This document shows, piece after piece, positions 1 to 64,000 of a DNA stretch of 64,000 nt. A program made the position numbers and the translations under genes. Positions within the stretch are counted from its first letter, which is position 1. Every line of letters starts with the position of its first letter. The notes under the pieces are model-generated. The model was not told where the DNA came from. It ran no database searches and was given only the letters and a program-made list of their open reading frames with translations. The stretch is from Herbidospora sakaeratensis (GTDB lineage: Bacteria; Actinomycetota; Actinomycetes; Streptosporangiales; Streptosporangiaceae): positions 426,363 through 490,362 of the forward strand of contig NZ_BBXC01000009.1 in assembly GCF_001570525.1 (NCBI RefSeq). The letters run 5' to 3'.

Positions 1-30
1 GGCACCTACACCGAACCGCCGCGGTTCTAG
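1..30 (+). CDS. C-terminal end of an upstream gene (partial, uncertain)
   Basis: Reading frame 1 gives nine codons (GTYTEPPRF) and then TAG at 28-30. This would be the very end of a gene that begins before the window. Nine residues are too few to name a family, and no other frame offers a better solution. The next gene starts only after about 150 bases that carry a dispersed repeat, so it probably has its own promoter. Confidence 0.25.
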   Translation, partial: GTYTEPPRF

Positions 31-65
31 TCGTCACGGCGGGAGATCCAGCGGCGCTGAGCGCC

Positions 66-140
66 ATGGACGGCGGGCGCCCGGGGCGGCGGGAGGAGGC
101 CGGAGTAGGCGGAGCCGTAACGGAGCGAAGGTTTTCCGGG
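66..140 (+). repeat. dispersed intergenic repeat, copy 1
   Basis: A GC-rich stretch ending in GGCGGAGCCGTAACGGA followed by a GAAGG-like tail. The same arrangement recurs at about 8820-8890 and 43640-43715, always in a gene gap and in the same orientation. Here it lies just upstream of the thioredoxin/TPR gene. An in-frame start upstream at 66 would run through the repeat and is not believed. Confidence 0.6.
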
Positions 141-182
141 GTGCGGAGTGGGAGCCCTCGCCGATGCGGCAGGATTGGGCTT

Positions 183-1118
183 ATGGCAGCGGACTTCTCT
201 CGACCCGGATCGCTCTACGGCGCCATCGACCTCGGCGCCCGTAAGCAGGCCCTCGACGCGCAGGCCCGGCGGGAGGCCGCCGCGCAGAACCCGGCCGCCC
301 CCGGCGCGGCGCCCGAGATCATCGACGCTACGGCCGCGACCTTCACGACCGAGGTCGTGGAACGGTCGATGGGGGTGCCGATCGTCGTCGAGGCGACGGT
401 GCCGCGGGCCGCCCAGGTGCAGGAGTTCAGCCGCGCGCTCGAACAGCTCGCCGGCGAGGCCAAGGGCGCCTGGCTGCTGGCCAGGGTCGACGTCGAGGCC
501 AACCCCGAGCTCGCCCAGGCGCTGCGCATGCGCGCCATCCCCACCGTCTACCTGGCCTTCCAGGGGCAGCTCATGCCCCTGTTCGAGGGCCCGCTGTCCG
601 AACCGCAGCTGCGCCAGGCCATCGCGCAGGTCTTCGAGCAGCTCGGCGTGGCGCTGCCGCCGCCCGGCGAGGGCGACGACGAGGCGACCCCGCAGGAACC
701 GGCCGTCGACCCCGACCTGCTCGCCGCCGACATGGCCATCGAAGACGGCGACCTCGACGCCGCCGCCCAGGCGTTCCAGCGGCTGCTCGCCCGCCAGCCC
801 GGCAACGAGGAGGCCAAGATCGGCCTCGCCGGGGTGGGCCTGCTCAGCCGCACCCTCGACCTCGACCCCGCCGACGTGCTGAAGCGGGCTGCCGCCGCGC
901 CCGCCGACGTGGCCCTCCAGCTCCAGGCCGCCGACGTCGAACTGCTCGGCGGTCAGGTCGACGCCGCCTTCGACCGGCTCATCGCCGCGGTCCGCCGGAG
1001 CGCCGGAGACGACCGCGACAAGGCCCGCGTCCACCTGTTGAGCCTGTTCGAGACCCTGCCCGCCGACGACCCCTCGGTGGCCAAGGCACGCCGGGGTCTC
1101 GCCTCCGCGCTCTTCTGA
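183..1118 (+). CDS. thioredoxin-like/TPR co-chaperone (YbbN/CnoX type)
   Basis: A 311-residue cytosolic protein. The N-terminal half (about residues 45-155) is a thioredoxin-like fold: it has the family pattern of a strand reading VPIVVEATVPRA where Trx has WCxxC, so the redox cysteines are absent, then the cis-Pro loop IPTVYLAFQGQ. The C-terminal half (about 180-305) is helical TPR-like, as in E. coli YbbN/CnoX and mycobacterial Rv1324-type proteins. These act as holdase or co-chaperone and hand clients to GroEL or DnaK. I chose the ATG at 183 because upstream codons lie in a repeat. The lack of both Cys residues suggests a chaperone-only role (inference). Confidence 0.85.
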   Translation: MAADFSRPGSLYGAIDLGARKQALDAQARREAAAQNPAAPGAAPEIIDATAATFTTEVVERSMGVPIVVEATVPRAAQVQEFSRALEQLAGEAKGAWLLARVDVEANPELAQALRMRAIPTVYLAFQGQLMPLFEGPLSEPQLRQAIAQVFEQLGVALPPPGEGDDEATPQEPAVDPDLLAADMAIEDGDLDAAAQAFQRLLARQPGNEEAKIGLAGVGLLSRTLDLDPADVLKRAAAAPADVALQLQAADVELLGGQVDAAFDRLIAAVRRSAGDDRDKARVHLLSLFETLPADDPSVAKARRGLASALF

Positions 1119-1188
1119 ACCGGGCATATCACCTGCTGGATGGTGGCACGATTGGACGCACACCCAATGCGCAAAGGAGCGGATTGAC

Positions 1189-2598
1189 GTGGCTACCGTG
1201 CCCAGCGTGTCCTATTCGATCACCGTCCGTCTGGAAGTGCCCGCAGGGGGCAAGGCGGTGAGCCAGCTCACCCATGCGGTCGAGAACGCCGGCGGCGTCG
1301 TCACCGCCCTCGACGTGACCAACGCCGGACATGAGAAGCTGCGCATCGACGTGACCTGCGCCGCCCGTGACACCGACCACGCCCAGGCGATCGTCGACCG
1401 CCTGGGCGAGGTCGAGGACGTGGCGATCCACAAGGTCTCCGACCGGACCTTCCTGATGCACCTCGGCGGCAAGATCGAGATGAAGTCGAAGGTGCCGCTG
1501 CGCAACCGCGACGAACTCTCGATGGCCTACACGCCGGGTGTCGCGCGGGTCTCCATGGCGATCGCCCGCAACCCCGAAGACGCCCGCCGCCTGACGATCA
1601 AACGGAACTCGGTCGCCGTCGTGACCGACGGGTCCGCCGTCCTCGGCCTCGGCAACATCGGCCCCGCCGCCGCCCTCCCCGTGATGGAGGGCAAGGCGGC
1701 CCTGTTCAAGCGGTTCGCCGGCATCGACGCGTGGCCCATCTGCCTCGACACCCAGGACGCCGACCAGATCGTCGAGATCGTCCGGGCCATCTCGCCCGGC
1801 TTCGGCGGCATCAACCTCGAAGACATCTCGGCGCCCCGCTGCTTCGAGATCGAGCGCCGCCTGCGCGAACTCGTCGACATCCCCGTTTTCCACGACGACC
1901 AGCACGGCACCGCGATCGTCGTGCTCGCCGCGCTCACCAACGCGCTGCGGGTCGTGAAGAAGGAACTGCCCGACGTCCGCATCACCCTGGCCGGCGCCGG
2001 CGCGGCCGGCACCGCCGTGTTGCGGCTGCTGCTCGCGGCCGGGGCGAAGAACGTCATCGTGTGCGACTACCTCGGCGCCGTCCACCGCGGCCGCGACGAC
2101 CTCGACGAGTCGCTGCGCTGGATCGCCGAGCACACCAACGCCGAGGGCTACAGCGAAGACCTGCGCGGCGCGGTCAAGGGCGCCGACGTGTTCATCGGCG
2201 TGTCCGCGCCCGGCATCCTGACCGGCGACGACATCGCGACGATGAACTCCGACGCGGTCGTCTTCGCCCTGGCGAACCCCGAGCCCGAGGTCTCCCCCGA
2301 CGACGCCCGCGAACACGCGGCCGTGGTGGCGACCGGCCGGTCCGACTACCCCAACCAGATCAACAACGTGCTGGCCTTCCCCGGCGTCTTCCGCGGCCTC
2401 CTCGACGCCCAGGCCGACGGGGTCACCCAGGAGATGCTCCTGGCGGCGGCCCGCGCCCTGGCGGCGGTGGTGTCACCGGAGGAACTCGGCCCCAACTACA
2501 TCGTGCCCAGCGTCTTCCACCCTGACGTGGCGGGCGCGGTCGCGGCGGCGGTCCGCGAATCGGCGGGCGGCAAGGCCCGCGGCTTCACCGAGGCGTAG
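1189..2598 (+). CDS. NAD(P)-dependent malic enzyme with N-terminal ACT domain
   Basis: A 469-residue cytosolic enzyme that decarboxylates L-malate to pyruvate, linking the TCA cycle to gluconeogenesis and NADPH or NADH supply. Residues about 8-85 form an ACT-like regulatory domain. The catalytic part begins at the Tyr-containing motif AYTPGVA (Tyr114) and includes VVTDGSAVLGLGNIGP, EDISAPRCFEIE and the DDQHGTA metal/substrate loop. A Rossmann region with GAGAAGTA binds the cofactor. The GTG start at 1189 follows a good AAAGGAG ribosome site. The ACT domain suggests amino-acid or small-ligand control, as in other actinobacterial malic enzymes. Confidence 0.95.
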   Translation: MATVPSVSYSITVRLEVPAGGKAVSQLTHAVENAGGVVTALDVTNAGHEKLRIDVTCAARDTDHAQAIVDRLGEVEDVAIHKVSDRTFLMHLGGKIEMKSKVPLRNRDELSMAYTPGVARVSMAIARNPEDARRLTIKRNSVAVVTDGSAVLGLGNIGPAAALPVMEGKAALFKRFAGIDAWPICLDTQDADQIVEIVRAISPGFGGINLEDISAPRCFEIERRLRELVDIPVFHDDQHGTAIVVLAALTNALRVVKKELPDVRITLAGAGAAGTAVLRLLLAAGAKNVIVCDYLGAVHRGRDDLDESLRWIAEHTNAEGYSEDLRGAVKGADVFIGVSAPGILTGDDIATMNSDAVVFALANPEPEVSPDDAREHAAVVATGRSDYPNQINNVLAFPGVFRGLLDAQADGVTQEMLLAAARALAAVVSPEELGPNYIVPSVFHPDVAGAVAAAVRESAGGKARGFTEA

Positions 2599-2701
2599 GT
2601 TCCGGCACGACCCGGGCTTCGCGCAGGCGGCTCGCAGCCTGATTTTGGGCGGTGAGGCTTGGGCGTGACCGCCTCGGGGCGGCTGGGTGTAACGAGACGT
2701 T

Positions 2702-2730
2702 CGGCCCGGTCTGGAATCCAGTCCGGGCCG
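2702..2730. terminator. bidirectional hairpin terminator
   Basis: An almost perfect inverted repeat with a 14-base stem: CGGCCCGG then CTGGA on one side, TCCAG then CCGGGCCG on the other, with one T-T mismatch and a minimal loop. It sits between the convergent malic enzyme and LPXTG-protein genes, as a shared terminator would. Confidence 0.75.
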
Positions 2731-2775
2731 TCTTCGTTCAGGGCGGGCCGTCTCCGTATAGTCCGGTCGTTTCGT

Positions 2776-3894
2776 CTAGCGCGGGGTCACCGGGAAGGTG
2801 CGGCGGGGCCAGATTCGGGCCAGCCACCAGAAGACGCCGCCCATGATGACCAGGCCGCCCGCTGTGGCGACCTTGCCCCACAGGTCGGCGGGTGGGCCCG
2901 TGTAGGGGAGCACGTCCTCGTCGTGGACGCGGTCGCGGTTCCACCAGCCGATGCTCTCGGCCTCGCGCTCCGGGCGGTGGTCGTCTTCCCGGTCCCACCA
3001 GTTGTCGTGGCCGCCGTCCCACCAGCCGCCGTGGTGGTCGCCGTGGCGGTGGTGGTCGTCGCGGCCCCACCAGTCGTTGTCGTGGTGATGGTGGTGGTCG
3101 CGGTTCCACCAGTTGTGCTCCTCGCGGTTCCACCAGCCGCCGCCGTGGTGGTCGCCGTGGTGATCGCCCCGGTCCCACCAGCCGCCGCCGTGGTGGGCTC
3201 CCTGGCCCCATTTGCCGAAGTCGAACAGCCCGTGGTGGCGCTCGCCGCCTTCGCCGCGGTCCTGACCCCATTTGCCGAAGTCGAACAGGCCGTGCTGGCG
3301 CTCGCCGCCCTCCTCGCGGTCCTGACCCCACTTGCCGAAGTCGAACAGGCCGCCGCCCTCGCCTCGGTCGTTCTGGTTCTCCTCCCGGTTCTGGCCCCAT
3401 TTGCCGGGGTCGAACAGGCCGCCGCCTTCGCTGCGGTCGTTCTGGTTCTCCTCGCGGTCCTGGCCCCACTTGCCGAAGTCGAACAGGCCGTGGTGGACGT
3501 CGTCGGCGCCCTGGTCGTTTCTGTTCTGGAGGCCGGCCGTGCGGGTGGTGGTGACGGGGCGGCAGGCGTCGATCCAGCGTTCGGAGACCTGTTCGCCGTC
3601 GCCGTGGACCTTCAGGCGGGCGCTCCGGGTGATCCGGACCGACTCCTCGACGGTCTCGTTGGCGGCCGACCGGCCGCGGGCGATGACGTCGTTGTCGCGG
3701 TAGAGGGTGAACTCGTGGGCGTCGGGGCCCGGGTTGGTGATGCTGACCAGGACGTCACCGGAGGCGCAGTCGATCTTCTCGTACTTCACCTGGAGCGGAG
3801 GCGGGGCCGCGGCGGCCTGGGCGGGCAGCAGCAGCGCCGCCATCGGTGTGGCGAGCAGCGCGAACGCCCTGCGTGCCGGTCTCGTCTGTCCCAC
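2776..3894 (-). CDS. LPXTG-anchored secreted protein with Gly-Lys-Trp and Trp-Trp/His repeats
   Basis: A 372-residue surface protein. Residues 1-30 are a signal peptide (RRAF, then a hydrophobic core ending in AQAAAA). About 35-115 form a small beta-rich domain with two cysteines (Cys43, Cys111) that could pair. Residues 136-232 hold five repeats with the core GLFDFGKWGQ, in units of 20-23 residues. Residues 233-318 are extremely rich in His, Asp and Trp, with at least seven WW-(D/N/G)-(R/G) motifs and a run of five His. Then come LPYTG (329-333), a membrane segment (about 343-359) and a basic tail, a standard sortase signal. Sortase anchoring is supported by the sequence. The function is unknown: metal binding or adhesive/coacervate behaviour are only suggestions. 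Confidence 0.85.
   Translation of the reverse strand: MGQTRPARRAFALLATPMAALLLPAQAAAAPPPLQVKYEKIDCASGDVLVSITNPGPDAHEFTLYRDNDVIARGRSAANETVEESVRITRSARLKVHGDGEQVSERWIDACRPVTTTRTAGLQNRNDQGADDVHHGLFDFGKWGQDREENQNDRSEGGGLFDPGKWGQNREENQNDRGEGGGLFDFGKWGQDREEGGERQHGLFDFGKWGQDRGEGGERHHGLFDFGKWGQGAHHGGGWWDRGDHHGDHHGGGWWNREEHNWWNRDHHHHHDNDWWGRDDHHRHGDHHGGWWDGGHDNWWDREDDHRPEREAESIGWWNRDRVHDEDVLPYTGPPADLWGKVATAGGLVIMGGVFWWLARIWPRRTFPVTPR
3199..3489 (-). repeat. in-frame tandem repeats in the LPXTG protein gene
   Basis: Five tandem DNA units of 60, 60, 69 and 69 bases plus a terminal unit, each containing TTGCCGAAGTCGAACAG on the plus strand (one unit has GGGG in place of GAAG). They encode the GLFDFGKWGQ repeats. 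The near-identity at DNA level indicates recent expansion, so the number of repeats may vary between strains. Confidence 0.85.
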
Positions 3895-4007
3895 GGGTCC
3901 CCCTCGCCCAAGATCCTTCTGGTACGGAGAGTTCCCATGTCATCCAATTTCGTAACTCAGAGTAACGGGGTGGGGTGACGTGCGCGAATCGGCCTTCCTG
4001 CCGCATC

Positions 4008-4595
4008 ATGGAGGGTATGGCGGAGTCGATCTACGTCGGTGGGCTGTTGGTGGCGACGCCACTGCTCGACGACCCGAACTTCCGGCGTAGTGTCGTCCTC
4101 ATCCTGGAGCACGACGAAGACGGCGGCACGCTCGGTGTGGTGATCAACAGGCCCAGCGACATCAGCGTCACGTCGGTACTCCCCACCTGGGATCCTCTGG
4201 TGACCGGCCCCTCGGTCCTCTTCGAGGGAGGGCCCGTCCAGACCGACAGCGCCCTGGCCCTCGCCGTCGTCATGAGCGGCGCCGAACCCCTCGGCTGGCG
4301 CCGCCTCCACACCGGCCGCCGGGGCGTCTCCCGCCTCGGCACCGTCGACCTCGACGCGCCCCCCGAGATCCTGGCCGGCGAGATCTCCCAGATGCGGATC
4401 TTCGCCGGCTACGCCGGCTGGACTCAGGGACAACTGGCGGGCGAGGTCGCCCAGGGCGCCTGGTACATCATCGACTCTGAACCGGGCGACACCTTCCACC
4501 CGGACCCGTCGTCGTTGTGGCGCACCGTCCTCAGAAGACAACCGGGCGAACTGGCCTTCGTCGCCAGCTACCCCGACGACCCGTCACAGAACTGA
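4008..4595 (+). CDS. YqgE/AlgH family protein
   Basis: A cytosolic protein of about 192-195 residues of the UPF0301 YqgE/AlgH family, whose biochemical role is not settled. Visible signatures are GGLLVATPLLDDPNFRRSVV, the HDEDGGTLGVVINRP segment, LFEGGPV and the C-terminal FAGYAGWTQGQLAGE block. Two start codons are close together (4008 and 4017). The GGAGGG between them is too near to serve the second, so I prefer 4008 with low certainty. It stands alone between the divergent LPXTG-protein gene and a repeat-rich gap. Confidence 0.9.
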   Translation: MEGMAESIYVGGLLVATPLLDDPNFRRSVVLILEHDEDGGTLGVVINRPSDISVTSVLPTWDPLVTGPSVLFEGGPVQTDSALALAVVMSGAEPLGWRRLHTGRRGVSRLGTVDLDAPPEILAGEISQMRIFAGYAGWTQGQLAGEVAQGAWYIIDSEPGDTFHPDPSSLWRTVLRRQPGELAFVASYPDDPSQN

Positions 4596-4665
4596 CCACC
4601 GAAGCGATCCGTCGCGGAGCTGGCCACCGAAGCGACCCGTCGCGGAACTGGACGAAGCGTGGTGC
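4582..4665 (+). repeat. 28-base tandem repeat at the end of yqgE
   Basis: Two full copies and one partial copy of a 28-base unit (pattern CGTCGCGGA-CTGG-CCACCGAAGCGACC) start at 4582, 4610 and 4638. The first copy contains the last codons and stop of the YqgE gene. It looks like slippage or duplication of the 3' end, with no protein consequence. Confidence 0.7.
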
Positions 4666-4753
4666 CCGAACCGACGGCCCGCCCGCCCTGGGTGCACGCA
4701 TCATCGTTCACCTGACCGACGTTTTCCGGGGCCCGCGCCGCGACGTGTGAAAA

Positions 4754-5070
4754 GCGTCAGCGGTCCCGGCCCGCCATCATGAGTTCGTTGACCAGTGCGA
4801 AAGGTGTCTTCCGGGCGTCTGGTCATGCCGTCGATGTCGTTCAGCTCTTCGAGCGTGCAGTTCTCCAGGCCGACTCGATCGTGCTGGTGAACGTCGCGGT
4901 GACGGGTGAAGGCGTCAGTGGTCCCAGCCGGCCACCATGAGTTCGTTGACCAGTGCGAAAGGTGTCTTCCGGGCGTCTGGTCATGCCGTCGATGTCGTTC
5001 AGCTCTTCGAGCGTGCAGTTCTCCTGGCCGACTCGATCGTGCTGGTGGACGTCGCGGTGGCGGGTGGAAG
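4754..5070 (-). pseudogene. two decayed tandem copies of the TetR gene 3' end
   Basis: Units beginning at 4754 and 4912 repeat, with a period of 158-159 bases, the last roughly 50 codons of the adjacent TetR gene (whose own copy begins at 5071). Read on the minus strand, the copies keep the stretch for ENCTLEEL...LVDELMVAGWD but carry small insertions and deletions. In the middle copy one base is lost in the STIRVG region and one gained in the DTFAL region, so neither is an open continuation. They account for most of the 480-base gap between YqgE and TetR, together with the 28-base repeat. No independent gene is seen. Confidence 0.8.
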
Positions 5071-5073
5071 GCG

Positions 5074-5679
5074 TCAGCGGTCCCAGCCGGCCACCATCAG
5101 TTCGTCGACCAGTGCGAAGGTGTCCTCCAGGCGTCTGGTCAAGCCGTCGATGTCGCTCAGTTCCTCCAGCGTGCAGTTCTCCAGGCCGACCCTGATCGTG
5201 CTGGTGAACGTCGCCGTCACGAACTGGCTGCGCAGGTCGTCGGCGCCGCGGCGGCGGGCGACCTCTTCTAAGATGCGCTGCTCGTTGGCGAGCATCAGCC
5301 GCATCTGGCCCGCGAAGATGGTCGGGGTCGCCTCGACGACCTGCCGGGCCTTGAGGAAACGTCGCTTGTCCTCCGGCTCGCCGTCGCGCAGCACCGCCAC
5401 CGCCCCCCGCATGGCCTGGGCGAGCGCGGTAAAGGGGGACTCGGTTCCGGGACGGTCGTGGAGCTCCGATAGAAATACGTCCTGCGCGTCGGTGGCGGGG
5501 GCCAGCGCCACCTCTTCCTTCGAGCCGAAGTAGCGGAAGAACGTGCGGGGCGACACGTCGACCGCCGCGGCGATCTGGTCGATCGTCGTCGATTCGTAGC
5601 CCTGCTCCAGGAACAGGTCGAGGGCCGCGTCGATGAGCGCGACGCGTGTCTTGAGCTTCTTGCGCTCACGCAGACCCAT
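5074..5679 (-). CDS. TetR family repressor, probable regulator of the divergent MFS pump
   Basis: A 201-residue DNA-binding protein. Residues about 8-60 are a TetR helix-turn-helix (TTIDQIAAAVDVSPRTFFRYFGSKEE), and the rest is an all-helical ligand domain. The ATG at 5679 is chosen over an in-frame GTG three codons upstream because GGAGG lies eight bases before the ATG. It is divergent from the drug-efflux gene at 5814 with a palindrome between them, so it most likely represses that gene and itself until a ligand binds. Its 3' end has been duplicated twice in tandem downstream. Confidence 0.9.
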   Translation of the reverse strand: MGLRERKKLKTRVALIDAALDLFLEQGYESTTIDQIAAAVDVSPRTFFRYFGSKEEVALAPATDAQDVFLSELHDRPGTESPFTALAQAMRGAVAVLRDGEPEDKRRFLKARQVVEATPTIFAGQMRLMLANEQRILEEVARRRGADDLRSQFVTATFTSTIRVGLENCTLEELSDIDGLTRRLEDTFALVDELMVAGWDR

Positions 5680-5755
5680 CCCTGTCACCTCCTCGAAACA
5701 TTCAGTTCACCAGCTGCCAGTTGTCAGGATATGTCGGATAAAACACTTTGTCATC

Positions 5756-5770
5756 TGTCATGGACTGACA
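5756..5770. promoter_or_regulatory. candidate TetR operator
   Basis: The inverted repeat TGTCA-N5-TGACA lies in the intergenic region between the TetR and MFS genes, 44 bases before the MFS start. A looser TGTCAGGATATGTC direct element lies just upstream (about 5722-5735). The position fits control of both divergent genes. Confidence 0.5.
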
Positions 5771-5813
5771 TAATCTACGTCGCGTTGACTTTCTATCCGG
5801 GGGAGAACCCGTT

Positions 5814-7379
5814 ATGTCACAGACCACCGCCCTGCCGAAGGAGGCGCAAGGCGAAGCCGGTCCAACTCGGCCGTGGCTGACCCTGCTGGCCGTCTCGCTC
5901 GGCGTGATCATGGTGATGCTCGACGGCACCGTCGTCGCCATCGCCAACCCGGTCATCGGGGCTGAGCTCCAGGCCTCGCTCGCCGACCTCCAGTGGGTCA
6001 CCAGCGGATATCTGCTGGCCCTGGCGGTCTTCCTCATCACCGCCGGCAAGCTCGGTGACATCTTCGGGCACAAGCGGGTGTTCCTGATCGGCGTCGTCGG
6101 CTTCGCGCTGACCTCGCTGGCGATCGGCCTCACCTCCTCGATCGGCCCCCTGATCGCCTTCCGCGTGCTCCAGGGCCTCTTCGGCGCGCTGCTCCAGCCC
6201 GCCGCGCTGGCGCTGCTGCGCATGGCCTTCCCCGGTGACCGGCTGAACATGGCGATGGGCGCGTGGGGCGGCATCATCGGCCTGTCGTCGGCGGCCGGCC
6301 CGATCGTGGGCGGTCTGCTGGTCGAGCACGTCAGCTGGCAGTCGGTGTTCTTCATCAACGTGCCCGTCGGCGTCATCGCCCTCGCGGTCGGCTGGTGGGC
6401 GCTGAGCGAGAGCAAGGCCAAGTTCCTCTCGAAGGTCGACTGGCTGGGCGTCGTACTGCTGTCGATCATGATGTTCTCGCTGGTCTGGGCGATCATCAAG
6501 GCCCCCGAGTGGGGTTGGGGCGACACCGGTACGCTGATCTCCCTCGCCGTCGCCGTCGTGTTCCTCGCCGGGTTCCTCTGGTGGCAGACCCGGGTCTCCC
6601 AGCCGCTGCTGCCGCTGGGCCTGTTCCGCAACGCGTCGTTCTCCGTCGGTACGACGCTGATGATCCTCACCGCGTTCTCGATGTTCGGCGCGATGTTCTT
6701 CCTGACCTTCTTCTTCCAGGGCGTGCACGGCCTGTCGCCGCTGGAGTCGGGGCTGCGCATGTTGCCGATGAGCGCCGGCATGATCGTCGCCTCGCCGCTG
6801 GCCGGGTTCCTGATCGGCAAGCTCGGGCCGCGCGTCATGATCTCGGGCGGCATGCTCATCACCGCCGTCGCGATGTTCCTGATGTCGCGCCTGTCGATCG
6901 ACGCGACGTTCGTCGACAGCGCCATCCCGTTCGTGCTGCTGGCCTTCGGCCTGTCGCCCGTCTTCGTCGGCGCGACCGAGATCATCGTCGGCAACGCCCC
7001 CGAGGAGCTGTCGGGTGTCGCGGGCGGCCTCCAGCAGTCGGCCATGCAGGTCGGCGGCGCGCTGGGCACCGCGATCCTCGGCGCCATCGTCGCGGCGAAG
7101 GTCTCGTCCGTGTACGAGGGCTACCTCGGCCCCGCCGCCCAGGCGTTCCCCCCGGAGCAGCTCGCGGGCCTCAAGGACGCCGCCTCCTATGGCGCCGCCC
7201 CCCAGGGCCTGCCCGAGCAGATCGCCGGCGCGGTCACCAACGCCTCCCACCTGTCGTTCATGGACGGCCTCCACCTCGGCTTCGAGGTCAGCGCCGGCGT
7301 GGCGGTCTTCGCGGCGATCATCGCCCTGCTCGTGAGGGCCGGCCGCAAGACCGAGGGCGCCGCGGTGCACATCGGCTGA
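5814..7379 (+). CDS. MFS drug efflux transporter, DHA2 (EmrB/QacA) family
   Basis: A 521-residue inner-membrane proton-drug antiporter with about 14 transmembrane helices. Family motifs are visible: MVMLDGTVVAIANPVI in helix 1 (motif D1), the GKLGDIFGHKRVF loop (motif A), FRVLQGLFGALLQPAALALL and the GPIVGGLLVEHVSWQSVFFINVPVG region of motif C. An ATG preceded by GGGGGAGA gives the start. The divergent TetR gene and the intervening palindrome suggest induction by a toxic compound. The substrate cannot be told from sequence. Confidence 0.93.
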   Translation: MSQTTALPKEAQGEAGPTRPWLTLLAVSLGVIMVMLDGTVVAIANPVIGAELQASLADLQWVTSGYLLALAVFLITAGKLGDIFGHKRVFLIGVVGFALTSLAIGLTSSIGPLIAFRVLQGLFGALLQPAALALLRMAFPGDRLNMAMGAWGGIIGLSSAAGPIVGGLLVEHVSWQSVFFINVPVGVIALAVGWWALSESKAKFLSKVDWLGVVLLSIMMFSLVWAIIKAPEWGWGDTGTLISLAVAVVFLAGFLWWQTRVSQPLLPLGLFRNASFSVGTTLMILTAFSMFGAMFFLTFFFQGVHGLSPLESGLRMLPMSAGMIVASPLAGFLIGKLGPRVMISGGMLITAVAMFLMSRLSIDATFVDSAIPFVLLAFGLSPVFVGATEIIVGNAPEELSGVAGGLQQSAMQVGGALGTAILGAIVAAKVSSVYEGYLGPAAQAFPPEQLAGLKDAASYGAAPQGLPEQIAGAVTNASHLSFMDGLHLGFEVSAGVAVFAAIIALLVRAGRKTEGAAVHIG

Positions 7380-7380
7380 G

Positions 7381-7434
7381 AAACTCCCAAACGGTGGCTC
7401 CCATCCCTTTTTGGGGCGGGAGCCATCTGAGTTT
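7381..7434 (+). terminator. terminator after the MFS gene
   Basis: Hairpin with an inner stem TGGCTCCC / GGGAGCCA and an outer AAACTC / GAGTTT pairing, beginning two bases after the stop codon of the MFS gene. A run of five T lies in the loop rather than after the stem, so strength is uncertain. Confidence 0.6.
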
Positions 7435-7449
7435 GTAGACTCGGTTCCC

Positions 7450-7713
7450 GTGAGCAGTACGAAGATTCTTCCCGACCAGAAGACCGAGGTCGTCCCGCGC
7501 ACGTCCCACGGCGGCGACGGCGACCACGAGCGGTTCAGCCACTACGCCGACCGGAACAAGGTCACCGAGAGCTACATCACGGGTGCGCCGGTTCGGGCGA
7601 TCTGCGGCAAGGTGTGGGTGCCCAGCCGCGATCCGAAGAAGTATCCCGTCTGCCCCGAATGCAAGGAGATCTACGAGGGTCTCCCCAAGGGCGAGTCGGG
7701 CGACGACAAGTGA
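7450..7713 (+). CDS. DUF3039 family protein
   Basis: An 87-residue small protein of the actinobacterial DUF3039 family. The conserved core is TGAPVRAICGKVWVPSRDP followed by CPECKEIYEGL; the three cysteines (one CGK, one CPEC pair) look like a zinc site. The GTG at 7450 (SSTKILPDQ...) is taken as start because codons upstream fall in the terminator hairpin. Function is unknown. In actinobacteria this family is widely conserved and often near helicase or NAD genes, which lie a few kilobases downstream here. Confidence 0.85.
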   Translation: MSSTKILPDQKTEVVPRTSHGGDGDHERFSHYADRNKVTESYITGAPVRAICGKVWVPSRDPKKYPVCPECKEIYEGLPKGESGDDK

Positions 7714-7794
7714 CGGGTGTCACTACAGCTTGATCGACTCCGATGCGGCTAGCGTTCGAACCCTGGTCCGGACCGGTCGCATCGGGGGAATCGA

Positions 7795-8796
7795 ATGGCC
7801 CGGCGTCTTCTCGCCGTCTCTTTGGCATGCCTTTTTTCACTGACGGCCCCGCCCGCCGAAGGCGCCGATCACTCGCACTCACCCGGTCATGACCACGACT
7901 GCCCGGCGCCCGGCCGCGCGTCCGGCCGCGCCGAGCCCCGGCCGCTGACGGCGACCGAGTTCGCCCAGATGAACGCGGCCCTGCGCAACCACCCCGGGCC
8001 GATCCCGGCGACGGTGACCGTGCCGCTGTGGATCCACGTGCTCACCGACGGCCAGACCGGCGCGCCCGACGCGGCGGTCCGCGAGCAGGTCAACGTGCTC
8101 AACCGGGCCTACTCGGGCGGCTACGGCGGCGCCGACACCGGCGTGCGGTTCGCGCTGCGCGGCATCACCCGCACCGACAACCGCGACTGGTTCCGCAACC
8201 CGCTCGGCCTGGAAGACCCCATGAAGGCGACCCTGCGCCGGGGCGGCTCGGAGACCCTCAACCTGTACGTCTCCCAGCTCAGCGAACTGGTGCTCGGCTA
8301 CGCGACCTATCCCAACTGGTACGTCGGCAGCCCCAGCCAGGACGGCGTGGTGATCGACTGGCGCACCCTGCCCGGTGGGGCGCTGCGCAACTTCAACTTC
8401 GGCTTCACCGGCGTGCACGAGATCGGCCACTGGCTCGGCCTCGTGCACACCTTCGAGAACGGCTGCACCGAACCGGGCGACTCCGTCGACGACACCCCGT
8501 TCCAGGCGACGCCCACCGAGGGTTGCCCCGACCGGCGCGACTCGTGCACGGCGGCCGGGGAGGACCCGATCCACAACTTCATGGACTACGCCCACGACCG
8601 CTGCATGAACCAGTTCACCGCCGGACAGGGGCTGCGCATGCGGCAGGCGTGGGTGACCTACCGCGGCGGCCTCGCGGGGCTCCAGTCGCGGTCGAGCATG
8701 GTGTCCGGGCTGCTCGGCACCCAGGCGGGCCAGGTGCCGATCGCGCCCCCTCGGCCCTACACGTCCTCGGTGTTCCTGCCTCGTGGGTGGGGCTGA
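7795..8796 (+). CDS. secreted zinc metalloprotease, M43 (pappalysin-like) family
   Basis: A 333-residue secreted protease. Residues 1-23 are a signal peptide, followed by a His-rich pro-region (HSHSPGHDHD). The extended zinc motif HEIGHWLGLVH (His208, Glu209, His212, His218) and the Met-turn NFMDY (Met263) identify a metzincin of family M43B. Four cysteines (224, 244, 251, 270) around the active site probably form disulfides. It hydrolyses extracellular protein; its target is unknown. It stands alone with its own promoter and is followed by a dispersed repeat. Confidence 0.93.
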   Translation: MARRLLAVSLACLFSLTAPPAEGADHSHSPGHDHDCPAPGRASGRAEPRPLTATEFAQMNAALRNHPGPIPATVTVPLWIHVLTDGQTGAPDAAVREQVNVLNRAYSGGYGGADTGVRFALRGITRTDNRDWFRNPLGLEDPMKATLRRGGSETLNLYVSQLSELVLGYATYPNWYVGSPSQDGVVIDWRTLPGGALRNFNFGFTGVHEIGHWLGLVHTFENGCTEPGDSVDDTPFQATPTEGCPDRRDSCTAAGEDPIHNFMDYAHDRCMNQFTAGQGLRMRQAWVTYRGGLAGLQSRSSMVSGLLGTQAGQVPIAPPRPYTSSVFLPRGWG

Positions 8797-8819
8797 GCCG
8801 TCGCGACCGGGTGGCGCCG

Positions 8820-8890
8820 GATGCGGCGCCCGCCGGGGGCGGCGGGCGGTGCCGGGGTGGGCGGAGCCGTAACGGAAGGAAGGCTCCTCC
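8820..8890 (+). repeat. dispersed intergenic repeat, copy 2
   Basis: Second copy of the element also seen at 66-140 and 43640-43715: GC-rich GGCGGGCGG-like lead, then GGCGGAGCCGTAACGGA and GGAAGG. It lies between the metalloprotease gene and a small membrane-protein gene. Confidence 0.6.
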
Positions 8891-8951
8891 CTCATAGCGA
8901 ATGCGTGATCTTTGTTGACGGCTGGGGCTCCGGCGTGACTGACTTGGCGGC

Positions 8952-9608
8952 ATGGACGAGCGGAGGGTCTGGCCGCCCACCGACCACGCCGACGATCTGC
9001 CTCCTTCGGCCCGCTGGTACGGCACGCCCGCCCCGCCGCCGCGCCGCGTGCCGCGCTGGTTGCGCCGTCTCCTGCTGATCGCGCTGGTGTCGCTCGGCGC
9101 GGGGGCGCTCATCGGGGGCGTGGTGTTCTTCGTGCTGAGCCGCCCCGAGGCGCCGGTCGAGACGGTGCTGGTCACCGACGAACTGGCCGGGCTCACCTAC
9201 CCGATCCCGCCGGGGTGGCACGAGGGCGCGCTCGCGCCGGTCACCGGGTTCACCTCCGTCGCCGTCAACGACGACCGCGCCACCGTGATGGCCCGGCCGG
9301 GGGAGAAGCTCGACGCGGCCGATCCCCGGCCCGCGCTGCTGAAACTGGCCGAGACCTACTCGCGGCTGCTGCTCCAGGGCGACACCGTCGACGTCATCGA
9401 GGACGAGAAGGTCGAGATCGGCGGACGCACCGGACACACCCGGGCGATGCGGGCCGAATACCGCGACGTGGTGAACCAGCCGGCCTTCCTGCGGGTCACC
9501 GTGCTCACCGCCGAAGAGGGGCGCAGCGTGGTCCTGCTGGGTCTCGCGCACCCCGACGACCCGGTCTCGCGGCGCGAGATAGACACGATCATGGCGGGCG
9601 CGCGATAG
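8952..9608 (+). CDS. single-pass membrane protein of unknown function
   Basis: A 218-residue protein. Residues 1-37 are a Pro- and Arg-rich cytosolic tail, about 38-62 a transmembrane helix (LLLIALVSLGAGALIGGVVFFVL), and 65-218 an extracytoplasmic alpha/beta domain beginning ELAGLTYPIPPGWHEG. That opening (a strand plus PxGW) resembles the PsbP/LpqN-like fold of actinobacterial surface proteins, but I cannot assign it firmly. No partner gene is obvious; it precedes the helicase gene by 130 bases. Confidence 0.75.
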   Translation: MDERRVWPPTDHADDLPPSARWYGTPAPPPRRVPRWLRRLLLIALVSLGAGALIGGVVFFVLSRPEAPVETVLVTDELAGLTYPIPPGWHEGALAPVTGFTSVAVNDDRATVMARPGEKLDAADPRPALLKLAETYSRLLLQGDTVDVIEDEKVEIGGRTGHTRAMRAEYRDVVNQPAFLRVTVLTAEEGRSVVLLGLAHPDDPVSRREIDTIMAGAR

Positions 9609-9737
9609 CACTTACCAGGCACGATGGCGAGGATCTCGCGGCCTCGGCACGTCTTGTCGGTGGGTCCGGCTAGTCTGTGGCCACGTGAGGGGAACCGATA
9701 GATACGGCAATGTCCGAGTGACCGGCGGGAGGCGCGC

Positions 9738-11486
9738 GTGAGCACGTCGGCCGCGTCCCACCTGTCGCCGTCATATCCCGACCGCGCCGCATGGGGCACC
9801 GCCCCGAAGCTGCGCGCGTGGCAGCAGGAGGCGTTCGACCTCTACTTCACCCGCGAACCGCGCGACTTCCTGACGGTCGCGACGCCGGGCGCCGGTAAGA
9901 CCACCTACGCGCTGCGCATCGCGAGCGAACTGCTGAGCCGGGGCGTCATCAAGGCCGTGACGATCGTCACGCCGACCGAACACCTCAAGCGCCAGTGGGC
10001 CGACGCCGCGGGCCGGGTCGGCATCGGCATCGACCCCGAGTTCAAGAACAGCCAGGGCGCCACCTCGCGCGACTACACGGGCGTCGCGGTCACCTACGCC
10101 CAGGTCGCGATGCACCCCGCGCTCCACCGTGCCCGCACCGAGGGCCGCAAGACGCTCGTCATCTTCGACGAGATCCACCACGCGGGCGACGCGAAGTCGT
10201 GGGGCGACGGCGTCCGCGAGGCGTTCGAACCGGCCACCCGCCGCCTCCAGCTGACCGGCACCCCGTTCCGCTCCGACGACAACCCGATCCCGTTCGTCGG
10301 CTACACCGAAGACGCCGAGGGCGCGCTGCGCAGCGTCTCCGACTACAGCTACGGCTACGGTCCGGCGCTGGCCGACGGCGTCGTGCGGCCGGTCATCTTC
10401 CTCGCCTACAGCGGCGAGATGAAGTGGCGCACCCGCGCCGGCGACGAGATCACCGCCACGCTCGGCACCCCGCTGACCAAAGACCAGCTCGGCCAGGCCT
10501 GGCGGGCCGCCCTCGACCCGAAGGGCGACTGGATCCGCCAGGTCATCCAGGCCGCCGACCGCCGCCTCACCGAGGTCCGGCGGGGCATGCCCGACGCGGG
10601 CGGCCTCATCATCGCCACCGACCACGAGGCGGCCCGCGCCTACGCCAAGCACCTGCGCGCGGTGACGGGCGAGGGCGCGACGGTCGTGTTGTCCGACGAC
10701 CCCGGCGCGTCCTCGAAGATCAAGGAGTTCGGCGCGTCGCAGCAGCGCTGGCTCGTCGCGGTCCGCATGGTGTCCGAAGGCGTCGACATCCCGCGCCTGG
10801 CCGTCGGCATCTACGCCACCAGCATCTCCACGCCGCTGTTCTTCGCCCAGGCCATCGGCCGTTTCGTGCGTATGCGCAAACGCGGCGAGACGGCGTCGGT
10901 GTTCGTCCCGTCGGTGCCGTTGCTGCTCAGCTTCGCGGCCGAGATGGAGGCCGAGCGCGACCACGTCCTCAACCGCAAACGCGACGAAGACGGCCTCGAC
11001 GACCTGCTCCTGGAACAGGCCCAGCGCGAGCAGAAGCAGCCCGACGTGCTCGGCGACGAACTGCCCTTCCAGACGCTGGAGGCGTCGGCGACCTTCGACC
11101 GCGTCCTCTACGACGGCGGCGAGTTCGGCACGGCCGCCGCCGCGGGTTCGCCAGAAGAAGAAGACTTCCTCGGCCTTCCCGGTCTCCTGGAGCCCGAACA
11201 GGTGGCGTCGCTGCTGCGCAAACGCCAGGCCGACCAGCAGGCGGCGGCGAGGAAGAAGCCGAAGGCCGCGCCGCCCGAGCTGGCCCCCCACGAGCAGATC
11301 GCCGAACTGCGCAAGGAGCTCAACGGGCTGGTCGGGGCGTGGAACCACCGCACCGGGCAGCCCCACGGGGTCATCCATGCGGAACTGCGACGGTCGTGCG
11401 GCGGGCCGGCCATCGCGCAGGCCACCGCCGACCAGATCCGCGAGCGCATCGCGACGATCCGCAAGTGGGCGGCCGCGCGTAAATGA
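9738..11486 (+). CDS. DEAD/DEAH-box superfamily 2 helicase
   Basis: A 582-residue ATP-dependent nucleic-acid helicase or translocase. Visible motifs in order: Walker A TPGAGKTTYALRIA (I), TIVTPTEHLKRQW (Ia), DEIHHAGD (II), LTGTPFRSDD (III), VRMVSEGVDIPRLAVGIY (V) and AQAIGRFVRMRKRGE (VI). The fold is closest to XPB/RadD/type-III restriction-like SF2 enzymes. A charged tail (about 400-580) follows and is common to actinobacterial orthologues. It overlaps the following GNAT gene by four bases (ATGA), so the two are translationally coupled. The nucleic-acid substrate is unknown. Confidence 0.92.
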   Translation: MSTSAASHLSPSYPDRAAWGTAPKLRAWQQEAFDLYFTREPRDFLTVATPGAGKTTYALRIASELLSRGVIKAVTIVTPTEHLKRQWADAAGRVGIGIDPEFKNSQGATSRDYTGVAVTYAQVAMHPALHRARTEGRKTLVIFDEIHHAGDAKSWGDGVREAFEPATRRLQLTGTPFRSDDNPIPFVGYTEDAEGALRSVSDYSYGYGPALADGVVRPVIFLAYSGEMKWRTRAGDEITATLGTPLTKDQLGQAWRAALDPKGDWIRQVIQAADRRLTEVRRGMPDAGGLIIATDHEAARAYAKHLRAVTGEGATVVLSDDPGASSKIKEFGASQQRWLVAVRMVSEGVDIPRLAVGIYATSISTPLFFAQAIGRFVRMRKRGETASVFVPSVPLLLSFAAEMEAERDHVLNRKRDEDGLDDLLLEQAQREQKQPDVLGDELPFQTLEASATFDRVLYDGGEFGTAAAAGSPEEEDFLGLPGLLEPEQVASLLRKRQADQQAAARKKPKAAPPELAPHEQIAELRKELNGLVGAWNHRTGQPHGVIHAELRRSCGGPAIAQATADQIRERIATIRKWAAARK

Positions 11487-11983
11487 CGATCGAGATCGGA
11501 GTGGCGCGGCCCTCCGACGGTGACGCGCTGGGGGAGATCCATGCTGCGGCGTGGATTGCCTACGAGCCGTTCTTCGAGCCGGCCTTCTACGAGAAGGCGG
11601 TGGCGCACCGGCGGGAGAAGTGGCACGCGGTGCTGGCCGAAGGGGCCGAGACGGTTCTCCTCGCACGTCTTGACGAGCGGCCCCTGGCTTTCGCCTGCTA
11701 CGGGGCTTCCGCCGATCGGGCTTCGGCGGCCGAGGTCTACGACTTCTTCGGGCATCCTGACGGGTGGGGGTCGGGGATCGCGGCGGCGTTGATGGCGGCG
11801 ACGTCGTCACGGATGGAGCGGGACGGGTTCGGGTCGGTTCATCTGTGGACGTTCCGGGATACGGCGCGGTCGCGGCGGTTCTATACGAAGACCGGGTTTG
11901 TCGAGTCGGGGGAGACGCGGCGCTACGACTTCGCCGAGGGCGGGCTCATCGACCAGGTCGAGTATGTGCGGAAGGTGCCCTAG
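11483..11983 (+). CDS. GNAT family N-acetyltransferase
   Basis: A 166-residue acetyl-CoA-dependent acetyltransferase. It has the GNAT order: IGVARPSDGDALGEIHAAAW (beta1-alpha1), a central strand, GWGSGIAAALMAA as a motif A / acetyl-CoA pyrophosphate loop with a G in place of the first Q/R, and WTFRDTARSRRFYTKTGFVESG as motif B. Translationally coupled to the upstream helicase. The last four bases overlap the convergent PP2C-like gene. The substrate is unknown. Confidence 0.9.
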   Translation: MTIEIGVARPSDGDALGEIHAAAWIAYEPFFEPAFYEKAVAHRREKWHAVLAEGAETVLLARLDERPLAFACYGASADRASAAEVYDFFGHPDGWGSGIAAALMAATSSRMERDGFGSVHLWTFRDTARSRRFYTKTGFVESGETRRYDFAEGGLIDQVEYVRKVP

Positions 11984-12783
11984 CGGGTCGGCATCGGCAG
12001 GCGGATGTCTTTGCAGTAGGCGATGGTGGCGTCGTCTGGTTTCACCGCGTGACGTTGCTCCGCCTGCCGGACCTGGTGGATGACGGCGTCGGGGCCGCTC
12101 GTGGCCAGGATGGCGAGTGTCTCTGGCCAGTCGGTGAGAGCGAAGTGGTCCACGATTCGGCTGGCTCCGTTGCTGAGCAGGGCGGCGGCGCACAGGTCCG
12201 AGATCGGGTGGCGGCCGGTGACCGCCTCGTCGGCCGCTCGCGGGTCGTCTTTGGCCACCCAGAAGCCGCCGGGTTGATTTCGGTGGGCGCGCAGGTCACC
12301 GAGGAGGCGGCGGTATTCGTCGCTTTCCGGTGTGGTGGCTGCCAGCCTGGGTTCGTAGGTGCGGCTGATGGCCACTTCGCGGGGGTCGGTGGCGACGATC
12401 GGCGGGCCGCCGCGTTTGTCGAGGGCGATGATCGCGTCACCCAGGACCAAGTGGTCGAGGTCGCCGCCTGACACGCGCAGGATGGCCACCGCCGCTGACG
12501 GGCTGATGGGGTTGGCCACGTCGCAGGTGTGCCGGTGGAGGTCCGTCACCCGGGTGATCGCCTCGGCCAGGAGTGCGGGAAGGGTCGGTGTCGCGGCACC
12601 CAGCTCGAGTAGGGCGAGAAGGGTGCCGCCCAGTGTGTGGGCATACCAGGCCACGCCGTGGTGGCAGGTCGGTTCGGCGCCGGGGATGCCGGCGCCGTCG
12701 ACCAGGACCGCTGCCGTTGCGGTGGCTCCGGTGAAGTCCTCGTTCGTCCGGCCGGGGTGCGCTGCGGCGCTCGCCATCGTCAC
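11980..12783 (-). CDS. PP2C-like protein phosphatase domain protein
   Basis: A 267-residue cytosolic protein whose start (ASAAAHPGRTNEDFTGAT...VLVDGAG) matches the PPM/PP2C pattern of an Asn-Glu-Asp motif followed by a metal-binding DGxG strand. GDLDHLVLGDAIIAL is the later PPM aspartate strand. It would dephosphorylate Ser/Thr residues or be a degenerate relative, since the DGAG and LGDA motifs are less complete than in canonical PstP. The GTG at 12783 has GGAG at a suitable distance; an ATG two codons later is possible. It follows a small membrane-protein gene by 23 bases on the same strand, so they probably form an operon. Confidence 0.75.
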   Translation of the reverse strand: MTMASAAAHPGRTNEDFTGATATAAVLVDGAGIPGAEPTCHHGVAWYAHTLGGTLLALLELGAATPTLPALLAEAITRVTDLHRHTCDVANPISPSAAVAILRVSGGDLDHLVLGDAIIALDKRGGPPIVATDPREVAISRTYEPRLAATTPESDEYRRLLGDLRAHRNQPGGFWVAKDDPRAADEAVTGRHPISDLCAAALLSNGASRIVDHFALTDWPETLAILATSGPDAVIHQVRQAEQRHAVKPDDATIAYCKDIRLPMPTR

Positions 12784-12806
12784 CTGCACGCTCCGGCCGC
12801 CTGCTG

Positions 12807-13337
12807 CTACCCGTGGGTGATCGTCGGGATGCGTTTGCCGCTGCGGCCGTCGACCGCGACCCAGTGGTGGCGGGCCAGTTTGCGGGCGACGTCGACGAAG
12901 GCCGTCGAGCCGTCGATGTTGACCGGGACGACCGATGCGCGGTGGTTGCCGACCAGGGCGCCCTCGTGGACCCACACCCGCAGCCGGTTGCCCTTCTCGC
13001 CGAGGACGACCGCCGCCGTGTCGCACTCGCCGATGACGGCGGGCCAGAGGATGGTGACGTGGGTGCGGGAGAGGCGTACCTCGTCGGGGTGCGGAAGCCG
13101 GACCGGGCAGGGCGTGTTCGTCGGCGACGGGACCGGGCGGGGAGGCATGACCGCCGCCACGGGCGGGGGCGCGGGATGGTGGCCGGTGGTGGCCAGGAAG
13201 ATCGTCGCGCCTTCGAGGGCGAAGATCGTCGCGACGGCGCCCAGGCGGTTGCGAAGCGGCTGGCCGATTCCGAAGAGCAGCCAGACGCAGACGGGCGCCA
13301 GCAACAACCACGACACACCAAGAGCAAGAGCAAACAT
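12807..13337 (-). CDS. small two-helix membrane protein of unknown function
   Basis: A 176-residue protein with two N-terminal membrane helices (about 2-25 and 35-52), a proline-rich linker (APPPVAAVMPPRPVPSPT) and an extracytoplasmic domain containing two cysteines (in NTPCP and GECDT). No family recognised. It is upstream of, and probably cotranscribed with, the PP2C-like gene, which suggests a membrane partner or sensor, but that is inference only. Confidence 0.7.
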   Translation of the reverse strand: MFALALGVSWLLLAPVCVWLLFGIGQPLRNRLGAVATIFALEGATIFLATTGHHPAPPPVAAVMPPRPVPSPTNTPCPVRLPHPDEVRLSRTHVTILWPAVIGECDTAAVVLGEKGNRLRVWVHEGALVGNHRASVVPVNIDGSTAFVDVARKLARHHWVAVDGRSGKRIPTITHG

Positions 13338-13664
13338 GATCAGCCGCCGACCTAGAGGATATGACGCTAGGTAAGCGTATCCCTACGTTGGGCAATGGCA
13401 ACTCGAAGCGCGGAACAGCGCGTGTGGCTCGTTTGAAGGGGTGGATCGGAGTGCTGATATGCCGAAATTTCGGGCGGCCCGGCCGCCCGGCCCGGAGTTG
13501 GCCACAGTGGCCGTTCGCTAGGCGGGTAACTGGTGCCGGGTAGTGAGCCGGGCCGGTCGCGAGTGGCTGAGGTCTCCGCCACATCGGCGTCAGTCTGAGG
13601 CCGGGCCGGTCGTCGACGTCCGAAGGTGTCAGGCAAAGGGCGGTTGTGAGCCGCCGGGGCGGTG
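13338..13664. other. 327-base gap with palindromes, no gene recognised
   Basis: The gap contains the perfect 12-base palindrome CCGAAATTTCGG (13462-13473) running straight into CGGGCGGCC-C-GGCCGCCCG (13471-13489). Short open frames exist but have no ribosome site and no recognisable product. The palindromes could be a regulatory site for the operon reading leftward from 13337, or a terminator for neither gene. Confidence 0.4.
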
Positions 13665-14249
13665 TCAGTCTTCCGCGTCGTCCGCCACGATCGGGCGGCC
13701 CGCGAGTTCCACTCCCGCCGCCGCCATCTCCGTCATCGCGACTTCCGTCGTGATCGGCATCACGCCCGCCGTCAGGTCGAGCAGCACCCGTACGTCGAAC
13801 CCCTGCGCCCGGGCGTCGATCGCCGTCGCCCGCACGCAGTGGTCGGTCGCGATCCCCACCACGTCCACCTTGGAGACCCCTCGCGAGCGCAGCCAGGAAG
13901 CAAGACCGACCCCGTCGGAGGAGTGCCCCTCGAACCCGCTGTAGGCCCCCGCGTGGGCGCCCTTGCTGAAGATCTCCTCGATCGGCTCGGTGTCGAGGTT
14001 CTCGTGGAACTCCGCCCCCGACGTCCCCACCACGCAGTGGGCCGGCCAGGTCGTCATGAAGTCGGGGTCGAGGGCGAAGTGGGTTCCGGGGTCGACGTGG
14101 TAGTCGCGGGTGGCCACCACGTGGTCGTAGTCGCCCCGTGCCACGTGGACGCTGATGGCCGCGGCCACGCCCGCGCCGCCGGTCACGGGCAGGCTGCCGC
14201 CCTCGCAGAAGTCGTTCTGCACGTCGACGATCACAAGCGCGGTGGTCAT
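13665..14249 (-). CDS. pncA: nicotinamidase/pyrazinamidase
   Basis: A 194-residue cytosolic isochorismatase-fold hydrolase that converts nicotinamide to nicotinate for NAD salvage. Catalytic residues are visible: Asp in VDVQNDF, Lys in FSKGAH and the nucleophilic Cys in GIATDHCVRATA. Metal-site residues DYHVDPGTHF are present. The ATG at 14249 is preferred over a TTG three codons upstream. It lies head-to-tail just downstream of pncB, whose product uses nicotinate, so the two form a salvage unit. Confidence 0.93.
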   Translation of the reverse strand: MTTALVIVDVQNDFCEGGSLPVTGGAGVAAAISVHVARGDYDHVVATRDYHVDPGTHFALDPDFMTTWPAHCVVGTSGAEFHENLDTEPIEEIFSKGAHAGAYSGFEGHSSDGVGLASWLRSRGVSKVDVVGIATDHCVRATAIDARAQGFDVRVLLDLTAGVMPITTEVAMTEMAAAGVELAGRPIVADDAED

Positions 14250-14310
14250 GCGTCCCAATCTAGAAGATCGCGGGAGACCGGCGTCGTCCTCATGCGCCGC
14301 TCTCCCGCGA

Positions 14311-15576
14311 TCAGGAGAAAATAGTAGGCACAGCCGGGTCGCCGGGCGAGAGGCTATGAGCGATTTGCGGCAATTCGCGCATCGACTGCTGATGGCGGGA
14401 GCGGGCGTCGTCCAGGGGCTCCCGGCCGACGATCTCGCCGTCGCGCACCAACTGCGCGAGCAAAGGGCGGCCCAGGGAGTCGTCGGGGCGGTTGGTGACG
14501 ATCTCCTCGACCGCGATCCCGTCGGACAGGGAACGGTAGGCCCACTTGCGGCCGCCCCGGCTCGGCTTGCCGACCGAGGTCTTGGCGACCGGCTTCATGG
14601 TGCCGGTCGAGTCCTCCCTGTCGACGAGTTTGTAGACCAGGTTGGCCGTCGGGGCGCCCGAGCCCGTCACCAGTTTCGTGCCGACGCCGTAGCCGTCGAC
14701 GGGGGCCGCGGCCAGGGCCGCGATGGCGTGTTCGTCGAGGTCGCCGGTCACCACGATCCGGGTGCGGTCGGCGCCGAGGGAGTCGAGCTGGCGCCTGACC
14801 TCGATGGCGACCACGCCCAGGTCGCCCGAGTCGATGCGGACCGCGCCCAGGTCGCCGCCGGCCAGCTTCACGGCGGTGCGCACGGCCTCCTCGACGGAGT
14901 AGGTGTCGACCAGCAGCGTCGTCGAGAGGCCGAGGGCGTCGATCTGGGCGCGGAAGGCCGCCTCCTCCGAGTCGTGGAGCAGGGTGAAGGCGTGCGCGCT
15001 GGTGCCGGCCGTGGGGAGGCCGTACTCCCGGCCGGCCTGGAGGTTCGAGGTGGTCGCGAAGCCGCACAGGTAGGCGGCGCGGGCGGCGGCGACGGCCGCC
15101 CTCTCGTGGGTGCGGCGGGAGCCCATCTCGATCAGCGGGCGGCCCTTGGCCGCGTACGTCATGCGGGAGGCGGCCGAGGCGATCGCGCAGTCGTGGTTCA
15201 GGATCGACAGGACGATCGTCTCCAGGACCACCGCCTCGGCGAAGGCGCCCTCGACGACCATGATCGGAGAGCCCGGGTAGTACGTCTCACCTTCGCGGTA
15301 GCCGTACACATCCCCCGAGAAACGGAAGTCGGCGAGGAAGGACAGGGTCGGCGGGTCGACGACCTGCTCCAGGAACTCCAGCTCCGGCTCACCGAAGCGG
15401 AATGTCTCTATTGCGGAGAGCACCCGGTCTGTACCTGCGACGACGCCGTAGCGGCGGCCTGCGGGGAGGCGGCGGGCGAAGACCTCGAACACCGCCCGGC
15501 GATGGGCGGTGCCGCCGGCCAGCGCCGCCCGCAACATGGTCAACTCATACATGTCTGTTAGCAAGGCCGAGCTCAT
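14311..15576 (-). CDS. pncB: nicotinate phosphoribosyltransferase
   Basis: A 421-residue cytosolic enzyme making nicotinate mononucleotide from nicotinate, PRPP and ATP. Characteristic segments: LLTDMYELTML at the N-terminus, GSRRTHERAA, TSAHAFTLLHDSEEAAF, LLVDTYS, RIDSGDL and GVGTKLVTG. The ATG at 15576 is the natural start; codons farther upstream run through the divergent clpS promoter. Codon 6 is the rare CTA, which is of interest because of the UAG-anticodon tRNA at 42.6 kb. It is upstream of pncA (gap 61 bases). Confidence 0.95.
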   Translation of the reverse strand: MSSALLTDMYELTMLRAALAGGTAHRRAVFEVFARRLPAGRRYGVVAGTDRVLSAIETFRFGEPELEFLEQVVDPPTLSFLADFRFSGDVYGYREGETYYPGSPIMVVEGAFAEAVVLETIVLSILNHDCAIASAASRMTYAAKGRPLIEMGSRRTHERAAVAAARAAYLCGFATTSNLQAGREYGLPTAGTSAHAFTLLHDSEEAAFRAQIDALGLSTTLLVDTYSVEEAVRTAVKLAGGDLGAVRIDSGDLGVVAIEVRRQLDSLGADRTRIVVTGDLDEHAIAALAAAPVDGYGVGTKLVTGSGAPTANLVYKLVDREDSTGTMKPVAKTSVGKPSRGGRKWAYRSLSDGIAVEEIVTNRPDDSLGRPLLAQLVRDGEIVGREPLDDARSRHQQSMRELPQIAHSLSPGDPAVPTIFS

Positions 15577-15627
15577 GGACGTTTGCACGAGTCGAGAGTA
15601 CGACCGCGGTGAGGCAGGATTGGGGAT

Positions 15628-15915
15628 GTGGGTAGCACCGCTCCGATCGAGGTTGAGCGTCCGATAGCTGACGTTCGCCCAGATTTGCCGTGGGTGACCA
15701 TCGTCTGGAATGACCCGGTCAACCTCATGTCCTATGTGACCTATGTCTTCCAGAGCGTCTTCGGCTACGCCCGGGAGAAGGCCGAGAAGCTCATGCTCGA
15801 CGTCCACCACAAGGGCCGGGCCGTCGTGTCGAGCGGCACGCGGGAGGAGATGGAGCGCGACGTCCAGACCCTCCACTCCTACGGCCTCTGGGCCACCCTG
15901 CAGAAGGACGGCTGA
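15628..15915 (+). CDS. clpS: ATP-dependent Clp protease adaptor ClpS
   Basis: A 95-residue adaptor that delivers N-degron proteins to ClpAP/ClpCP. It has the ClpS core [21 protein letters not shown] (Asn-Asp and Met pocket residues that bind N-terminal bulky residues), [18 protein letters not shown] and the C-terminal YGLWATLQ. The GTG start follows a weak ribosome site. Its stop overlaps the next gene's ATG (TGATG), so clpS and the DUF2017 gene are coupled, an order widely conserved in actinobacteria. Confidence 0.95.
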
Positions 15916-16442
15916 TGGGCCACGGCTTCAAGGCGACGCGCGAGGGCGTGTCCGTCCACCTCGACACGGCCGAGGCCAGTGTGCTCCGGTCGCTGGTCGC
16001 CTCGATGGTGCTCGACGTGGTCGAGCCGGGGGAGACCGGCGACGACCCGCTGGAGCGGGCGCTGCGCATCGGGCCGGCCACCGAGCCGACCGATCCGGTG
16101 CTGGCCCGCCTGTTCCCGTCGGCCTACGCCGACGACGACGCCGCCTCCGCCGAGTTCCGCCGCTACACCGAGGGCGACCTGCGCGACGCCAAGCGGGCCG
16201 ACGCGCTCACGCTGATCGAGACCGCCGCCGGCGGCAAGGTGACCCTGACCCCCGAGCAGGCCCAGGCCTGGTTGCGCGCCCTCAACGACCTGCGGCTGGT
16301 GCTGGGTGTACGTCTGGAGGTCACCGAGGAGATCCACGAGGAGATCGCCGAGATGGGCGACGACGACCCGCGTTACCCGGCCTTCGTCACCTACGACTGG
16401 CTGACCTACCTGCAGGACACCCTCGTTCAGGCCCTTTGGTAG
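15915..16442 (+). CDS. DUF2017 family protein
   Basis: A 175-residue cytosolic helical protein of the actinobacterial DUF2017 family, found almost always next to clpS. It has no recognisable catalytic motif. Conserved features are the LDTAEASVLRSLV opening, DPVLARLFPSAY, EFRRYTE and the C-terminal AFVTYDWLTYLQDTLVQAL. Position between clpS and mec suggests a role with protein turnover or sulfur metabolism, not proven. Confidence 0.88.
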   Translation: MGHGFKATREGVSVHLDTAEASVLRSLVASMVLDVVEPGETGDDPLERALRIGPATEPTDPVLARLFPSAYADDDAASAEFRRYTEGDLRDAKRADALTLIETAAGGKVTLTPEQAQAWLRALNDLRLVLGVRLEVTEEIHEEIAEMGDDDPRYPAFVTYDWLTYLQDTLVQALW

Positions 16443-16452
16443 GTTCGCGGGC

Positions 16453-16854
16453 ATGCTGACGATCTCGCGCGAACTGGTCGACCAGATCATCGCCCACGCG
16501 ACGGCCGACCACCCCGACGAGGCCTGCGGCGTCATCGCCGGGCGGGCCGGGGTGCCCGAGCGGTTCGTCCCGATGGAGAACGCCGAGCGCTCGCCCACGT
16601 TCTACCGGTTCGACTCGATGGAGCAGTTCCGCGTCTGGCGTGACATGGACGACAACGACGAAGAGCCCGTCGTGATCTACCACTCCCACACGGCCACCGA
16701 GGCCTACCCCTCGCGCACCGACGTCTCCTACGCCTCCGAGCCCCACGCCCACTACGTCCTCTACTCCACCGCGCTCGAACAGTTCCGGTCGTTCCGGATC
16801 GTCGACGGCGTGATCGAGGAGGAGGACGTAAAGATCCTGGAACCGGGCGTTTAA
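16453..16854 (+). CDS. mec: Mec, JAMM-type CysO-cysteine peptidase (M67)
   Basis: A 133-residue zinc peptidase that releases cysteine from the CysO-Cys adduct. The JAMM signature is complete: Glu23 in DEACG, then His77-Ser-His79, seven residues, Ser87 and Asp90 (YHSHTATEAYPSRTD). It begins the mec-cysO-cysM cluster, the sulfur-carrier cysteine route described for Mycobacterium tuberculosis. cysO follows after 133 bases. Confidence 0.93.
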   Translation: MLTISRELVDQIIAHATADHPDEACGVIAGRAGVPERFVPMENAERSPTFYRFDSMEQFRVWRDMDDNDEEPVVIYHSHTATEAYPSRTDVSYASEPHAHYVLYSTALEQFRSFRIVDGVIEEEDVKILEPGV

Positions 16855-16987
16855 AATGGATGACATGTCCCTGGGCGTGCAACCGTACCTCTTCGCGCAC
16901 TCTCCTTCCGTCGTGGTCTACGACTGTCATTGACGTTCACATTTCCCCGTACACCACAGACCTGAAGACAAGAAGAGAGAACGAGAC

Positions 16988-17260
16988 ATGGCCATCGAGG
17001 TCCGCATCCCGACCATCCTGCGCACCTACACCGACGGCGCCAAGGCCGTCGACGCCTCCGGCGCCACGATCGAAGAGCTGATCGGCGATCTTGAGGCCCG
17101 GCACCCGGGGATCAAGGCCCGGCTGGTCGAGAACGACAAGCTCCGCCGGTTCGTGAACGTCTACCTCAACGACGAGGACGTCCGGTTCCTCGGCGGGCTC
17201 GGCACCCCCGTCTCCGACGGCGACACGGTCACCGTGCTGCCCGCCGTCGCCGGTGGCTGA
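16988..17260 (+). CDS. cysO: CysO, ubiquitin-like sulfur carrier (MoaD/ThiS family)
   Basis: A 90-residue beta-grasp sulfur carrier. The C-terminus VLPAVAGG ends in the Gly-Gly that is thiocarboxylated. FVNVYLNDEDVRFLGGLGTPVSDGDTV is the typical MoaD/ThiS C-terminal core. CysO-COSH supplies sulfur to O-phosphoserine held by CysM. A strong AAGAAGAGAG region precedes the ATG. cysM follows after six bases. Confidence 0.95.
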   Translation: MAIEVRIPTILRTYTDGAKAVDASGATIEELIGDLEARHPGIKARLVENDKLRRFVNVYLNDEDVRFLGGLGTPVSDGDTVTVLPAVAGG

Positions 17261-18214
<954 letters not shown>

Positions 18215-18229
18215 GGCCGGAAAACGGAG

Positions 18230-18267
18230 AAGGACCCCGCCTCCCTGAGAGTTGAGGCGGGGTCCTT
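18230..18267. terminator. strong hairpin terminator after cysM
   Basis: A perfect 14-base stem, AAGGACCCCGCCTC at 18230-18243 and its complement at 18254-18267, with a ten-base loop. It lies between the convergent cysM and DUF3352 genes and can serve both. TTCC follows on the plus strand and TCTCCGTTTT on the minus strand. Confidence 0.85.
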
Positions 18268-18275
18268 CCCGTATG

Positions 18276-19946
18276 TCAATTGAACAGCACGCGCAGAGAG
18301 AAGTTCGCGTCGCTCCCCGAAGTTCCGCCGCTCATGCCCACCGCGCGGAGCACCTGGAGGTTGGCCTTGTCCTCGTCCGACATGCCCTGCAGGTAGAGGT
18401 TCTCGATCTTGTCGAGGTCGACGAACAGTCCGAACCCGGCCGAGTCGGCGTTCGGGACCGCCGTCTGGAAGGTCTCGCTGTCGGCCAGCGTGCCGCCCGC
18501 GGCGAGCTTGTTCGCGTAGTCCTGGTTGGTCGCCACGACCAGCTTGCCGTCACCGGGGGCCTTGGCCAGCTGGAGCGGCGTGCCGGCCACGGCGAGCGCC
18601 TGCTCGACCTTGGTCAGCACCTCGCCGGCCTTGGCCGGGTCGGTGGCCAGCACCGCGCCGGCGTTCGGCATGTTGCCGTCGAGGCCCTGCGAGTCGATCG
18701 CGACGGTGATGCTGTCGCCGAGCAGGGTGGCCAGGTCGTCGGGCAGGTTCAGGCCGAACTGCTGCTGGGCCTGGGTGACGAACTGGCTGAACTGGGCGCC
18801 GCCGCCGGTGCTCTCGACCGACTTGAGGATCTGGTCCCAGCCGCCCTTGACGCCCGCGCCGAGGCCCGAGATGGCCAGCGCCCCGGCGGTGGTGTCGGGC
18901 AGCTCGCCCAGCTTCACCGGGCTGGTCTGCACGGTGACCGGGCTCTGCACGCCGCGGGTGATGGCGGCGAGTTCCGCGTACGAGCCGTCGAACCGCAGCG
19001 CCCCCGCGAAGCGGCCGTTCTTCAGCTGGTCGGTCAGGGCCGGGTCGGCGACCGCGGCGCCGCCCATCGCGGCGAGCTGGCCCAGGTCGCCCCAGAAGGA
19101 GAGCACGCCGGGCTCGCCGAGGGCCTCCATGTCGGCGGAGAAGCTGGCCGACTCGGCCAGGGTGGGGCCGGTGGCGTACTTGTCGGCCTCCTCCTGGGTG
19201 GGGGAGACGATGGCGTAGTCGCCCCGGATGGCCACGCCGGTCTTGGTGTCGGAGCCGGCGTCGAGCTTGGCGATGCCGGCGCGGGCGGCGTCGGCGTCCT
19301 TCACCTGGATCGCGACGGCGAAGCCGGGCTGGTCGGCGTCCTTGCCGGGCATGACCGCGAAGCCGATGCGGTCGCCGAGCCAGGGCTCGATGTCGGTCGC
19401 GTAGTTGATGTCCTTGAAGTTCTCGTTGTCCGACGAGATCGCCTTGAAGAAGGCCTCACGCGGGTCGTCGCCCGAGAAGGCGTCCTGGGTGACGGTGAAC
19501 TTGCGGGCGATGTTGAACAGGGCCAGCTTCTGGTTGGCGGCCGGGTCGAGGTCGATCCGGGCGTAGGCGAGGGCGCCGGCCGGGAGCGCCTCGGCGGGCT
19601 GCGCGCCGCCGCCGCTCAGGGCGGAGAAGGCCCAGACGCCGCCGCCTCCGACGAGGCCGACGACCACGGCGACGATCACCGCGATGATGGCGCCCTTGGG
19701 GCCGCGCTTCTGGACCGGCGCGTGCACCACGGGGGGCAGGTCGTAACCCAGTTCCTCGGGCTGGCGCCACTGGCCGGGCTGCGGGGGCTGCTGGGGGGCG
19801 TACATCTGCTGGGTGCCGCCGAAGTCGATCCGGGTCGGCTCTACGTGCGGCTGCGGCTGCTGCTGCGGCGTGCGGTAGTTGATGGTCCGGTCCGGGTCTC
19901 CGCCGCTGATGTCGTAGGGGAAACCGGGGGGGTTCTCGGCAGGCAT
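18276..19946 (-). CDS. DUF3352 membrane-anchored protein
   Basis: A 556-residue protein. A Pro/Gln-rich cytosolic segment (to about residue 80) is followed by one membrane helix (IIAVIVAVVVGLVGGGGVWAF) and a large extracytoplasmic DUF3352 domain starting ALPAGALAYARIDLDPAANQKL. It continues with the repeated alpha/beta pattern of this family. Role unknown; homologues are common surface proteins in actinobacteria. The ATG at 19946 is preferred over a TTG five codons upstream. Convergent with cysM across a terminator. Confidence 0.88.
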   Translation of the reverse strand: MPAENPPGFPYDISGGDPDRTINYRTPQQQPQPHVEPTRIDFGGTQQMYAPQQPPQPGQWRQPEELGYDLPPVVHAPVQKRGPKGAIIAVIVAVVVGLVGGGGVWAFSALSGGGAQPAEALPAGALAYARIDLDPAANQKLALFNIARKFTVTQDAFSGDDPREAFFKAISSDNENFKDINYATDIEPWLGDRIGFAVMPGKDADQPGFAVAIQVKDADAARAGIAKLDAGSDTKTGVAIRGDYAIVSPTQEEADKYATGPTLAESASFSADMEALGEPGVLSFWGDLGQLAAMGGAAVADPALTDQLKNGRFAGALRFDGSYAELAAITRGVQSPVTVQTSPVKLGELPDTTAGALAISGLGAGVKGGWDQILKSVESTGGGAQFSQFVTQAQQQFGLNLPDDLATLLGDSITVAIDSQGLDGNMPNAGAVLATDPAKAGEVLTKVEQALAVAGTPLQLAKAPGDGKLVVATNQDYANKLAAGGTLADSETFQTAVPNADSAGFGLFVDLDKIENLYLQGMSDEDKANLQVLRAVGMSGGTSGSDANFSLRVLFN

Positions 19947-20029
19947 GGGGTCAACTCGCAAAGTGGGGTGATCTCCGACGAGTCTGAAAGTATGCCGTGC
20001 CGGTAGCGAATCGCTTGCAGCCTTCTTGA

Positions 20030-20362
20030 CTATTGGCGCTTAAGGACATCTTTCGGCTCTTTGAGGTGCACTTCCCCGGTATCGCTGGTTTCGACCAGAT
20101 CCCACGGGACGACCAGACTGCGGGCGTACAGGAGCCGGGTGAGTTGCTGCAGCGTGCCGTTGACGTGGCCGTTGGCGTCGCGGTGCACGCCGAGCAGGAA
20201 CTGGGCCCGGGTGGCCGAAACGACCAGCCCGGCGGTCTCGGGTTCGGCGCCCTTCTTGAACGGGTTGCGGCTGCCGGTGACCATGCGCACGTCGACCACG
20301 TGGCCGACCCACACCCCGCGCACGTCCCAAACGCACTGACCGATCAGTTCCCGTCCCGTCAT
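20030..20362 (-). CDS. PRC-barrel-like small protein
   Basis: A 110-residue protein whose start (GRELIGQCVWDVRGVWVGHVVDVRM) looks like a PRC-barrel, a fold used in RNA-processing and photosynthetic proteins. The rest (VPWDLVETSDTGEVHL) continues the beta pattern. The family assignment is by pattern only. It is upstream of the DUF3352 gene on the same strand (gap 83 bases) and divergent from the thioesterase gene. Confidence 0.65.
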   Translation of the reverse strand: MTGRELIGQCVWDVRGVWVGHVVDVRMVTGSRNPFKKGAEPETAGLVVSATRAQFLLGVHRDANGHVNGTLQQLTRLLYARSLVVPWDLVETSDTGEVHLKEPKDVLKRQ

Positions 20363-20448
20363 GGCCGGTGAATGCCCGGATCTCCCTGTACGGACGGCTA
20401 TGGACCAGTCAAGATACAGTGTTCCAGAACAACATTCGGGAGGGTGCG

Positions 20449-21243
20449 TTGAGCGGTTTCGGGGAGGCGACCCGGGCGGTCCGGGTCGGCGAGGGTGTCT
20501 ACGACGTGCGCCTCGACGACGGCTACTCGATCGGGGGCCCGCTGAACGGCGGATACCTGATGGCCGTGCTGCTGCGGGCGGCGGTCGACGACTCGCCGCA
20601 CGAGCACCCGGTCTCGACCAGCGCCCAGTTCCTGCGGGCCGGCCGGGCCGGGCCGGCGCGGGTCACGGTCGAGCAGGTGAAGACCGGCAAGACGACCACG
20701 ATCAGCCGGGCCTCGCTGGTGGGCGCCGACGGCCCGGTCCTGGAGACGTTGGTCACCACCGCGACCCTCGACCCGCTGGCCGAGCCCGTCTACACGGGCG
20801 AGCCGGCCCACACGATGCCGCCGCCCGAGGCGTGCCTGCCGCTGCCCGAGCCGAAGCCCGAGTCGAACATGAACCTGAACGGGCGGATGGAGCTGCTGTT
20901 CGACCCGCCCACGGTGGGCTGGTTCACCGGTGAGCCGACCGGCCGCCCCGAGTCGCGCGCCTACTTCCGGCTGCGGCACGGCCAGGAGCCCGACCCGTTC
21001 GTGCTGGCCCTGGCGGTCGACGCGCTGCCCCCGGTGGTGTTCAGCGCGGGCCTGCGCGGCTGGGCCCCGACCGTCGAGCTCACCTGGCACCTGCGCGCCC
21101 TGCCGGCCCCGGGCTGGCTGACCGTGGTCGCCGCCGGGCGGCTGGTCGCCGACGGCTGGTTCGACGAGGACGTCGAGGTGTGGGACTCCGCCGGCCGCCT
21201 CGTCGCGCAGTCGCGGCAGCTCGCGAGGGTCGGACGCGGCTGA
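20449..21243 (+). CDS. acyl-CoA thioesterase-like double hot-dog protein
   Basis: A 264-residue cytosolic protein of the TesB/4HBT_3 type, with two hot-dog halves. Markers are SIGGPLNGGYLMAVLLRAA in the first half and a second GWAPTVELTWHLR / WLTVVAAGRLVADGWFDEDVEVWD near the end. The TTG at 20449 is preceded by GGGAGG at a good distance, whereas a GTG at 20368 would run through the divergent promoter region. It probably hydrolyses acyl-CoA esters; the substrate is unknown. Confidence 0.85.
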   Translation: MSGFGEATRAVRVGEGVYDVRLDDGYSIGGPLNGGYLMAVLLRAAVDDSPHEHPVSTSAQFLRAGRAGPARVTVEQVKTGKTTTISRASLVGADGPVLETLVTTATLDPLAEPVYTGEPAHTMPPPEACLPLPEPKPESNMNLNGRMELLFDPPTVGWFTGEPTGRPESRAYFRLRHGQEPDPFVLALAVDALPPVVFSAGLRGWAPTVELTWHLRALPAPGWLTVVAAGRLVADGWFDEDVEVWDSAGRLVAQSRQLARVGRG

Positions 21244-21298
21244 AGAGTGTGCTCGGTGTCACGGGGACGGGCGGCATGATCGGCCATAAGCTGACTCC

Positions 21299-22120
21299 GT
21301 GGTGGAGAGTTATGGTCAGGGGTCCATCGGGATCTTCGACAGTGGATTCGGGGGGCTGACCGTAGCCCGCGCGATCATCGACCAGTTGCCCAACGAACCG
21401 GTCTTCTACGTCGCCGACACGGCCCGCCAGCCCTACGGCCCCAAGCGCATCGCCGAGGTCCGGTCCTACGCCCTCGAACTGCTCGACCATCTGGTGTCCC
21501 ACGACGTCAAGATGCTCGTGATCGCGTGCAACACGGCCAGCGCGGCGGTGCTGCGCGACGCCCGCGAGCGCTACCGGGTGCCGGTCGTCGAGGTCATCCA
21601 GCCGGCCACCCGGCGGGCGGCGTCGGCGACCCGCAACGGGAAGGTCGGGGTCATCGGCACCCAGGCCACCATCGCGTCGATGGCCTACCAGGACGCCTTC
21701 GCCGCCGCGCCGCACGTCGAACTCGTCGGGGTCGCCGCACCGCGGCTGGTCGAGTTCGTCGAACGCGGCGAGACCGAGAGCGAGGCCGTCATCGAGGCGG
21801 TGCGCGAATACCTGACGCCCATCCTCGACGCCGGCTGCGACACCCTGATCCTCGGCTGCACCCACTATCCCCTGCTGCTCGGCGCGATCTCCTACGTCGC
21901 CGGCGACGGCGTCACGCTCGTCTCGAGCGCCGAGGAGACCGCCAAGGACGTCTTCCGGGTGCTGCGCGACCGGGGCCTGGTGCGGGCCTCGGGCGTGCCC
22001 GCCCACCGGTTCGGCACGACCGGCGACACGCTGCTGTTCGAGACCCTCGGGCGGCGGTTCCTCGGGCCGGAGATCCAAGCGGTCGAACTGGCCGCGCCCG
22101 TGTTCGGAGGCACAGCGTGA
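21299..22120 (+). CDS. murI: glutamate racemase
   Basis: A 273-residue cytosolic enzyme that makes D-glutamate for peptidoglycan. The catalytic cysteines are in [12 protein letters not shown] and [12 protein letters not shown], with [17 protein letters not shown] at the N-terminus and [11 protein letters not shown]. Two adjacent GTG codons (21299, 21302) are possible starts. Its stop overlaps the next start (GTGA), so it heads a coupled run murI-MBL-rph-RdgB, an order common in actinobacteria. Confidence 0.96.
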
Positions 22121-22869
22121 AACTGACCGTCGTCGGCTGCTCCGGCAGCTTCCCCGGCCCCGACAGCCCGTCGTCCTGCTATCTGTACGAGGCCGAGGGC
22201 TTCCGGATGCTCGTCGACTTCGGCAACGGGTCGCTGGGGGCCCTGCAGCGGCACGTCAGCCCGTTCGAGATCGACGCGATCTGCCTGTCCCACCTGCACG
22301 CCGACCACTGCCTCGACATGTGCAGCTACCACGTCGTCCGCAGCTACGGCCCCGGCGCCCCCCACCCCAAGATCCCCGTGTACGCCCCCTCGACGGCCCC
22401 CGCCCGGCTGAACGCCGCCTACGGGATGCCGCAGGAGCCCACGATGGAGACCGCCTTCGACTTCACGGCCCTGTCGCCGGGCGCCTTCGAGATCGGCCCC
22501 TTCCAGATCACCGCCGCCCGGGTCAACCACCCCGTCGAGACCTACGGCTTCCGCGTCGCCCACGGCGGCCGCTCGGTCACCTACTCGGCCGACACCGGCG
22601 AGTGCGACGCCCTGGTCGGCCTGGCCGGCGACACCGACCTGCTGCTCTGCGAGGCCTCGTTCCTCGACGAGCCCGGCAACCCGCCCGACCTCCACCTGAC
22701 CGGCCGCCAGGCGGCCGAGCACGCCGCCAAGGCCGGGGCCGGGAAGCTGGTCCTCACCCACCTGGTGCCCTGGCACGACGCCGCCCGCGTCCGCGCCGAC
22801 GCCGACCGGGGCGGCTATTCGGGCGAGATCGAGTTGGCCCGATCAGGTGCGGTCTATGACCTAGGGTGA
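22117..22869 (+). CDS. metallo-beta-lactamase fold hydrolase
   Basis: A 250-residue cytosolic enzyme. It opens with the fold start [17 protein letters not shown] and has the metal motif HLHADH ([12 protein letters not shown]), later [12 protein letters not shown] and [11 protein letters not shown]. The arrangement is close to the RNase Z/cyclic-phosphodiesterase-like branch, but the substrate is unknown. GTG start coupled to murI by a four-base overlap. The penultimate codon is the rare CTA. rph begins within six bases of its stop. Confidence 0.9.
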
Positions 22870-22874
22870 GGCCC

Positions 22875-23591
22875 ATGGCTCGCACTGATGGACGTTCGCC
22901 CGACCAGCTCCGGCCGGTGACGATCACGCGGAACTGGCTGGCCCACGCCGAGGGGTCGGTCCTGGTCGAATTCGGCGGCACGAAGGTGCTGTGCGCCGCC
23001 TCCGTCGAGAGCGGGGTGCCGCGCTGGCGCAAGGGCAGCGGCCTCGGCTGGGTCACCGCCGAGTACGCCATGCTCCCGCGCGCCACCAACACCCGGGGCG
23101 ACCGCGAGTCGGTGCGCGGCAAGATCGGCGGCCGGACCCACGAGATCTCCCGGCTCATCGGCCGGTCCCTGCGGGCCTGCGTCGACTACAAGGCGCTCGG
23201 CGAGAACTCGATCGTGCTCGACTGCGACGTGCTCCAGGCCGACGGCGGCACCCGCACCGCCGCGATCACCGGCGCCTACGTGGCGCTGGCCGACGCGATC
23301 GCCTGGATGCGCAAGAAGCGCATGTGCCCCGGCGACCCGCTGGTCGACTCGGTGGCCGCCGTCTCGGTCGGCATCGTCGGCACCACCCCGCTGCTCGACC
23401 TCTGCTACGTCGAGGACGTCAAGGCCGAGACCGACATGAATGTCGTGATGACCGGCAAGGGCGCGTTCGTCGAGGTGCAGGGCACCGCCGAAGGGGCGCC
23501 GTTCGACCGGGGCACCCTCAACGACCTGCTCGACCTGGCCGCGCTCGGCTGCGCCGAGCTGACCGAACTCCAGAAGGCCGCGCTCGCATGA
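22875..23591 (+). CDS. rph: ribonuclease PH
   Basis: A 238-residue phosphorolytic 3' exoribonuclease that trims tRNA 3' ends. Characteristic segments: [85 protein letters not shown] and [21 protein letters not shown] chose the ATG at 22875; an in-frame GTG at 22866 is less likely as it overlaps the previous stop. Overlaps the following gene by four bases. Confidence 0.96.
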
Positions 23592-24196
23592 CCAAGCTGC
23601 TGCTCGCCACCCGCAACCAGGGCAAGATCGTCGAGCTGCGGCGCATCCTCGAAGAGGCCGCGCTGCCGATCGAGCTGGTCGGCCTCGAGACCTTCCCCGA
23701 GATCGGCGACGTCGCCGAGACCGGCCTCACCTTCGCCGAGAACGCCCTGCTCAAGGCTCACACCGTGGCCCGGCAGAGCGGCCTGCCCTGCGTCGCCGAC
23801 GACTCGGGCCTCTGCGTCGACGCCCTCAACGGCATGCCCGGCATCTTCTCTGCCCGCTGGTCGGGCGGCCACGGCGACGACCGGGCCAACCTCGACCTGC
23901 TGCTGGCCCAGATCAACGACGTGCCCGACGACCGCCGCCAGGCCCACTTCGCCTGCGTGGCCGCCCTCGCCCTGCCCTCGGGCGAGGAGCGTGTGGTCGA
24001 GGGGGTCATGCACGGCCACGTGATCCGGGCGCCCCGGGGCACGATGGGGTTCGGCTACGACCCGATCTTCGTCCCCGACGGCGAGACCCGCACGACCGCC
24101 GAGATGCCCCCCGCCGAGAAGGACGCGATCTCCCATCGCGGCATCTCGATGCGGGCGATGGTGCCGGTCCTGGCCGAGGTGTTCTCGGTTTCGTAA
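23588..24196 (+). CDS. rdgB: RdgB/HAM1 XTP/dITP pyrophosphatase
   Basis: A 202-residue cytosolic enzyme that removes non-canonical purine nucleoside triphosphates. Family motifs: [15 protein letters not shown] at the N-terminus, [40 protein letters not shown] and the C-terminal [15 protein letters not shown] and [10 protein letters not shown]. Coupled to rph by ATGA, a conserved pair in bacteria. Confidence 0.96.
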
Positions 24197-24241
24197 GAAC
24201 TTGGGGCTCCCTTACGAGCAGGGCGTTCGTAGGATCCTTGT

Positions 24242-25870
24242 GTGACCTCTCGCTCGACCGCGCCCGCCTGGGCAGCGGCTCTCGCCGGGCTGACCGCCGC
24301 GGCCGTGGCCGTCGGCGTCGGCCAGCTCGCGGCCGGCGTCATCGGCGGCGACTCCTCGCCCGTCGTGGCGGTCGGCAACGCGGCCGTCGACCTCTCGCCC
24401 GCCTGGCTCAAGAACTGGGCCATCGCGACGTTCGGCGAGAACGACAAGACGGTCCTCATCGGCGGCATCTTCGTGGTGATCGCCCTGCTGGCGGCCGGTT
24501 TCGGGGTGCTGGCCCGGATCCGGCTCGGCTACGGCCGGCTGGCCCTGCTGGCGTTCGGCGTCCTCGGCGCGTGGGCGGCGGCGACCCGGCCCGACGCGGG
24601 CATGATCGACGTGCTGCCCTCCCTGCTCGCCGCCTGGGCCGGAGCGGCCACGCTGTCCCGGATCTTCCGTCGGCTCGAACCGGTGGAGATCGCGGCACCG
24701 GCCGTCGGCGCGCGGGACGCCGCCGGAGAAGGGGCAGCCTCGGACCCGCCGTCCGCCCCGCTTGAGCAGCCGCCCGTCATGCTGGCCGGTGATCGGCTTC
24801 GGACCATCGACCGGCGAAAGCTCTTCACCGGGATCGCCACCGGCGCGGGGGTCGCCGCCGTCACCGGGGCGGCCGGGGTGTGGATCGGCGACCGCAACAA
24901 CGTCTCCGCCGAGCGGGCGCAGGTCGCGGCCGAGTTGCCGAAACCGGCCAAGCCGCTGCCGCCGCTGCCCGCCGGGGTCGACTTCAAGGTGCCGAACCTG
25001 TCGCCGTTCGTCACCCCCAACCACGACTTCTACCGGGTCGACACCGCGCTCGCGCTGCCCAACGTCGACCCGAACACGTGGACGCTGAAGATCCACGGCA
25101 TGGTCGACCGGCCCATCGAGCTCACCTTCGCCGAGCTGCTGAAACGCCCCATCGTCGAGGCCGACGTCACGCTCGCGTGCGTCTCCAACCCGGTCGGCGG
25201 CCCCTACGTCGGCAACGCCCGCTGGCTCGGCGTGGCCATGGCCGGGATCCTGCGCGAGGCCGGGATCAAGGCCGGCGCCGACATGCTGCTGTCGACCAGC
25301 GCCGACGGCTGGACCGCAGGCACCCCGGTCGAGGTCGTCATGGACGGCCGCGACGCCCTGTTCGCGTTCGCCATGAACGGCGAGCCGCTCCCGGTCTCCC
25401 ACGGCTTCCCGGTCAGGCAGGTCGTGCCGGGCCTCTACGGCTACGTCTCGGCCACCAAGTGGGTCGTCGACGTCAAGCTCACCCGGTTCGACGAGGAGAC
25501 GGCGTACTGGACCGACCGGGGCTGGGACGCCAAGGGGCCCATCAAGACGCAGTCGCGCATCGACACCCCGCGCAACAAGACCAAGCCGGGCCGCAACGTG
25601 ATCGCCGGGGTCGCCTGGGCGCAGACCAAGGGCATCGCGAAGGTCGAGGTCAAGGTCGACGACGGGCCGTGGCAGGTGGCGAAGCTGGCCGAGGTGCCGG
25701 GCCTGGACACCTGGCGGCAGTGGTCGATCGAGGTCGACCTCGCGAGTGGCCTGCACAACCTGTCGTGCCGGGCCACCGACGAGACCGGCGAGACGCAGAC
25801 CGATCGCGGCGCGCCGCCCGAGCCGAACGGCGCCACCGGTTACCACCAGGTTCTCATCGAGACCACCTAG
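24242..25870 (+). CDS. membrane-bound molybdopterin-dependent oxidoreductase (sulfite-oxidase fold)
   Basis: A 542-residue protein. About four membrane helices occupy residues 8-140, followed by a cytosolic linker and a Tat-like DRRKLFTGIATGAG motif that begins another hydrophobic segment near residue 195. The extracytoplasmic domain (about 240-440) is the sulfite-oxidase molybdopterin fold, with the cofactor cysteine in TLACVSNPVGG and the FYRVDTAL opening. The C-terminal Ig-like dimer domain follows (GVAWAQTKGIAKVEV). The electron donor and physiological substrate are unknown. GTG start; alone downstream of rdgB by 45 bases. Confidence 0.9.
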   Translation: MTSRSTAPAWAAALAGLTAAAVAVGVGQLAAGVIGGDSSPVVAVGNAAVDLSPAWLKNWAIATFGENDKTVLIGGIFVVIALLAAGFGVLARIRLGYGRLALLAFGVLGAWAAATRPDAGMIDVLPSLLAAWAGAATLSRIFRRLEPVEIAAPAVGARDAAGEGAASDPPSAPLEQPPVMLAGDRLRTIDRRKLFTGIATGAGVAAVTGAAGVWIGDRNNVSAERAQVAAELPKPAKPLPPLPAGVDFKVPNLSPFVTPNHDFYRVDTALALPNVDPNTWTLKIHGMVDRPIELTFAELLKRPIVEADVTLACVSNPVGGPYVGNARWLGVAMAGILREAGIKAGADMLLSTSADGWTAGTPVEVVMDGRDALFAFAMNGEPLPVSHGFPVRQVVPGLYGYVSATKWVVDVKLTRFDEETAYWTDRGWDAKGPIKTQSRIDTPRNKTKPGRNVIAGVAWAQTKGIAKVEVKVDDGPWQVAKLAEVPGLDTWRQWSIEVDLASGLHNLSCRATDETGETQTDRGAPPEPNGATGYHQVLIETT

Positions 25871-25946
25871 ACGGCAGGATTCGGGAAAGCCGGTCGCTCA
25901 TCGGAGTCACCCCCTTACCATCGGTAACATCGAAGGGAAGGGGTCG

Positions 25947-26726
25947 ATGGCCGAGCGTCAGTCCCGGTGGCGGTTGCCGACCGGCGTCTACAATCCCGTC
26001 GTCACCGGTGACGGGCGCAGGTGGCGTGACTACGAGAAGGCCGCCGAGACCCCCGCGCCGTCCCTCGATCCGTGGCCGTCCCAGCTGCCGGGCCGGTTGC
26101 CGCCGACGGGCGACGACTGGTTCGACCGGGCGACCCGGCCGCGCCCGCTGGAGGAGTCGCGGCCCTACGGGGTGCCGGGCGGGCTGGCGAGACCCGACCC
26201 GGAGGCGCAACGAGATCTCGCCGAGGCGTTGAGCAGCAGGTTCCCCGATCCGCGCGGCACCTGGATCCGGTTGATCAACGCCGAAGGGCCGACCGACGAT
26301 CCGTTCCGGTCGACCAACGCCATCGACTGCGCCCTGTCGGTCATGTCGTCGTGGCACGGCGAACCCGTCGTGGCGGCGGCCCGGCAGCCCGAATACGACC
26401 GGGTCGGCAAACCCGTGCTCTCGGGGGAGGCGGGCGGGGTGGCCAGGGCCGAGCAGTGGCTCGGCCATCGTTTCGAGTACGTCGGGCAGGGCCGCCGCGC
26501 CTACGGGGTGGTGGCCGGGCGGTTGCGGTCGGCCGGGCACGGCGCCGCGACCGTGCTCATCACGCGCTGGCCCCAGGGGGGCAGCCACGCGTGGAACGCG
26601 GTGAACTCACTGGGGGAGGTGCTGTGGATCGACGCACAGCGGGGACACATGGCCATCGAGCCGCCGTACGAGAACGTGACGGGGGTCTTCTGCGTGGTCC
26701 TCGACCGCGCGGGGCAGCGGGTGTGA
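25947..26726 (+). CDS. papain-fold deamidase toxin (toxin glutamine deamidase domain)
   Basis: A 259-residue protein. Residues 1-95 are polar and proline-rich with no recognised delivery domain. Residues 120-250 form a papain-like polymorphic-toxin domain: Cys128 in NAIDCALSVM, His214 in GGSHAWNAVN, Asp229 and Gln231 in WIDAQRG. This Cys-His-Asp-x-Gln pattern is the toxin glutamine deamidase (PF15644-like) signature; the family deamidates or cleaves host proteins. It has no signal peptide or WXG-type head, so delivery is unclear. The next gene, overlapping by four bases, is a probable immunity protein. The ATG at 25947 follows GAAGGGAAGGGG. Confidence 0.82.
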   Translation: MAERQSRWRLPTGVYNPVVTGDGRRWRDYEKAAETPAPSLDPWPSQLPGRLPPTGDDWFDRATRPRPLEESRPYGVPGGLARPDPEAQRDLAEALSSRFPDPRGTWIRLINAEGPTDDPFRSTNAIDCALSVMSSWHGEPVVAAARQPEYDRVGKPVLSGEAGGVARAEQWLGHRFEYVGQGRRAYGVVAGRLRSAGHGAATVLITRWPQGGSHAWNAVNSLGEVLWIDAQRGHMAIEPPYENVTGVFCVVLDRAGQRV

Positions 26727-26986
26727 GCCCGGACACCGCCCGCGCGCTGGCCGAGGAGTGGTTCAACGGGGGGCGGGCCCGCTCGGCCGAGGTCGTCGTC
26801 TACGCCTTCGACGACGGGTTCGTGGCCTGGGTGCGCGACGACGAGCCCGACGACCCGAGCGTCCTGCCGTCGACCGTGGGGGGCGGCTGCATCGTCATCG
26901 ACCGGCGTACCGGCGAGCTGGCCGTCCGCCCCCTGCTGGGGCCGGAGTTCGTGGCCGAGCAGTGGCCCGACCACGTGCCCCGTTAA
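26723..26986 (+). CDS. YrhB/Imm35-like immunity protein
   Basis: An 87-residue cytosolic protein starting at a GTG that overlaps the toxin stop. The layout matches YrhB/Imm35-type immunity proteins: an N-terminal helix ([11 protein letters not shown]), then strands [15 protein letters not shown] and [16 protein letters not shown]. Such proteins neutralise papain-fold and related toxins by direct binding. The overlap would couple the two products. Its last four bases overlap the convergent ABC permease gene. Confidence 0.75.
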
Positions 26987-29472
26987 CTGGCCGCGAGCGA
27001 TCCGACGATCGAGGCGTTGGCCGCGCGGCGGGCGGGCAGCACCGCCGCGAGCACCCCGGCCAGCGCCGACAGGACCAGGTAGAGCAATACCTGCCCGACC
27101 GGCACGACGAACACGGTGTCGTTCGGGATCGTCTGCAGCGCCGCCCATCCGAAGGCGACGCCGATGACGACGCCGACCAGCGCCCCGACCAGGCCCAGCA
27201 CCAGCGCCTCGATCGAGAGCATGCCGCGCAGTTGCGGCCGGGTCAGGCCGAGGGCGCGCAGCAGCGCCGACTCGCGGGTGCGTTCGTGCACCGACAACGA
27301 CAGGGTGTTGGCGATGCCGAGCAGCGAGATCAGGATCGCCAGCCCGAGCAGCGCGGCGAAGATCGTGAACATCATGTCGAAGGCGTCGTCGAACTCGCCG
27401 CGCACGTCGGCCGCGCTGACCAGCTGCGCGGTCGGGTAAGCGGTCAGCGCCGCCTCGACGGCCCGCCGGGAGACGTCGGCGGCGGTGCCGTCCTTGACCT
27501 TGACGTAGACGCGGACCGGGCCGATGGCGCCGAAGTACTTGTCGAAGTCGGCCGCCGGGACCGTGTAGGGCATGGTCCCGTTCAGGCTGTCCTGCCCGAG
27601 GAGGGCGGCCACCTTCACCTCGACCTTCCCGGCCTTGGTGGTGGTGAGGGGAACGTCGTCGCCCACCTTCGCGCCCAGATTCTTGGCCTGGGTCTCCGAC
27701 AACGCCACGGTGCCGGTGGTCAGCGCGGCCAGGGAGCCCGAGACGACCTCCGGCCGGAACACGGCGCGGTCGGGCAGGCTGGCGATCTCGCCGGTGTCGT
27801 CCTGCCGCATCTCGGCGACCAGCCCGACCTCGGGCAGCGCGCGCAGCGTGGCGGGCACCTCGGCGGGCACCAAGGGCATGCCGTCCTCGCGGCCGTACTG
27901 GGCGGTGATCATGAAGTCGACGGGGAACTGCTCGTCGAGGCTGCTGACGACCGTCTCCCGGGTGCTGGCGGTGATCACCGAGATGAGGGTCATCAGGGTG
28001 ACGCCGATGGTCAGCGCGACGGTCGTGGTGGCGGCCCGCTTCGGGTTGCGGCGGGAGTTGTCGACGGCCAGCCGTCCCGGCACGCCGAAGACCTTGCGCG
28101 GCACCCACCCGGCGAACGCGCCCAGCGGGCTCATCAGCACCGGCCCGATCACGATCACACCGAGGAAGAACACCGCGCCGCCGCCCATCGCGACCAGCAG
28201 CCCGGTGTTGCCGTCGAGCACCCAGATCGCCACGGCGGTGAGCGCGAGCCCGCCCGCCAGCAGCAGCCCGGCGCCGATCGAGCGGGCCAGCCCGGCGCGG
28301 AACGTCTGCTCCTCGACCTGGCTGCGCAGCGCCGCGATCGGCGCCACCCGGGTCGCCCCGCGGGCCGGCAGCACCGCCGCGACCACGGTCACCAGCAGCC
28401 CGACGACCAGCCCGAGCACGATCGTGCGCGGCGTCAGCGCGACGCTCGCCCCGGTCGGGACGGGCGCGTCGAAGCGGCCCAGCGCGGCGAGGCCCAGCGC
28501 CCCCAGCCCGAGCCCGACCAGCAGCCCCAGCACCGACGACACCAGCCCGACGACCGCCGACTCCAGCAGGATCGACCGGAACACCTGCCCTCGCGTCGCC
28601 CCGATGCAGCGCAGCAGCGCCATCTCCCGGGTCCGCTGCGCGACCAGGATGTTGAACGTGTTGTAGATGACCAGCGCCGCCACGAACATGGCCACACACC
28701 CGAACAGCAGCAGCACGAGCACCAGGTAGTCGAGCTCCACGTTGCTGTCGAGGGCCAGCTTCCTGGCCAGCTCCTCCCCGGTCTTGATCGTGTACGTCTG
28801 CCCGAGCGCCTCCGAGACGGTCTTCTTGAGCGTCTCGGGGGAGACCCCGGCCGAGGCGGCCAGGTCGATCTCGCGGTAGCCCTTCGCGCCGGTCATCTCC
28901 AGCGCGGTGGCGGTGTCGAACCCGACCGCGCCGGTGTAGGCGAGGTTCTGGTCGACGCCCACGTCGATGAGGCCGACCAGGGTGAACTGGCGGCGCTTCT
29001 CGGCCAGGTCGAGCACGGTGATGGTGTCGCCGACCGCGAACTGCCGCGTGCGCGCGGTGTTCTCGTCGAGCACCGCCTCGCCGGGGCCGCCCGGGGCCGT
29101 GCCGGCGACGTAGCTGGTCCGGTCGAGCGGCCCGGCGGCGACGGAGATCCCGCTGGTCGCGGTGCTGCCGGCGGCCCGGCCCGACTTGTCGAGCAGCGGC
29201 GCGGTGCCGCGTACGAGCCCCTGCGCGCCGGACACCCCGGGCAGGGCGGTGAGCTCGTCCAGCACCTTCGCCGGGATGAGCTCGTCCTTCGGGGTGACGG
29301 CGACCGCGACCTTGGCGGCGTCGGCCGTGAAGAGCTGGCGGAAACCCTGCTCGATGGTGTCGGTCAGCACGAACGTGCCCGCGATGAAGCCGACGCCGAG
29401 GGTGATGGCCAGCGAGGTGAGCAGCAGCCGGAGCCGGTGTGCCACCAGCCCGGCCAGCGTGGTGCGCAGCAC
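26983..29472 (-). CDS. ABC transporter permease, MacB/FtsX type
   Basis: An 829-residue membrane protein with two FtsX cores and two extracytoplasmic domains (about 45-240 and 480-660). It opens with an N-terminal TM ([31 protein letters not shown]). Segments [36 protein letters not shown] and [38 protein letters not shown] are the two FtsX coupling regions. With the ATPase gene three bases upstream it forms a transporter for lipids, peptides or antibiotics, controlled by the two-component system upstream. Confidence 0.93.
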
Positions 29473-29475
29473 GGC

Positions 29476-30219
29476 TCAGGCCTCCAGCTTCAGCAGCATG
29501 TCGTGCACGCTCTGCGGGGTCGGCTGGGTCACTTCGCTGACCAGCAGCCCGTCGCGGAGGAACACCACGCGGTCGGCGTAGGAGGCGGCGACCGGGTCGT
29601 GGGTGACCATCACGATGGTCTGGCCGAGTTCGCGTACCGACCGCCGCAGGAACGCCAGGACCTCGGCCCCGCTGCGGGAGTCGAGGTTGCCGGTGGGTTC
29701 GTCGGCGAAGATCACCTGGGGCTTGCTGATGAGGGCGCGGGCCACCGCCACCCGCTGCTGCTGGCCGCCCGAGAGCTGGCTCGGCTTGTGGGACAGGCGG
29801 TCGCGCAGCCCCACGGTCTCGACCACGCGGTCCATCAGGACCTGGTCGGCCTGCCGTCCGGCGATCTCCAGCGGCAGGCGGATGTTCTGCTCCGCGGTCA
29901 GGGTGGGCAGCAGGTTGAACGCCTGGAACACGAACCCGATGCGCTCGCGGCGCAGCAGCGTGAGCTGCTTGTCGGACAGGGTCGTGATGTCGGCGTCGCC
30001 GATGTGCACGTGCCCCGAGCTGACCGTGTCGAGCCCGGCCAGGCAGTGCATCAGGGTGGACTTGCCCGACCCCGACGGCCCCATGATCGCCGTGAACGCC
30101 CCGGTGGCGAAGCTCACGTCGATGCCGCGCAACGCGTGGACGGCGGCGTCGCCCTGGCCGTATGTCTTGCTGAGCCCCCGTGCCACGACGGCGGCGCGGA
30201 CGTCGGTAGTCATCGTCAT
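29476..30219 (-). CDS. ABC transporter ATP-binding protein (MacB/LolD type)
   Basis: A 247-residue cytosolic ATPase. Walker A GPSGSGKST, Q-loop FVFQAFNLLPTL, signature LSGGQQQRVAVARAL, Walker B VIFADEPTGNLD and the H-loop VTHDP are all intact. Possible starts are a TTG (30228), ATG 30219 and ATG 30213; I chose the first ATG. It is the partner of the FtsX permease. It lies downstream of the histidine kinase and response regulator, with a 92-base gap that may hold a promoter. Confidence 0.94.
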   Translation of the reverse strand: MTMTTDVRAAVVARGLSKTYGQGDAAVHALRGIDVSFATGAFTAIMGPSGSGKSTLMHCLAGLDTVSSGHVHIGDADITTLSDKQLTLLRRERIGFVFQAFNLLPTLTAEQNIRLPLEIAGRQADQVLMDRVVETVGLRDRLSHKPSQLSGGQQQRVAVARALISKPQVIFADEPTGNLDSRSGAEVLAFLRRSVRELGQTIVMVTHDPVAASYADRVVFLRDGLLVSEVTQPTPQSVHDMLLKLEA

Positions 30220-30311
30220 GGTCAGCAACGCTATTGACGCGCGCGTGACCTTTCTTCGGTCGCCCGGAGGGCTTTCGGCTGGTTCTCCGGTCGCCCCGGG
30301 GACCGGTGTCG

Positions 30312-30989
30312 CTACCGGGGAGGTAGCCGGGGGTCAGACTTTCGGCCGACCATGCCGGTCTCGTACGCGTAGACCACCACCTGCGCCCGGTCGCGCAGCT
30401 CCAGCTTGGCCAGGATCCGGCCCAGGTGGGTCTTCACGGTGGCCTCGGCGAGGGTGAGCCGGGTCGCGATCTCGGCGTTGGACAGCCCCCGCGCCACGTG
30501 GACGAGCACCTCGCGCTCGCGCGCGGTCAGGCTGTCGGGTTCGGGGGCGGTGGGCGCCTCGGGCAGGTAGGCGGAGACGAGGTCGAGCAGCCGCCGCGTG
30601 GTCGAGGGGGCCACCACGGCGTCGCCGTCGTGCACCGACCTGATGGCGCTCAGCAGGTCGGCCGGGGGCACGTCTTTCAGCAGGAAGCCCGACGCGCCGG
30701 ACCTGATCGCCGCGAAGGCGTACTCGTCGAGGTCGAACGTGGTGAGGATGAGCACCTTGGGCGGGCTGGGCAGCGAGGTGATCAGCCGGGTGGCCTCGAC
30801 CCCGTCCATGCGCGGCATCCGGACGTCCATCAGCACGACGTCGGCGGTCAGGCCGCCCTTGACCAGCTCGACGGCGGCGGCCCCGTCGGCGGCCTCGCCG
30901 GCCACCTCGATGTCGGGCTGCGCGCCCAGGACCATGCGGAAACCGGCCCTGACCAGTTCCTGGTCGTCGACCAGGATGACCCGGATCAT
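30312..30989 (-). CDS. NarL/LuxR family response regulator
   Basis: A 225-residue two-component regulator. The receiver phosphorylation site is Asp55 (DVVLMDVRMPRMDG), with the acidic pocket VDDQ at 8-11 and the switch Lys in LLKDV. The C-terminal HTH is LTAREREVLVHVARGLSNAEIATRLTLAEATVKTHLGRIL. It overlaps the kinase gene by four bases (coupled). It probably controls the downstream ABC transporter. Confidence 0.95.
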   Translation of the reverse strand: MIRVILVDDQELVRAGFRMVLGAQPDIEVAGEAADGAAAVELVKGGLTADVVLMDVRMPRMDGVEATRLITSLPSPPKVLILTTFDLDEYAFAAIRSGASGFLLKDVPPADLLSAIRSVHDGDAVVAPSTTRRLLDLVSAYLPEAPTAPEPDSLTAREREVLVHVARGLSNAEIATRLTLAEATVKTHLGRILAKLELRDRAQVVVYAYETGMVGRKSDPRLPPR

Positions 30990-32167
30990 CGCGGGCCCCC
31001 GGCCGGGATGCGCGCGACCACGAGGAAGCCGCCGCCGGGCTTGGGGGCGGCGTGCACGTCTCCGGCGTACATGGAGACCCGTTCGCGCATGCCGATGAGG
31101 CCGTGGCCGCCCTCGCCCGTGGCCGAGGCGGCGCCCCGGCCGTCGTCGGCGATGCGCAGCAGCACGTCGCGGGGGCCGTAGACGACCTGGACCGTGGCGC
31201 TCACCCCGGGCCCGCCGTGTTTGAGGGTGTTGGTCAGCGCCTCCTGGACGATCCGGTAGATCACCAGCTGTAGTCCTTCCGCGAGATGGTCGGGTGTGCC
31301 GTCCACCCGGATGTCCACCGGCAGCCCGGACGCGCGCACCTGGCGTACGAGGTCGTCGAGCTGGCCGAGCCCCGGCTGGGGCGCGTACTCCTCCGACTGC
31401 GCCTCGTCGTCGCGCAGCACCCCGACCAGCCGCCGCATCTCGGCCAGCGCCTGCCGCCCGGTCGCCGAGATCGCCTCGACCGCCCGTTTGGCCTGGTCGG
31501 GGTCGCTGTCGATGGCGAACCCGGCCCCGTCGGCCTGGACGACGATGACGCTGACGTTGTGGGCGACGACGTCGTGCAGCTCCCGCGCGATCCGGGCGCG
31601 CTCGGCGGCCGTGGCGATGAGCGCCTGCTGGTCGCGTTCCTTCTCGGCCCGTTCGGCGCGGTCGACCAGGTTGGCCACGAAGCGCCGGCGCATGTTGACG
31701 TAGATGCCGCCGATCCAGATGGCGATGACGAACACGGACGCGCTGACGAAGAGCTCAAGGTCGAGCTCGCCCCACGACTGCAGCACCATCGCGGTCCCGA
31801 CCTCGGCGATGAGGCCGGCGCAGATCGCCCACGGCAGCGCACACGACGCGGCGACCGTGAACATGGCGATCAGCACGGCCTGGTTGGCCGGCAGGGCGCC
31901 GAGCCCGGTCACCCACTGCAGGAGGCTGACCGCCGAGATGAACGCCATGACGTGCAGCGGGAAGCGCCGCCGCCAGAACAGCGGCCCGACGAGCACCACC
32001 GAGAGCCCGAGCACCCCCCAGAGCCCGATGGCCCTGCCGCCGCCCATGTAGGAGCCGTTCGCGAACTCCGGGGCGCTCAGCAGGCAGTAGAACACCAGCG
32101 GCGACACCAGCAGCGCGTCTATCCACGCGGGGTGTCGCCGCCGAAGGGCGCGTAGCTTGCCGAGCAC
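30986..32167 (-). CDS. sensor histidine kinase (HisKA_3 family)
   Basis: A 393-residue membrane kinase. About five to six N-terminal membrane helices (residues 15-160), a dimerisation helix with the phosphoacceptor His198 in RIARELHDVVAHNVSV, then an HATPase_c domain ending with DDGRGAAS and GHGLIGMRERV. No large external sensor domain, so the signal is probably sensed within the membrane, as in kinases that control envelope ABC transporters. GTG start. First gene of a four-gene run on this strand. Confidence 0.94.
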   Translation of the reverse strand: MLGKLRALRRRHPAWIDALLVSPLVFYCLLSAPEFANGSYMGGGRAIGLWGVLGLSVVLVGPLFWRRRFPLHVMAFISAVSLLQWVTGLGALPANQAVLIAMFTVAASCALPWAICAGLIAEVGTAMVLQSWGELDLELFVSASVFVIAIWIGGIYVNMRRRFVANLVDRAERAEKERDQQALIATAAERARIARELHDVVAHNVSVIVVQADGAGFAIDSDPDQAKRAVEAISATGRQALAEMRRLVGVLRDDEAQSEEYAPQPGLGQLDDLVRQVRASGLPVDIRVDGTPDHLAEGLQLVIYRIVQEALTNTLKHGGPGVSATVQVVYGPRDVLLRIADDGRGAASATGEGGHGLIGMRERVSMYAGDVHAAPKPGGGFLVVARIPAGGPR

Positions 32168-32337
32168 GCCTCAAGAGTACGTATGCGCAGTTCCCGGCAC
32201 GGTCCGCCTAGCGGCGGATTCGGCCCTACGACCCAGGTCGCAGACCGGACGGTGCTTACGCGCCTCTTACGGCCGATAAGGCAGTATCAATCCCGGGAGC
32301 TGCATCCTTGGGGTGTTAAAGGGAGAAAAGATTCGCG

Positions 32338-32943
32338 ATGACGGATCACGACGCCGGGTTGCGCGGCACTGAGGACACGAACACCGCGCCGCGCGACCCG
32401 GCCGACTCTCCGACCAGGGAGATCCCGGCCGTGACGCCTCCGGCCACCGGCGCCTTCGCCTCTCATGGCACCGACTCCGTCGTCCCCGACCCGGCCCGCG
32501 CGGGCGCTTTCGGCGCGCCCCCGCACGTCGCCGAACCTGCCGGCCCGGATCCGGTCCCGGCCGCCGCCGCTTCACCCGGCACGGGCGCCTTCGCCTCGCC
32601 CCCGCCGCCCCGTTATCGCTTCGGCGGCTCCGCCGCCGCGAAGAAGGCGCCCGCCGGATACGCCTTCGGACCCGGCGGGGCCGGCTGGGACGCCCCCGGG
32701 TGGCGTACCGTCTCCGCTTCCGAACCGGCCCCCCGCCGCCGGTTCGGCGTGTTCGCCCTGCTGGCCGCGGGCCTGGTGGGCGTCGTCATCGGCGCCCTCC
32801 TGGTGGTCGCGGTCGATCCGCCGTGGCGCGACGAGCGGCCCAGGTTCGGGGTGGTCGTCGACCAGCCCGGCCCGCGGCAGAACGTCCCCCGGTTCTGCGA
32901 GCGGACCGACACCGGTTTCCGCTGCGAGTTCCCCCGCTCGTAA
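32338..32943 (+). CDS. single-pass membrane protein with Pro/Ala-rich tail
   Basis: A 201-residue protein with a long low-complexity cytosolic N-terminus (1-135) rich in Pro, Ala and Gly that contains the repeated ATGAFAS/GTGAFAS motif. One helix follows (about 138-160, FALLAAGLVGVVIGALLVVAV) and a short outer tail with two cysteines (RFCERTDTGFRCEF). No family recognised. ATG at 32338 after a GGGAG site. It points away from the kinase gene and towards the FMN reductase gene. Confidence 0.75.
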   Translation: MTDHDAGLRGTEDTNTAPRDPADSPTREIPAVTPPATGAFASHGTDSVVPDPARAGAFGAPPHVAEPAGPDPVPAAAASPGTGAFASPPPPRYRFGGSAAAKKAPAGYAFGPGGAGWDAPGWRTVSASEPAPRRRFGVFALLAAGLVGVVIGALLVVAVDPPWRDERPRFGVVVDQPGPRQNVPRFCERTDTGFRCEFPRS

Positions 32944-32948
32944 GGCGC

Positions 32949-33524
32949 TCAGGCGGCCACGCCCGCGCGCACCTGACGCAGCGCGCCCGCCCACGACTCG
33001 AGCTGGTCGAACAGGGTGTCGGCCGAGGCGTCGTGGATCTGCGACGGCTGGAAGCGGGTGAAGTTCTCGAAGTCGTGGAACAGCGAGAACGACACCTGCT
33101 GCCGCACGTGGGCGACCTGGAGCTCGCTGAGCATCGCGCGCAGGTGCTCGATGGCGCGGGCGCCGCCGAGGGAGCCGTAGGAGACGAAGCCGGCGGCCTT
33201 GTTGTTCCACTCCTTGTAGAGGTAGTCGATGGCGTTCTTGAGCACGCCCGAGGTCGAGTGGTTGTACTCGGGGGTGACGAAGACGAAGCCGTCGTAGGCG
33301 TCGATGGTGGCCGCCCACGCCTTGGTGTGGTCGCCGCCGTAGTTGCCGAAGCTGGGCGGGTAGGCCTCGTCGAGGTGGGGGAGCGGGTGGTCGGCCAGGT
33401 CGACGAGCTCGTAGTCGGCGCCGGTGCGCTCCTTGGCGCGCGTCATGACCCAGTCGGCCACGGCCTTGCCGTTGCGGCCGGGGCGGGTGCTGCCGAGGAT
33501 CACGGCGATCTTCAGCTTGCTCAT
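32949..33524 (-). CDS. NADPH-dependent FMN reductase (flavodoxin-like)
   Basis: A 191-residue cytosolic flavoprotein. The FMN phosphate loop is at the start (KIAVILGSTRPGRNGKAVADW), with FVTPEYNHSTSGVLKNAIDYL and GSLGGARAIEHLR as further family motifs. It reduces FMN, quinones or azo/nitro compounds. It is divergent from a MarR gene whose putative operator lies between them, suggesting induction by a redox-active or aromatic compound. Confidence 0.93.
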   Translation of the reverse strand: MSKLKIAVILGSTRPGRNGKAVADWVMTRAKERTGADYELVDLADHPLPHLDEAYPPSFGNYGGDHTKAWAATIDAYDGFVFVTPEYNHSTSGVLKNAIDYLYKEWNNKAAGFVSYGSLGGARAIEHLRAMLSELQVAHVRQQVSFSLFHDFENFTRFQPSQIHDASADTLFDQLESWAGALRQVRAGVAA

Positions 33525-33541
33525 CTCGTACTCCTCATAAG

Positions 33542-33595
33542 TTGAAGATTCAACGAGTGGAGACTAGACCCGAATGACATGAACGTTCAAGTCAT
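33542..33595. promoter_or_regulatory. candidate MarR operators
   Basis: Two palindromes occupy the region between the FMN reductase and MarR genes. TTGAA-GA-TTCAA is at 33542-33553. ATGACA-TGAACGTTCA-AGTCAT is at 33574-33595, with only one mismatched pair at the A/A position. The stronger one ends just before the MarR start, as expected for autorepression. Confidence 0.6.
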
Positions 33596-33611
33596 AGCCT
33601 AGACTGTGAGT

Positions 33612-34088
33612 ATGACCACATCAGACGAGGTGCGCTGGCTGAGCAGCGGCCAGCTGGCGGCCTGGCGGTCGTTCAGTCTCATGCTGGCCCGGTTGCCCGC
33701 CGCCCTGGAGCAGCAGCTCCAGCGAGACGGCGGGCTCAACTTCGTCGAATACCACGTGCTGGCCGGGCTCTCCGACGCCCCCGACCGGACCATGCGCATG
33801 AGCGGCCTGGCCGTGCTGGTCAACTCGGAGCTGTCGCGGCTGTCCCACCTGATGCGGCGGCTGGAGAAGCGCGGCCTCGTCAGGCGCGAGCCCGACCCGT
33901 GCGACGGGCGGTTCACCAACGCGATCCTGACCGACGAGGGCCACGCCCACCTCGTGAGGCTGGCTCCCGACCACGTCGCCACGGTGCGGAAGCTGGTGAT
34001 CGACGCCCTCGACGAGAGCCGGCTGGCCTCCCTGCGCGGGTGTTCCGAAGACATCCTCCGGGCCATCGACGTCTGCGACGCCGAGTAA
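33612..34088 (+). CDS. MarR family transcriptional regulator
   Basis: A 158-residue dimeric winged-helix regulator. It has the MarR core FVEYHVLAGLSDAPDRTMRMSGLAVLVNSELSRLSHLMRRLEKRGLVRREP, then DGRFTNAILTDEGHAHLVRLAP (wing and helix). A GTG at 33606 and the ATG at 33612 are both possible starts; no clear ribosome site favours either. Divergent from the FMN reductase gene with a palindrome between. Its stop codon lies inside a TetR operator of the next unit. Confidence 0.9.
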   Translation: MTTSDEVRWLSSGQLAAWRSFSLMLARLPAALEQQLQRDGGLNFVEYHVLAGLSDAPDRTMRMSGLAVLVNSELSRLSHLMRRLEKRGLVRREPDPCDGRFTNAILTDEGHAHLVRLAPDHVATVRKLVIDALDESRLASLRGCSEDILRAIDVCDAE

Positions 34089-34103
34089 ACCCATCTGTTT
34101 CCC
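34085..34103. promoter_or_regulatory. TetR operator upstream of the TetR gene
   Basis: GTAAACCCATCTGTTTCCC, a partly palindromic 19-base site. The same arrangement appears twice upstream of the convergent SDR gene (35384-35402 and 35409-35427). It overlaps the stop of the MarR gene and is 20 bases before the TetR start. Confidence 0.7.
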
Positions 34104-34122
34104 GCGCAGTAGACTGGTGGCC

Positions 34123-34695
34123 ATGGCAGAGACGATCCCCTCCGACGACGTACGCGACCGCGTCCTGACCAGCGCCCGGCGGCTGTTCAACGGCCGGGGC
34201 ATCAACGTGACCGGGGTCGACCTGCTGTCGGAGACGGCCGGGGTCTCCAAGCGCAGCCTCTACCAGCGCTTCCGCACCAAGGACGACCTGATCGAGGCCT
34301 ATCTGGCCGAGGAGATGGGCTGCGTCCTGGCCGACCTGCTGCCTCCGGCCGACGCCGGGTTGTCTCCGGCCGGGCGCATCATGGCGGTGTTCGAGACGGC
34401 CCGCCGGTTGTCGGAGGTCGACGACTATCCGGGGTGCCCGGTCCTCAACGCGGCGGCCGAGATCCGCGACCCGGCGCATCCGGTGCGGGTGGCCGCGGTG
34501 ACGTACAAGAAGCGCATGCAGGCCCACTTCGAGGCGGAGGCCGCGCTGGCCGGGGCCGCCGACCCCGGCCAGTTGGGCGAGCAGCTGATGATGTTGTTCG
34601 ACGGCGCGATGACCTACGCGTCGGTCCGCAAGGTGCCCATGCCCGCGAGCCTGCTGACCGCCGTGCGGACCCTGCTCGACGCTCAGCTCCCGTAG
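34123..34695 (+). CDS. TetR family regulator of an SDR gene
   Basis: A 190-residue repressor. HTH at residues 10-55 (LFNGRGINVTGVDLLSETAGVSKRSLYQRFRTKDDLIEAYL). The C-terminal ligand domain has a PGCPVLNAAAEIRD motif. ATG at 34123 chosen over a GTG two codons upstream. Its 3' end overlaps the convergent SDR gene by 13 bases, and matching operators lie upstream of both genes, so it most likely represses itself and the SDR. Confidence 0.9.
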   Translation: MAETIPSDDVRDRVLTSARRLFNGRGINVTGVDLLSETAGVSKRSLYQRFRTKDDLIEAYLAEEMGCVLADLLPPADAGLSPAGRIMAVFETARRLSEVDDYPGCPVLNAAAEIRDPAHPVRVAAVTYKKRMQAHFEAEAALAGAADPGQLGEQLMMLFDGAMTYASVRKVPMPASLLTAVRTLLDAQLP

Positions 34696-35372
34696 AGCGC
34701 GCTGGGGTCGAGCGACAGCGCCGACTTGACCTGCCGGGCCGTCCCGTCGACGAGCACCTCCATGGCGCCGCTCTCGATGCCGTCGAACGCCTCGCGGGCG
34801 ACCTCGGCCGGCGGCACCTTCCCGTCGGCGATGTGCGCGGCCATGTCGGTGTCGACGTAGCCGACGTGGAGGCTGGTCACGCCGACCTTGGGCGACAACT
34901 CCAGGCGCAGCCCGTTGGCCAGCATCCATGAGGCGGCCTTCGTGGCGGCGTAGGAGGAGGTGCCCGGGACGACGGCCCACGACAGCGCGGAGTTGACGAT
35001 CAGCAGGTGACCCTCCCGGGCGGTCAGGGTGGGCGCGAAGGCGCGGCTGACCTGCAACGGCCCGAAGTAGTTGACCTCCATCTCCCGGCGGATCGTCTCA
35101 AGGTCGTCGGTCACGATCGAGGTGCCGAGCGTGACGCCGGCGTTGTTGACGACGACGTCGACGTCGGTGAGCCGCTCCGCGAGCTCGGCGATCGCGGCGG
35201 CGTCGGTGATGTCGAGTTTGACGGGCACGGCGCCGGGCGTGGTGACGGTCTGCGGGTCGCGCGCGGCGGCGTAGACCTTGGCCGCCCCGCGCGCGAGCGC
35301 CTCTTCGACGAGGGACTTCCCGATGCCCCGGTTGGCACCGGTGACCAGCACGGTCGCGTCTTGGATCTTCAT
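34683..35372 (-). CDS. short-chain dehydrogenase/reductase
   Basis: A 229-residue NAD(P)-dependent oxidoreductase. Cofactor loop TGANRGIGKSLVE, NNAGVTLG, then the catalytic Ser in NSALSW and SYAATKAA with Tyr and Lys. The reaction is unknown. Its promoter region has two close copies of the TetR operator. It ends inside the 3' end of that TetR gene. Confidence 0.92.
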   Translation of the reverse strand: MKIQDATVLVTGANRGIGKSLVEEALARGAAKVYAAARDPQTVTTPGAVPVKLDITDAAAIAELAERLTDVDVVVNNAGVTLGTSIVTDDLETIRREMEVNYFGPLQVSRAFAPTLTAREGHLLIVNSALSWAVVPGTSSYAATKAASWMLANGLRLELSPKVGVTSLHVGYVDTDMAAHIADGKVPPAEVAREAFDGIESGAMEVLVDGTARQVKSALSLDPSALYGS

Positions 35373-35383
35373 GGGGAACCTCC

Positions 35384-35427
35384 GGTAAACAGACCTGTTT
35401 CCAGCAGCGTAAACCGATCTGTTTACC
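35384..35427. promoter_or_regulatory. two TetR operators upstream of the SDR gene
   Basis: GTAAACAGACCTGTTTCC at 35385-35402 and the better palindrome GTAAACCGATCTGTTTACC at 35409-35427, spaced 25 bases apart. The first overlaps the ribosome site of the SDR gene. The same motif precedes the TetR gene. Spacing close to two and a half helical turns could allow cooperative dimers. Confidence 0.75.
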
Positions 35428-35446
35428 GGGGGCAAATCGTGGCCGG

Positions 35447-36517
35447 TCAGCTCGTGGTGAGCACCGGCCCGCCGGGCCGGGTGTCGGCCAGCACCCACAG
35501 GCGGGAGGTGCCGGCCTCCACGGCGAGGGTGTCCCACCCTTCGTGGTGGACGCCGCCCTCACCGGCGCCCGGGACCTCCAGGACCGTCCACGCGATGGAG
35601 TCGGGCGAGGTGCCGATGACCACGGGCCGGGGCTGGGCTTCCCAGTCCGGGGCCAGGGCGAGGCCGGAGATCCAGACCGTGCCGGCGTCGTCGCGCACGA
35701 TGGAGCTCAGCCCGACGACCTCGGGCGGCAGCGGGACCGGGGTCCACGTCGCGCCGTCGTAGCGGTGCAGCAGCGGCTCGGTCGGGCGGGGCTCGCCGCG
35801 GGTGTAGTTCGTCCCCACGACCCAGACGTCGTCGGCGGTACGCGGCAGCACGTCCTCCAGGATCGCGCCCTCGCTGAACGGAGTCGGGTAGGGGACGTTC
35901 TCCCAGGTCGTGCCGGTGAAACGGGCGACGGCCGGGGCGGAGTCGTCGTCGCCGACCGCCCAGGCCTCGCCGCCCCGGGCCCGGACCGCCAGCACCTTCT
36001 GCATCGGCATGGCGTAGGGGGCCCAGGCCGTGCCTTCGCGCCGCCAGATGACGCCCGTGCGGGGGTCGCCCGGCAACCACACCCCCGCCGAGGTCTGCTC
36101 CGGGGCCGCCGACCGCAGCCCGGCCGGGGCGGCGACCTGGGTGAACGCGCCGTTGACGTACTGCGCGACGTAGGCGGCGCCGTCCTTGGCGCCGCCGATC
36201 CAGACGCCGTCGGCGGTGGCGCTCACGCTGCGCAGCACGCCCCGGCTGGAGAAGTTCGGGATGGTGAACCCGGCCCACCGGTGGCCGTTCCATCGATGGA
36301 CGACCGGGTTGCCCGGATATCCCGGCTTGAGCGCCTGGTAGCCGACGATCCAGGTCTGGTTCGGGGCGGGCGCGGCGACGTCCATCAGCTCGGCCTCGGC
36401 GCGGAGGGCGGGGAGGGCATGGGCGTGCAGGACCGGGTCGGCGGCGAGCGCGGGCGAGGGGGTCATGGCGGCGGCGGCGAGCCCGAGGGCCGCCGCGATC
36501 CGGGCTGAGGGTTTCAT
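35447..36517 (-). CDS. secreted beta-propeller-like protein of unknown function
   Basis: A 356-residue exported protein. Signal peptide 1-25 (AALGLAAAAMTPSPALAA), then repeated units with Trp and Gly-Thr-xxW patterns (HRWNGHRW, WRREGTAW, FTGTTWENVPYPT, HRYDGATW) typical of a beta-propeller. No enzyme motif recognised. It is alone; a palindrome at 36572-36586 lies between it and the divergent membrane-protein gene. Confidence 0.75.
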   Translation of the reverse strand: MKPSARIAAALGLAAAAMTPSPALAADPVLHAHALPALRAEAELMDVAAPAPNQTWIVGYQALKPGYPGNPVVHRWNGHRWAGFTIPNFSSRGVLRSVSATADGVWIGGAKDGAAYVAQYVNGAFTQVAAPAGLRSAAPEQTSAGVWLPGDPRTGVIWRREGTAWAPYAMPMQKVLAVRARGGEAWAVGDDDSAPAVARFTGTTWENVPYPTPFSEGAILEDVLPRTADDVWVVGTNYTRGEPRPTEPLLHRYDGATWTPVPLPPEVVGLSSIVRDDAGTVWISGLALAPDWEAQPRPVVIGTSPDSIAWTVLEVPGAGEGGVHHEGWDTLAVEAGTSRLWVLADTRPGGPVLTTS

Positions 36518-36571
36518 GGGGCCAGCTTCTCCGCTTTTCTGTTGATATTTGCAGGAATGACTTATGTCGGA

Positions 36572-36586
36572 TATTGACGGTCAATA
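36572..36586. promoter_or_regulatory. perfect palindrome between divergent genes
   Basis: TATTGAC-G-GTCAATA, a perfect 15-base palindrome located 55 bases before the propeller-protein start and 6 bases before the GTG of the membrane-protein gene. The position suits a repressor operator; the cognate regulator is not obvious in the window. Confidence 0.5.
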
Positions 36587-36592
36587 GGTAAA

Positions 36593-38422
36593 GTGCAGTT
36601 CGCTGTCCCGCTAAGATCGCTTCCTGTGCTTTTATGGCGGATTTTCAGAATTTGCATAGTCGGTTTGGTTCTGGTGCTGGCGGCCGTGGGTCTGGCGTCC
36701 AGTGACGCCCTGCTCTGGACGGCCGCCGAATGGACGACGGCGCCCGATCTGGAACTGGATTTCATCGCCCCGGACAGGTTCGACGTACTGACCAAAGCCG
36801 TGTTGATCGTGGCCGCCGTGGTGAAGGCCGCGCTTCTGTGGCTGATCCTGCGACCACTCATGCCGGGCCTGTTGAACGACAGGGAGAGGGCGCTGCGGTG
36901 GCTGCTGTACGCGGCGGTGGCCTACAGCCTCGTGTTGTGGTTCCCGCTAATGTGGCTGCCCGACGAGGTCGACCTGACGCTCAGCCTCGTGTTGTGGGGC
37001 ACGATCGACGTGCTCTACCTGCTCGTCATCCGCTGGCGGGCGCGCCCGCTCCGCGCGGCGGCCGGGGTGATGTTCGCGGTCACGCTGGCCGCGAGCGCCA
37101 ACGACCTGCTCGACGAACTCGACCTGCTCGACGTCGAACCGGGCGCCGTCGGCGCGCTGGTCGTGATGGTGTGCGGAGTGGCCGCGACCGTTCTGACGAT
37201 CATCGGGCAACACCGCGACGGCCGGTGGAGCCGCGGCACGCTGATCCTCGGCTGGTCGTCGCTGAGCGTCTACGTGCTGGTCTATCCGCTGGCCTTCGTC
37301 TCCGAGTCGGACGTCTTCTCCGGCCCGTCCTTCGTCCCGCAGATCGTCATGGACGCGGCGGCGCTCGTCCACACCGTGTGGCTGGCCGCGACCGCCCGCG
37401 AGATGCCCTCCAGCGGCCTCCCCGCCGAGCCGCTCTCGCCCGGCCGGCGGCGGGCGGCCCGCCTCGCGGTGGCGGCCGTCACCGTGTTGCCCCTCGTCGT
37501 GCTGATCCGGCCGGAGTCGGACCCGCGCACCACCTTCAGCGGCTGGTCGATCGGCTGCGACGAGTGGGACGGCAACTTCGGCGACCTGAAACCCGAGGAA
37601 CGCGACGACGTGTTCGTGTGCCGGGCCCGCAGCGAGATGGGCGGCGTCCCGCCCATGTTCCCCCACACCACCTCCGACCAGCAGATCCTCGGCTACGGGC
37701 GGGCGTTGTGCCACGCGAAGGACCGCGAGGAGCAGGAGGCGCTGCTGAGGGAGGCCGGGAGCGAACGCGCCTCGTGGGGAGTGGACTCGAGAGACCTCGT
37801 CTACGTCTGCCCCGAGATCGTCGGCGCGACCCAGCCCGAACTGCTGCGCACGTCCGAAGAGGCGGAGGCGGCGAGCAGGGCCTACATCGCCGAGCTGAAC
37901 GCCAGGTGCCGCGACCCCTGGCCCCGGACGAAGGGCGTCGTCCAGGCCACGGCCAACTACTCCCTGTTCGCCGACGGCGACTACGGCTACTTCGTCCACG
38001 ACCCGGAGGACGAGGCCGGCGACACCCGGGCCGACCAGGCGGTCGAGCGGCTCTACGACGACAACACGCAGGTCGGCGTGGCCGGCAGCGCCGTGCTCGT
38101 CGGACACCTGGAGGACGTCATCGACCTCTGCCTGACCGTGAAGGCGTTCCGCACCGCGCCCCCACTGCGGCTGGCCGGCTGGGACCAGGTCACCGAGGTG
38201 CCGATCACCACCCCGACCGGCAACCTCACCGTGCCGGAGGCGGACGGGGGCGACGTGGGCGCGAACGCCCCGATGCCGAACCTGGCGATCGAGGGCAAGG
38301 GGCGCTACCGGCTGCGCGTGTACGTGCGGCTCGCCGAAGAGGAGGAACACCTCGTCGTGGTCTTCCCGGGCACCTCGAAGAAGCGGCTGAAGCTGAAGAC
38401 GTGGGAGTACGCCAGTGAGTGA
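36593..38422 (+). CDS. multi-spanning membrane protein with C-terminal shared domain, unknown function
   Basis: A 609-residue protein. About eight membrane helices lie in residues 8-305, followed by a soluble part with several Cys residues (GCDEWDG, VFVCRARSEM, ALCHAKD, VYVCPEI, RCRDPW). The last about 165 residues (from NYSLFADGDYGYFV to the end) have a pattern I also see in the next protein: GWDxVTEVPxxxPxG, a Pro-Leu turn, then GxGRYRLRVYVR...EEHLVVVFPG. The GTG at 36593 has a weak ribosome site. It overlaps the next gene by eight bases, so the two form a tight module. Confidence 0.7.
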   Translation: MQFAVPLRSLPVLLWRIFRICIVGLVLVLAAVGLASSDALLWTAAEWTTAPDLELDFIAPDRFDVLTKAVLIVAAVVKAALLWLILRPLMPGLLNDRERALRWLLYAAVAYSLVLWFPLMWLPDEVDLTLSLVLWGTIDVLYLLVIRWRARPLRAAAGVMFAVTLAASANDLLDELDLLDVEPGAVGALVVMVCGVAATVLTIIGQHRDGRWSRGTLILGWSSLSVYVLVYPLAFVSESDVFSGPSFVPQIVMDAAALVHTVWLAATAREMPSSGLPAEPLSPGRRRAARLAVAAVTVLPLVVLIRPESDPRTTFSGWSIGCDEWDGNFGDLKPEERDDVFVCRARSEMGGVPPMFPHTTSDQQILGYGRALCHAKDREEQEALLREAGSERASWGVDSRDLVYVCPEIVGATQPELLRTSEEAEAASRAYIAELNARCRDPWPRTKGVVQATANYSLFADGDYGYFVHDPEDEAGDTRADQAVERLYDDNTQVGVAGSAVLVGHLEDVIDLCLTVKAFRTAPPLRLAGWDQVTEVPITTPTGNLTVPEADGGDVGANAPMPNLAIEGKGRYRLRVYVRLAEEEEHLVVVFPGTSKKRLKLKTWEYASE

Positions 38423-39542
38423 ACCGGTTCTGCTCCGGCGCGTGGAGGACGACGTCCCCGTCTCCTACGGCCGCTTCCAGCTCCTGGACGGGACGGGCCT
38501 CTGGGACGAGCCCGAACCCGCCCTGCTCACGACCGGCACCGAGGGGACGGCCCTCGGCCAGCTGGACGTCGCCAGTCCGGCACATGCCTACCGGGCGACC
38601 GTGCGCATGGAAGCCTGGGACGGCCAGCCTCCCCCGCCGGAGGGGCCGTGGACGGCGGCCGGTCAGCTCGTCTACCTCAGCCCCAGCGGGACCGTCTCCG
38701 CCTACGGCCCGAGCCACGACCGGTCGCCGCAGATGCTGCTCCTCGGCCCGCCCCTGTTCGCCTACGGTCTGCGCGCCTACGTGGGACCGGTCAGAACCGA
38801 GCCCGCCGCGTGGGACGCGGACGTCCTGGAACCGGTCGAGGAACCCTGGCTGCTGCGCTTCTGGCCCCTGGCCGACACCGCCTCCGCCGCAATTCACGAC
38901 GACGTCCTGGGCAGGATGCGCGAGCGCCGCCCGGACCTCACCTCGGTCGTGGACGGACGGGAGGAGTGGCCCGCCTTCCACCCGCCCGCCACTCTCGAAC
39001 CGCCCAAGCTGATCAGATCCGTCGCTCCACCACGCGAGCTGCGACGTATCCCCACCGCCGAGTTCAGCGGCCGCATCGGACACCACCTGGAGGGTGTCGC
39101 CTCCGGCCGGAGAGTCGACGACGTCCTGGGCGACCTCGCCTACACGATGCTGGGGAACCTGCCCCACAACGTTCGCGACTGGTCGGAGCAGAGGCTCGCC
39201 GACTACGCCGCCGTGCTCCACGTCAGCCGCCGTATCGGCAGGGAACTCAACCCCCATGGCGCTCCGACGCTGCGGTTACCGGCGTCCGACGTCAGCACCG
39301 CCCTGCTCGGCCCCCACCCCGGCGTCAGTGGCCGGGCCTGGACGTGGGCCCGCGACGAGCACGCCCATCCGGAGGTCCTGTCGGTCGACCGCCAGGTGAT
39401 CGCCCGCAACCGGATCCGCCGGAACACGCTCCTGACGGGCATCGTCACCATCCTCAGAAACGAGAACGACTTCGTCGAGGTGCGCGCCGCCACCGGCCCG
39501 GAAGCCGCCCGGGTAACAGAGGTGGAAACCACCCAATCCTGA
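38415..39542 (+). CDS. soluble partner protein of unknown function
   Basis: A 375-residue protein without signal peptide or membrane helix. Residues about 1-150 repeat the domain seen at the end of the preceding protein: GRFQLLDGTGLWD, YRATVRMEAWDG, GPPLFAYGLRAYVGPVR and EEPWLLRFWPL. The rest (about 215-375) is mainly helical (VLGDLAYTMLGNLPHNVRDWSEQRLADYAAVLHVSRRIGREL). Cotranscribed and overlapping with the membrane protein. No biochemical activity can be assigned. Confidence 0.7.
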   Translation: MSEPVLLRRVEDDVPVSYGRFQLLDGTGLWDEPEPALLTTGTEGTALGQLDVASPAHAYRATVRMEAWDGQPPPPEGPWTAAGQLVYLSPSGTVSAYGPSHDRSPQMLLLGPPLFAYGLRAYVGPVRTEPAAWDADVLEPVEEPWLLRFWPLADTASAAIHDDVLGRMRERRPDLTSVVDGREEWPAFHPPATLEPPKLIRSVAPPRELRRIPTAEFSGRIGHHLEGVASGRRVDDVLGDLAYTMLGNLPHNVRDWSEQRLADYAAVLHVSRRIGRELNPHGAPTLRLPASDVSTALLGPHPGVSGRAWTWARDEHAHPEVLSVDRQVIARNRIRRNTLLTGIVTILRNENDFVEVRAATGPEAARVTEVETTQS

Positions 39543-39790
39543 TTGGCGCACAGATTCTTATGCGGGGGACGTCGGGCCAGTCGCATTCCCGTCTTTTTCC
39601 GCCTACACCCATGTTCGGAGTCGAGGGTTCCCAGAAGCGCGGGGGTCAGGAGCCGCGGCGACGCCAGGGTGCGTGAGCCTTTCGTAGGGAAGGTCGGGGA
39701 AGTCGTCCTCGGTAAACGACGAAGAACGTGACAGCTGCCCTGCACCAGAAGGTCGCGTACGTCCCCAGCAGGGGCAGTGATCCCAGTCTT

Positions 39791-39811
39791 TGGTACCGCG
39801 TGGGGGTACCA
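39791..39811. promoter_or_regulatory. candidate operator of the RHH-Doc toxin-antitoxin operon
   Basis: TGGTACC-N7-GGTACCA, a 21-base inverted repeat that ends seven bases before the antitoxin ATG. Antitoxins of this type usually repress their own operon by binding such palindromes. Confidence 0.65.
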
Positions 39812-39818
39812 TCATGGA

Positions 39819-40019
39819 ATGGAGCTTCGACTGCGACTTCCTGATGGGGTTCACGGCCGGCTGCGGGCCGCGGCCGAGGAGGACGGCAACAGCCTGAACA
39901 CCGAGATCGTGATCGCGATCGAAGAGCACCTGGCGCGCCGTCAGACGAGTGCGGTGCGGGCCATCGCCCGTAAGGTCGCCGAGCGAGACGCGGAACTGCT
40001 GCACCGCCTGTCCCAATGA
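39819..40019 (+). CDS. RHH-type antitoxin
   Basis: A 66-residue protein. The N-terminal strand and helices (MELRLRLPDGVHGRLRAAAEEDGNSLNTEIVIAIEEHL) match Arc/FitA-like ribbon-helix-helix DNA-binding antitoxins. The C-terminal tail (AIARKVAERDAELLHRL) would occlude the toxin. ATG at 39819, next to a palindromic operator. It overlaps the Doc gene by four bases, giving translational coupling. Confidence 0.85.
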   Translation: MELRLRLPDGVHGRLRAAAEEDGNSLNTEIVIAIEEHLARRQTSAVRAIARKVAERDAELLHRLSQ

Positions 40020-40417
40020 CGGTCTATCTGACCACGACCGATGTCCTGGCCGCCGCCGAGGAGATCCTGCCCTCGGCCGATCTGCGTGACGGCGGACTCC
40101 TGCATGTGGCCGTTCTGCGCCCGCAGACCAGCGTCTTCGGCAAGAACGCCTACGCCGATCTGTGGACCAAGGCCGCGGCCCTGATGCAGAGCCTGATCAT
40201 CGGCCATCCATTGGTCGACGGCAACAAACGGCTGGGCTGGACCTGCGCGGTCGTCTTCCTGGAATTGAACGGCGAGACGCTCGTCGGCACCGATGCCGAC
40301 GCCGCTGAGCAATTGGTCATCGCGGTCACCAACGGCGAACTCGACGACGTGACCGAGATCGCGAAGACCCTTAGAGCGCTGAATCCGGGAAGCGCTGAAG
40401 AGCAAGCGGGCTCCTGA
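40016..40417 (+). CDS. Doc-type Fic toxin
   Basis: A 133-residue Fic-fold protein of the Doc family. The Fic motif is HPLVDGNKRLGW, with catalytic His64 and the GNKR phosphate loop. It continues with CAVVFLELNGETLVGTDADAAEQLV. Doc proteins phosphorylate or otherwise modify EF-Tu, halting translation, and are held inactive by the antitoxin. The motif has the expected Asp68, Asn70 and Lys71, so it should be active. A truncated second copy of its C-terminus lies 0.8 kb downstream. Confidence 0.88.
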   Translation: MTVYLTTTDVLAAAEEILPSADLRDGGLLHVAVLRPQTSVFGKNAYADLWTKAAALMQSLIIGHPLVDGNKRLGWTCAVVFLELNGETLVGTDADAAEQLVIAVTNGELDDVTEIAKTLRALNPGSAEEQAGS

Positions 40418-40530
40418 GAAACCGACACGCTCTCACCTTCCAGGTCAGGGCACGGTCACCCGGAATGCGGTCGACCAGCAATTCCTCCTCGACCCAGCCC
40501 TCCCTGAGGCCGACGTCCTCACAAGGACAG

Positions 40531-40738
40531 CGAGCGAAGCGAGGCCGTTCCAGGAAGCGCGAGGGGCGGAACCCTTCGCCAGGAGCACAGCGACCCGGAG
40601 CGACAGCGGCGCCACGGGCGCGCAGGGGGGCGACAGCCCTCTCATGTCAGGGGGTTCGGGGGGTCGTCCCCCCGGGTGAATGAGGAGCGCCTCGCGAAAG
40701 GCGCCAAAGGCGCCGCCCACGAGCCGTTCCGAAAGTGG
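40531..40738. repeat. 0.2-kb direct repeat, copy 1
   Basis: A 208-base element with AGCGAAGCGAG motifs at its left end, a central GGGGGGTCGTCCCCCC hairpin, and the right end CGCCGCCCACGAGCCGTTCCGAAA. It matches 42324-42547 in the same orientation with small gaps. It fills most of the gap between the Doc gene and the small gene at 40830. No coding sequence is evident in it. Confidence 0.85.
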
Positions 40739-40810
40739 TCGCGAGAACAGCGACGGACCCGTAACGGGTAGCGGCTGCTCTACCGAGGGCCTCGTAATCG
40801 AGGTTCGGCG
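40739..40810 (-). other. possible tRNA-derived remnant beside repeat copy 1
   Basis: Immediately right of repeat copy 1, where copy 2 has a tRNA 3' end, the minus strand reads GGTAGAGCAGCC and later a hairpin GTCGC-TGTTCTC-GCGAC with a seven-base loop, resembling a D-arm and a T-arm. No acceptor stem closes, so it is not an intact tRNA. It may be a decayed tRNA or chance. Confidence 0.25.
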
Positions 40811-40829
40811 GGGGCAATACCATCTTGCA

Positions 40830-41033
40830 ATGGCGAATGAACGTGTTTACGGCGGAGAGAGCTCCGCATTTATCACGGCGCTGGTGGCTCTGCAACGTGC
40901 CCAGGGCGTGCCGCTCGACCAGGCATACCAGTTCGCCGAAGCCACCTATAGGGAGACGACGTCCAGGAAAGGCAGGAACTCCTTCGGCAACGACGAGCTA
41001 CTGGAATTCTTGAGGTTGTTCGAACAGCGCTGA
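40830..41033 (+). CDS. small helical protein, unknown
   Basis: A 67-residue predicted protein (MANERVYGGESSAFITALV...NDELLEFLRLFEQR) with two amphipathic helices and acidic/basic balance like a real small protein. There is no clear ribosome site. It lies between the two copies of the 0.2-kb repeat, next to a broken Doc gene, and could be a remnant or small regulator. Function is unknown. Confidence 0.4.
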   Translation: MANERVYGGESSAFITALVALQRAQGVPLDQAYQFAEATYRETTSRKGRNSFGNDELLEFLRLFEQR

Positions 41034-41226
41034 GCCCCGCGAAGTCAACGGCCGGACCGCCGTAGGGTGTGCAGGTCGCACGGGGAGATGTCACAGGTCA
41101 AAGCAACCTGCGCGGAGAGGCGCGGCCTCCCCACGTGGGGGTGCCGCACTTCTCCTGCGGCCTGGGCGATCTACCTCAGATGGGAGAATGTCGCGCGGCC
41201 GGGCGCCGCATCGACCTGCTCACGAA

Positions 41227-41407
41227 GGGCGGTTGGACCTGCGCCGTCGTCTTCCTGGAATTGAACGGCAAGATCCTCATCGGTACCGATGCCGCCGAGG
41301 AATTGGTCCTCGCCGTCACCGCCGGCAGACTTGGCGATGTGACCGTGATCGCCAAGAACCTTCGGGAACTGAGAGCGGAAGAGGCCGGGGACCAAGCGGA
41401 CTCCTGA
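41227..41407 (+). pseudogene. truncated second copy of Doc (C-terminal half only)
   Basis: Encodes GWTCAVVFLELNG followed by GTDAAEELVLAV...IAKNLRELR, homologous to residues 74-133 of the intact Doc at 40016-40417, ending at an equivalent stop. The N-terminal half and the HPLVDGNKRL Fic motif are missing. An in-frame ATG upstream at 41069 adds unrelated residues. It cannot be a Fic toxin and is taken as a decayed duplicate. Confidence 0.8.
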
Positions 41408-41454
41408 GAAGCTGTGCATGATCACCCCGGGCTCGCGACGCAAGGGGTGCTTGA

Positions 41455-42042
41455 TCAACCGGGGATCACCTCGCGCAGCGGAGAGGCATGGACCCCAAGG
41501 CCGTACTGGTAATGCAAACCGGCGTCTGCGATGAGCCGTGCAGCATGGGGCAGAACCGGCCTGGAGCCGATCTTGCTCACCGCCATCCGCCGAATGATCC
41601 GGTTGAGGCGGCCGGAAGCACGTGTCACCGCCGCCCAGTCCCATTCGGCCGGATCACCGAGCGACGGCGAAGCAGCGGCCCAGGCGAAGGCCCGCTTCTC
41701 CGTATTGTGATTGGTATGGGTCGATCGCAACTCGTGCGGTCCGTACAGCCCGCCGTAGTCGAGTTGCACAATGCCCCAGCCTTCGTACACGTAGTGGAAG
41801 GTCGTATCACCAGGATGCCGGTCGACCCACCTGGCCACGGGATCCGGCCCTGATCCCACGACGAACAGAGCCAGGTGCCGCGCTGGTCGACTGTCAGGAA
41901 CGTCCAGAGGGTCGTGAAACTCCCGCAACTCCCGGCCAGGCTCCGAGGCTCTTTCGAAAACGCGAAACAAGCCAATGTCGAAAACGACCTCGATGACCGC
42001 GGCCCAATCGTCTTCAGCAGCGTAAAAGTCGAGGTTCGGCAC
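41455..42042 (-). CDS. hypothetical protein in the repeat-bounded islet
   Basis: A 195-residue soluble protein starting at GTG (PNLDFYAAEDDWAAVIEVVFDIGLFRVFERASEPG). A central part reads VYEGWGIVQLDYGGLYG and a tail is rich in basic residues (IIRRMAVSKIGSRPVL). No family recognised. Its base composition is lower in GC than neighbouring genes (many AT-rich codons), which suggests recent transfer. It could be an immunity or phage-related protein, but there is no evidence for either. Confidence 0.65.
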   Translation of the reverse strand: MPNLDFYAAEDDWAAVIEVVFDIGLFRVFERASEPGRELREFHDPLDVPDSRPARHLALFVVGSGPDPVARWVDRHPGDTTFHYVYEGWGIVQLDYGGLYGPHELRSTHTNHNTEKRAFAWAAASPSLGDPAEWDWAAVTRASGRLNRIIRRMAVSKIGSRPVLPHAARLIADAGLHYQYGLGVHASPLREVIPG

Positions 42043-42323
42043 GGTCTCATCATCTCGGCGGGTACGTCATCTCCGCCAGTCACCGCCCCTGCTGACCGGC
42101 ATCGGCCGGCAGCATCGCGTCATGCGACGAGGCGCTTTGAGCGACGACCGCGCACGTCAGCCCAAATAGCCGCCGGAAAGATCACCGCGATTGCCGATCC
42201 GCCGGGCAACAACCCCGAGCCTCGCAACGTTTGCGGCGCCCTCGACCAGCTCAGCCCCCTTCCCCTGACCGCGTCCCGAGTCATCGCGAAGCCCAAACGA
42301 CCCCGAGCGAAGCGAGCTCGACC

Positions 42324-42547
42324 CGAGCGAAGCGAGGCCCGTCCAGAGAGCGCGAGGGGCGGAGCCCTTCGCCCGGAGCGCAGCGACCCGGAGCGACAGC
42401 GACGCCAGGGGCGCGCAAGCGCACCAGGGGGAGCGCGAGGGGGCGAAGCCCTCTCGTATCGGGGGGTTCGGGGGGTCGTCCCCCCGGGTGAATGAGGAAC
42501 GGCTCGCGAAAGGCGCCGAAGGCGCCGCCCACGAGCCGTTCCGAAAA
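42324..42547. repeat. 0.2-kb direct repeat, copy 2, abutting a tRNA
   Basis: A 224-base copy of the element at 40531-40738, with extra AGCGAAGCGAG motifs to its left (from about 42304) and a small internal insertion. Its right end stops exactly at the 3' end of the tRNA on the minus strand. Together with the flanking sequence it fills the 500-base gap left of the tRNA. Confidence 0.85.
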
Positions 42548-42621
42548 TGGGGTTGGCGGGACTCGAACCCGCGCTGGCATGATCCTAAGTCATGTGCCTC
42601 TGCCAATTGGGCTACAACCCC
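42548..42621 (-). tRNA. class I tRNA with anticodon UAG (reads CUA)
   Basis: A 74-base cloverleaf folds cleanly on the minus strand. Acceptor stem GGGGTTG/CAACCCC with discriminator A, D-arm GCC/GGC around AATTGGCAGA, anticodon stem CATGA/TCATG with loop CTTAGGA, five-base variable loop, and T-stem GCGGG/CCCGC with loop TTCGAGT. CCA is not encoded. The anticodon UAG predicts leucine, but leucine tRNAs are class II with a long variable arm, which this lacks. The identity is therefore uncertain. Confidence 0.85.
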
Positions 42622-42658
42622 GCTGGGCGGAAGTGATCCTACCTCCCGCCGTTGGGCA

Positions 42659-43129
42659 TCAGGAAACCCCGAGTTCCTTGAGTAGTCGCGCGACGTGCCC
42701 GGTCGCGCGGACGTTGTAGAACGCCTTCTCGATCTTCCCGTCGGGGTCGATGACGAAGGTCGACCTGATCACGCCCATGATGGTCTTGCCGTAGTTCTGC
42801 TTCTCGCCGTAGACGCCGTAGGCCTTGTGGACTTCGAGGTCTGCGTCGGACAGCAGCGGGAAGGTCAGCGCGTCGCGTTCGGCGAACTGGCGGAGCTTGG
42901 CCGGTTTGTCCTTCGAGACGCCGAGGACGGTGATGCCCTTGCCGGTGAGCGCGCTCAGGTTGTCGCGGAAGTCGCACGCCTGCTTGGTGCAGCCTGGAGT
43001 CATCGCCGCTGGGTAGAAGTAGAGGACGACTCGCTTGCCGTGGAGCGAGTCGAGCGACACTTCGTCGCCGTCGGCGCTGGTCAGGGTGAAGCCGGGGGCG
43101 GCGTCGCCGGGTTCGAGTCGCTGGGTCAT
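42659..43129 (-). CDS. bcp: thioredoxin-dependent thiol peroxidase (Bcp/PrxQ)
   Basis: A 156-residue cytosolic peroxiredoxin that reduces hydroperoxides. Peroxidatic Cys in PAAMTPGCTKQACDFRD (Cys47), with a second Cys at 52 giving the intramolecular disulfide of the PrxQ group. LGVSKD and TFVIDPDGKIEKAFYNV follow. It lies between the tRNA and a divergent DUF3618 gene. Confidence 0.95.
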   Translation of the reverse strand: MTQRLEPGDAAPGFTLTSADGDEVSLDSLHGKRVVLYFYPAAMTPGCTKQACDFRDNLSALTGKGITVLGVSKDKPAKLRQFAERDALTFPLLSDADLEVHKAYGVYGEKQNYGKTIMGVIRSTFVIDPDGKIEKAFYNVRATGHVARLLKELGVS

Positions 43130-43247
43130 GTCGCCTCCGTTGCGGTGTGTCTCGACCCGAACAAACTACCGGTTCGGCCGCTGCGGGATGCGCGGCCCGC
43201 ACCTGGCAGACTTGATCGAACACACCCTGTGACAGGAGGCGACCCCA

Positions 43248-43594
43248 TGGCCGAGCCCGATCCGGACACGCTTGAGCGGCGTATAGAGCGCACTCGCGCC
43301 GAACTGGCCAAGACGGTCGACGCGATCGCCGACCGGGTCAGCCCGAAGAAGGTCGCCGGTCGCAGTGTCGCCAAGGTGAAGTCGCAGGTCAGGGCGCAGA
43401 CCGAGCAGGTCGTGTCGACCATAGGAGACATGGTGGGGCAGGCGCACAGCCCCAACGGCCACCGTCCGGCGGCCGACGAGCCGTGGGACGACGACTATCC
43501 GGCCTCGCCCATCGCGCCGGTGCTGATCGGGCTGGGCGTGGTGGTCGTGGTCGGGGCGGCCATCGTGATCATGCGTCGCCGCCGGAGGCGGTAG
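43248..43594 (+). CDS. DUF3618 membrane protein
   Basis: A 115-residue protein. The conserved DUF3618 helix is IERTRAELAKTVDAIADRVSPKKVAGR (about 10-40), followed by a linker and a single C-terminal membrane helix (IAPVLIGLGVVVVVGAAIVIM) with a terminal Arg run. Such proteins are common in actinobacteria, often near DUF4235 or Phage-holin-like proteins; the role is unknown. A strong AGGAGG precedes the ATG. Confidence 0.9.
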
Positions 43595-43639
43595 CCGGTT
43601 CGCCCGTGCTCCGCGTCGCCGGGCGAACCGGGCGCGGCC

Positions 43640-43715
43640 GGTCGGCGCCGTTCACGGAGAGGTCCGGAGACGGCGGGCGGGGCCGGGCAGGCGGAGCCGT
43701 AACGGAAGAAAGACC
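43640..43715 (+). repeat. dispersed intergenic repeat, copy 3
   Basis: Third copy of the element at 66-140 and 8820-8890: GGCGGGCGG-like lead, GGCGGAGCCGTAACGGA, then AGAAAG. It sits between the DUF3618 gene and the convergent alanine-racemase-fold gene. Confidence 0.6.
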
Positions 43716-43717
43716 CT

Positions 43718-44875
43718 TTACAGGAAGGTTCGGCCTTCGCCCCGGTAGGTGGGGACCGTGGCGGTCACCTGGTCTCCTTCGATCAGGTGCAGGGTGTCGA
43801 AGCGTTCGCAGAGTTCGCCCGCCTTCGCGTGCCGGAACCACACCCGGTCGCCGATCTTGAGGTCGTCGGCGGCGCGGCCGTGGAGTGGGGTCTGCACCTC
43901 GCCGCCGCCCTCGTCGCCGTTGTGCCGCAGGCCCTCCGGGAGGTGGGGGAGGGCGGCCCTGCCGGGGCCCGCGCCCGAGGCGGGGTAGCCGCCGCCGAGG
44001 ACGGTGACGACGCCCGGACCCGGGCGGCGGACGACCGGGAGGGCGAAGAGGGCCGCCGGGCGGCCGGTGAAGTTGCGGTACCTGTCGAAGAGGGTCGGGT
44101 GGTAGAAGCCCGAGCCCGCCGCGACCTCGGTGATCGCGGGTTCCCGGGTGGTCGTCTCCAGGCTGCCGGTGCCGCCGCCGTTGACGAATTCCAGGTCGGT
44201 CACCTCGCGCACCGCCTCCACGATCTTCGCCCGGCGCACCGCCAGTTCGCGGCGGGAGCGGCGCTGGACGAAGCGGACCGCCATCCCGTAGGGGCCGGGG
44301 ATGCGGTCACCCAGACCGGCGATCTGCGCCTCGTAGGCCATCAGGCCGACCAGCCGCAGCGAGGGGGTCCTGCCGATCAGGCGGGCCAGGTCGGCGGCCT
44401 GTTCGGGGGTGCGGACCGGTGAGCGCAGGGCGCCGGCGCGGAACGGGCCGAGGACGTAGGCCGCGTCCAGGTCGAGGCAGACCCTGATCGGGTGGCGGCC
44501 GGTCAGCAGGGGGAACTGCTCGGGGGAGTCGACCATCACGGTGATCTCGCGGCTCAGGTGCTCGTCGGCGGCCAGGGCGGCGACGGCGGCGCGGTCGGTG
44601 GTCGGGTAGGCGACCAGGATGTCGCGGAAGCCGCAGGAGGCCAGCCACAGGGCTTCGGGCAGGGTGAACGCCATCACTCCCTGGTAGCCGGGCAGGTCCA
44701 GGACGCGGTGGAGCACCTCTCGGCAGCGGATCGACTTCGACGCGACCCTGATCGGGGTGCCGGCGGCGCGGTCGGTCATCGACCGGGCGTTGGCGGCCAG
44801 CGCGTCGAGGTCGACGACGGCGAGCGGGGGGTCGAGATGGGCGGTGGCCTGGTCGTATCGCTGCCGGTCGCTCAT
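43718..44875 (-). CDS. alanine-racemase-fold PLP enzyme (amino-acid deaminase/aldolase type)
   Basis: A 385-residue cytosolic enzyme of PLP fold III. The PLP lysine is in RVASKSIRCREVL (about residue 47), with PPLAVVDLDALAAN opening the barrel, and the C-terminal His/metal segment ...RVWFRHAKAGELCERFD. This arrangement matches D-threonine aldolase / D-serine deaminase-like proteins. It acts on a D- or beta-hydroxy amino acid, but the exact substrate is not certain. The ATG at 44875 is preferred. Confidence 0.9.
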   Translation of the reverse strand: MSDRQRYDQATAHLDPPLAVVDLDALAANARSMTDRAAGTPIRVASKSIRCREVLHRVLDLPGYQGVMAFTLPEALWLASCGFRDILVAYPTTDRAAVAALAADEHLSREITVMVDSPEQFPLLTGRHPIRVCLDLDAAYVLGPFRAGALRSPVRTPEQAADLARLIGRTPSLRLVGLMAYEAQIAGLGDRIPGPYGMAVRFVQRRSRRELAVRRAKIVEAVREVTDLEFVNGGGTGSLETTTREPAITEVAAGSGFYHPTLFDRYRNFTGRPAALFALPVVRRPGPGVVTVLGGGYPASGAGPGRAALPHLPEGLRHNGDEGGGEVQTPLHGRAADDLKIGDRVWFRHAKAGELCERFDTLHLIEGDQVTATVPTYRGEGRTFL

Positions 44876-44973
44876 GGGGAGCACTCTAGTCCCGGCAAAA
44901 CCTGGCACAAGATCGAGTCATCCGGGCCCTGCGGGCTGATCGCGGCCGTCCGGGCGTGTATCCCTGGGTGACC

Positions 44974-45561
44974 ATGAGCGCGGTAGACGAGATCCGGACG
45001 ACCAAGGACCGCCGCCGGGACCGCCGCCGCACGGCCATGCGCGCCCTGCGGCCGGGGCGGACCCCGGCGGGCGCGGGCGTGGCGGGGGCCCTGGTGGTGC
45101 TGGGCACGGCGCTGGTGGGCGAGATGGTGTGCGCGTTCGCGGGGTGGCCGACGGGCTGGTCGGGCTTGCCCGGCGTGCTCGGGCTGGCCTGGGGCGAGCC
45201 GCTGGTCGCGCTGACGGGGTCGCTGATGGTGGTGACCGGGACCGTGCTGGTGCTGCTGGCGATGATCCCGGGGCGGCCGCGGCTGGTGCCGCTGGAGGTG
45301 TCCGACGACGGGCTCGTCATGGGGCTGACCCGGGCGGGGCTGAAGCGCACGCTGGTCGCCGTGGCGATGACCGTCTCCGGGGTCGACCTGGCCTTCGTGC
45401 GGGTGCGCCGGGGGCAGATCGAGGTGACCGTGCTGACCAGGGGGAACCGGACCGGCGGGCTGCTCAAGGAGGTCGGCGCCGCCGTCGGCGACCGGCTGGA
45501 GGGCCTGGGCGTGCACGGCCGCCACGAGGTGGTCGTCCGGCTGCGCCGGAAGAGCTCATGA
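44974..45561 (+). CDS. DUF6286 domain membrane protein
   Basis: A 195-residue protein with two membrane helices (about 37-55 and 75-98) and a C-terminal domain of the DUF6286 pattern (RPRLVPLEVSDDGLVMGLTRAGLKRTL...VDLAFVRVRRGQIEVTV). In actinobacteria this family is found with Asp23/AmaP-type stress proteins at the membrane. Coupled to the next gene by a four-base overlap. No Asp23 gene is present here. Confidence 0.8.
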   Translation: MSAVDEIRTTKDRRRDRRRTAMRALRPGRTPAGAGVAGALVVLGTALVGEMVCAFAGWPTGWSGLPGVLGLAWGEPLVALTGSLMVVTGTVLVLLAMIPGRPRLVPLEVSDDGLVMGLTRAGLKRTLVAVAMTVSGVDLAFVRVRRGQIEVTVLTRGNRTGGLLKEVGAAVGDRLEGLGVHGRHEVVVRLRRKSS

Positions 45562-46070
45562 GGAGTGGCGACATGCAGGTGGCGGAGAAGATGCGCACCC
45601 CCTACGGCGACCGTCTCGGGCTGGCGGTCGTGGGCGTCGTGCTGGTGACCGGCGGGAACTACGTGCTGTTCGCCTCCGACGCGCGGGCCGAGTACAAGAT
45701 CGGGGAGCTGGCCGCGTTCACCGCGCACCCGTGGGCCCGGTCGATCGCCGCCGCGCTGGTCGTGCTGCTGGTGTCCGTCGCCGCCCGCTGGCTGGTGTGC
45801 TCGCTCGGGCTGGGCAAGGACGGCGTGCGGCACGGCTACGGCACCGCCACGCTGGCCATCGCGCTCAAGGACCTGCCGGGGGTCGACAAGATCAGTGTCC
45901 GGGCCGTGGGCGAGGAGCAGCTCCGGGTCTCGGTACGCTGCCTCCCCGGCGCCCCCCTCGACGAGGTCGTCTCCCGGGTCGATACCGAGGCGGTGTCACG
46001 CGTGCGCGGCGCGGCCGGCCGGGACCCGCTCTTTCCTGTCCTGGTCACGCTGCACGTTCGCCGAGGGTGA
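45558..46070 (+). CDS. AmaP-like (alkaline-shock membrane anchor) protein
   Basis: A 170-residue protein with two membrane helices (about 20-38 and 62-83) and a C-terminal domain (GYGTATLAIALKDLPGVDKISVRAVGEEQLRVSVRCLPGA) similar to AmaP/Asp23-associated proteins. It pairs with the DUF6286 gene. Its last 75 bases overlap the convergent membrane glycosyltransferase gene, an unusually long antisense overlap. Confidence 0.78.
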   Translation: MRSGDMQVAEKMRTPYGDRLGLAVVGVVLVTGGNYVLFASDARAEYKIGELAAFTAHPWARSIAAALVVLLVSVAARWLVCSLGLGKDGVRHGYGTATLAIALKDLPGVDKISVRAVGEEQLRVSVRCLPGAPLDEVVSRVDTEAVSRVRGAAGRDPLFPVLVTLHVRRG

Positions 46071-47417
46071 CCGCCACCCCACCGCGCAGGCCGCCGCGAG
46101 GCACGCCAGGGGCACGACCGGGACGACGTACCGATGGTCGAACGCGGCGACCAGCGGGGGCAGCAGCAGGAGGGTGAGCGCGAACCCGAGCGGGAGCAGG
46201 GTCGCCGCCCGGAACCTGATGATCATCACCAGGAAGGTGAACACGAAGACCGCCCCGAGCAGGGGGCCGCGCAGGTAGACGTGCCGCTGGTAGGCGCGCG
46301 TCCACGACGCGAACGGCTCGACGACCTGGGTGTCGGCGCGGCTGCCCTGGTACTGCTGCATCAGCTCGGGGGCCGACCGCCCGGCCGAGGCGAGCTTGTC
46401 GGTGAGCGGCTTGACGTACTCGGGGAACTGGTAGGCGCTCTGGGTGCCCGGCGACGGGTAGACCACCCGCTCCCAGCGGAACGCCCACATCGCGTCGCCG
46501 AGGCCCGTCATCAGGAAGTCGAGCGGCTGGCTGCGCAGCGCCAGCATGGAGAACTCCGAGGCCATCTCGTCGCGCTGCTTGCCGGTCTTCATGATCGGCG
46601 AATGCGGGTCCCAGATGTACGCCGGGGCGGCCAGCCGGGGCCCGATGTCGGGGCACAGCACCTTCAGGTCCTCCGGCGGGTTCATCCGGCCGCAGTCGGC
46701 GAAGGTCATCGTGCGCGACCAGAGCCACACGCTGCTGCTGCCCAGGCCGTAGCTGCCGTAGGCGGCGTTGTACCAGAACGCGTATCCGGCCACGGCCACC
46801 CCGGCCGCGCCGGCCCCGGCCAGCACCCGCCGCCAGCCCGCCCGCGCGATCAGCAGCCACACCGCCGCCACCCCGATCAGCGGCAGGCCGAGCGTGCGGG
46901 TCATCGCCGAGAACGCCAGCAGCAGGAAGGCGGTGATCACCATGGTCCAGCTGCGCGGGTTCAGCAGCAGCAGCGTCACGCCCGCCACCACGAGGAACGT
47001 GAACAGCAGGTCGGCCATCACGAGGTGTTCGAGCTGGATTTGGTACGCGTCCAGCAGCACCGGCGCCGTCGCCAGGGCGGCGGCCCAGGCCGGCAGGAAG
47101 GTGCGTTTGCGCAGGACGGCGTACAGGCAGACGGCGATGCCCAGCCCGAGCAGGTGCTGCACGGTGACGAGGGCGACGACCGAGTGGAACGGCGCGAGGA
47201 AGAGCGAGTAGCCCGAGGGCCGCGACTCCAGCGGGCGCAGGTCCAGGGCCGAGCTCAGATAGGAGAACGAGTCGGCCCAGAACCAGAGCGCGGGACGGTA
47301 ACCGAGGCTCGCGATGACCCGGATCACAATCCCCGACACCAGGAGGGCGACGAAGAGCCAGTGGGTCCGGATGAACTTGCCTGCGGAAATGATGTCCACC
47401 GCCTTTCCGGTGGACAT
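45996..47417 (-). CDS. multi-spanning membrane glycosyltransferase-like protein (GT-C, PMT type)
   Basis: A 473-residue protein with about ten membrane helices. After the first helix comes LGYRPALWFWADSFSYLSSALDL, the first external loop with the acidic Asp of GT-C enzymes, and Arg/Pro-rich RPSGYSLFLAPFH. The helix pattern fits the PMT/ArnT-like GT-C superfamily that uses lipid-linked sugars. The large outer loop has PDIGPRLAAPAYIWDPHSPI. The donor and acceptor are unknown. Its 3' end is antisense to the last 75 bases of the AmaP-like gene. Confidence 0.75.
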   Translation of the reverse strand: MSTGKAVDIISAGKFIRTHWLFVALLVSGIVIRVIASLGYRPALWFWADSFSYLSSALDLRPLESRPSGYSLFLAPFHSVVALVTVQHLLGLGIAVCLYAVLRKRTFLPAWAAALATAPVLLDAYQIQLEHLVMADLLFTFLVVAGVTLLLLNPRSWTMVITAFLLLAFSAMTRTLGLPLIGVAAVWLLIARAGWRRVLAGAGAAGVAVAGYAFWYNAAYGSYGLGSSSVWLWSRTMTFADCGRMNPPEDLKVLCPDIGPRLAAPAYIWDPHSPIMKTGKQRDEMASEFSMLALRSQPLDFLMTGLGDAMWAFRWERVVYPSPGTQSAYQFPEYVKPLTDKLASAGRSAPELMQQYQGSRADTQVVEPFASWTRAYQRHVYLRGPLLGAVFVFTFLVMIIRFRAATLLPLGFALTLLLLPPLVAAFDHRYVVPVVPLACLAAACAVGWRSPSANVQRDQDRKERVPAGRAAHA

Positions 47418-47471
47418 TTCAGCACTGTCGGGGTTTCACCGCCAGTCCCAATGGGAACACCCAGAACTTTC

Positions 47472-48848
47472 TCAGCACTCGATGACGTTCACCGCGAGCC
47501 CGCCGCGGCTGGTCTCCTTGTACTTCGCGTGCATGTCCCGGCCGGTGTCGCGCATCGTCTTGATCGCCTTGTCGAGCGAGACGAAGTGTTTCCCGTCGCC
47601 GCGCAGCGCGATCCGGGCCGCCGCGATGGCCTTCACCGACGCGACCGCGTTCCGCTCGATGCACGGGATCTGCACCAGCCCGCCGATCGGGTCGCAGGTC
47701 AGCCCCAGGTTGTGCTCGATGCCGATCTCGGCCGCGTTCTCCACCTGCTCGGGCGTGCCGCCCAGCACCTCGGTCAGCCCGGCCGCCGCCATCGAGCAGG
47801 CCGAACCGACCTCGCCCTGGCAGCCGACCTCCGCGCCCGAGATGGAGGCGTTCTCCTTGAACAACACGCCGACCGCGCCCGCCGTGAGCAGGAACCGCAC
47901 CACCGCGTCGTCGTCGGCGCCCGGGATGAACCGGGTGTAGTAGGACAACACCGCCGGGACGATGCCCGCCGCGCCGTTGGTCGGCGCGGTCACGATGCGC
48001 CCGCCGGCCGCGTTCTCCTCGTTGACGGCCAGCGCGAACAGCGTCACCCAGTCCATCGCCTGGAGCGGGTCGCCGTCGGCCGGTTCGCTCTGGAGGCGGC
48101 GCTGCAGCTGGTGGGCCCGGCGCTTCACCTTCAGGCCGCCCGGCAGCACGCCCTCGCGGGACGACCCGCGCCGCACGCACTCGTCCATGACCCGCCACAG
48201 GTGCAGCAGCTGCGCCTTGATCTGCTCGTCGGTACGGCCGAAGGCCCGCTCGTTGGCCATCATCAGCCCCGAGATCGACAACCCCGTCTCGGCGCACTGC
48301 GCCAGCAGCTCCCCGGCCGTCGTGAACGGATGGGGGAGCGGGGTGTCGTCGGGTTTGATGCGGTCGGCCCCGGTGGCGTTCTCGTCGACGACGAACCCGC
48401 CGCCGACCGAGTAGTAGACCTTCTCCCGCAACACGTCGCCGCTGTCGCCCCAGGCGGTGAACCGCATGCCGTTGGGGTGGTGCGGCAACGAGATCTTGCG
48501 CTCGAACACCAGGTCGTCGCCGACCACGAACGGCACCGAACGCTGCCCCATCAGCGACACCGTGCCCGCCGCCCGCATCGCGGCCAGCTTGCCGTCGACC
48601 GCGTCGACGTCCACGAGCTCGGGTTTCTCCCCCGACAGGCCCAGCAGCACGGCCTTGTCGCTGCCGTGGCCCTTGCCGGTCAGGCCGAGGGAGCCGTAGA
48701 GGATGACCTGGACCCTGACGGTCTTCTCCAGCAGACCGTCGTGGAGCAGGCCGCGCGCGAACTTGTGCGCGGCCGCCATCGGGCCGCCCGTGTGGGAACT
48801 GGACGGCCCGATGCCCACCTTGAACAGGTCGAAGACGCTGATCGCCAT
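47472..48848 (-). CDS. sdaA: L-serine ammonia-lyase (iron-sulfur)
   Basis: A 458-residue cytosolic enzyme that converts L-serine to pyruvate and ammonia. The single-chain form has the N-terminal beta domain ([22 protein letters not shown]) and the alpha domain with the iron-sulfur Cys ligands ([17 protein letters not shown], and [20 protein letters not shown]). It follows gcvH by 10 bases in the glycine-riboswitch operon, so it disposes of the serine made when glycine is cleaved. This is a coherent glycine-to-pyruvate route. Confidence 0.95.
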
Positions 48849-48858
48849 GGGCGGACGA

Positions 48859-49248
48859 TCAGCTGTCGCCGGAGATCAGCGCGGCGTACTCCTCGGCGGT
48901 GATCAGGTCTTCGGTCGCGCCGTTGGAGCGCATCTCGAACAGCCAGCCGTCCGCGTAGGGATTGCTGTTCACCAGGGAGGGGTCCTCGTCGAGCGCCGTG
49001 TTGACGGCCACGATCTCGCCGCCGACGGGGGCGTAGATGTCGCTGACCGACTTGGTCGACTCGACCTCGGCGATCGCCTCGCCCGCCTCGACCTGCCGGC
49101 CGACCTCGGGCAGCTGCACGAACACGACGTCACCGAGCTGCTCGGCCGCGTAGGCGGTGATTCCCACGGTGACGGTCAGCCCGTCGTCGAGCCCGGCCAC
49201 CCACTCGTGCTCCTTGGTGTAGCTGAGCTCGTCGGGAATGCTGCTCAC
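48859..49248 (-). CDS. gcvH: glycine cleavage system H protein
   Basis: A 129-residue lipoyl carrier. The lipoylated Lys is in [10 protein letters not shown], with YTKEHEWVA at the start and [12 protein letters not shown] at the end. GTG start overlaps the stop of gcvT (GTGA). It shuttles the aminomethyl group between GcvP, GcvT and Lpd; gcvP and lpd are not in the window. Confidence 0.96.
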
Positions 49249-50315
49249 TTCTTCCTCCTGTAGAAAGGCAGGTCAACGACGTCGACCGGTTCGTGGGAGC
49301 CGCGGATGTCCACGGCGGCGGGGGTTGTTGTCACATAGGCCATGGCGATCGGCCGGCCGATCGACGGCGACGGGGCGCCGCTGGTGACCTCGCCGACCAC
49401 GGCGCCGTCGGCGTCGACGACGGCGAAGCCGTGGCGGGGCACCCGGCGGCCCTTCATCACCAGGCCGACCAGGCGCTTCGTCGGCTCCGAGCCGTCGAGC
49501 GCGGCGCGGCCGACGAAGTCGCCCGGCTTGTCGAAGCGCACGACCCTGCCGAGACCGGCGTCCATGGGGGTGGTGGCGGCGGTGAGCTCGTTGCCGTACA
49601 GCGGCATGCCCGCCTCCAGCCGCAGGGTGTCGCGGGCGCTCAGCCCGGCGGGCACCAGGCCCTCGGCGGCGCCGGCCTCCATGAGCGCGCCCCACAACTT
49701 CACCGCGTCGCCCGCGCCGACGAACAGCTCGAAGCCGTCTTCGCCGGTGTAGCCGGTGCGGGCGATCAGCGCCTCGACGCCCGCGACCGTGCCCGGCAGG
49801 CCGGTGTAGTACTTGAGGTTCGCCAGGTCGGCGTCGGTGAGCCCGGCCACGATCTCCTGGGAGTGCGGGCCCTGGACGGCCAGCAGCGCGTAGGAGTCGG
49901 AGCGGTCGTCGACCACGGCGTCGAAGCCGGTCGCGCGGCCGGTCAGCTCGCGGGCCACCCGGAGGTAGTTGGAGGCGTTGGCGCAGACCATGAACTCGTC
50001 GGCGGCCAGCCGGTAGACGATCAGGTCGTCGACGATGCCGCCGCCGGCGTCGCACATCATCGTGTAGCGGGCCCGGCCCGGCTCCAGCGCGCCCACGTTG
50101 CCGACCAGCGCGTAGTCGAGCGCGCTCGCGGCGCCCGGGCCGGTCACGTGGATCTCGCCCATGTGGGACAGGTCGAACAGCCCCGCGGCGGTGCGGACGG
50201 CGGTGTGCTCGGCCGACTCACTGCCGTAGCGCAGCGGCATCAGCCAGCCGGCGAAGTCGGTCAGGGTCGCGCCGAGGCTCTTGTGCACCTCGTGCAGCGG
50301 GGTCGGTCGGGACAT
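49245..50315 (-). CDS. gcvT: aminomethyltransferase, glycine cleavage T protein
   Basis: A 356-residue cytosolic tetrahydrofolate-dependent enzyme. Features: LHEVHKSLGATLTDFAGWLMPLRYG, FDLSHMGEIHVTGPGA, RARYTMMCDAGGGIVDDLIVYRL, TGYTGEDGFELFV and a C-terminal barrel. The ATG at 50315 follows a GAGGTG ribosome site at the end of the riboswitch leader. First gene of gcvT-gcvH-sdaA. Confidence 0.96.
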   Translation of the reverse strand: MSRPTPLHEVHKSLGATLTDFAGWLMPLRYGSESAEHTAVRTAAGLFDLSHMGEIHVTGPGAASALDYALVGNVGALEPGRARYTMMCDAGGGIVDDLIVYRLAADEFMVCANASNYLRVARELTGRATGFDAVVDDRSDSYALLAVQGPHSQEIVAGLTDADLANLKYYTGLPGTVAGVEALIARTGYTGEDGFELFVGAGDAVKLWGALMEAGAAEGLVPAGLSARDTLRLEAGMPLYGNELTAATTPMDAGLGRVVRFDKPGDFVGRAALDGSEPTKRLVGLVMKGRRVPRHGFAVVDADGAVVGEVTSGAPSPSIGRPIAMAYVTTTPAAVDIRGSHEPVDVVDLPFYRRKK

Positions 50316-50350
50316 GAAGCGCACCTCGAATAAGGTCGGATGTCAGCATC

Positions 50351-50533
50351 CTCCCCCTCTGTCATGGGTGCCTGAGAGCTTCGCCCGAGTTTTGCCGGAC
50401 TTTCACCTTCGGCGAGGCCACCGGCCTGCTTTCCAGAGGACACCTCGCCCGCACGGTCCTTTGCCTTGAGAGGTTCGCGGGGAGGGCTTGCTCCTTCAGG
50501 GGCCCTGGCCGGCTGCCAGGGCGCTCTCCCGCG
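50351..50533 (-). promoter_or_regulatory. tandem glycine riboswitch
   Basis: On the minus strand the leader of gcvT shows both glycine aptamers: GGGAGAGCGC, then CCTGAAGGAGCAAGCCC and CCTCTCAAGGCAAAGGACCG; a second unit with TCTGGAAAGC, CCGAAGGTGAAAGTCC and AGCTCTCAGGCACCCATGAC, then ACAGAGGGGGA. These are consensus elements of the tandem gcvT riboswitch, which turns on glycine cleavage when glycine is high. The switch ends 36 bases before the gcvT start. Confidence 0.93.
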
Positions 50534-50557
50534 CGGGATCAATGGTGTGCGGTCAGC

Positions 50558-51259
50558 CTATCTGCCCCGTATGGCCGGGCGAAACCCGGCGCGGGTGACG
50601 AACGACCCGAACACCGGAGCCTCCTCGTCGGCCTCCGGATGCCACTGGACCGCCCAGACCGTCTCGTCGAGCATGACGGCCTCGATCGTGCCGTCGTCGG
50701 CGCGCGCGATCGTCGTGAGTCCGGGCGCCAGGCGTTCGACGGCCTGGTGGTGGTAGTGGGCGGGGGTGATCAGGTCGGTGCCGTAAAGCCGTCGCAGCGG
50801 ATCTTCGAGGCGGACCGGGACCCGGCCGTAGACCCCCGGTGCGGGGGAGTGGCGGTCGGTGCCGCACACGTCGGGCAGGTGCTGGACCAGCGTGCCGCCG
50901 AGCGCGACGTTGAGCACCTGGAGGCCCCGGCAGATCCCGAGGATCGGGAGCCGTTCCGCCAGCGCCGCTTTGACCAGAGAGAACTCCGCGTCGTCGCGAA
51001 ATTCTCGGACATATCCGGTTTTGGCGTGCTGGGGAGCCCCGTACCGGCCGGGGTCGACGTCGCCGCCCCCGGCCACGATCAGGCCGTCGAGACGGCCGGC
51101 GAGTTCGCCCGGGTCACCGGCGGGCGGCAGGATCACCGGCTGCCCCCCGGCTCGTTCGACGTGCCTCACGTAGTCCCACGGCAGCAGGGCCGCGGGGGTG
51201 TGCCAGACCGTGAAACGCGCGGGTTCGGCGTAACACGTGATGCCGATGACGGGCCTCAC
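50558..51259 (-). CDS. gamma-glutamyl-gamma-aminobutyrate hydrolase (PuuD-like)
   Basis: A 233-residue class I glutamine-amidotransferase-like hydrolase. Nucleophile in LGICRGLQVLNVALGG, later His and Glu in WAVQWHPEADEE, and the family start VIGITCY. In the Puu pathway it splits gamma-glutamyl-GABA. The GTG at 51259 overlaps the SDR stop. It is the last gene of the polyamine/gamma-glutamyl operon (glnA-like, ALDH, SDR, PuuD). Confidence 0.9.
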   Translation of the reverse strand: MRPVIGITCYAEPARFTVWHTPAALLPWDYVRHVERAGGQPVILPPAGDPGELAGRLDGLIVAGGGDVDPGRYGAPQHAKTGYVREFRDDAEFSLVKAALAERLPILGICRGLQVLNVALGGTLVQHLPDVCGTDRHSPAPGVYGRVPVRLEDPLRRLYGTDLITPAHYHHQAVERLAPGLTTIARADDGTIEAVMLDETVWAVQWHPEADEEAPVFGSFVTRAGFRPAIRGR

Positions 51260-52020
51260 AGGGGCGTCACGTACGCCCCGGAGATGCCGCCGTCGACGAG
51301 GAACTCGGCGGCGGTGACGAACGACGCGTCGTCGGAGGCCAGGAACGCCACGGCGGCGGCGATCTCCTCGGCCCGCGCGAACCGGCCGAGCGGCACGTGC
51401 ACCAGACGGCGCTGGGCCCGCTCGGGGTCCTTGGCGAACAGCTCCCGCAGCAGCGGGGTGTCGACCGGGCCGGGGCACAGGGCGTTGACCCGGATGCCCT
51501 CGCGGGCGAACTGCACGCCCAGCTCGCGCGTCATCGCCAGCACCCCGCCCTTGGACGCGGTGTAGGAGATCTGCGAGGTCGCCGACCCCATGACCGCCAC
51601 GAACGAGGCGGTGTTGATGATCGACCCCTTGCCCTGCCGTTGCATGTACGGGATCACGTGTTTGCAGCACAGGTAGACGCTGGTCAGGTTGACCTCCTGC
51701 ACACGCCGCCAGGCGTCCATGCCGGTGGTCAGGATCGAGTCGTCGTCGGCGGGGGAGATGCCGGCGTTGTTGAACGCGATGTCGACGCTGCCGAACTCGT
51801 CGAAGGCCGTGGCGAACATCCGGACCACGTCGTCTTCCTGAGACACGTCGGCCCTGACGAACAGGCCGCCGACCTCCTCGGCCGCGCGCCGCCCGGCCTC
51901 CTCGTCGAGGTCGGCGAGCACGAGTCGCGCGCCCTCCTCGGCGAACCTGCGCGCGGTCGCCAGCCCGATTCCCCCGGCGGCGCCGGTGATGACGGCGACC
52001 CGGTCCTGCAAGCGTTGCAT
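51256..52020 (-). CDS. short-chain dehydrogenase/reductase (3-oxoacyl-type)
   Basis: A 254-residue NAD(P)-dependent enzyme. TGAAGGIGLATARRF cofactor loop, NNAGISPADDD, catalytic NTASFVAVMGSATSQISYTASKGG and a full LCPGPVDTP and FLASDDASFVTAAEFLVDGG C-terminus. In this operon it may oxidise or reduce an intermediate of polyamine or GABA breakdown, which is inferred from context only. It sits between ALDH and PuuD genes. Confidence 0.93.
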   Translation of the reverse strand: MQRLQDRVAVITGAAGGIGLATARRFAEEGARLVLADLDEEAGRRAAEEVGGLFVRADVSQEDDVVRMFATAFDEFGSVDIAFNNAGISPADDDSILTTGMDAWRRVQEVNLTSVYLCCKHVIPYMQRQGKGSIINTASFVAVMGSATSQISYTASKGGVLAMTRELGVQFAREGIRVNALCPGPVDTPLLRELFAKDPERAQRRLVHVPLGRFARAEEIAAAVAFLASDDASFVTAAEFLVDGGISGAYVTPL

Positions 52021-52027
52021 GTGCTTC

Positions 52028-53365
52028 CTACTCCGTTGCGATGAAGACGTTCTTGGTCTCGGTGAAGGCGGCCAGCGCGTCGGGGCCCAGCTCACGGCCC
52101 AGGCCCGACTGCTTGAAGCCGCCGAAGGGCGTCCAGTAGCGGACCGACGAGTGGGAGTTGACGCTGAGGTTCCCGGCCTCGACCCCGCGCGCCACCCGGA
52201 ACGCCCGGCCGACGTCGCGGGTCCAGATGGAGCCCGACAGGCCGTAGGGGGTGTCGTTGGCCATCCGGACCGCGTCGGCCTCGTCGTCGAACGGGACCAC
52301 CGACACCACCGGGCCGAAGACCTCTTCGCGGTACGCCGGGTCGTCGTCGCCCGTGAGGACCGTCGGCGGGAACCAGTAGCCGGGGCCCTCCGGGCAACTG
52401 CCCTGGAAGTAGGGGTCCGACACGTAGGAGCGCACGCGGGCGAGGTGTTCGGCGCTGACCAGCGGGCCCATCTGGGTGTCCTCGGCCGTGGGGTCGCCCG
52501 TTCTGATCGCCTTCACGGCCTCGGTGAGCCGGGCGAGGAACTCGTCGTGGACGGCACGCTCCACCAGGATGCGCGATCGGGCGCAGCAGTCCTGGCCGCT
52601 GTTGTCGAAGACGGCCATCGGGGCCGACGCGGCGGCTTTCTCCAGGTCGGAGTCGGCGAACACGATGTTGGCGGACTTGCCGCCCAGCTCCAGCGTCAGC
52701 CGTTTGACCTGGGATCCGGCCTGCGCGGCGATCAGCCGGCCGACCTCGGTCGAGCCGGTGAAGACGATCTTGGCGACGTCAGGGTGCTCGACCAGGCGGG
52801 CGCCCGCGACCTCGCCCGCGCCGGGCACGACCTGGAGCACCCCCTCGGGCAGCCCGGCCGCGAGGGCCAGCTCGGCCAGCCGCAGCGCCGACAGCGGGGT
52901 CCATTCGGCGGGCTTCACGATGACGGTGTTGCCCGCCGCCAGCGCCGGGGCGGCCCCCCACATCATGATCACCATGGGGAAGTTCCACGGCACGATGACG
53001 CCGACCACGCCCAGCGGCTCCTGGAAGGTGACGTCGACGCCGCCGGGCACCGGGATCTGCTTGCCGTGGTTGCGCTCGGGCGCGCCCGCGTAGAAGTTCA
53101 GCACGTCGCGGACGTTGCCGGCCTCCCAGCGGGCGTTGCCCACGGTGTGCCCGGCGTTCGCGATCTCCAGCTGGGCGAGCTCCTCGGCGTGCTCCTCGAC
53201 CAGCGCGGCGAAGCGCCGCAGCAACCGCGCGCGTTCGCCGGGGGCGACGTCCTTCCAGCTCCGGTACGCCGTGCGCGCCGTCGCGACCGCCCGGTCGACC
53301 TCGGCGGGGTCGGCCAGCTCGACGTCGGCCAGGACCTGCTCCGTCGCCGGGTTGATGATCTTCAC
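52028..53365 (-). CDS. aldehyde dehydrogenase (gamma-glutamyl-aminobutyraldehyde type)
   Basis: A 445-residue NAD(P)-dependent enzyme. GVIVPWNFPMVIMMWGAAPALAAGN, FTGSTEVG for NAD, catalytic Glu in LELGGKSANIV and the nucleophile in FDNSGQDCCARSRI (two adjacent Cys). It lies between the glutamine-synthetase-like gene and the SDR, so it most likely oxidises gamma-glutamyl-aminobutyraldehyde or a similar aldehyde. GTG start overlapping the preceding gene by four bases. Confidence 0.94.
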   Translation of the reverse strand: MKIINPATEQVLADVELADPAEVDRAVATARTAYRSWKDVAPGERARLLRRFAALVEEHAEELAQLEIANAGHTVGNARWEAGNVRDVLNFYAGAPERNHGKQIPVPGGVDVTFQEPLGVVGVIVPWNFPMVIMMWGAAPALAAGNTVIVKPAEWTPLSALRLAELALAAGLPEGVLQVVPGAGEVAGARLVEHPDVAKIVFTGSTEVGRLIAAQAGSQVKRLTLELGGKSANIVFADSDLEKAAASAPMAVFDNSGQDCCARSRILVERAVHDEFLARLTEAVKAIRTGDPTAEDTQMGPLVSAEHLARVRSYVSDPYFQGSCPEGPGYWFPPTVLTGDDDPAYREEVFGPVVSVVPFDDEADAVRMANDTPYGLSGSIWTRDVGRAFRVARGVEAGNLSVNSHSSVRYWTPFGGFKQSGLGRELGPDALAAFTETKNVFIATE

Positions 53366-54708
53366 AGCCGTTCGAACCCCCGATAGAGCTCCCAGTCGGT
53401 GACCGCCGCGTCGAAGGCGGCCAGCTCGACCCGGGCGTTGTTCGCGTAGTGGTCGACGACCTCGTCGCCGAAGGCGTCCCTGGCGAGCGTAGAGCCCTCG
53501 AAGACCGCCAGCGCGTCACGCAGCGTCGAGGGCACCGTGTCGGCGCCCGAGGCGTACGCGTTGCCGGTGAAGGCGTCCTCCAGCGGGAGTTCGTCGTCGA
53601 TGCCCGAAAGGCCTGCGGCGATGAGGGCCGAGACGGCCAGGTAGGGGTTGACGTCGCCGCCGGGCACCCGGTTCTCGATGCGGAGCGAGCCGCCGTGGCC
53701 GACCAGGCGGAGCGAGCAGGTGCGGTTGTCGACGCCCCACTTGACGGCCGTGGGGGCGAAGGACCCCTCGACGAACCGCTTGTAGGAGTTGATGTTGGGG
53801 GCGTACAGGAGGGTGAGCTCGCGCATCGCGCGCAGCTGGCCGGCGATGAAGTGCTCGCCGAGCCTGGAGAGGCCGTGGGGGCCGTCGCCGGCCATCACCG
53901 GCGTGCCGTCGGCGTCGCGCAGCGAGATGTGGACGTGGCAGGAGTTGCCCTCGCGCTGGTTCGGCTTGGCCATGAACGTGAGGGACATGCCCTCCTCGGC
54001 CGCGATCTCCTTGGCCCCGTTCTTGTAGACGGAGTGGTTGTCGCAGGTGGTGAGGGCGTCGGCGTACTTGAAAGCGATCTCGTGTTGACCAAGATTGCAT
54101 TCGCCCTTGGCCGACTCCACGTACAGGCCGGCGCCCTCCATGCTGAGACGGATGCGGCGCAGCAGCGGTTCCACCCGGGCCGTGCCGAGCAGGGAGTAGT
54201 CGACGTTGTAGAGGTTCCCGGGGACCAGATCGCGGTAGCCGGACCGCCAGGCGTCCTCGTAGCTGGTGCGGTAGACGCAGAACTCCAGTTCGGTGCCGAC
54301 GAGGGCGGTCCAGCCGCGCTCGGCCAGCTTCGCGGTCTGCCGCTTGAGGATCTGGCGCGGCGACGGGACGACGTCGGAGCCGTCCTCCCAGACCAGGTCG
54401 GCCAGCAGCAGGGCGGTGCCCTCCTGCCACGGGACCCGTCTCAGCGTGGCCAGGTCGGGCTTCATGACGAAGTCGCCGTAGCCGTGCTCCCACGACGACA
54501 TCGCGTATCCGCCGACCGTGTTCATCTCGACGTCGACGGCCAGCAGGTAGTTGCAGCCCTCGGCGGCGTGGTCGAGCACCTCGTCGAGGAAGTGCCGCGC
54601 CGACAGGCGTTTGCCCTGCAGGCGGCCTTGCATGTCCGTCACGGCGAGCAGGACGGTGTCGATCCGGCCCGCCTGCGCCTCTGCCCGTAGTTCGTCGACC
54701 GTCAGCAC
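53362..54708 (-). CDS. glutamine-synthetase-like gamma-glutamylpolyamine synthetase
   Basis: A 448-residue protein of the GlnA family. VGTELEFCVY and the C-terminal NRTCSLRLVGHGGSLRIENRVPGGDVNPYLAVSALIAAGL and the KPNQREGNSCHVHISL region are GlnA metal/ATP-site motifs. The short form resembles GlnA3/GlnA2/PuuA that glutamylates putrescine or other amines, rather than ammonia. GTG start at 54708 after GGTGAGG. It heads an operon with ALDH, SDR and PuuD genes, divergent from a GntR gene. Confidence 0.88.
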   Translation of the reverse strand: MLTVDELRAEAQAGRIDTVLLAVTDMQGRLQGKRLSARHFLDEVLDHAAEGCNYLLAVDVEMNTVGGYAMSSWEHGYGDFVMKPDLATLRRVPWQEGTALLLADLVWEDGSDVVPSPRQILKRQTAKLAERGWTALVGTELEFCVYRTSYEDAWRSGYRDLVPGNLYNVDYSLLGTARVEPLLRRIRLSMEGAGLYVESAKGECNLGQHEIAFKYADALTTCDNHSVYKNGAKEIAAEEGMSLTFMAKPNQREGNSCHVHISLRDADGTPVMAGDGPHGLSRLGEHFIAGQLRAMRELTLLYAPNINSYKRFVEGSFAPTAVKWGVDNRTCSLRLVGHGGSLRIENRVPGGDVNPYLAVSALIAAGLSGIDDELPLEDAFTGNAYASGADTVPSTLRDALAVFEGSTLARDAFGDEVVDHYANNARVELAAFDAAVTDWELYRGFERL

Positions 54709-54726
54709 CCGCGCCTCACCTTCTAC

Positions 54727-54742
54727 GGTATGAAAAAATACC
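54727..54742. promoter_or_regulatory. candidate GntR operator
   Basis: GGTAT-N6-ATACC palindrome between the divergent glnA-like operon and the GntR/FCD regulator gene. It is 19 bases from the start of the former and 29 bases from that of the latter. The placement fits repression of both. Confidence 0.6.
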
Positions 54743-54771
54743 AATGAAGGAGTGCAAATGGGGAGGGTGGG

Positions 54772-55494
54772 GTGAAGGAAACACAACTCGGATCGTTGTT
54801 GCGTCCGGTCCGGGCCGGGAACGCGTTCGAGGAGACCGTCGAACGCCTGCTCCAGGCCATCAAGCTCGGGGTCGTCCCGCACGGCGAGCGGCTGCCGTCG
54901 GAGCGGGATCTGGCCGTCCACCTCGGCATCAGCCGGGTCACCCTGCGCGAGGCCATCCGCTCCCTGCAGGAGGCCGGCTACCTCGACGTGCGGCGCGGCC
55001 GCTACGGCGGCGCGTTCGTCGTCTACTCGCCGCCCGAGCCGGGGCACGGCGACCTCGCCGAGGCGGTCAACCAGATGGGCGCGGGCGACCTGGCCGACGC
55101 GCTGACCTTCCGGATGGCCGTCGAGTGCGGCGCCGCGCAGATCCTGGCCACCCTGACCCTCGACTCGGCGCAGCGGGCGGTGCTGCTGCGGCGGCTGGCC
55201 GACGTGAACGGGGCCGCGCCCGCCGACTACCGCCGGCTCGACACGGCCTTCCACCTGGCGATCGCCGAGCTCACCGGCTCGCCGCTGCTCGCCGCGGCCT
55301 GCGCCGACGCGCGGCTGCGGGTCACCGACCTGCTCAACGCCATCCCGGTGCTCGGCCCGAACATCGCCCACGCGGCCGCGCAGCACCAGGCGATCGTGTC
55401 GGCGATCCTGGCTGGCGACCCCGATGGCGCGTCGCGGGCGGTGGCCGAGCACCTCGAAGGCACCGCCGCGCTGCTGCGCGGGTTCCTGGCCTGA
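54772..55494 (+). CDS. GntR/FadR (FCD) family regulator
   Basis: A 240-residue regulator. N-terminal winged helix-turn-helix (LPSERDLAVHLGISRVTLREAIRSLQEAGYLDVRRGRYGG), then an FCD effector domain with metal-binding-like residues (MAVECGAAQIL, DTAFHLAIAELTGSPLL, HQAIVSAI). GTG start after GGGAGGG. It is divergent from the polyamine/gamma-glutamyl operon with a palindrome between, so it is its probable repressor, releasing on an amine or acid ligand. Confidence 0.9.
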   Translation: MKETQLGSLLRPVRAGNAFEETVERLLQAIKLGVVPHGERLPSERDLAVHLGISRVTLREAIRSLQEAGYLDVRRGRYGGAFVVYSPPEPGHGDLAEAVNQMGAGDLADALTFRMAVECGAAQILATLTLDSAQRAVLLRRLADVNGAAPADYRRLDTAFHLAIAELTGSPLLAAACADARLRVTDLLNAIPVLGPNIAHAAAQHQAIVSAILAGDPDGASRAVAEHLEGTAALLRGFLA

Positions 55495-55533
55495 AGAGAT
55501 CACCTGGGTAGAGTCGGCCCGGGGGGCGTGCCG

Positions 55534-56265
55534 ATGGGTGAGGTTTTCCAGCGGGCCGTGGTCGACACCCACCGGCTGCCGCTGTTCTGCTTCTTCGTGG
55601 CGTTGATCGTGACGTTCGTGTTCACGCGCATCAACGTGCGGTTGATCCGGGCCGAGGTCCGGTGGTGGTTCAAGAACGTCAGCGTGGGCGAGACCCACGT
55701 CCACCATGTCGTGTTCGGCGTGATCCTGATGATGGCCAGCGGCGTGACCGCGCTGCTCATCTGGCCCGCCTCCGAGGGCTGGCTCGCCGTCACGGCGGCG
55801 GTGTTCGGGATGGGCTCGGGTCTCGTCCTCGACGAGTTCGCGCTGCTGCTGCACCTGCGCGACGTCTACTGGGCCGAAGAGGGCCGCACCTCGGTCGACG
55901 CCGTCTTCGTCGCCGTCGCCGTCACCGGCCTGCTGCTCCTGGGGGCCCGGCCGCTGGGGTGGGACGACGTCACCGGCGACTTCTGGCTCGCCGTCCTGCT
56001 GCTGGCCGTCAACCTCGTCTTCGCCGTCGTCACCCTGCTCAAGGGGAAGATCTGGTCGGGCCTGCTCGGGGTCTTCGTGCCGGTCTTCGGGTACGTCGGC
56101 GCGGTGCGCCTCGCCCGCCCGGGGTCGCCGTGGGCCCGCTGGTTCTACGAGACCCGGCCGGTCAAGCTGGCCAAGGCGCTGCACCGGGAGGAACGCTGGC
56201 GGCGGCCGGTCATCAAGGCGAAGATCGCCGTCCAGGAGTTCGTGTCGGGGCGGCACATGGGTTAG
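55534..56265 (+). CDS. conserved integral membrane protein, unknown
   Basis: A 243-residue protein with about five to six helices. A conserved run after the first helix reads RINVRLIRAEVRWWFKNVSVGETHVHHVVFGVILMMASGV. DEFALLLHLRDVYWAEEGR and the basic C-terminus KALHREERWRRPVIKAKIAV follow. No transporter motif is recognised. A GTG at 55528 is an alternative start. It is followed by a small gene 31 bases downstream. Confidence 0.75.
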   Translation: MGEVFQRAVVDTHRLPLFCFFVALIVTFVFTRINVRLIRAEVRWWFKNVSVGETHVHHVVFGVILMMASGVTALLIWPASEGWLAVTAAVFGMGSGLVLDEFALLLHLRDVYWAEEGRTSVDAVFVAVAVTGLLLLGARPLGWDDVTGDFWLAVLLLAVNLVFAVVTLLKGKIWSGLLGVFVPVFGYVGAVRLARPGSPWARWFYETRPVKLAKALHREERWRRPVIKAKIAVQEFVSGRHMG

Positions 56266-56296
56266 CCGGACGCCGTATCGGGCAGTCCGCAACGCC

Positions 56297-56476
56297 ATGG
56301 GACTCTACGCGAAACTCCGTGAGATGAAGGCCAGGGCCAAGCAGGAGATCGGGCGGCGCACGGGCGACCGCCGGATGGTGGCCGCGGGCCGCACCGAACA
56401 GGCGGAGGCGAAACTGCTCCGCACCCAGGACCGCATCCGGACCGTCGCCAACGAGATCCGCCGCAGGTACCGGTGA
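56297..56476 (+). CDS. CsbD-like small charged protein
   Basis: A 59-residue helical protein (MGLYAKLREMKARAKQEIG...EIRRRYR), too short to be called by length filters. It resembles the CsbD stress-response family by length, charge and pattern (KLREMKARAKQEIGRRTGDRRMVAAGRTEQAEAK). It has a plausible start, ends at a TGA that overlaps the next start and so is coupled to the following gene. Confidence 0.65.
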   Translation: MGLYAKLREMKARAKQEIGRRTGDRRMVAAGRTEQAEAKLLRTQDRIRTVANEIRRRYR

Positions 56477-57108
56477 TACTTGGGCGGGTGACCTTCCTGG
56501 GCGTCTTTCCCGACCGCATCCTGGCCGCCATCCGCCCCGCGCGCCTCGACCTGGCCCTCATCGGAGGGCCGGCGCTCCGCCTGCACGGCATGCGCGCGTC
56601 GCACACGGCCGAATTGCGGCTGGCCACCACCGTCAAGCTCGTCGAACCGGCCTGGCACGCGACCGAGTCGCTGCACCGGGCCGGTTTCGACGTCGCCGTC
56701 GAGGAGACCTCGGCGCGGGCGACCCGGCTGACGGTGCACGACCCCGTCACCGAGCAGACTTTCGCCGTCGACCTGCTGCGCGAAGACCTGGCCGACCCCG
56801 CCGAGGAGATCGACGGCACTCCGGTGGTCGCGCTGCTCGACGCCGCCGGGCTGGCCATGCGCGACCTGCACGAACGCGGCACGGCCGACGACGTGCTGAA
56901 CGTGGCGTCGGTGCGGGCGCTCTACTCGTACCGGGAACTCGAGACCCTGGGCCGCGCCCACCTCGACGACTTCGCGGCCGAGGAGCTCGCCGACCGCCTC
57001 GACGCGGCCGAGATGATGCCGCTGCCCCGCGAGATCCGCGCCTGGGCGCTGGCCTGGGCCGAGGACATCCGCCTGCGGCGCCCCGAGGAGGGCGACACCG
57101 ACTGGTGA
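56473..57108 (+). CDS. hypothetical protein, weak nucleotidyltransferase-like pattern
   Basis: A 211-residue cytosolic protein. The part LDLALIGGPALRLHGMRASHTAELRLAT recalls the Gly-Gly-x-Ala-Leu start of AbiEii-type nucleotidyltransferases, but the expected two-Asp motif is not evident (DVAVEETSARATRLTVHDP). The C-terminus is helical (VLNVASVRALYSYRELETLGRAHLDDF). A GTG at 56473 couples it to the CsbD-like gene; a GTG at 56488 is possible. Function is not assigned. Confidence 0.6.
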   Translation: MILGRVTFLGVFPDRILAAIRPARLDLALIGGPALRLHGMRASHTAELRLATTVKLVEPAWHATESLHRAGFDVAVEETSARATRLTVHDPVTEQTFAVDLLREDLADPAEEIDGTPVVALLDAAGLAMRDLHERGTADDVLNVASVRALYSYRELETLGRAHLDDFAAEELADRLDAAEMMPLPREIRAWALAWAEDIRLRRPEEGDTDW

Positions 57109-57204
57109 GTGGCAAGGTGCACTGTCCGTAATTCGCCGCAGATGGAGACATAGCCGGATTTCTATGGTCTGAGCCGATCACCTTCCCTAAGGAGTTGGCT
57201 CTTC

Positions 57205-58584
57205 ATGGACTTCACCGGCGAACTGCACGGACGCCTGGTGCTCCCGCACGACCCCGACTGGCACACCGCCCGCATGGCCTGGCAACTCGCCGTCGACCAG
57301 CAGCCCGCGGCCGTCGTCTTCGCCGCCTCGGCCCAGGACGTCTCCGCGACGGTCCTGGCCGCCGTCCAGATGGGGCTGCGCGTGGCCCCCCAGGGCACCG
57401 GCCACAACGCGGCCCCGCTCGGCCCGCTCGACCGGACCGTCCTGCTGCGCACCGACCGCCTCGATGAGATCTCCGTCAACCCGCTGACCAGGATCGCCCG
57501 CGTCGGCGCCGGCGTGCGCTGGCTGGAGCTCACCGACGCCGCCTCGAAGTACGGCCTGATGGCCCTGGCCGGCAGCGCCGCCGACGTCGGCGTGGTCGGC
57601 TACACGCTCGGCGGCGGCGTGTCGTGGTTCGCCCGCTCCCACGGACTGGCCGCCAACCAGGTGGTCGCCGCCGACGTGGTGCTGGCCGACGGGACCCTGG
57701 TCAGGGCCGACGCGCACCACCACCCCGACCTGTTCTGGGCGCTGCGCGGCGGCGGCGGGATCGCCGGCATCGTCACGGCGCTGGAGTTCCGCCTCTTCCC
57801 GATGACCGAGGTCCAGGCCGGCCTGCTCGCCTGGCCCATCGAACAGGCCCCCACGGTGCTCTCGGCCTGGCGGCGCTGGGTCGACGACGTGCCCGACCAG
57901 GTCACCTCGGTGGGCCGCATGCTGCGCCTGCCGCCCCTGCCCGACCTGCCCGAACCTCTGCGGGGCCGCTCGCTGGTGGCGATCGAGGCGGTCTGCGACC
58001 TGCCCGCCCCCCAGACCGACACCCTGCTCTCCCCGCTGCGGGCGCTCGCCCCCGAACTCGACACCTTCGGCCCGACCGCCGTCGGCGACCTGCACCTCCT
58101 GCACATGGACCCGCCCTACCCGGTGCCCGCCGCCGGCGACGGGATGCTCCTGTCGGGCCTGCCCTCGGGGGCGCTGGCCGCCTTCCTCGGCATGACCGGC
58201 GCCGGGCGCGACCTGCCCCTGCTGTCGGTCGAACTGCGCCACCTGGGCGGCGCGTTGCGACCGGGCGTGGTCGGCGGCGGCGCCGTCGACGGCCTCGACG
58301 CCGAGTTCGCGCTGTTCGCCGCAGGGATCACACCCGACGCGGCGAGCGTGGTGGCCGTGCACGCGGTTCTGGACGAACTCCGCATGGCGCTGTCACCGTG
58401 GGAGGCGGCGACGGGATACCGCAACTTCGTGGAGCGGTCACGGGAGGACTTCGACCCGCCGCAGGTGGCGGCGCGGCTGCGGGCGGTCAAGGCCGCGTAC
58501 GACCCCGGCGACCTGATCCACGCCAACCATCCCGTGCGGGTCAGCCGAGGGAACGAAGGGCCAGTCCGAGGCCCAGCACGATGA
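57205..58584 (+). CDS. FAD-linked oxidoreductase (BBE/FAD_binding_4 family)
   Basis: A 459-residue flavoprotein. PQGTGHNAAPLGPLD includes the His that carries covalent FAD. GSAADVGVVGYTLGGGVSWFARSHGLAANQVV has no Cys, so only single covalent attachment is likely. The C-terminal NFVERSREDFDPPQVAARLRAVKAAYDPGDLIHANHPV is the BBE domain. It oxidises alcohols or sugars; the substrate is unknown. The last 44 bases overlap the convergent NicO-type gene. Confidence 0.88.
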   Translation: MDFTGELHGRLVLPHDPDWHTARMAWQLAVDQQPAAVVFAASAQDVSATVLAAVQMGLRVAPQGTGHNAAPLGPLDRTVLLRTDRLDEISVNPLTRIARVGAGVRWLELTDAASKYGLMALAGSAADVGVVGYTLGGGVSWFARSHGLAANQVVAADVVLADGTLVRADAHHHPDLFWALRGGGGIAGIVTALEFRLFPMTEVQAGLLAWPIEQAPTVLSAWRRWVDDVPDQVTSVGRMLRLPPLPDLPEPLRGRSLVAIEAVCDLPAPQTDTLLSPLRALAPELDTFGPTAVGDLHLLHMDPPYPVPAAGDGMLLSGLPSGALAAFLGMTGAGRDLPLLSVELRHLGGALRPGVVGGGAVDGLDAEFALFAAGITPDAASVVAVHAVLDELRMALSPWEAATGYRNFVERSREDFDPPQVAARLRAVKAAYDPGDLIHANHPVRVSRGNEGPVRGPAR

Positions 58585-60055
58585 CGATGACGGCGGTGCC
58601 GACCGGGGCCAGCCGGGTCGCCGTGGTGGTGAGGCGGCCCAGCTTGAGGAGCGACTCGGCGCGGCCGGCGAGCCTGACGAGGAGGAGGCCGGTGGCCGTG
58701 AGCGTGGCGGCCATGCCGACGCCGTAGGCGAGCACCAGCGCGACCCCGAACCAGGTCCGGCCGAGGGCCACCGCGCCCAACAGCACGACCAGCGCAGACG
58801 GGCTCGGGACCAGGCCGCCCGCGACGCCCATGCCGATCAGGCCGGCGCGCGAGGGCTTGGGTGCGGGGGCGGGGGTGGATTCGACGCGGTCGAGAACCGC
58901 AACGGCATGTCCCGAAATTTCGGCATTCGTGTGGTGGGGATCGGGGTGGCCGTGGCTGTGCGTGTGGCCTTCACCGGCCTCCTGGTCGTGGTCGTGGTGC
59001 AGGTCGTGTCCATGCCCGTGCCCATGCCCGTGCCCATGCCCGTGCCCATGCCCATGCCCATGCCCGTGTCCGTGTCCGTGTCCGTGGCTGGGGGAGTCGC
59101 CTCTGATGGCGGTTTGCAGGAGGCGGAGGCCGATCGCGGTGACCAGAAGCCCGCTGGCCACGCCCAGCCACGTCAGCACCCGGTCGCCCGACAACGACGA
59201 CACCGCCGTCAGTGTCAGCCCGACGACCAGCACTCCCGCCGTGTGGGTGGCCGTCACCGTGAAGCCGACGACCAGCGCGTCGCGGGGGCGGCCGCGGCGG
59301 CCTGCCAGGTAGGCGGCCATGATGGTCTTCCCGTGGCCCGGGATCAGGGCGTGTCCCGCTCCCAGGATCAGCGCGAGGGCCACGCCCAGCACCCCGACGC
59401 CCAGGGTCAGGTCCCGGGCGCCGACCAGGTCGGTGAAGGTCCGGTCCAGGCCGTCGAGCCAGTTTCCGAGAGGGCCCGGAACCGCGGGGTTCGACGGGAG
59501 GGGGAGCACGCCCGACGGGTTCACCGTCAGCGTCACCGTGCGCCGGTCGAGCGGGGAGGCGAGCAGGTCGTCGGGGTAGGCGCGGAGTTCGTCGCTGACG
59601 CTCGCAGCGGGCACGTCGGGGGGTGTGAGCCGGACTTCCCGGGAGGTCACGGTGATCTCGCGCCAGCCGATGCGGTCGGCCGCGTGGTCGTCGGTGAAGA
59701 CGATGGTGCCGGCCGGGGGCGTGTCGGCGCGCAGTTCGCACACCAGGCGGGTGGTCTTCAGGCCGCCCTGGCCCTCGGGGTGGGTCAGGTCGCCGCCGGT
59801 CACCCGCCACGTCGTGCGGCGGGCGTCGATCTCCAGGGTCTGGGCGGCGGCGACCGTCTCGCAGGTCGGGCGGTCGCCCTGGAGGGTGGGGAGTTCGGCC
59901 ACGTCGACGACGGCCGTGTTCTCGACGTGGTCGGCGTACAGGCGCAGGCCGTTGTAGTGGTTCACGGTGAAGTTGCCCAGCGGGTGGGCCAGGGCCGCCG
60001 GGCCGAGGGCCACGAAGGCCGCCAGGCCGGCGAGGACGGCGGGCACGATCTTCAT
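58541..60055 (-). CDS. NicO/RcnA-type metal transporter with His-repeat loop
   Basis: A 504-residue membrane protein. A signal-like N-terminus (AALAHPLGNFTVNHYNGL) leads an outer domain (about 25-205). Then come six or so helices with GHALIPGHGKTIMAAYLAGRRG and GFTVTATHTAGVLVVGL, the His-rich motifs of NicO/RcnA transporters. Between helices lies a long HG repeat and DLHHDHD and HTHSHGHPDPHH, a metal-binding loop. It moves nickel or cobalt, direction uncertain. It overlaps the upstream TPR gene by four bases and forms an operon with TPR and DUF4331 genes. Confidence 0.88.
   Translation of the reverse strand: MKIVPAVLAGLAAFVALGPAALAHPLGNFTVNHYNGLRLYADHVENTAVVDVAELPTLQGDRPTCETVAAAQTLEIDARRTTWRVTGGDLTHPEGQGGLKTTRLVCELRADTPPAGTIVFTDDHAADRIGWREITVTSREVRLTPPDVPAASVSDELRAYPDDLLASPLDRRTVTLTVNPSGVLPLPSNPAVPGPLGNWLDGLDRTFTDLVGARDLTLGVGVLGVALALILGAGHALIPGHGKTIMAAYLAGRRGRPRDALVVGFTVTATHTAGVLVVGLTLTAVSSLSGDRVLTWLGVASGLLVTAIGLRLLQTAIRGDSPSHGHGHGHGHGHGHGHGHGHGHGHGHGHDLHHDHDQEAGEGHTHSHGHPDPHHTNAEISGHAVAVLDRVESTPAPAPKPSRAGLIGMGVAGGLVPSPSALVVLLGAVALGRTWFGVALVLAYGVGMAATLTATGLLLVRLAGRAESLLKLGRLTTTATRLAPVGTAVIVIVLGLGLALRSLG
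59005..59087. repeat. hexanucleotide microsatellite coding for His-Gly repeats
   Basis: Tandem CCCATG, CCCGTG and GTCCGT-like hexamers inside the NicO gene encode about thirteen HG dipeptides. The unit is six bases, so changes in copy number keep the frame and alter only loop length. Such a tract is likely to vary between strains. Confidence 0.85.
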
Positions 60056-61278
60056 GATGACCTCTGGAGGGCGGGGAGGGCGGGGGTGAACCGGGGGTTG
60101 TAGTCGCGGACCAGCGACGCCGATCGGGTCGTGCGGCCCAGCGCCTTCTCGATCTCGGCGCGGTGGTGCATGACCAGGGCGTTGCGCCAGCCGGTCGCGG
60201 TGGCCTCCTGCGCGTACCGCAGCGCCTCGGCGGAGCGGCCCGCGCGGTGCAGGGCCCAGGCGAGGGCGTCGGCGGCGACCACGTTGGGGTTGCGCCCGTA
60301 TTCGGCCTGGGCGTGGGCCACGGCTTCGGCGGGGTCGCCGTGGTCGGCTTCGAACTCGGCCCAGGTGAGGTCGTCGCGCACGCCGTTGAGGCGCATCAGG
60401 TCGCGTTGCGCCGTCAGGGTGGCCCAGCCGGGGTCGCGGCCCAGCGCTTTCAGCACCTCGCCCTGCTCGACCAGGGTCTGGGTGAGCGGGAGGCGGGCGG
60501 TGACGGCGGCGTACAGGGAAGCGGCCTTCTCCAGGTCGCCCGACAGGGCGGTGACCCGGGCCAGGCCCGCGTGGGCGGGGTCGAAGGTCGGATCGGCGGT
60601 CAGCGCCTTCGCGTAGTGGGCGCTGGCCTCGTCGTAGCGGCCCCGGCGGAGGGCGAGCTCGCCGAGGTAGTGCTCGCAGAAGGCGACGTCGGCGGGCTGG
60701 TAGGCGTCGCGGCGGGCGTGTTCGAGCATCTCCTGGGCCGTCTTCAGGTCGCCGCGCAGTTCGGCGTCGTAGGAGGCGCGGGTGAAGGACGACACCCCGG
60801 GCGCCAGGGCGATCATGTCGTCGATCGCCTCGGTGGCCTCGGGGTAGCGGCCCAGCTGGTGGTAGGAGTCGGCGAGCACCCCGTAGGCCGGCGCGCCGTA
60901 GGGGTTGACCGCGATGGCCTGCTTGGCGGTGGCGGCGGCCCGGGTGAACTCGTGGCGGCCGGCCTCCAGGGCGGCCCGGCCGGTCAGGCCCGCCGGGTTG
61001 CCGGGACGGACCTCCAGCGACCTGGCCACGGCCTGTTCGGCCTTGCCGTACCAGCTCGGGTCGCCGGTCAGCCGGGCCCTGTCGACGTAGACCGAGCCCA
61101 GCGCGGCCCAGCCGACGTAGTCGCCGGGGAGCCGGCGCAGCCGTTCCTGCAACGGGTCCGACGAGACCGCGATCACGTCGGCGGAGGGACGCGGGGAGAG
61201 CATGGCGGCGGCCGTGATGGCGATGGTCCCGGCGAGGATCCCGGCCAGCGCCACGCCGCCGCGCTTGAGGAAGCGCAT
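60052..61278 (-). CDS. TPR protein with N-terminal membrane anchor
   Basis: A 408-residue protein with an N-terminal hydrophobic segment (RGGVALAGILAGTIAITAAAMLS) and many TPR units (WAALGSVYVDRARL, GYPAYGVLADSYHQLGRYPEA, CEHYLGELALRRGRYDEA). It would scaffold other proteins at the outer face or in the membrane. It lies between DUF4331 and NicO genes and is coupled to the latter by a four-base overlap. The ATG at 61278 is preferred over an upstream start. Confidence 0.85.
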   Translation of the reverse strand: MRFLKRGGVALAGILAGTIAITAAAMLSPRPSADVIAVSSDPLQERLRRLPGDYVGWAALGSVYVDRARLTGDPSWYGKAEQAVARSLEVRPGNPAGLTGRAALEAGRHEFTRAAATAKQAIAVNPYGAPAYGVLADSYHQLGRYPEATEAIDDMIALAPGVSSFTRASYDAELRGDLKTAQEMLEHARRDAYQPADVAFCEHYLGELALRRGRYDEASAHYAKALTADPTFDPAHAGLARVTALSGDLEKAASLYAAVTARLPLTQTLVEQGEVLKALGRDPGWATLTAQRDLMRLNGVRDDLTWAEFEADHGDPAEAVAHAQAEYGRNPNVVAADALAWALHRAGRSAEALRYAQEATATGWRNALVMHHRAEIEKALGRTTRSASLVRDYNPRFTPALPALQRSS

Positions 61279-61349
61279 GGCAGGGCTCCAGAGAGAGAAG
61301 GAGAGGGCGCCGCCGCGGAGAGGGGCGCGGCGGCGGTGGGACACGTGGA

Positions 61350-62741
61350 TCAGGATCCGGAGAAGGTCCGGTTCACGGCCACGTTGCTCGGGCCGGGGAT
61401 GTACGGGAACGTCGACAACGCGGGCTGGTCGTTGGCGTCGACCTTGTCACCGGCCGCCAGCGCCGGCACCAGCTGACCGGTCTGCGCCGCGCCGGCCATG
61501 GCCTGGATCGCGATGTCGACCACGTCGTCGCCCAGCCGCCGCCCGTTCGGGAAGCCCTGCAGGTCGCCGCCGAGCACGCCGAGACGGTTCGGGTTGGCCG
61601 TCACCGGCACGGCCATGTTCAGCCGCAACATCTCGGCCGGGCGCAACTTTCCGGCGTCCTTGTTGAGCGTCTGGGAGTTGAGGTCGGCGTTGATGGGGCC
61701 GTTGCCCTTCGCGATGCCGGTCAGGAAGATCTCGACCAGGTCGTTGCGCGGGGTCTTGGGCGCCTTCAGGCCGTAGATGCCCTCCAGCAGCTTCGGCAGC
61801 TCGGGGTCGGTGACCCGCTTGACCACCTCGGGGATCGAGGCGTCCTTGTCGGGGCTGATCGAGTTGAAGGCGTCCTTCAGGCCCGCCGGCACCACGACCT
61901 CGTTGACCAGCGGCTGGCCGAGGCGCGACACCTGCACGTAGCCCTTCGGCGACCACTTGTCGGTGGTGGCCCAGACGCCCACGACCGGGTTGCGCGACAC
62001 GTTGCCGCGCAGGGCGATCTCCTTCTTCGGCACCTGCAGCGCCAGCGTGTGCACGTTGTAGCCGCGGGTGGTGTCCTGGCCGACCTCCGACAGGTCGCCG
62101 CCGTAGAGCAGGTCGAAGACGCGCAGGTCGAGGAAGAACGCCTCGTCCGACTGGCCGGCGAACTGCTTTCCGCCGCCCTTGATCGAGTCGACGGCCTGGT
62201 TGCGGAGCACGGAGTAGTCGGGCATCGAGGCCCGGCCGACGTTGCTGGGCGCGACCGTCCCGGTGCCGATGACCGTCGCGCCGCGGTGGGTGATCTTCCT
62301 GAGTGTGTACGACTGCCTGAACAGCAGGTTGGGGTCGTTCAGCGACGTGACGGGCCCGTTGTTGAACAGGAACGTGGAGTTCCCGCGCTTGTCGACGTTC
62401 TTGAACGTCCACTGGTAGACGACGTCGGGCTTGGCGTCGCCGTCGTTGTCGATCTTGATGTTGTAGCGGGAGTTGACGTCGAAGAAGTAGAAGTTCGGCC
62501 CGCCGTTGGGCTCCTCGAACGGGATCCAGTTGGCCAGCAGCGTGACCGTGTCCTGCTTGTCGGGGCTGGTGAAGGCGTAGACGTCGGTGTTGTCGTTGCG
62601 CGGGTCGCCCGCGATCAGCGGGGCCTCACGGTGGGAGGAGGCGCTCGGGGCCTCCGGCCGGAGGATGACGAAGGACGCGGCGGCGAGGGCGCCCGCCACA
62701 CCCACGGCGACCATCGATCGCGGGGTGATCCGGAGCTCCAT
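61350..62741 (-). CDS. DUF4331 secreted/anchored protein
   Basis: A 463-residue exported protein. N-terminal anchor (MVAVGVAGALAAASFVI), then the DUF4331 domain starting SSHREAPLIAGDPRNDNTDVYAFTSPDK, with the typical LLANWIPFEEPNGGPNFYFFD and KEIALRGNVSRNPVVGVWATTDK. This family is widespread and of unknown function. It is first in an operon with a TPR and a NicO-type transporter gene. A GAGAGGA ribosome site precedes the ATG. Confidence 0.9.
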   Translation of the reverse strand: MELRITPRSMVAVGVAGALAAASFVILRPEAPSASSHREAPLIAGDPRNDNTDVYAFTSPDKQDTVTLLANWIPFEEPNGGPNFYFFDVNSRYNIKIDNDGDAKPDVVYQWTFKNVDKRGNSTFLFNNGPVTSLNDPNLLFRQSYTLRKITHRGATVIGTGTVAPSNVGRASMPDYSVLRNQAVDSIKGGGKQFAGQSDEAFFLDLRVFDLLYGGDLSEVGQDTTRGYNVHTLALQVPKKEIALRGNVSRNPVVGVWATTDKWSPKGYVQVSRLGQPLVNEVVVPAGLKDAFNSISPDKDASIPEVVKRVTDPELPKLLEGIYGLKAPKTPRNDLVEIFLTGIAKGNGPINADLNSQTLNKDAGKLRPAEMLRLNMAVPVTANPNRLGVLGGDLQGFPNGRRLGDDVVDIAIQAMAGAAQTGQLVPALAAGDKVDANDQPALSTFPYIPGPSNVAVNRTFSGS

Positions 62742-62847
62742 GACGATGAAGTCCTCTCGGGACGTCGGGACTGGTTTGGGGAGGGTCCGGCCGGAGTCCT
62801 CGCCCGCCTATTCGCCCCGTCGCCGCGATCGGATTGGTGCCGATTCC

Positions 62848-62882
62848 AAAAAAGACGGCCCCCTCCGCCGGAGGGGGCCGTC
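62848..62882 (-). terminator. intrinsic terminator of the GH5 gene
   Basis: A 13-base perfect stem (GACGGCCCCCTCC at 62854-62866 with GGAGGGGGCCGTC at 62870-62882) and a three-base loop, followed on the minus strand by six T. It lies seven bases beyond the stop codon of the CBM2-containing gene, a classic rho-independent terminator. Confidence 0.92.
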
Positions 62883-62889
62883 GAAGGCA

Positions 62890-64000
62890 CTACGCGCAGG
62901 TGTACGACGAGACCGTCGCGGTGTTCCCGTTGGGCCGCGACACCTGGAACCCGAACGACGTGCTCGCGCCGGAGCCGAGCGTGCCGTTGTAGCCCATGTT
63001 CGTCGCGGTCACCGTCTGCCCGGAGACGGTGACGTTGGCGTTCCACGAGCCCGACAGGGTGTGCCCGGAGGGCAGCGTGAACGTGACCGTCCACGACGTG
63101 CGCGCCGTGGTCCCGTTGGTCACGGTCACCGGCTGGACGACGTAGCCGTTGCCCCACTGGCTCTGCACGGTCCCGGTCGCGGTGCAGCCGCCCGACGTGC
63201 CGCCGGTGGTGGTGAACGTGACCGACGACGAGTTGGCCGACAGGTTCCCGGCCCCGTCGCGGGCCCGGACGTAAACCGTGTAAGCGGTGTTGGCCGAGAG
63301 CCCGGTCAGCGTCGCCGAGTTGGTCGTCGTGGTGGCCAGCTGGGTGCCGTTGGAGCGGTAGACGTTGTACCCGGCCAGGCCCGACCCGCCGGAGTCGGTC
63401 GAGGCCGTCCAGCTGAGCGACGCGCCCGAGGAGGTGACTCCGGACACGGTCGGGGTGCCCGGGGTGGTCGGCGCGGTCGTGTCGGACGGCGCGGCGCTGG
63501 TCGTGAACGTGACCGACGACGAGTTGCCCGACAGGTTCCCGGCCCCGTCACGGGCCCGGACATAAACCGTGTAAGCGGTCGACGGCGTCAGCCCGGTGAG
63601 CGCCAGCGAGTTCGTGGTGGAGGTGCCGAGCTGGGTGCCGTTGGAGCGGTAGACGTTGTACCCGGCCAGGCCCGATCCGCCGGAGTCGGTCGAGGCCGTC
63701 CACGACAACGACGCGCCGGTCGAGGTGACCGACGAGGCGGTGGGGGCGCCCGGCGTGGTCGGCGGGGTGGTGTCGGTCGGCTGGCCGCCGCCGCACATGG
63801 TGCACTCCACGGCCGTGGACGCGATGCCGTTGGCCCCGTTGAACAGGCGCGTTCCCCAGGAGGTCAGCTGGTTGGGGTTGAAGTTGGTGACCTGGTCGAG
63901 GTACTCGACGCCGCCGCCGTTGCCCGACCACGACCAGCCCAGGTAGCCGATGCCGCGCGCCTGCGCCTCGGACATGATCGTGTCCTCGTCGGGGTTGCCG
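62890..64000 (-). CDS. secreted GH5 mannanase-like enzyme, C-terminal part (FN3-FN3-CBM2)
   Basis: The 3' portion of an exported polysaccharidase; the 5' part lies beyond the window edge. The visible N-terminal end (DTIMSEAQARGIGYLGWSWSGNGGGVEYLDQVTNF...GANGIAST) is the end of a GH5 (mannanase/cellulase) catalytic domain. Two nearly identical FN3 domains follow, then a CBM2 domain (CTATGTVQSQWGNGYVVQPVTVTNGTTARTSWTVTFTLPSGHTLSGSWN) with cysteines near both ends. It degrades mannan or cellulose outside the cell. Confidence 0.9.
   Translation of the reverse strand, partial: GNPDEDTIMSEAQARGIGYLGWSWSGNGGGVEYLDQVTNFNPNQLTSWGTRLFNGANGIASTAVECTMCGGGQPTDTTPPTTPGAPTASSVTSTGASLSWTASTDSGGSGLAGYNVYRSNGTQLGTSTTNSLALTGLTPSTAYTVYVRARDGAGNLSGNSSSVTFTTSAAPSDTTAPTTPGTPTVSGVTSSGASLSWTASTDSGGSGLAGYNVYRSNGTQLATTTTNSATLTGLSANTAYTVYVRARDGAGNLSANSSSVTFTTTGGTSGGCTATGTVQSQWGNGYVVQPVTVTNGTTARTSWTVTFTLPSGHTLSGSWNANVTVSGQTVTATNMGYNGTLGSGASTSFGFQVSRPNGNTATVSSYTCA
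63193..63775 (-). repeat. duplicated fibronectin type III modules
   Basis: Two tandem units of about 290 bases encode FN3 domains (core WTASTDSGGSGLAGYNVYRSNGTQ, and TAYTVYVRARDGAGNLS) that differ at only a few residues. DNA identity is high, so the duplication is recent. Confidence 0.85.

What the first reader, a model, noticed from the sequence alone, without database searches (positions are those of the whole stretch)
42548..42621. tRNA with UAG anticodon but no long variable arm
The cloverleaf is well formed, yet the anticodon loop CTTAGGA predicts a leucine CUA reader, while a leucine tRNA should have a long variable arm. The short (five-base) variable loop points to another identity. 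It could be a tRNA that inserts a different amino acid at CUA, a regulatory reader of a rare codon, or an unusual leucine tRNA. Rare CTA codons do occur nearby, at codon 6 of pncB and near the end of the MBL hydrolase gene.
Basis: partly seen in the sequence, partly recalled or inferred. Interest (0 to 1): 0.75.

Follow-up and report, generated by a model that had tools for sequence, protein, structure and literature searches.

The report
Short-armed leucine tRNA at swap-prone locus
This is a leucine tRNA that lacks the long arm bacterial leucine tRNAs normally carry; in this group of soil bacteria the short and long versions have repeatedly replaced each other at the same chromosomal spot, often next to a gene for a DNA-cutting enzyme that may drive the swap.

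Summary
In detail: 42548-42621 (minus strand) is a well-formed tRNA with anticodon UAG and a 5-nt variable loop. It is best read as a functional leucine tRNA, not a recoding tRNA. It is the only UAG tRNA found in its genome. A15 + A73 + a 13:22 mismatch is shared only by the five Leu tRNAs among 48 distinct tRNAs. CTA codons align with leucine in a same-genus relative (13 of 13). Leu(UAA) and Leu(CAA) of this genome are short-armed too; Leu(CAG) and Leu(GAG) are class II.

The larger finding lies around it. Of 249 genomes of the order, a class I UAG pattern hits 162, a class II UAG pattern 64, both none. Both kinds sit near the same peroxiredoxin gene in 39 of 39 loci examined. Within one genus (Nonomuraea by sequence match) they alternate at least 7 times. 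There, 12 of 15 class I alleles follow an HNH-endonuclease ORF, whole or broken, that reaches into the tRNA's 5' end. The window's copy has no such gene. Homing-driven replacement is the likely, unproven cause.

The parts
42548..42621 (-). class I tRNA-Leu(UAG); sole UAG tRNA found in the genome
   Evidence: ARAGORN and RF00005; genome inventory
42585..42587 (-). anticodon UAG (loop CUUAGGA)
   Evidence: sequence and ARAGORN
42573..42577 (-). 5-nt variable loop CCAGC in place of a class II arm (15 and 17 nt in this genome's Leu(CAG) and Leu(GAG))
42496..42542 (-). strong hairpin 5 nt 3' of the tRNA, probable terminator (no consensus terminator with a U tract found by the scan)
   Evidence: fold -41.5 kcal/mol, z -7.72
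42659..43129 (-). peroxiredoxin (bcp-like) gene 37 nt 5' of the tRNA; landmark of the locus in 39 of 39 loci examined
   Evidence: Pfam AhpC-TSA 139.5 bits; synteny

Best explanation
The gene is a working leucine tRNA of class I build and the only decoder of CUA found in this genome. LeuRS should accept it because bacterial LeuRS relies on A73, the U8-A14 and A15 corner and the D-loop layout rather than on the long arm (inferred from E. coli and Aquifex data; charging not shown). It occupies the conserved tRNA-Leu(UAG) site by the bcp gene, where in relatives a class II tRNA-Leu(UAG) stands instead; the two are allele-like alternatives that have swapped many times in the order (shown by synteny, mutual exclusion and a tree). 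The most likely driver is a selfish module: an HNH endonuclease ORF that ends inside the tRNA's 5' end and travels with the class I tRNA, cutting alleles that carry the other tRNA while the linked tRNA keeps the cell alive (module seen in relatives; cutting and direction inferred, about 0.5). The endonuclease is absent at this locus in the window's genome, and the class I tRNA is present in all 7 genomes of its genus sampled.
For: Sole UAG tRNA found, one tRNA per Leu anticodon. A15 + A73 + 13:22 mismatch in 5 of 5 Leu and 0 of 43 other distinct parsed own tRNAs. One LeuRS; the second PF13603 hit is a ValRS-like ORF (both names are my reading of the sequences). CTA faces Leu at 13 of 13 positions in G091 where the partner codon is not CTA/TTA/TTG. 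Class I 162, class II 64, both 0 of 249 genomes, expected overlap 41.6. bcp near both kinds in 39 of 39 loci. Genus g7: 9 changes on a 28-row tree, one clade for class I rejected, p-AU 3.2e-9. Sister genomes G182/G118 align at 92% and 88% on either side of a non-aligning 654/311-nt block holding the tRNA. HNH-like ORF at the tRNA 5' end in 12 of 15 g7 class I loci and in 12 of 117 named-genome class I UAG genes, against 0 of 415 other isotypes there.
Against: Position 48 is C, not the U of the other four Leu tRNAs. Similarity outside the identity positions does not single out Leu. In the more distant G134 the CTA test is weak: 4 of 9 loose, 2 of 3 strict; TTA is uninformative (1 of 2 and 0 of 1). 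No HNH gene at the window's locus or at the 10 other loci outside g7. 5 of the 12 g7 HNH ORFs are truncated or in pieces. 4 of 13 g7 class II loci carry their own inverted HNH ORF at the tRNA 3' end, so a drive may run both ways. No charging or cleavage data.
Confidence: 0.8

Rival explanations
1. CUA is reassigned: the tRNA carries another amino acid, as mitochondrial tRNA-Thr(UAG) does in yeast.
For: Short variable loop; whole-body similarity nearest Pro/Met; the yeast mitochondrial precedent is described in PMC7609411 passages.
Against: CTA faces Leu 13 of 13 in G091; Leu identity set present; relatives in the order use class II Leu(UAG) at the same site and none of 249 has both.
Confidence: 0.03
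2. The swaps are driven by escape from nucleases, toxins or phage defences that recognise the long variable arm of class II tRNAs; HNH genes are bystanders that use tRNA flanks as landing sites.
For: Defence systems cleave tRNA-Tyr in the variable loop and a phage tRNA with a different loop resists (PMC13096335 passages); [quoted passage not shown] phages carry class I tRNA-Leu (77 phage records match the window's tRNA; of 10 fetched phage matches 7 are class I UAG and 3 class I UAA).
Against: In bacteria the HNH ORF goes with UAG, not with class I Leu genes of other anticodons (0 of 47 in named genomes, 0 of 79 in genomes of the order; 1 of 69 in viral contigs). No long-arm-specific Leu nuclease was looked for.
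Confidence: 0.2
3. Both tRNAs coexisted in an ancestor as neighbours and lineages lost one or the other.
For: Same bcp site for both.
Against: No genome of 249 shows both; no trace of the other tRNA above shuffled scores within 900 nt on either side in 28 g7 loci; sister genomes at about 90% identity differ by a whole non-aligning block.
Confidence: 0.12
4. A dedicated regulatory reader of a rare codon, like bldA for UUA in Streptomyces (recalled).
For: CTA is rare: 69 in 102,327 codons, 0.67 per thousand.
Against: As the only CUA reader found it must serve every CTA codon; no regulatory signal was found, though none beyond a promoter and terminator scan was sought.
Confidence: 0.04

Closest known systems
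Class II tRNA-Leu(UAG), the usual bacterial form
   Same: Anticodon; A73, A14/A15 and a 13:22 mismatch as in this genome's class II Leu tRNAs; same bcp locus in relatives; never found together with class I
   Different: No long variable arm; C13 and C48; different acceptor stem
Short-variable-loop tRNA-Leu(TAG) of horizontally acquired tRNA clusters in mycobacteria (PMC6582537, passages read)
   Same: Anticodon and short variable loop; the cluster also holds an HNH endonuclease gene
   Different: There an extra copy beside a normal class II gene; here the only UAG tRNA found, standing alone
Phage class I tRNA-Leu(UAG), e.g. Rhodococcus phage Dorin and Gordonia phage Sixama
   Same: 82% of the tRNA covered at 90.3% and 85.5% identity; Sixama has an HNH gene overlapping the tRNA 5' end by 10 nt
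   Different: 5 of 7 fetched phage UAG copies have other tRNAs on the same short stretch, and all 7 have other acceptor stems
SegB of phage T4, a homing endonuclease that favours inheritance of the T4 tRNA region (PMC2988022 passages; the original paper was seen only as a reference)
   Same: Free-standing endonuclease gene next to tRNA genes, spread by DNA break repair
   Different: GIY-YIG and phage-borne; here HNH (PHROG 10822), chromosomal, linked to the cell's UAG tRNA
Human mitochondrial tRNA-Leu(UUR)
   Same: Leucylated without a long arm, essentially through A73 and A14 (PMC9976931 passages)
   Different: Organelle tRNA with its own LeuRS

Membership tests
bacterial leucine-accepting tRNA | discriminator A73 | tested here: met
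bacterial leucine-accepting tRNA | A14, A15 and D-arm layout with G18G19, A20a and a 13:22 mismatch | tested here: met
   (14, 15, 13:22 by script; G18G19 and A20a by eye in D-arm GCCCAATTGGCAGAGGC). The roles of A15, G18G19 and A20a are from PMC9976931 passages; that of the 13:22 mismatch is recalled
bacterial leucine-accepting tRNA | U48 (A15-U48 pair) | tested here: not met
   C48 here; U48 in the other four own Leu tRNAs and in at least 90% of the 23 aligned class I Leu tRNAs. I still file it as Leu because the other elements and the codon test agree; this lowers the claim slightly
bacterial leucine-accepting tRNA | its codon stands for leucine in proteins | tested here: met
   CTA to Leu 13 of 13 in G091; 2 of 3 in G134; loose version 13 of 14 and 4 of 9
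bacterial leucine-accepting tRNA | charged by LeuRS | not testable with these tools
   one LeuRS gene present
class II tRNA-Leu | variable arm of 10 or more nt | tested here: not met
   5 nt; so it is not filed as class II
homing cassette (intronless homing) | endonuclease gene beside the carried gene | tested here: not met
   none at the window's locus; present, whole or broken, at 12 of 15 g7 class I loci
homing cassette (intronless homing) | replacement between homologous flanks in closely related genomes | tested here: met
   three sister pairs in g7; not seen in the window's own genus, where all 7 sampled genomes have class I
homing cassette (intronless homing) | site-specific cleavage of the cassette-free allele | not testable with these tools
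   needs purified protein

The most novel reading that the evidence does not exclude
The class I tRNA-Leu(UAG) with its overlapping HNH gene is a natural home-and-rescue element in bacterial chromosomes: the endonuclease destroys the resident gene for an essential tRNA, and the linked, differently built tRNA both replaces its function and resists cutting. A rival class II module with its own inverted HNH gene competes for the same site. The window's tRNA would be the fixed remnant of one such conquest after loss of the endonuclease.
Probability: 0.35. Interest if true: 0.88.

Novelty: new variant of a known kind. Interest (0 to 1): 0.64.

Why it matters
Bacterial tRNA-Leu is described as a class II tRNA. 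Here an order of bacteria flips its UAG tRNA between class I and class II at one locus, which gives natural replicate experiments on how LeuRS and the ribosome tolerate the change. If the linked HNH gene drives the flips, it is a natural counterpart of synthetic cleave-and-rescue gene drives (known to me from recall and from a search listing), built on an essential tRNA. It also warns annotators that a short-armed tRNA with a leucine anticodon need not mean recoding.

Tried and rejected
First survey patterns misled me: requiring GCAGA in the D loop found class II UAG in only 1 of 249 genomes and class I UAG in 69. A tRNA inventory of G050 showed a class II UAG with GCATA that these patterns miss, so they were replaced. 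In 23 of 249 genomes neither replacement pattern hits; at least two of these (G051, G191) show another class I UAG form, so the 23 are partly pattern misses. A model search found class I UAG in 9 of 11 f1 genomes that the first pattern had missed; the other two (G025, G050) are class II.

Whole-molecule similarity as an isotype test failed: best own-genome matches were Pro and Met at 0.683. Two of the 53 own hits (L049, L050) got no amino acid from ARAGORN and are not among the 48 parsed tRNAs. No remnant of the other tRNA was found near either kind in g7 (scores at or below shuffled maxima in all 28 loci). The promoter scan gave only a match inside the tRNA, which I ignore.

The state labels are barely clustered on the g7 tree: 8 changes against a shuffled mean of 10.1, 57 of 500 shuffles as low. 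Recombination of the neighbouring genes themselves could raise the count.

No print description of the class I/class II swap was found in searches (open-licence PMC papers only; only the top listings were seen); PMC6582537 is the nearest. Paper passages were seen by word search only, never a whole paper.

Full report
What is there. The window holds one tRNA, 42548-42621 on the minus strand, anticodon UAG, 5-nt variable loop. A strong hairpin follows it, and a peroxiredoxin gene (AhpC-TSA) ends 37 nt before it on the same strand.

The genome. RF00005 gives 53 hits in the 8.6-Mb assembly (completeness 100). ARAGORN on these loci gives one tRNA per Leu anticodon: CAG (L045) and GAG (L048) are class II; CAA (L042), UAA (L036) and UAG (L034 and the window) are class I. 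So three of five leucine isoacceptors are short-armed, and none of the three has a class II partner among the hits. The UAG sequence core matches Herbidospora mongoliensis among the named loci, so the genome is probably Herbidospora or near it (inference).

Which amino acid. Passages of a review (PMC9976931) give A73, the A15-U48 pair, G18G19 and A20a as leucine determinants in E. coli and say the long arm is not one. Here A14, A15, A73, a 13:22 mismatch and, by eye, G18G19 and A20a are present. A15 + A73 + 13:22 mismatch occurs in 5 of 5 Leu and 0 of 43 other distinct parsed tRNAs of the genome. Position 48 is C, an exception. Overall similarity does not point to Leu. The genome has one LeuRS ORF; the second PF13603 hit reads as ValRS (both names are my reading). 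Codon test: 400 kb of this genome (288 called genes, 102,327 codons) against stretches of G091 (same genus) and G134 (same family) placed by the tRNA anchors. Counting only partner codons other than CTA/TTA/TTG in well-aligned surroundings, CTA faces Leu 13 of 13 in G091 and 2 of 3 in G134, TTG 114 of 126 and 47 of 50, TTA 1 of 2 and 0 of 1. The loose version gave CTA 13 of 14 and 4 of 9. CTA is leucine as far as this test reaches; TTA is untested.

Spread. A class I tRNA with anticodon UAA, UAG, CAA or CAG matches the pattern in 207 of 249 genomes of the order and 63 of 296 of the phylum, so short-armed tRNAs with leucine anticodons are widespread there. For UAG: class I in 162 of 249, class II in 64, both in 0 (expected 41.6), neither in 23. 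By identical tRNA cores in named records, g1 matches Herbidospora, g7 Nonomuraea and g2 Microbispora, one record each, all Streptosporangiales; this naming is inference.

Same place, two tRNAs. I compared 39 loci, chosen for contig length and for genus g7, not at random: 22 class I from 8 genera (g1, g3, g7, g13, g15, g17, g35, g37) and 17 class II from 4 (g7, g12, g18, g57) (and the window). The bcp gene is near the tRNA in 39 of 39. It is 5' on the same strand in 36; in 3 class II loci (G050, G080, G039) it is 3' and opposite. In g7 (15 class I, 13 class II loci) a tree of four neighbouring proteins needs 8 changes of tRNA class with two outgroup rows (7 forced by well-supported branches) and 9 on the 28 rows alone; holding class I as one clade is rejected, p-AU 3.2e-9. 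Pairs G182/G118, G146/G090 and G232/G049 are sisters at 100/100 support with opposite classes. In G182/G118, DNA alignment at 92% and 88% flanks a block of 654 nt (class I) against 311 nt (class II) that does not align: an in-place swap.

The linked endonuclease. The gap between bcp and the tRNA is 378-682 nt at 12 of the 15 g7 class I loci, 46-132 nt at the other 3, and 89-203 nt at the 13 class II loci. The extra length holds an ORF for an HNH endonuclease (Pfam HNH_3 25.4 and HNH 22.7 bits, both over cut-off; PHROG 10822, E 6.9e-52; G092 tested). It lies on the tRNA strand at exactly those 12 loci, 5 of them truncated or in pieces (G122, G137, G170, G202, G232), and at 0 of 7 class I loci outside g7 in that set, the window included. 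At 8 of the 12 its stop codon is tRNA nucleotides 8-10, TAG. A motif test over all Leu tRNAs held finds that exact overlap at 13 loci, all class I UAG: the 8 in g7, L130 (g11), L329 and L371 (Microtetraspora), phage Sixama (L237) and viral contig L437. In Sixama the HNH CDS is 262-504 and tRNA-Leu(tag) 495-570, same PHROG (E 1.6e-26). Across the loci held, HNH with its C end at the tRNA 5' end, same strand: class I Leu(UAG) 12 of 117 in named genomes, 15 of 41 in genomes of the order, 1 of 7 in phage records, 2 of 122 in viral contigs, 0 of 3 own (the same gene more than once). Other isotypes in the same order: 0 of 415, 0 of 78, 0 of 26, 4 of 930, 0 of 63, and 0 of 14 in plasmid records. Other class I Leu: 0 of 47, 0 of 79, 0 of 5, 1 of 69, 0 of 3, and 0 of 3. 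Overlapping loci can count a gene twice, and most loci were gathered round Leu genes, so these are not random samples; in phages and viral contigs the link is weak. The 12 named carriers include Nonomuraea, Microbispora, Microtetraspora, Planomonospora, Actinomadura, Actinospica, Actinomycetospora and Pseudonocardia. At 4 of 13 g7 class II loci a related HNH gene (335-339 aa ORF in three) lies inverted at the tRNA 3' end; that is 4 of 22 class II UAG genes held from the order.

Mechanism. Shown: a class I tRNA with leucine features; mutual exclusion of the two patterns; one shared site; repeated swaps in g7; an HNH gene run into many class I alleles. Inferred: LeuRS charging; that the HNH protein cuts the other allele; that repair from the class I allele carries tRNA and endonuclease together; that the window's lineage once had and lost the endonuclease. 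T4 SegB is the nearest proven parallel (PMC2988022 passages). A selective alternative is escape from effectors that attack long-armed tRNAs; retron-Eco7 and Septu cut tRNA-Tyr in its variable loop (PMC13096335 passages).

What was known. Mycobacterial tRNA clusters with an HNH gene and a short-variable-loop tRNA-Leu(TAG) beside a normal copy are in print, with the proposal that homing and phages moved them (PMC6582537 passages). PMC11541572 names M. tuberculosis Leu-2, -3 and -5 as long-looped. I found no report of class I as the sole UAG tRNA or of the in-place alternation.

Noticed in passing
L132, L137-L139, L143-L147, L198: These class I tRNA-Leu(UAA) genes of the order have anticodon loop CCUAAAA, that is C33 in place of the near-universal U33 (read by eye).
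   Followed up: no
L135, L141, L142, L058, L064: Some genomes carry class I tRNA-Leu(CAG) and tRNA-Leu(GAG) side by side, in G025 and G050 next to a tRNA-Tyr(GUA); G025 and G050 have a class II CAG gene as well.
   Followed up: partly
window 50349-50541 (-): Tandem glycine riboswitch aptamers, 67.3 and 47.2 bits.
   Followed up: no
window 40016-40417 (+) and 41069-41407 (+): A Fic/DOC-family ORF (Pfam Fic 46 bits) followed by an ORF that repeats part of its sequence by eye and gives no Pfam hit, possibly a decayed copy.
   Followed up: partly
window 42300-42480: By eye, a GC-rich stretch with recurring gagcgaagcgag-like units just beyond the hairpin 3' of the tRNA.
   Followed up: no
window 53365-56301 (-): A 978-aa ORF whose C-terminal third (647-973) is a glutamine synthetase catalytic domain (321.8 bits); no Pfam hit at E 0.001 in the rest.
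   Followed up: no
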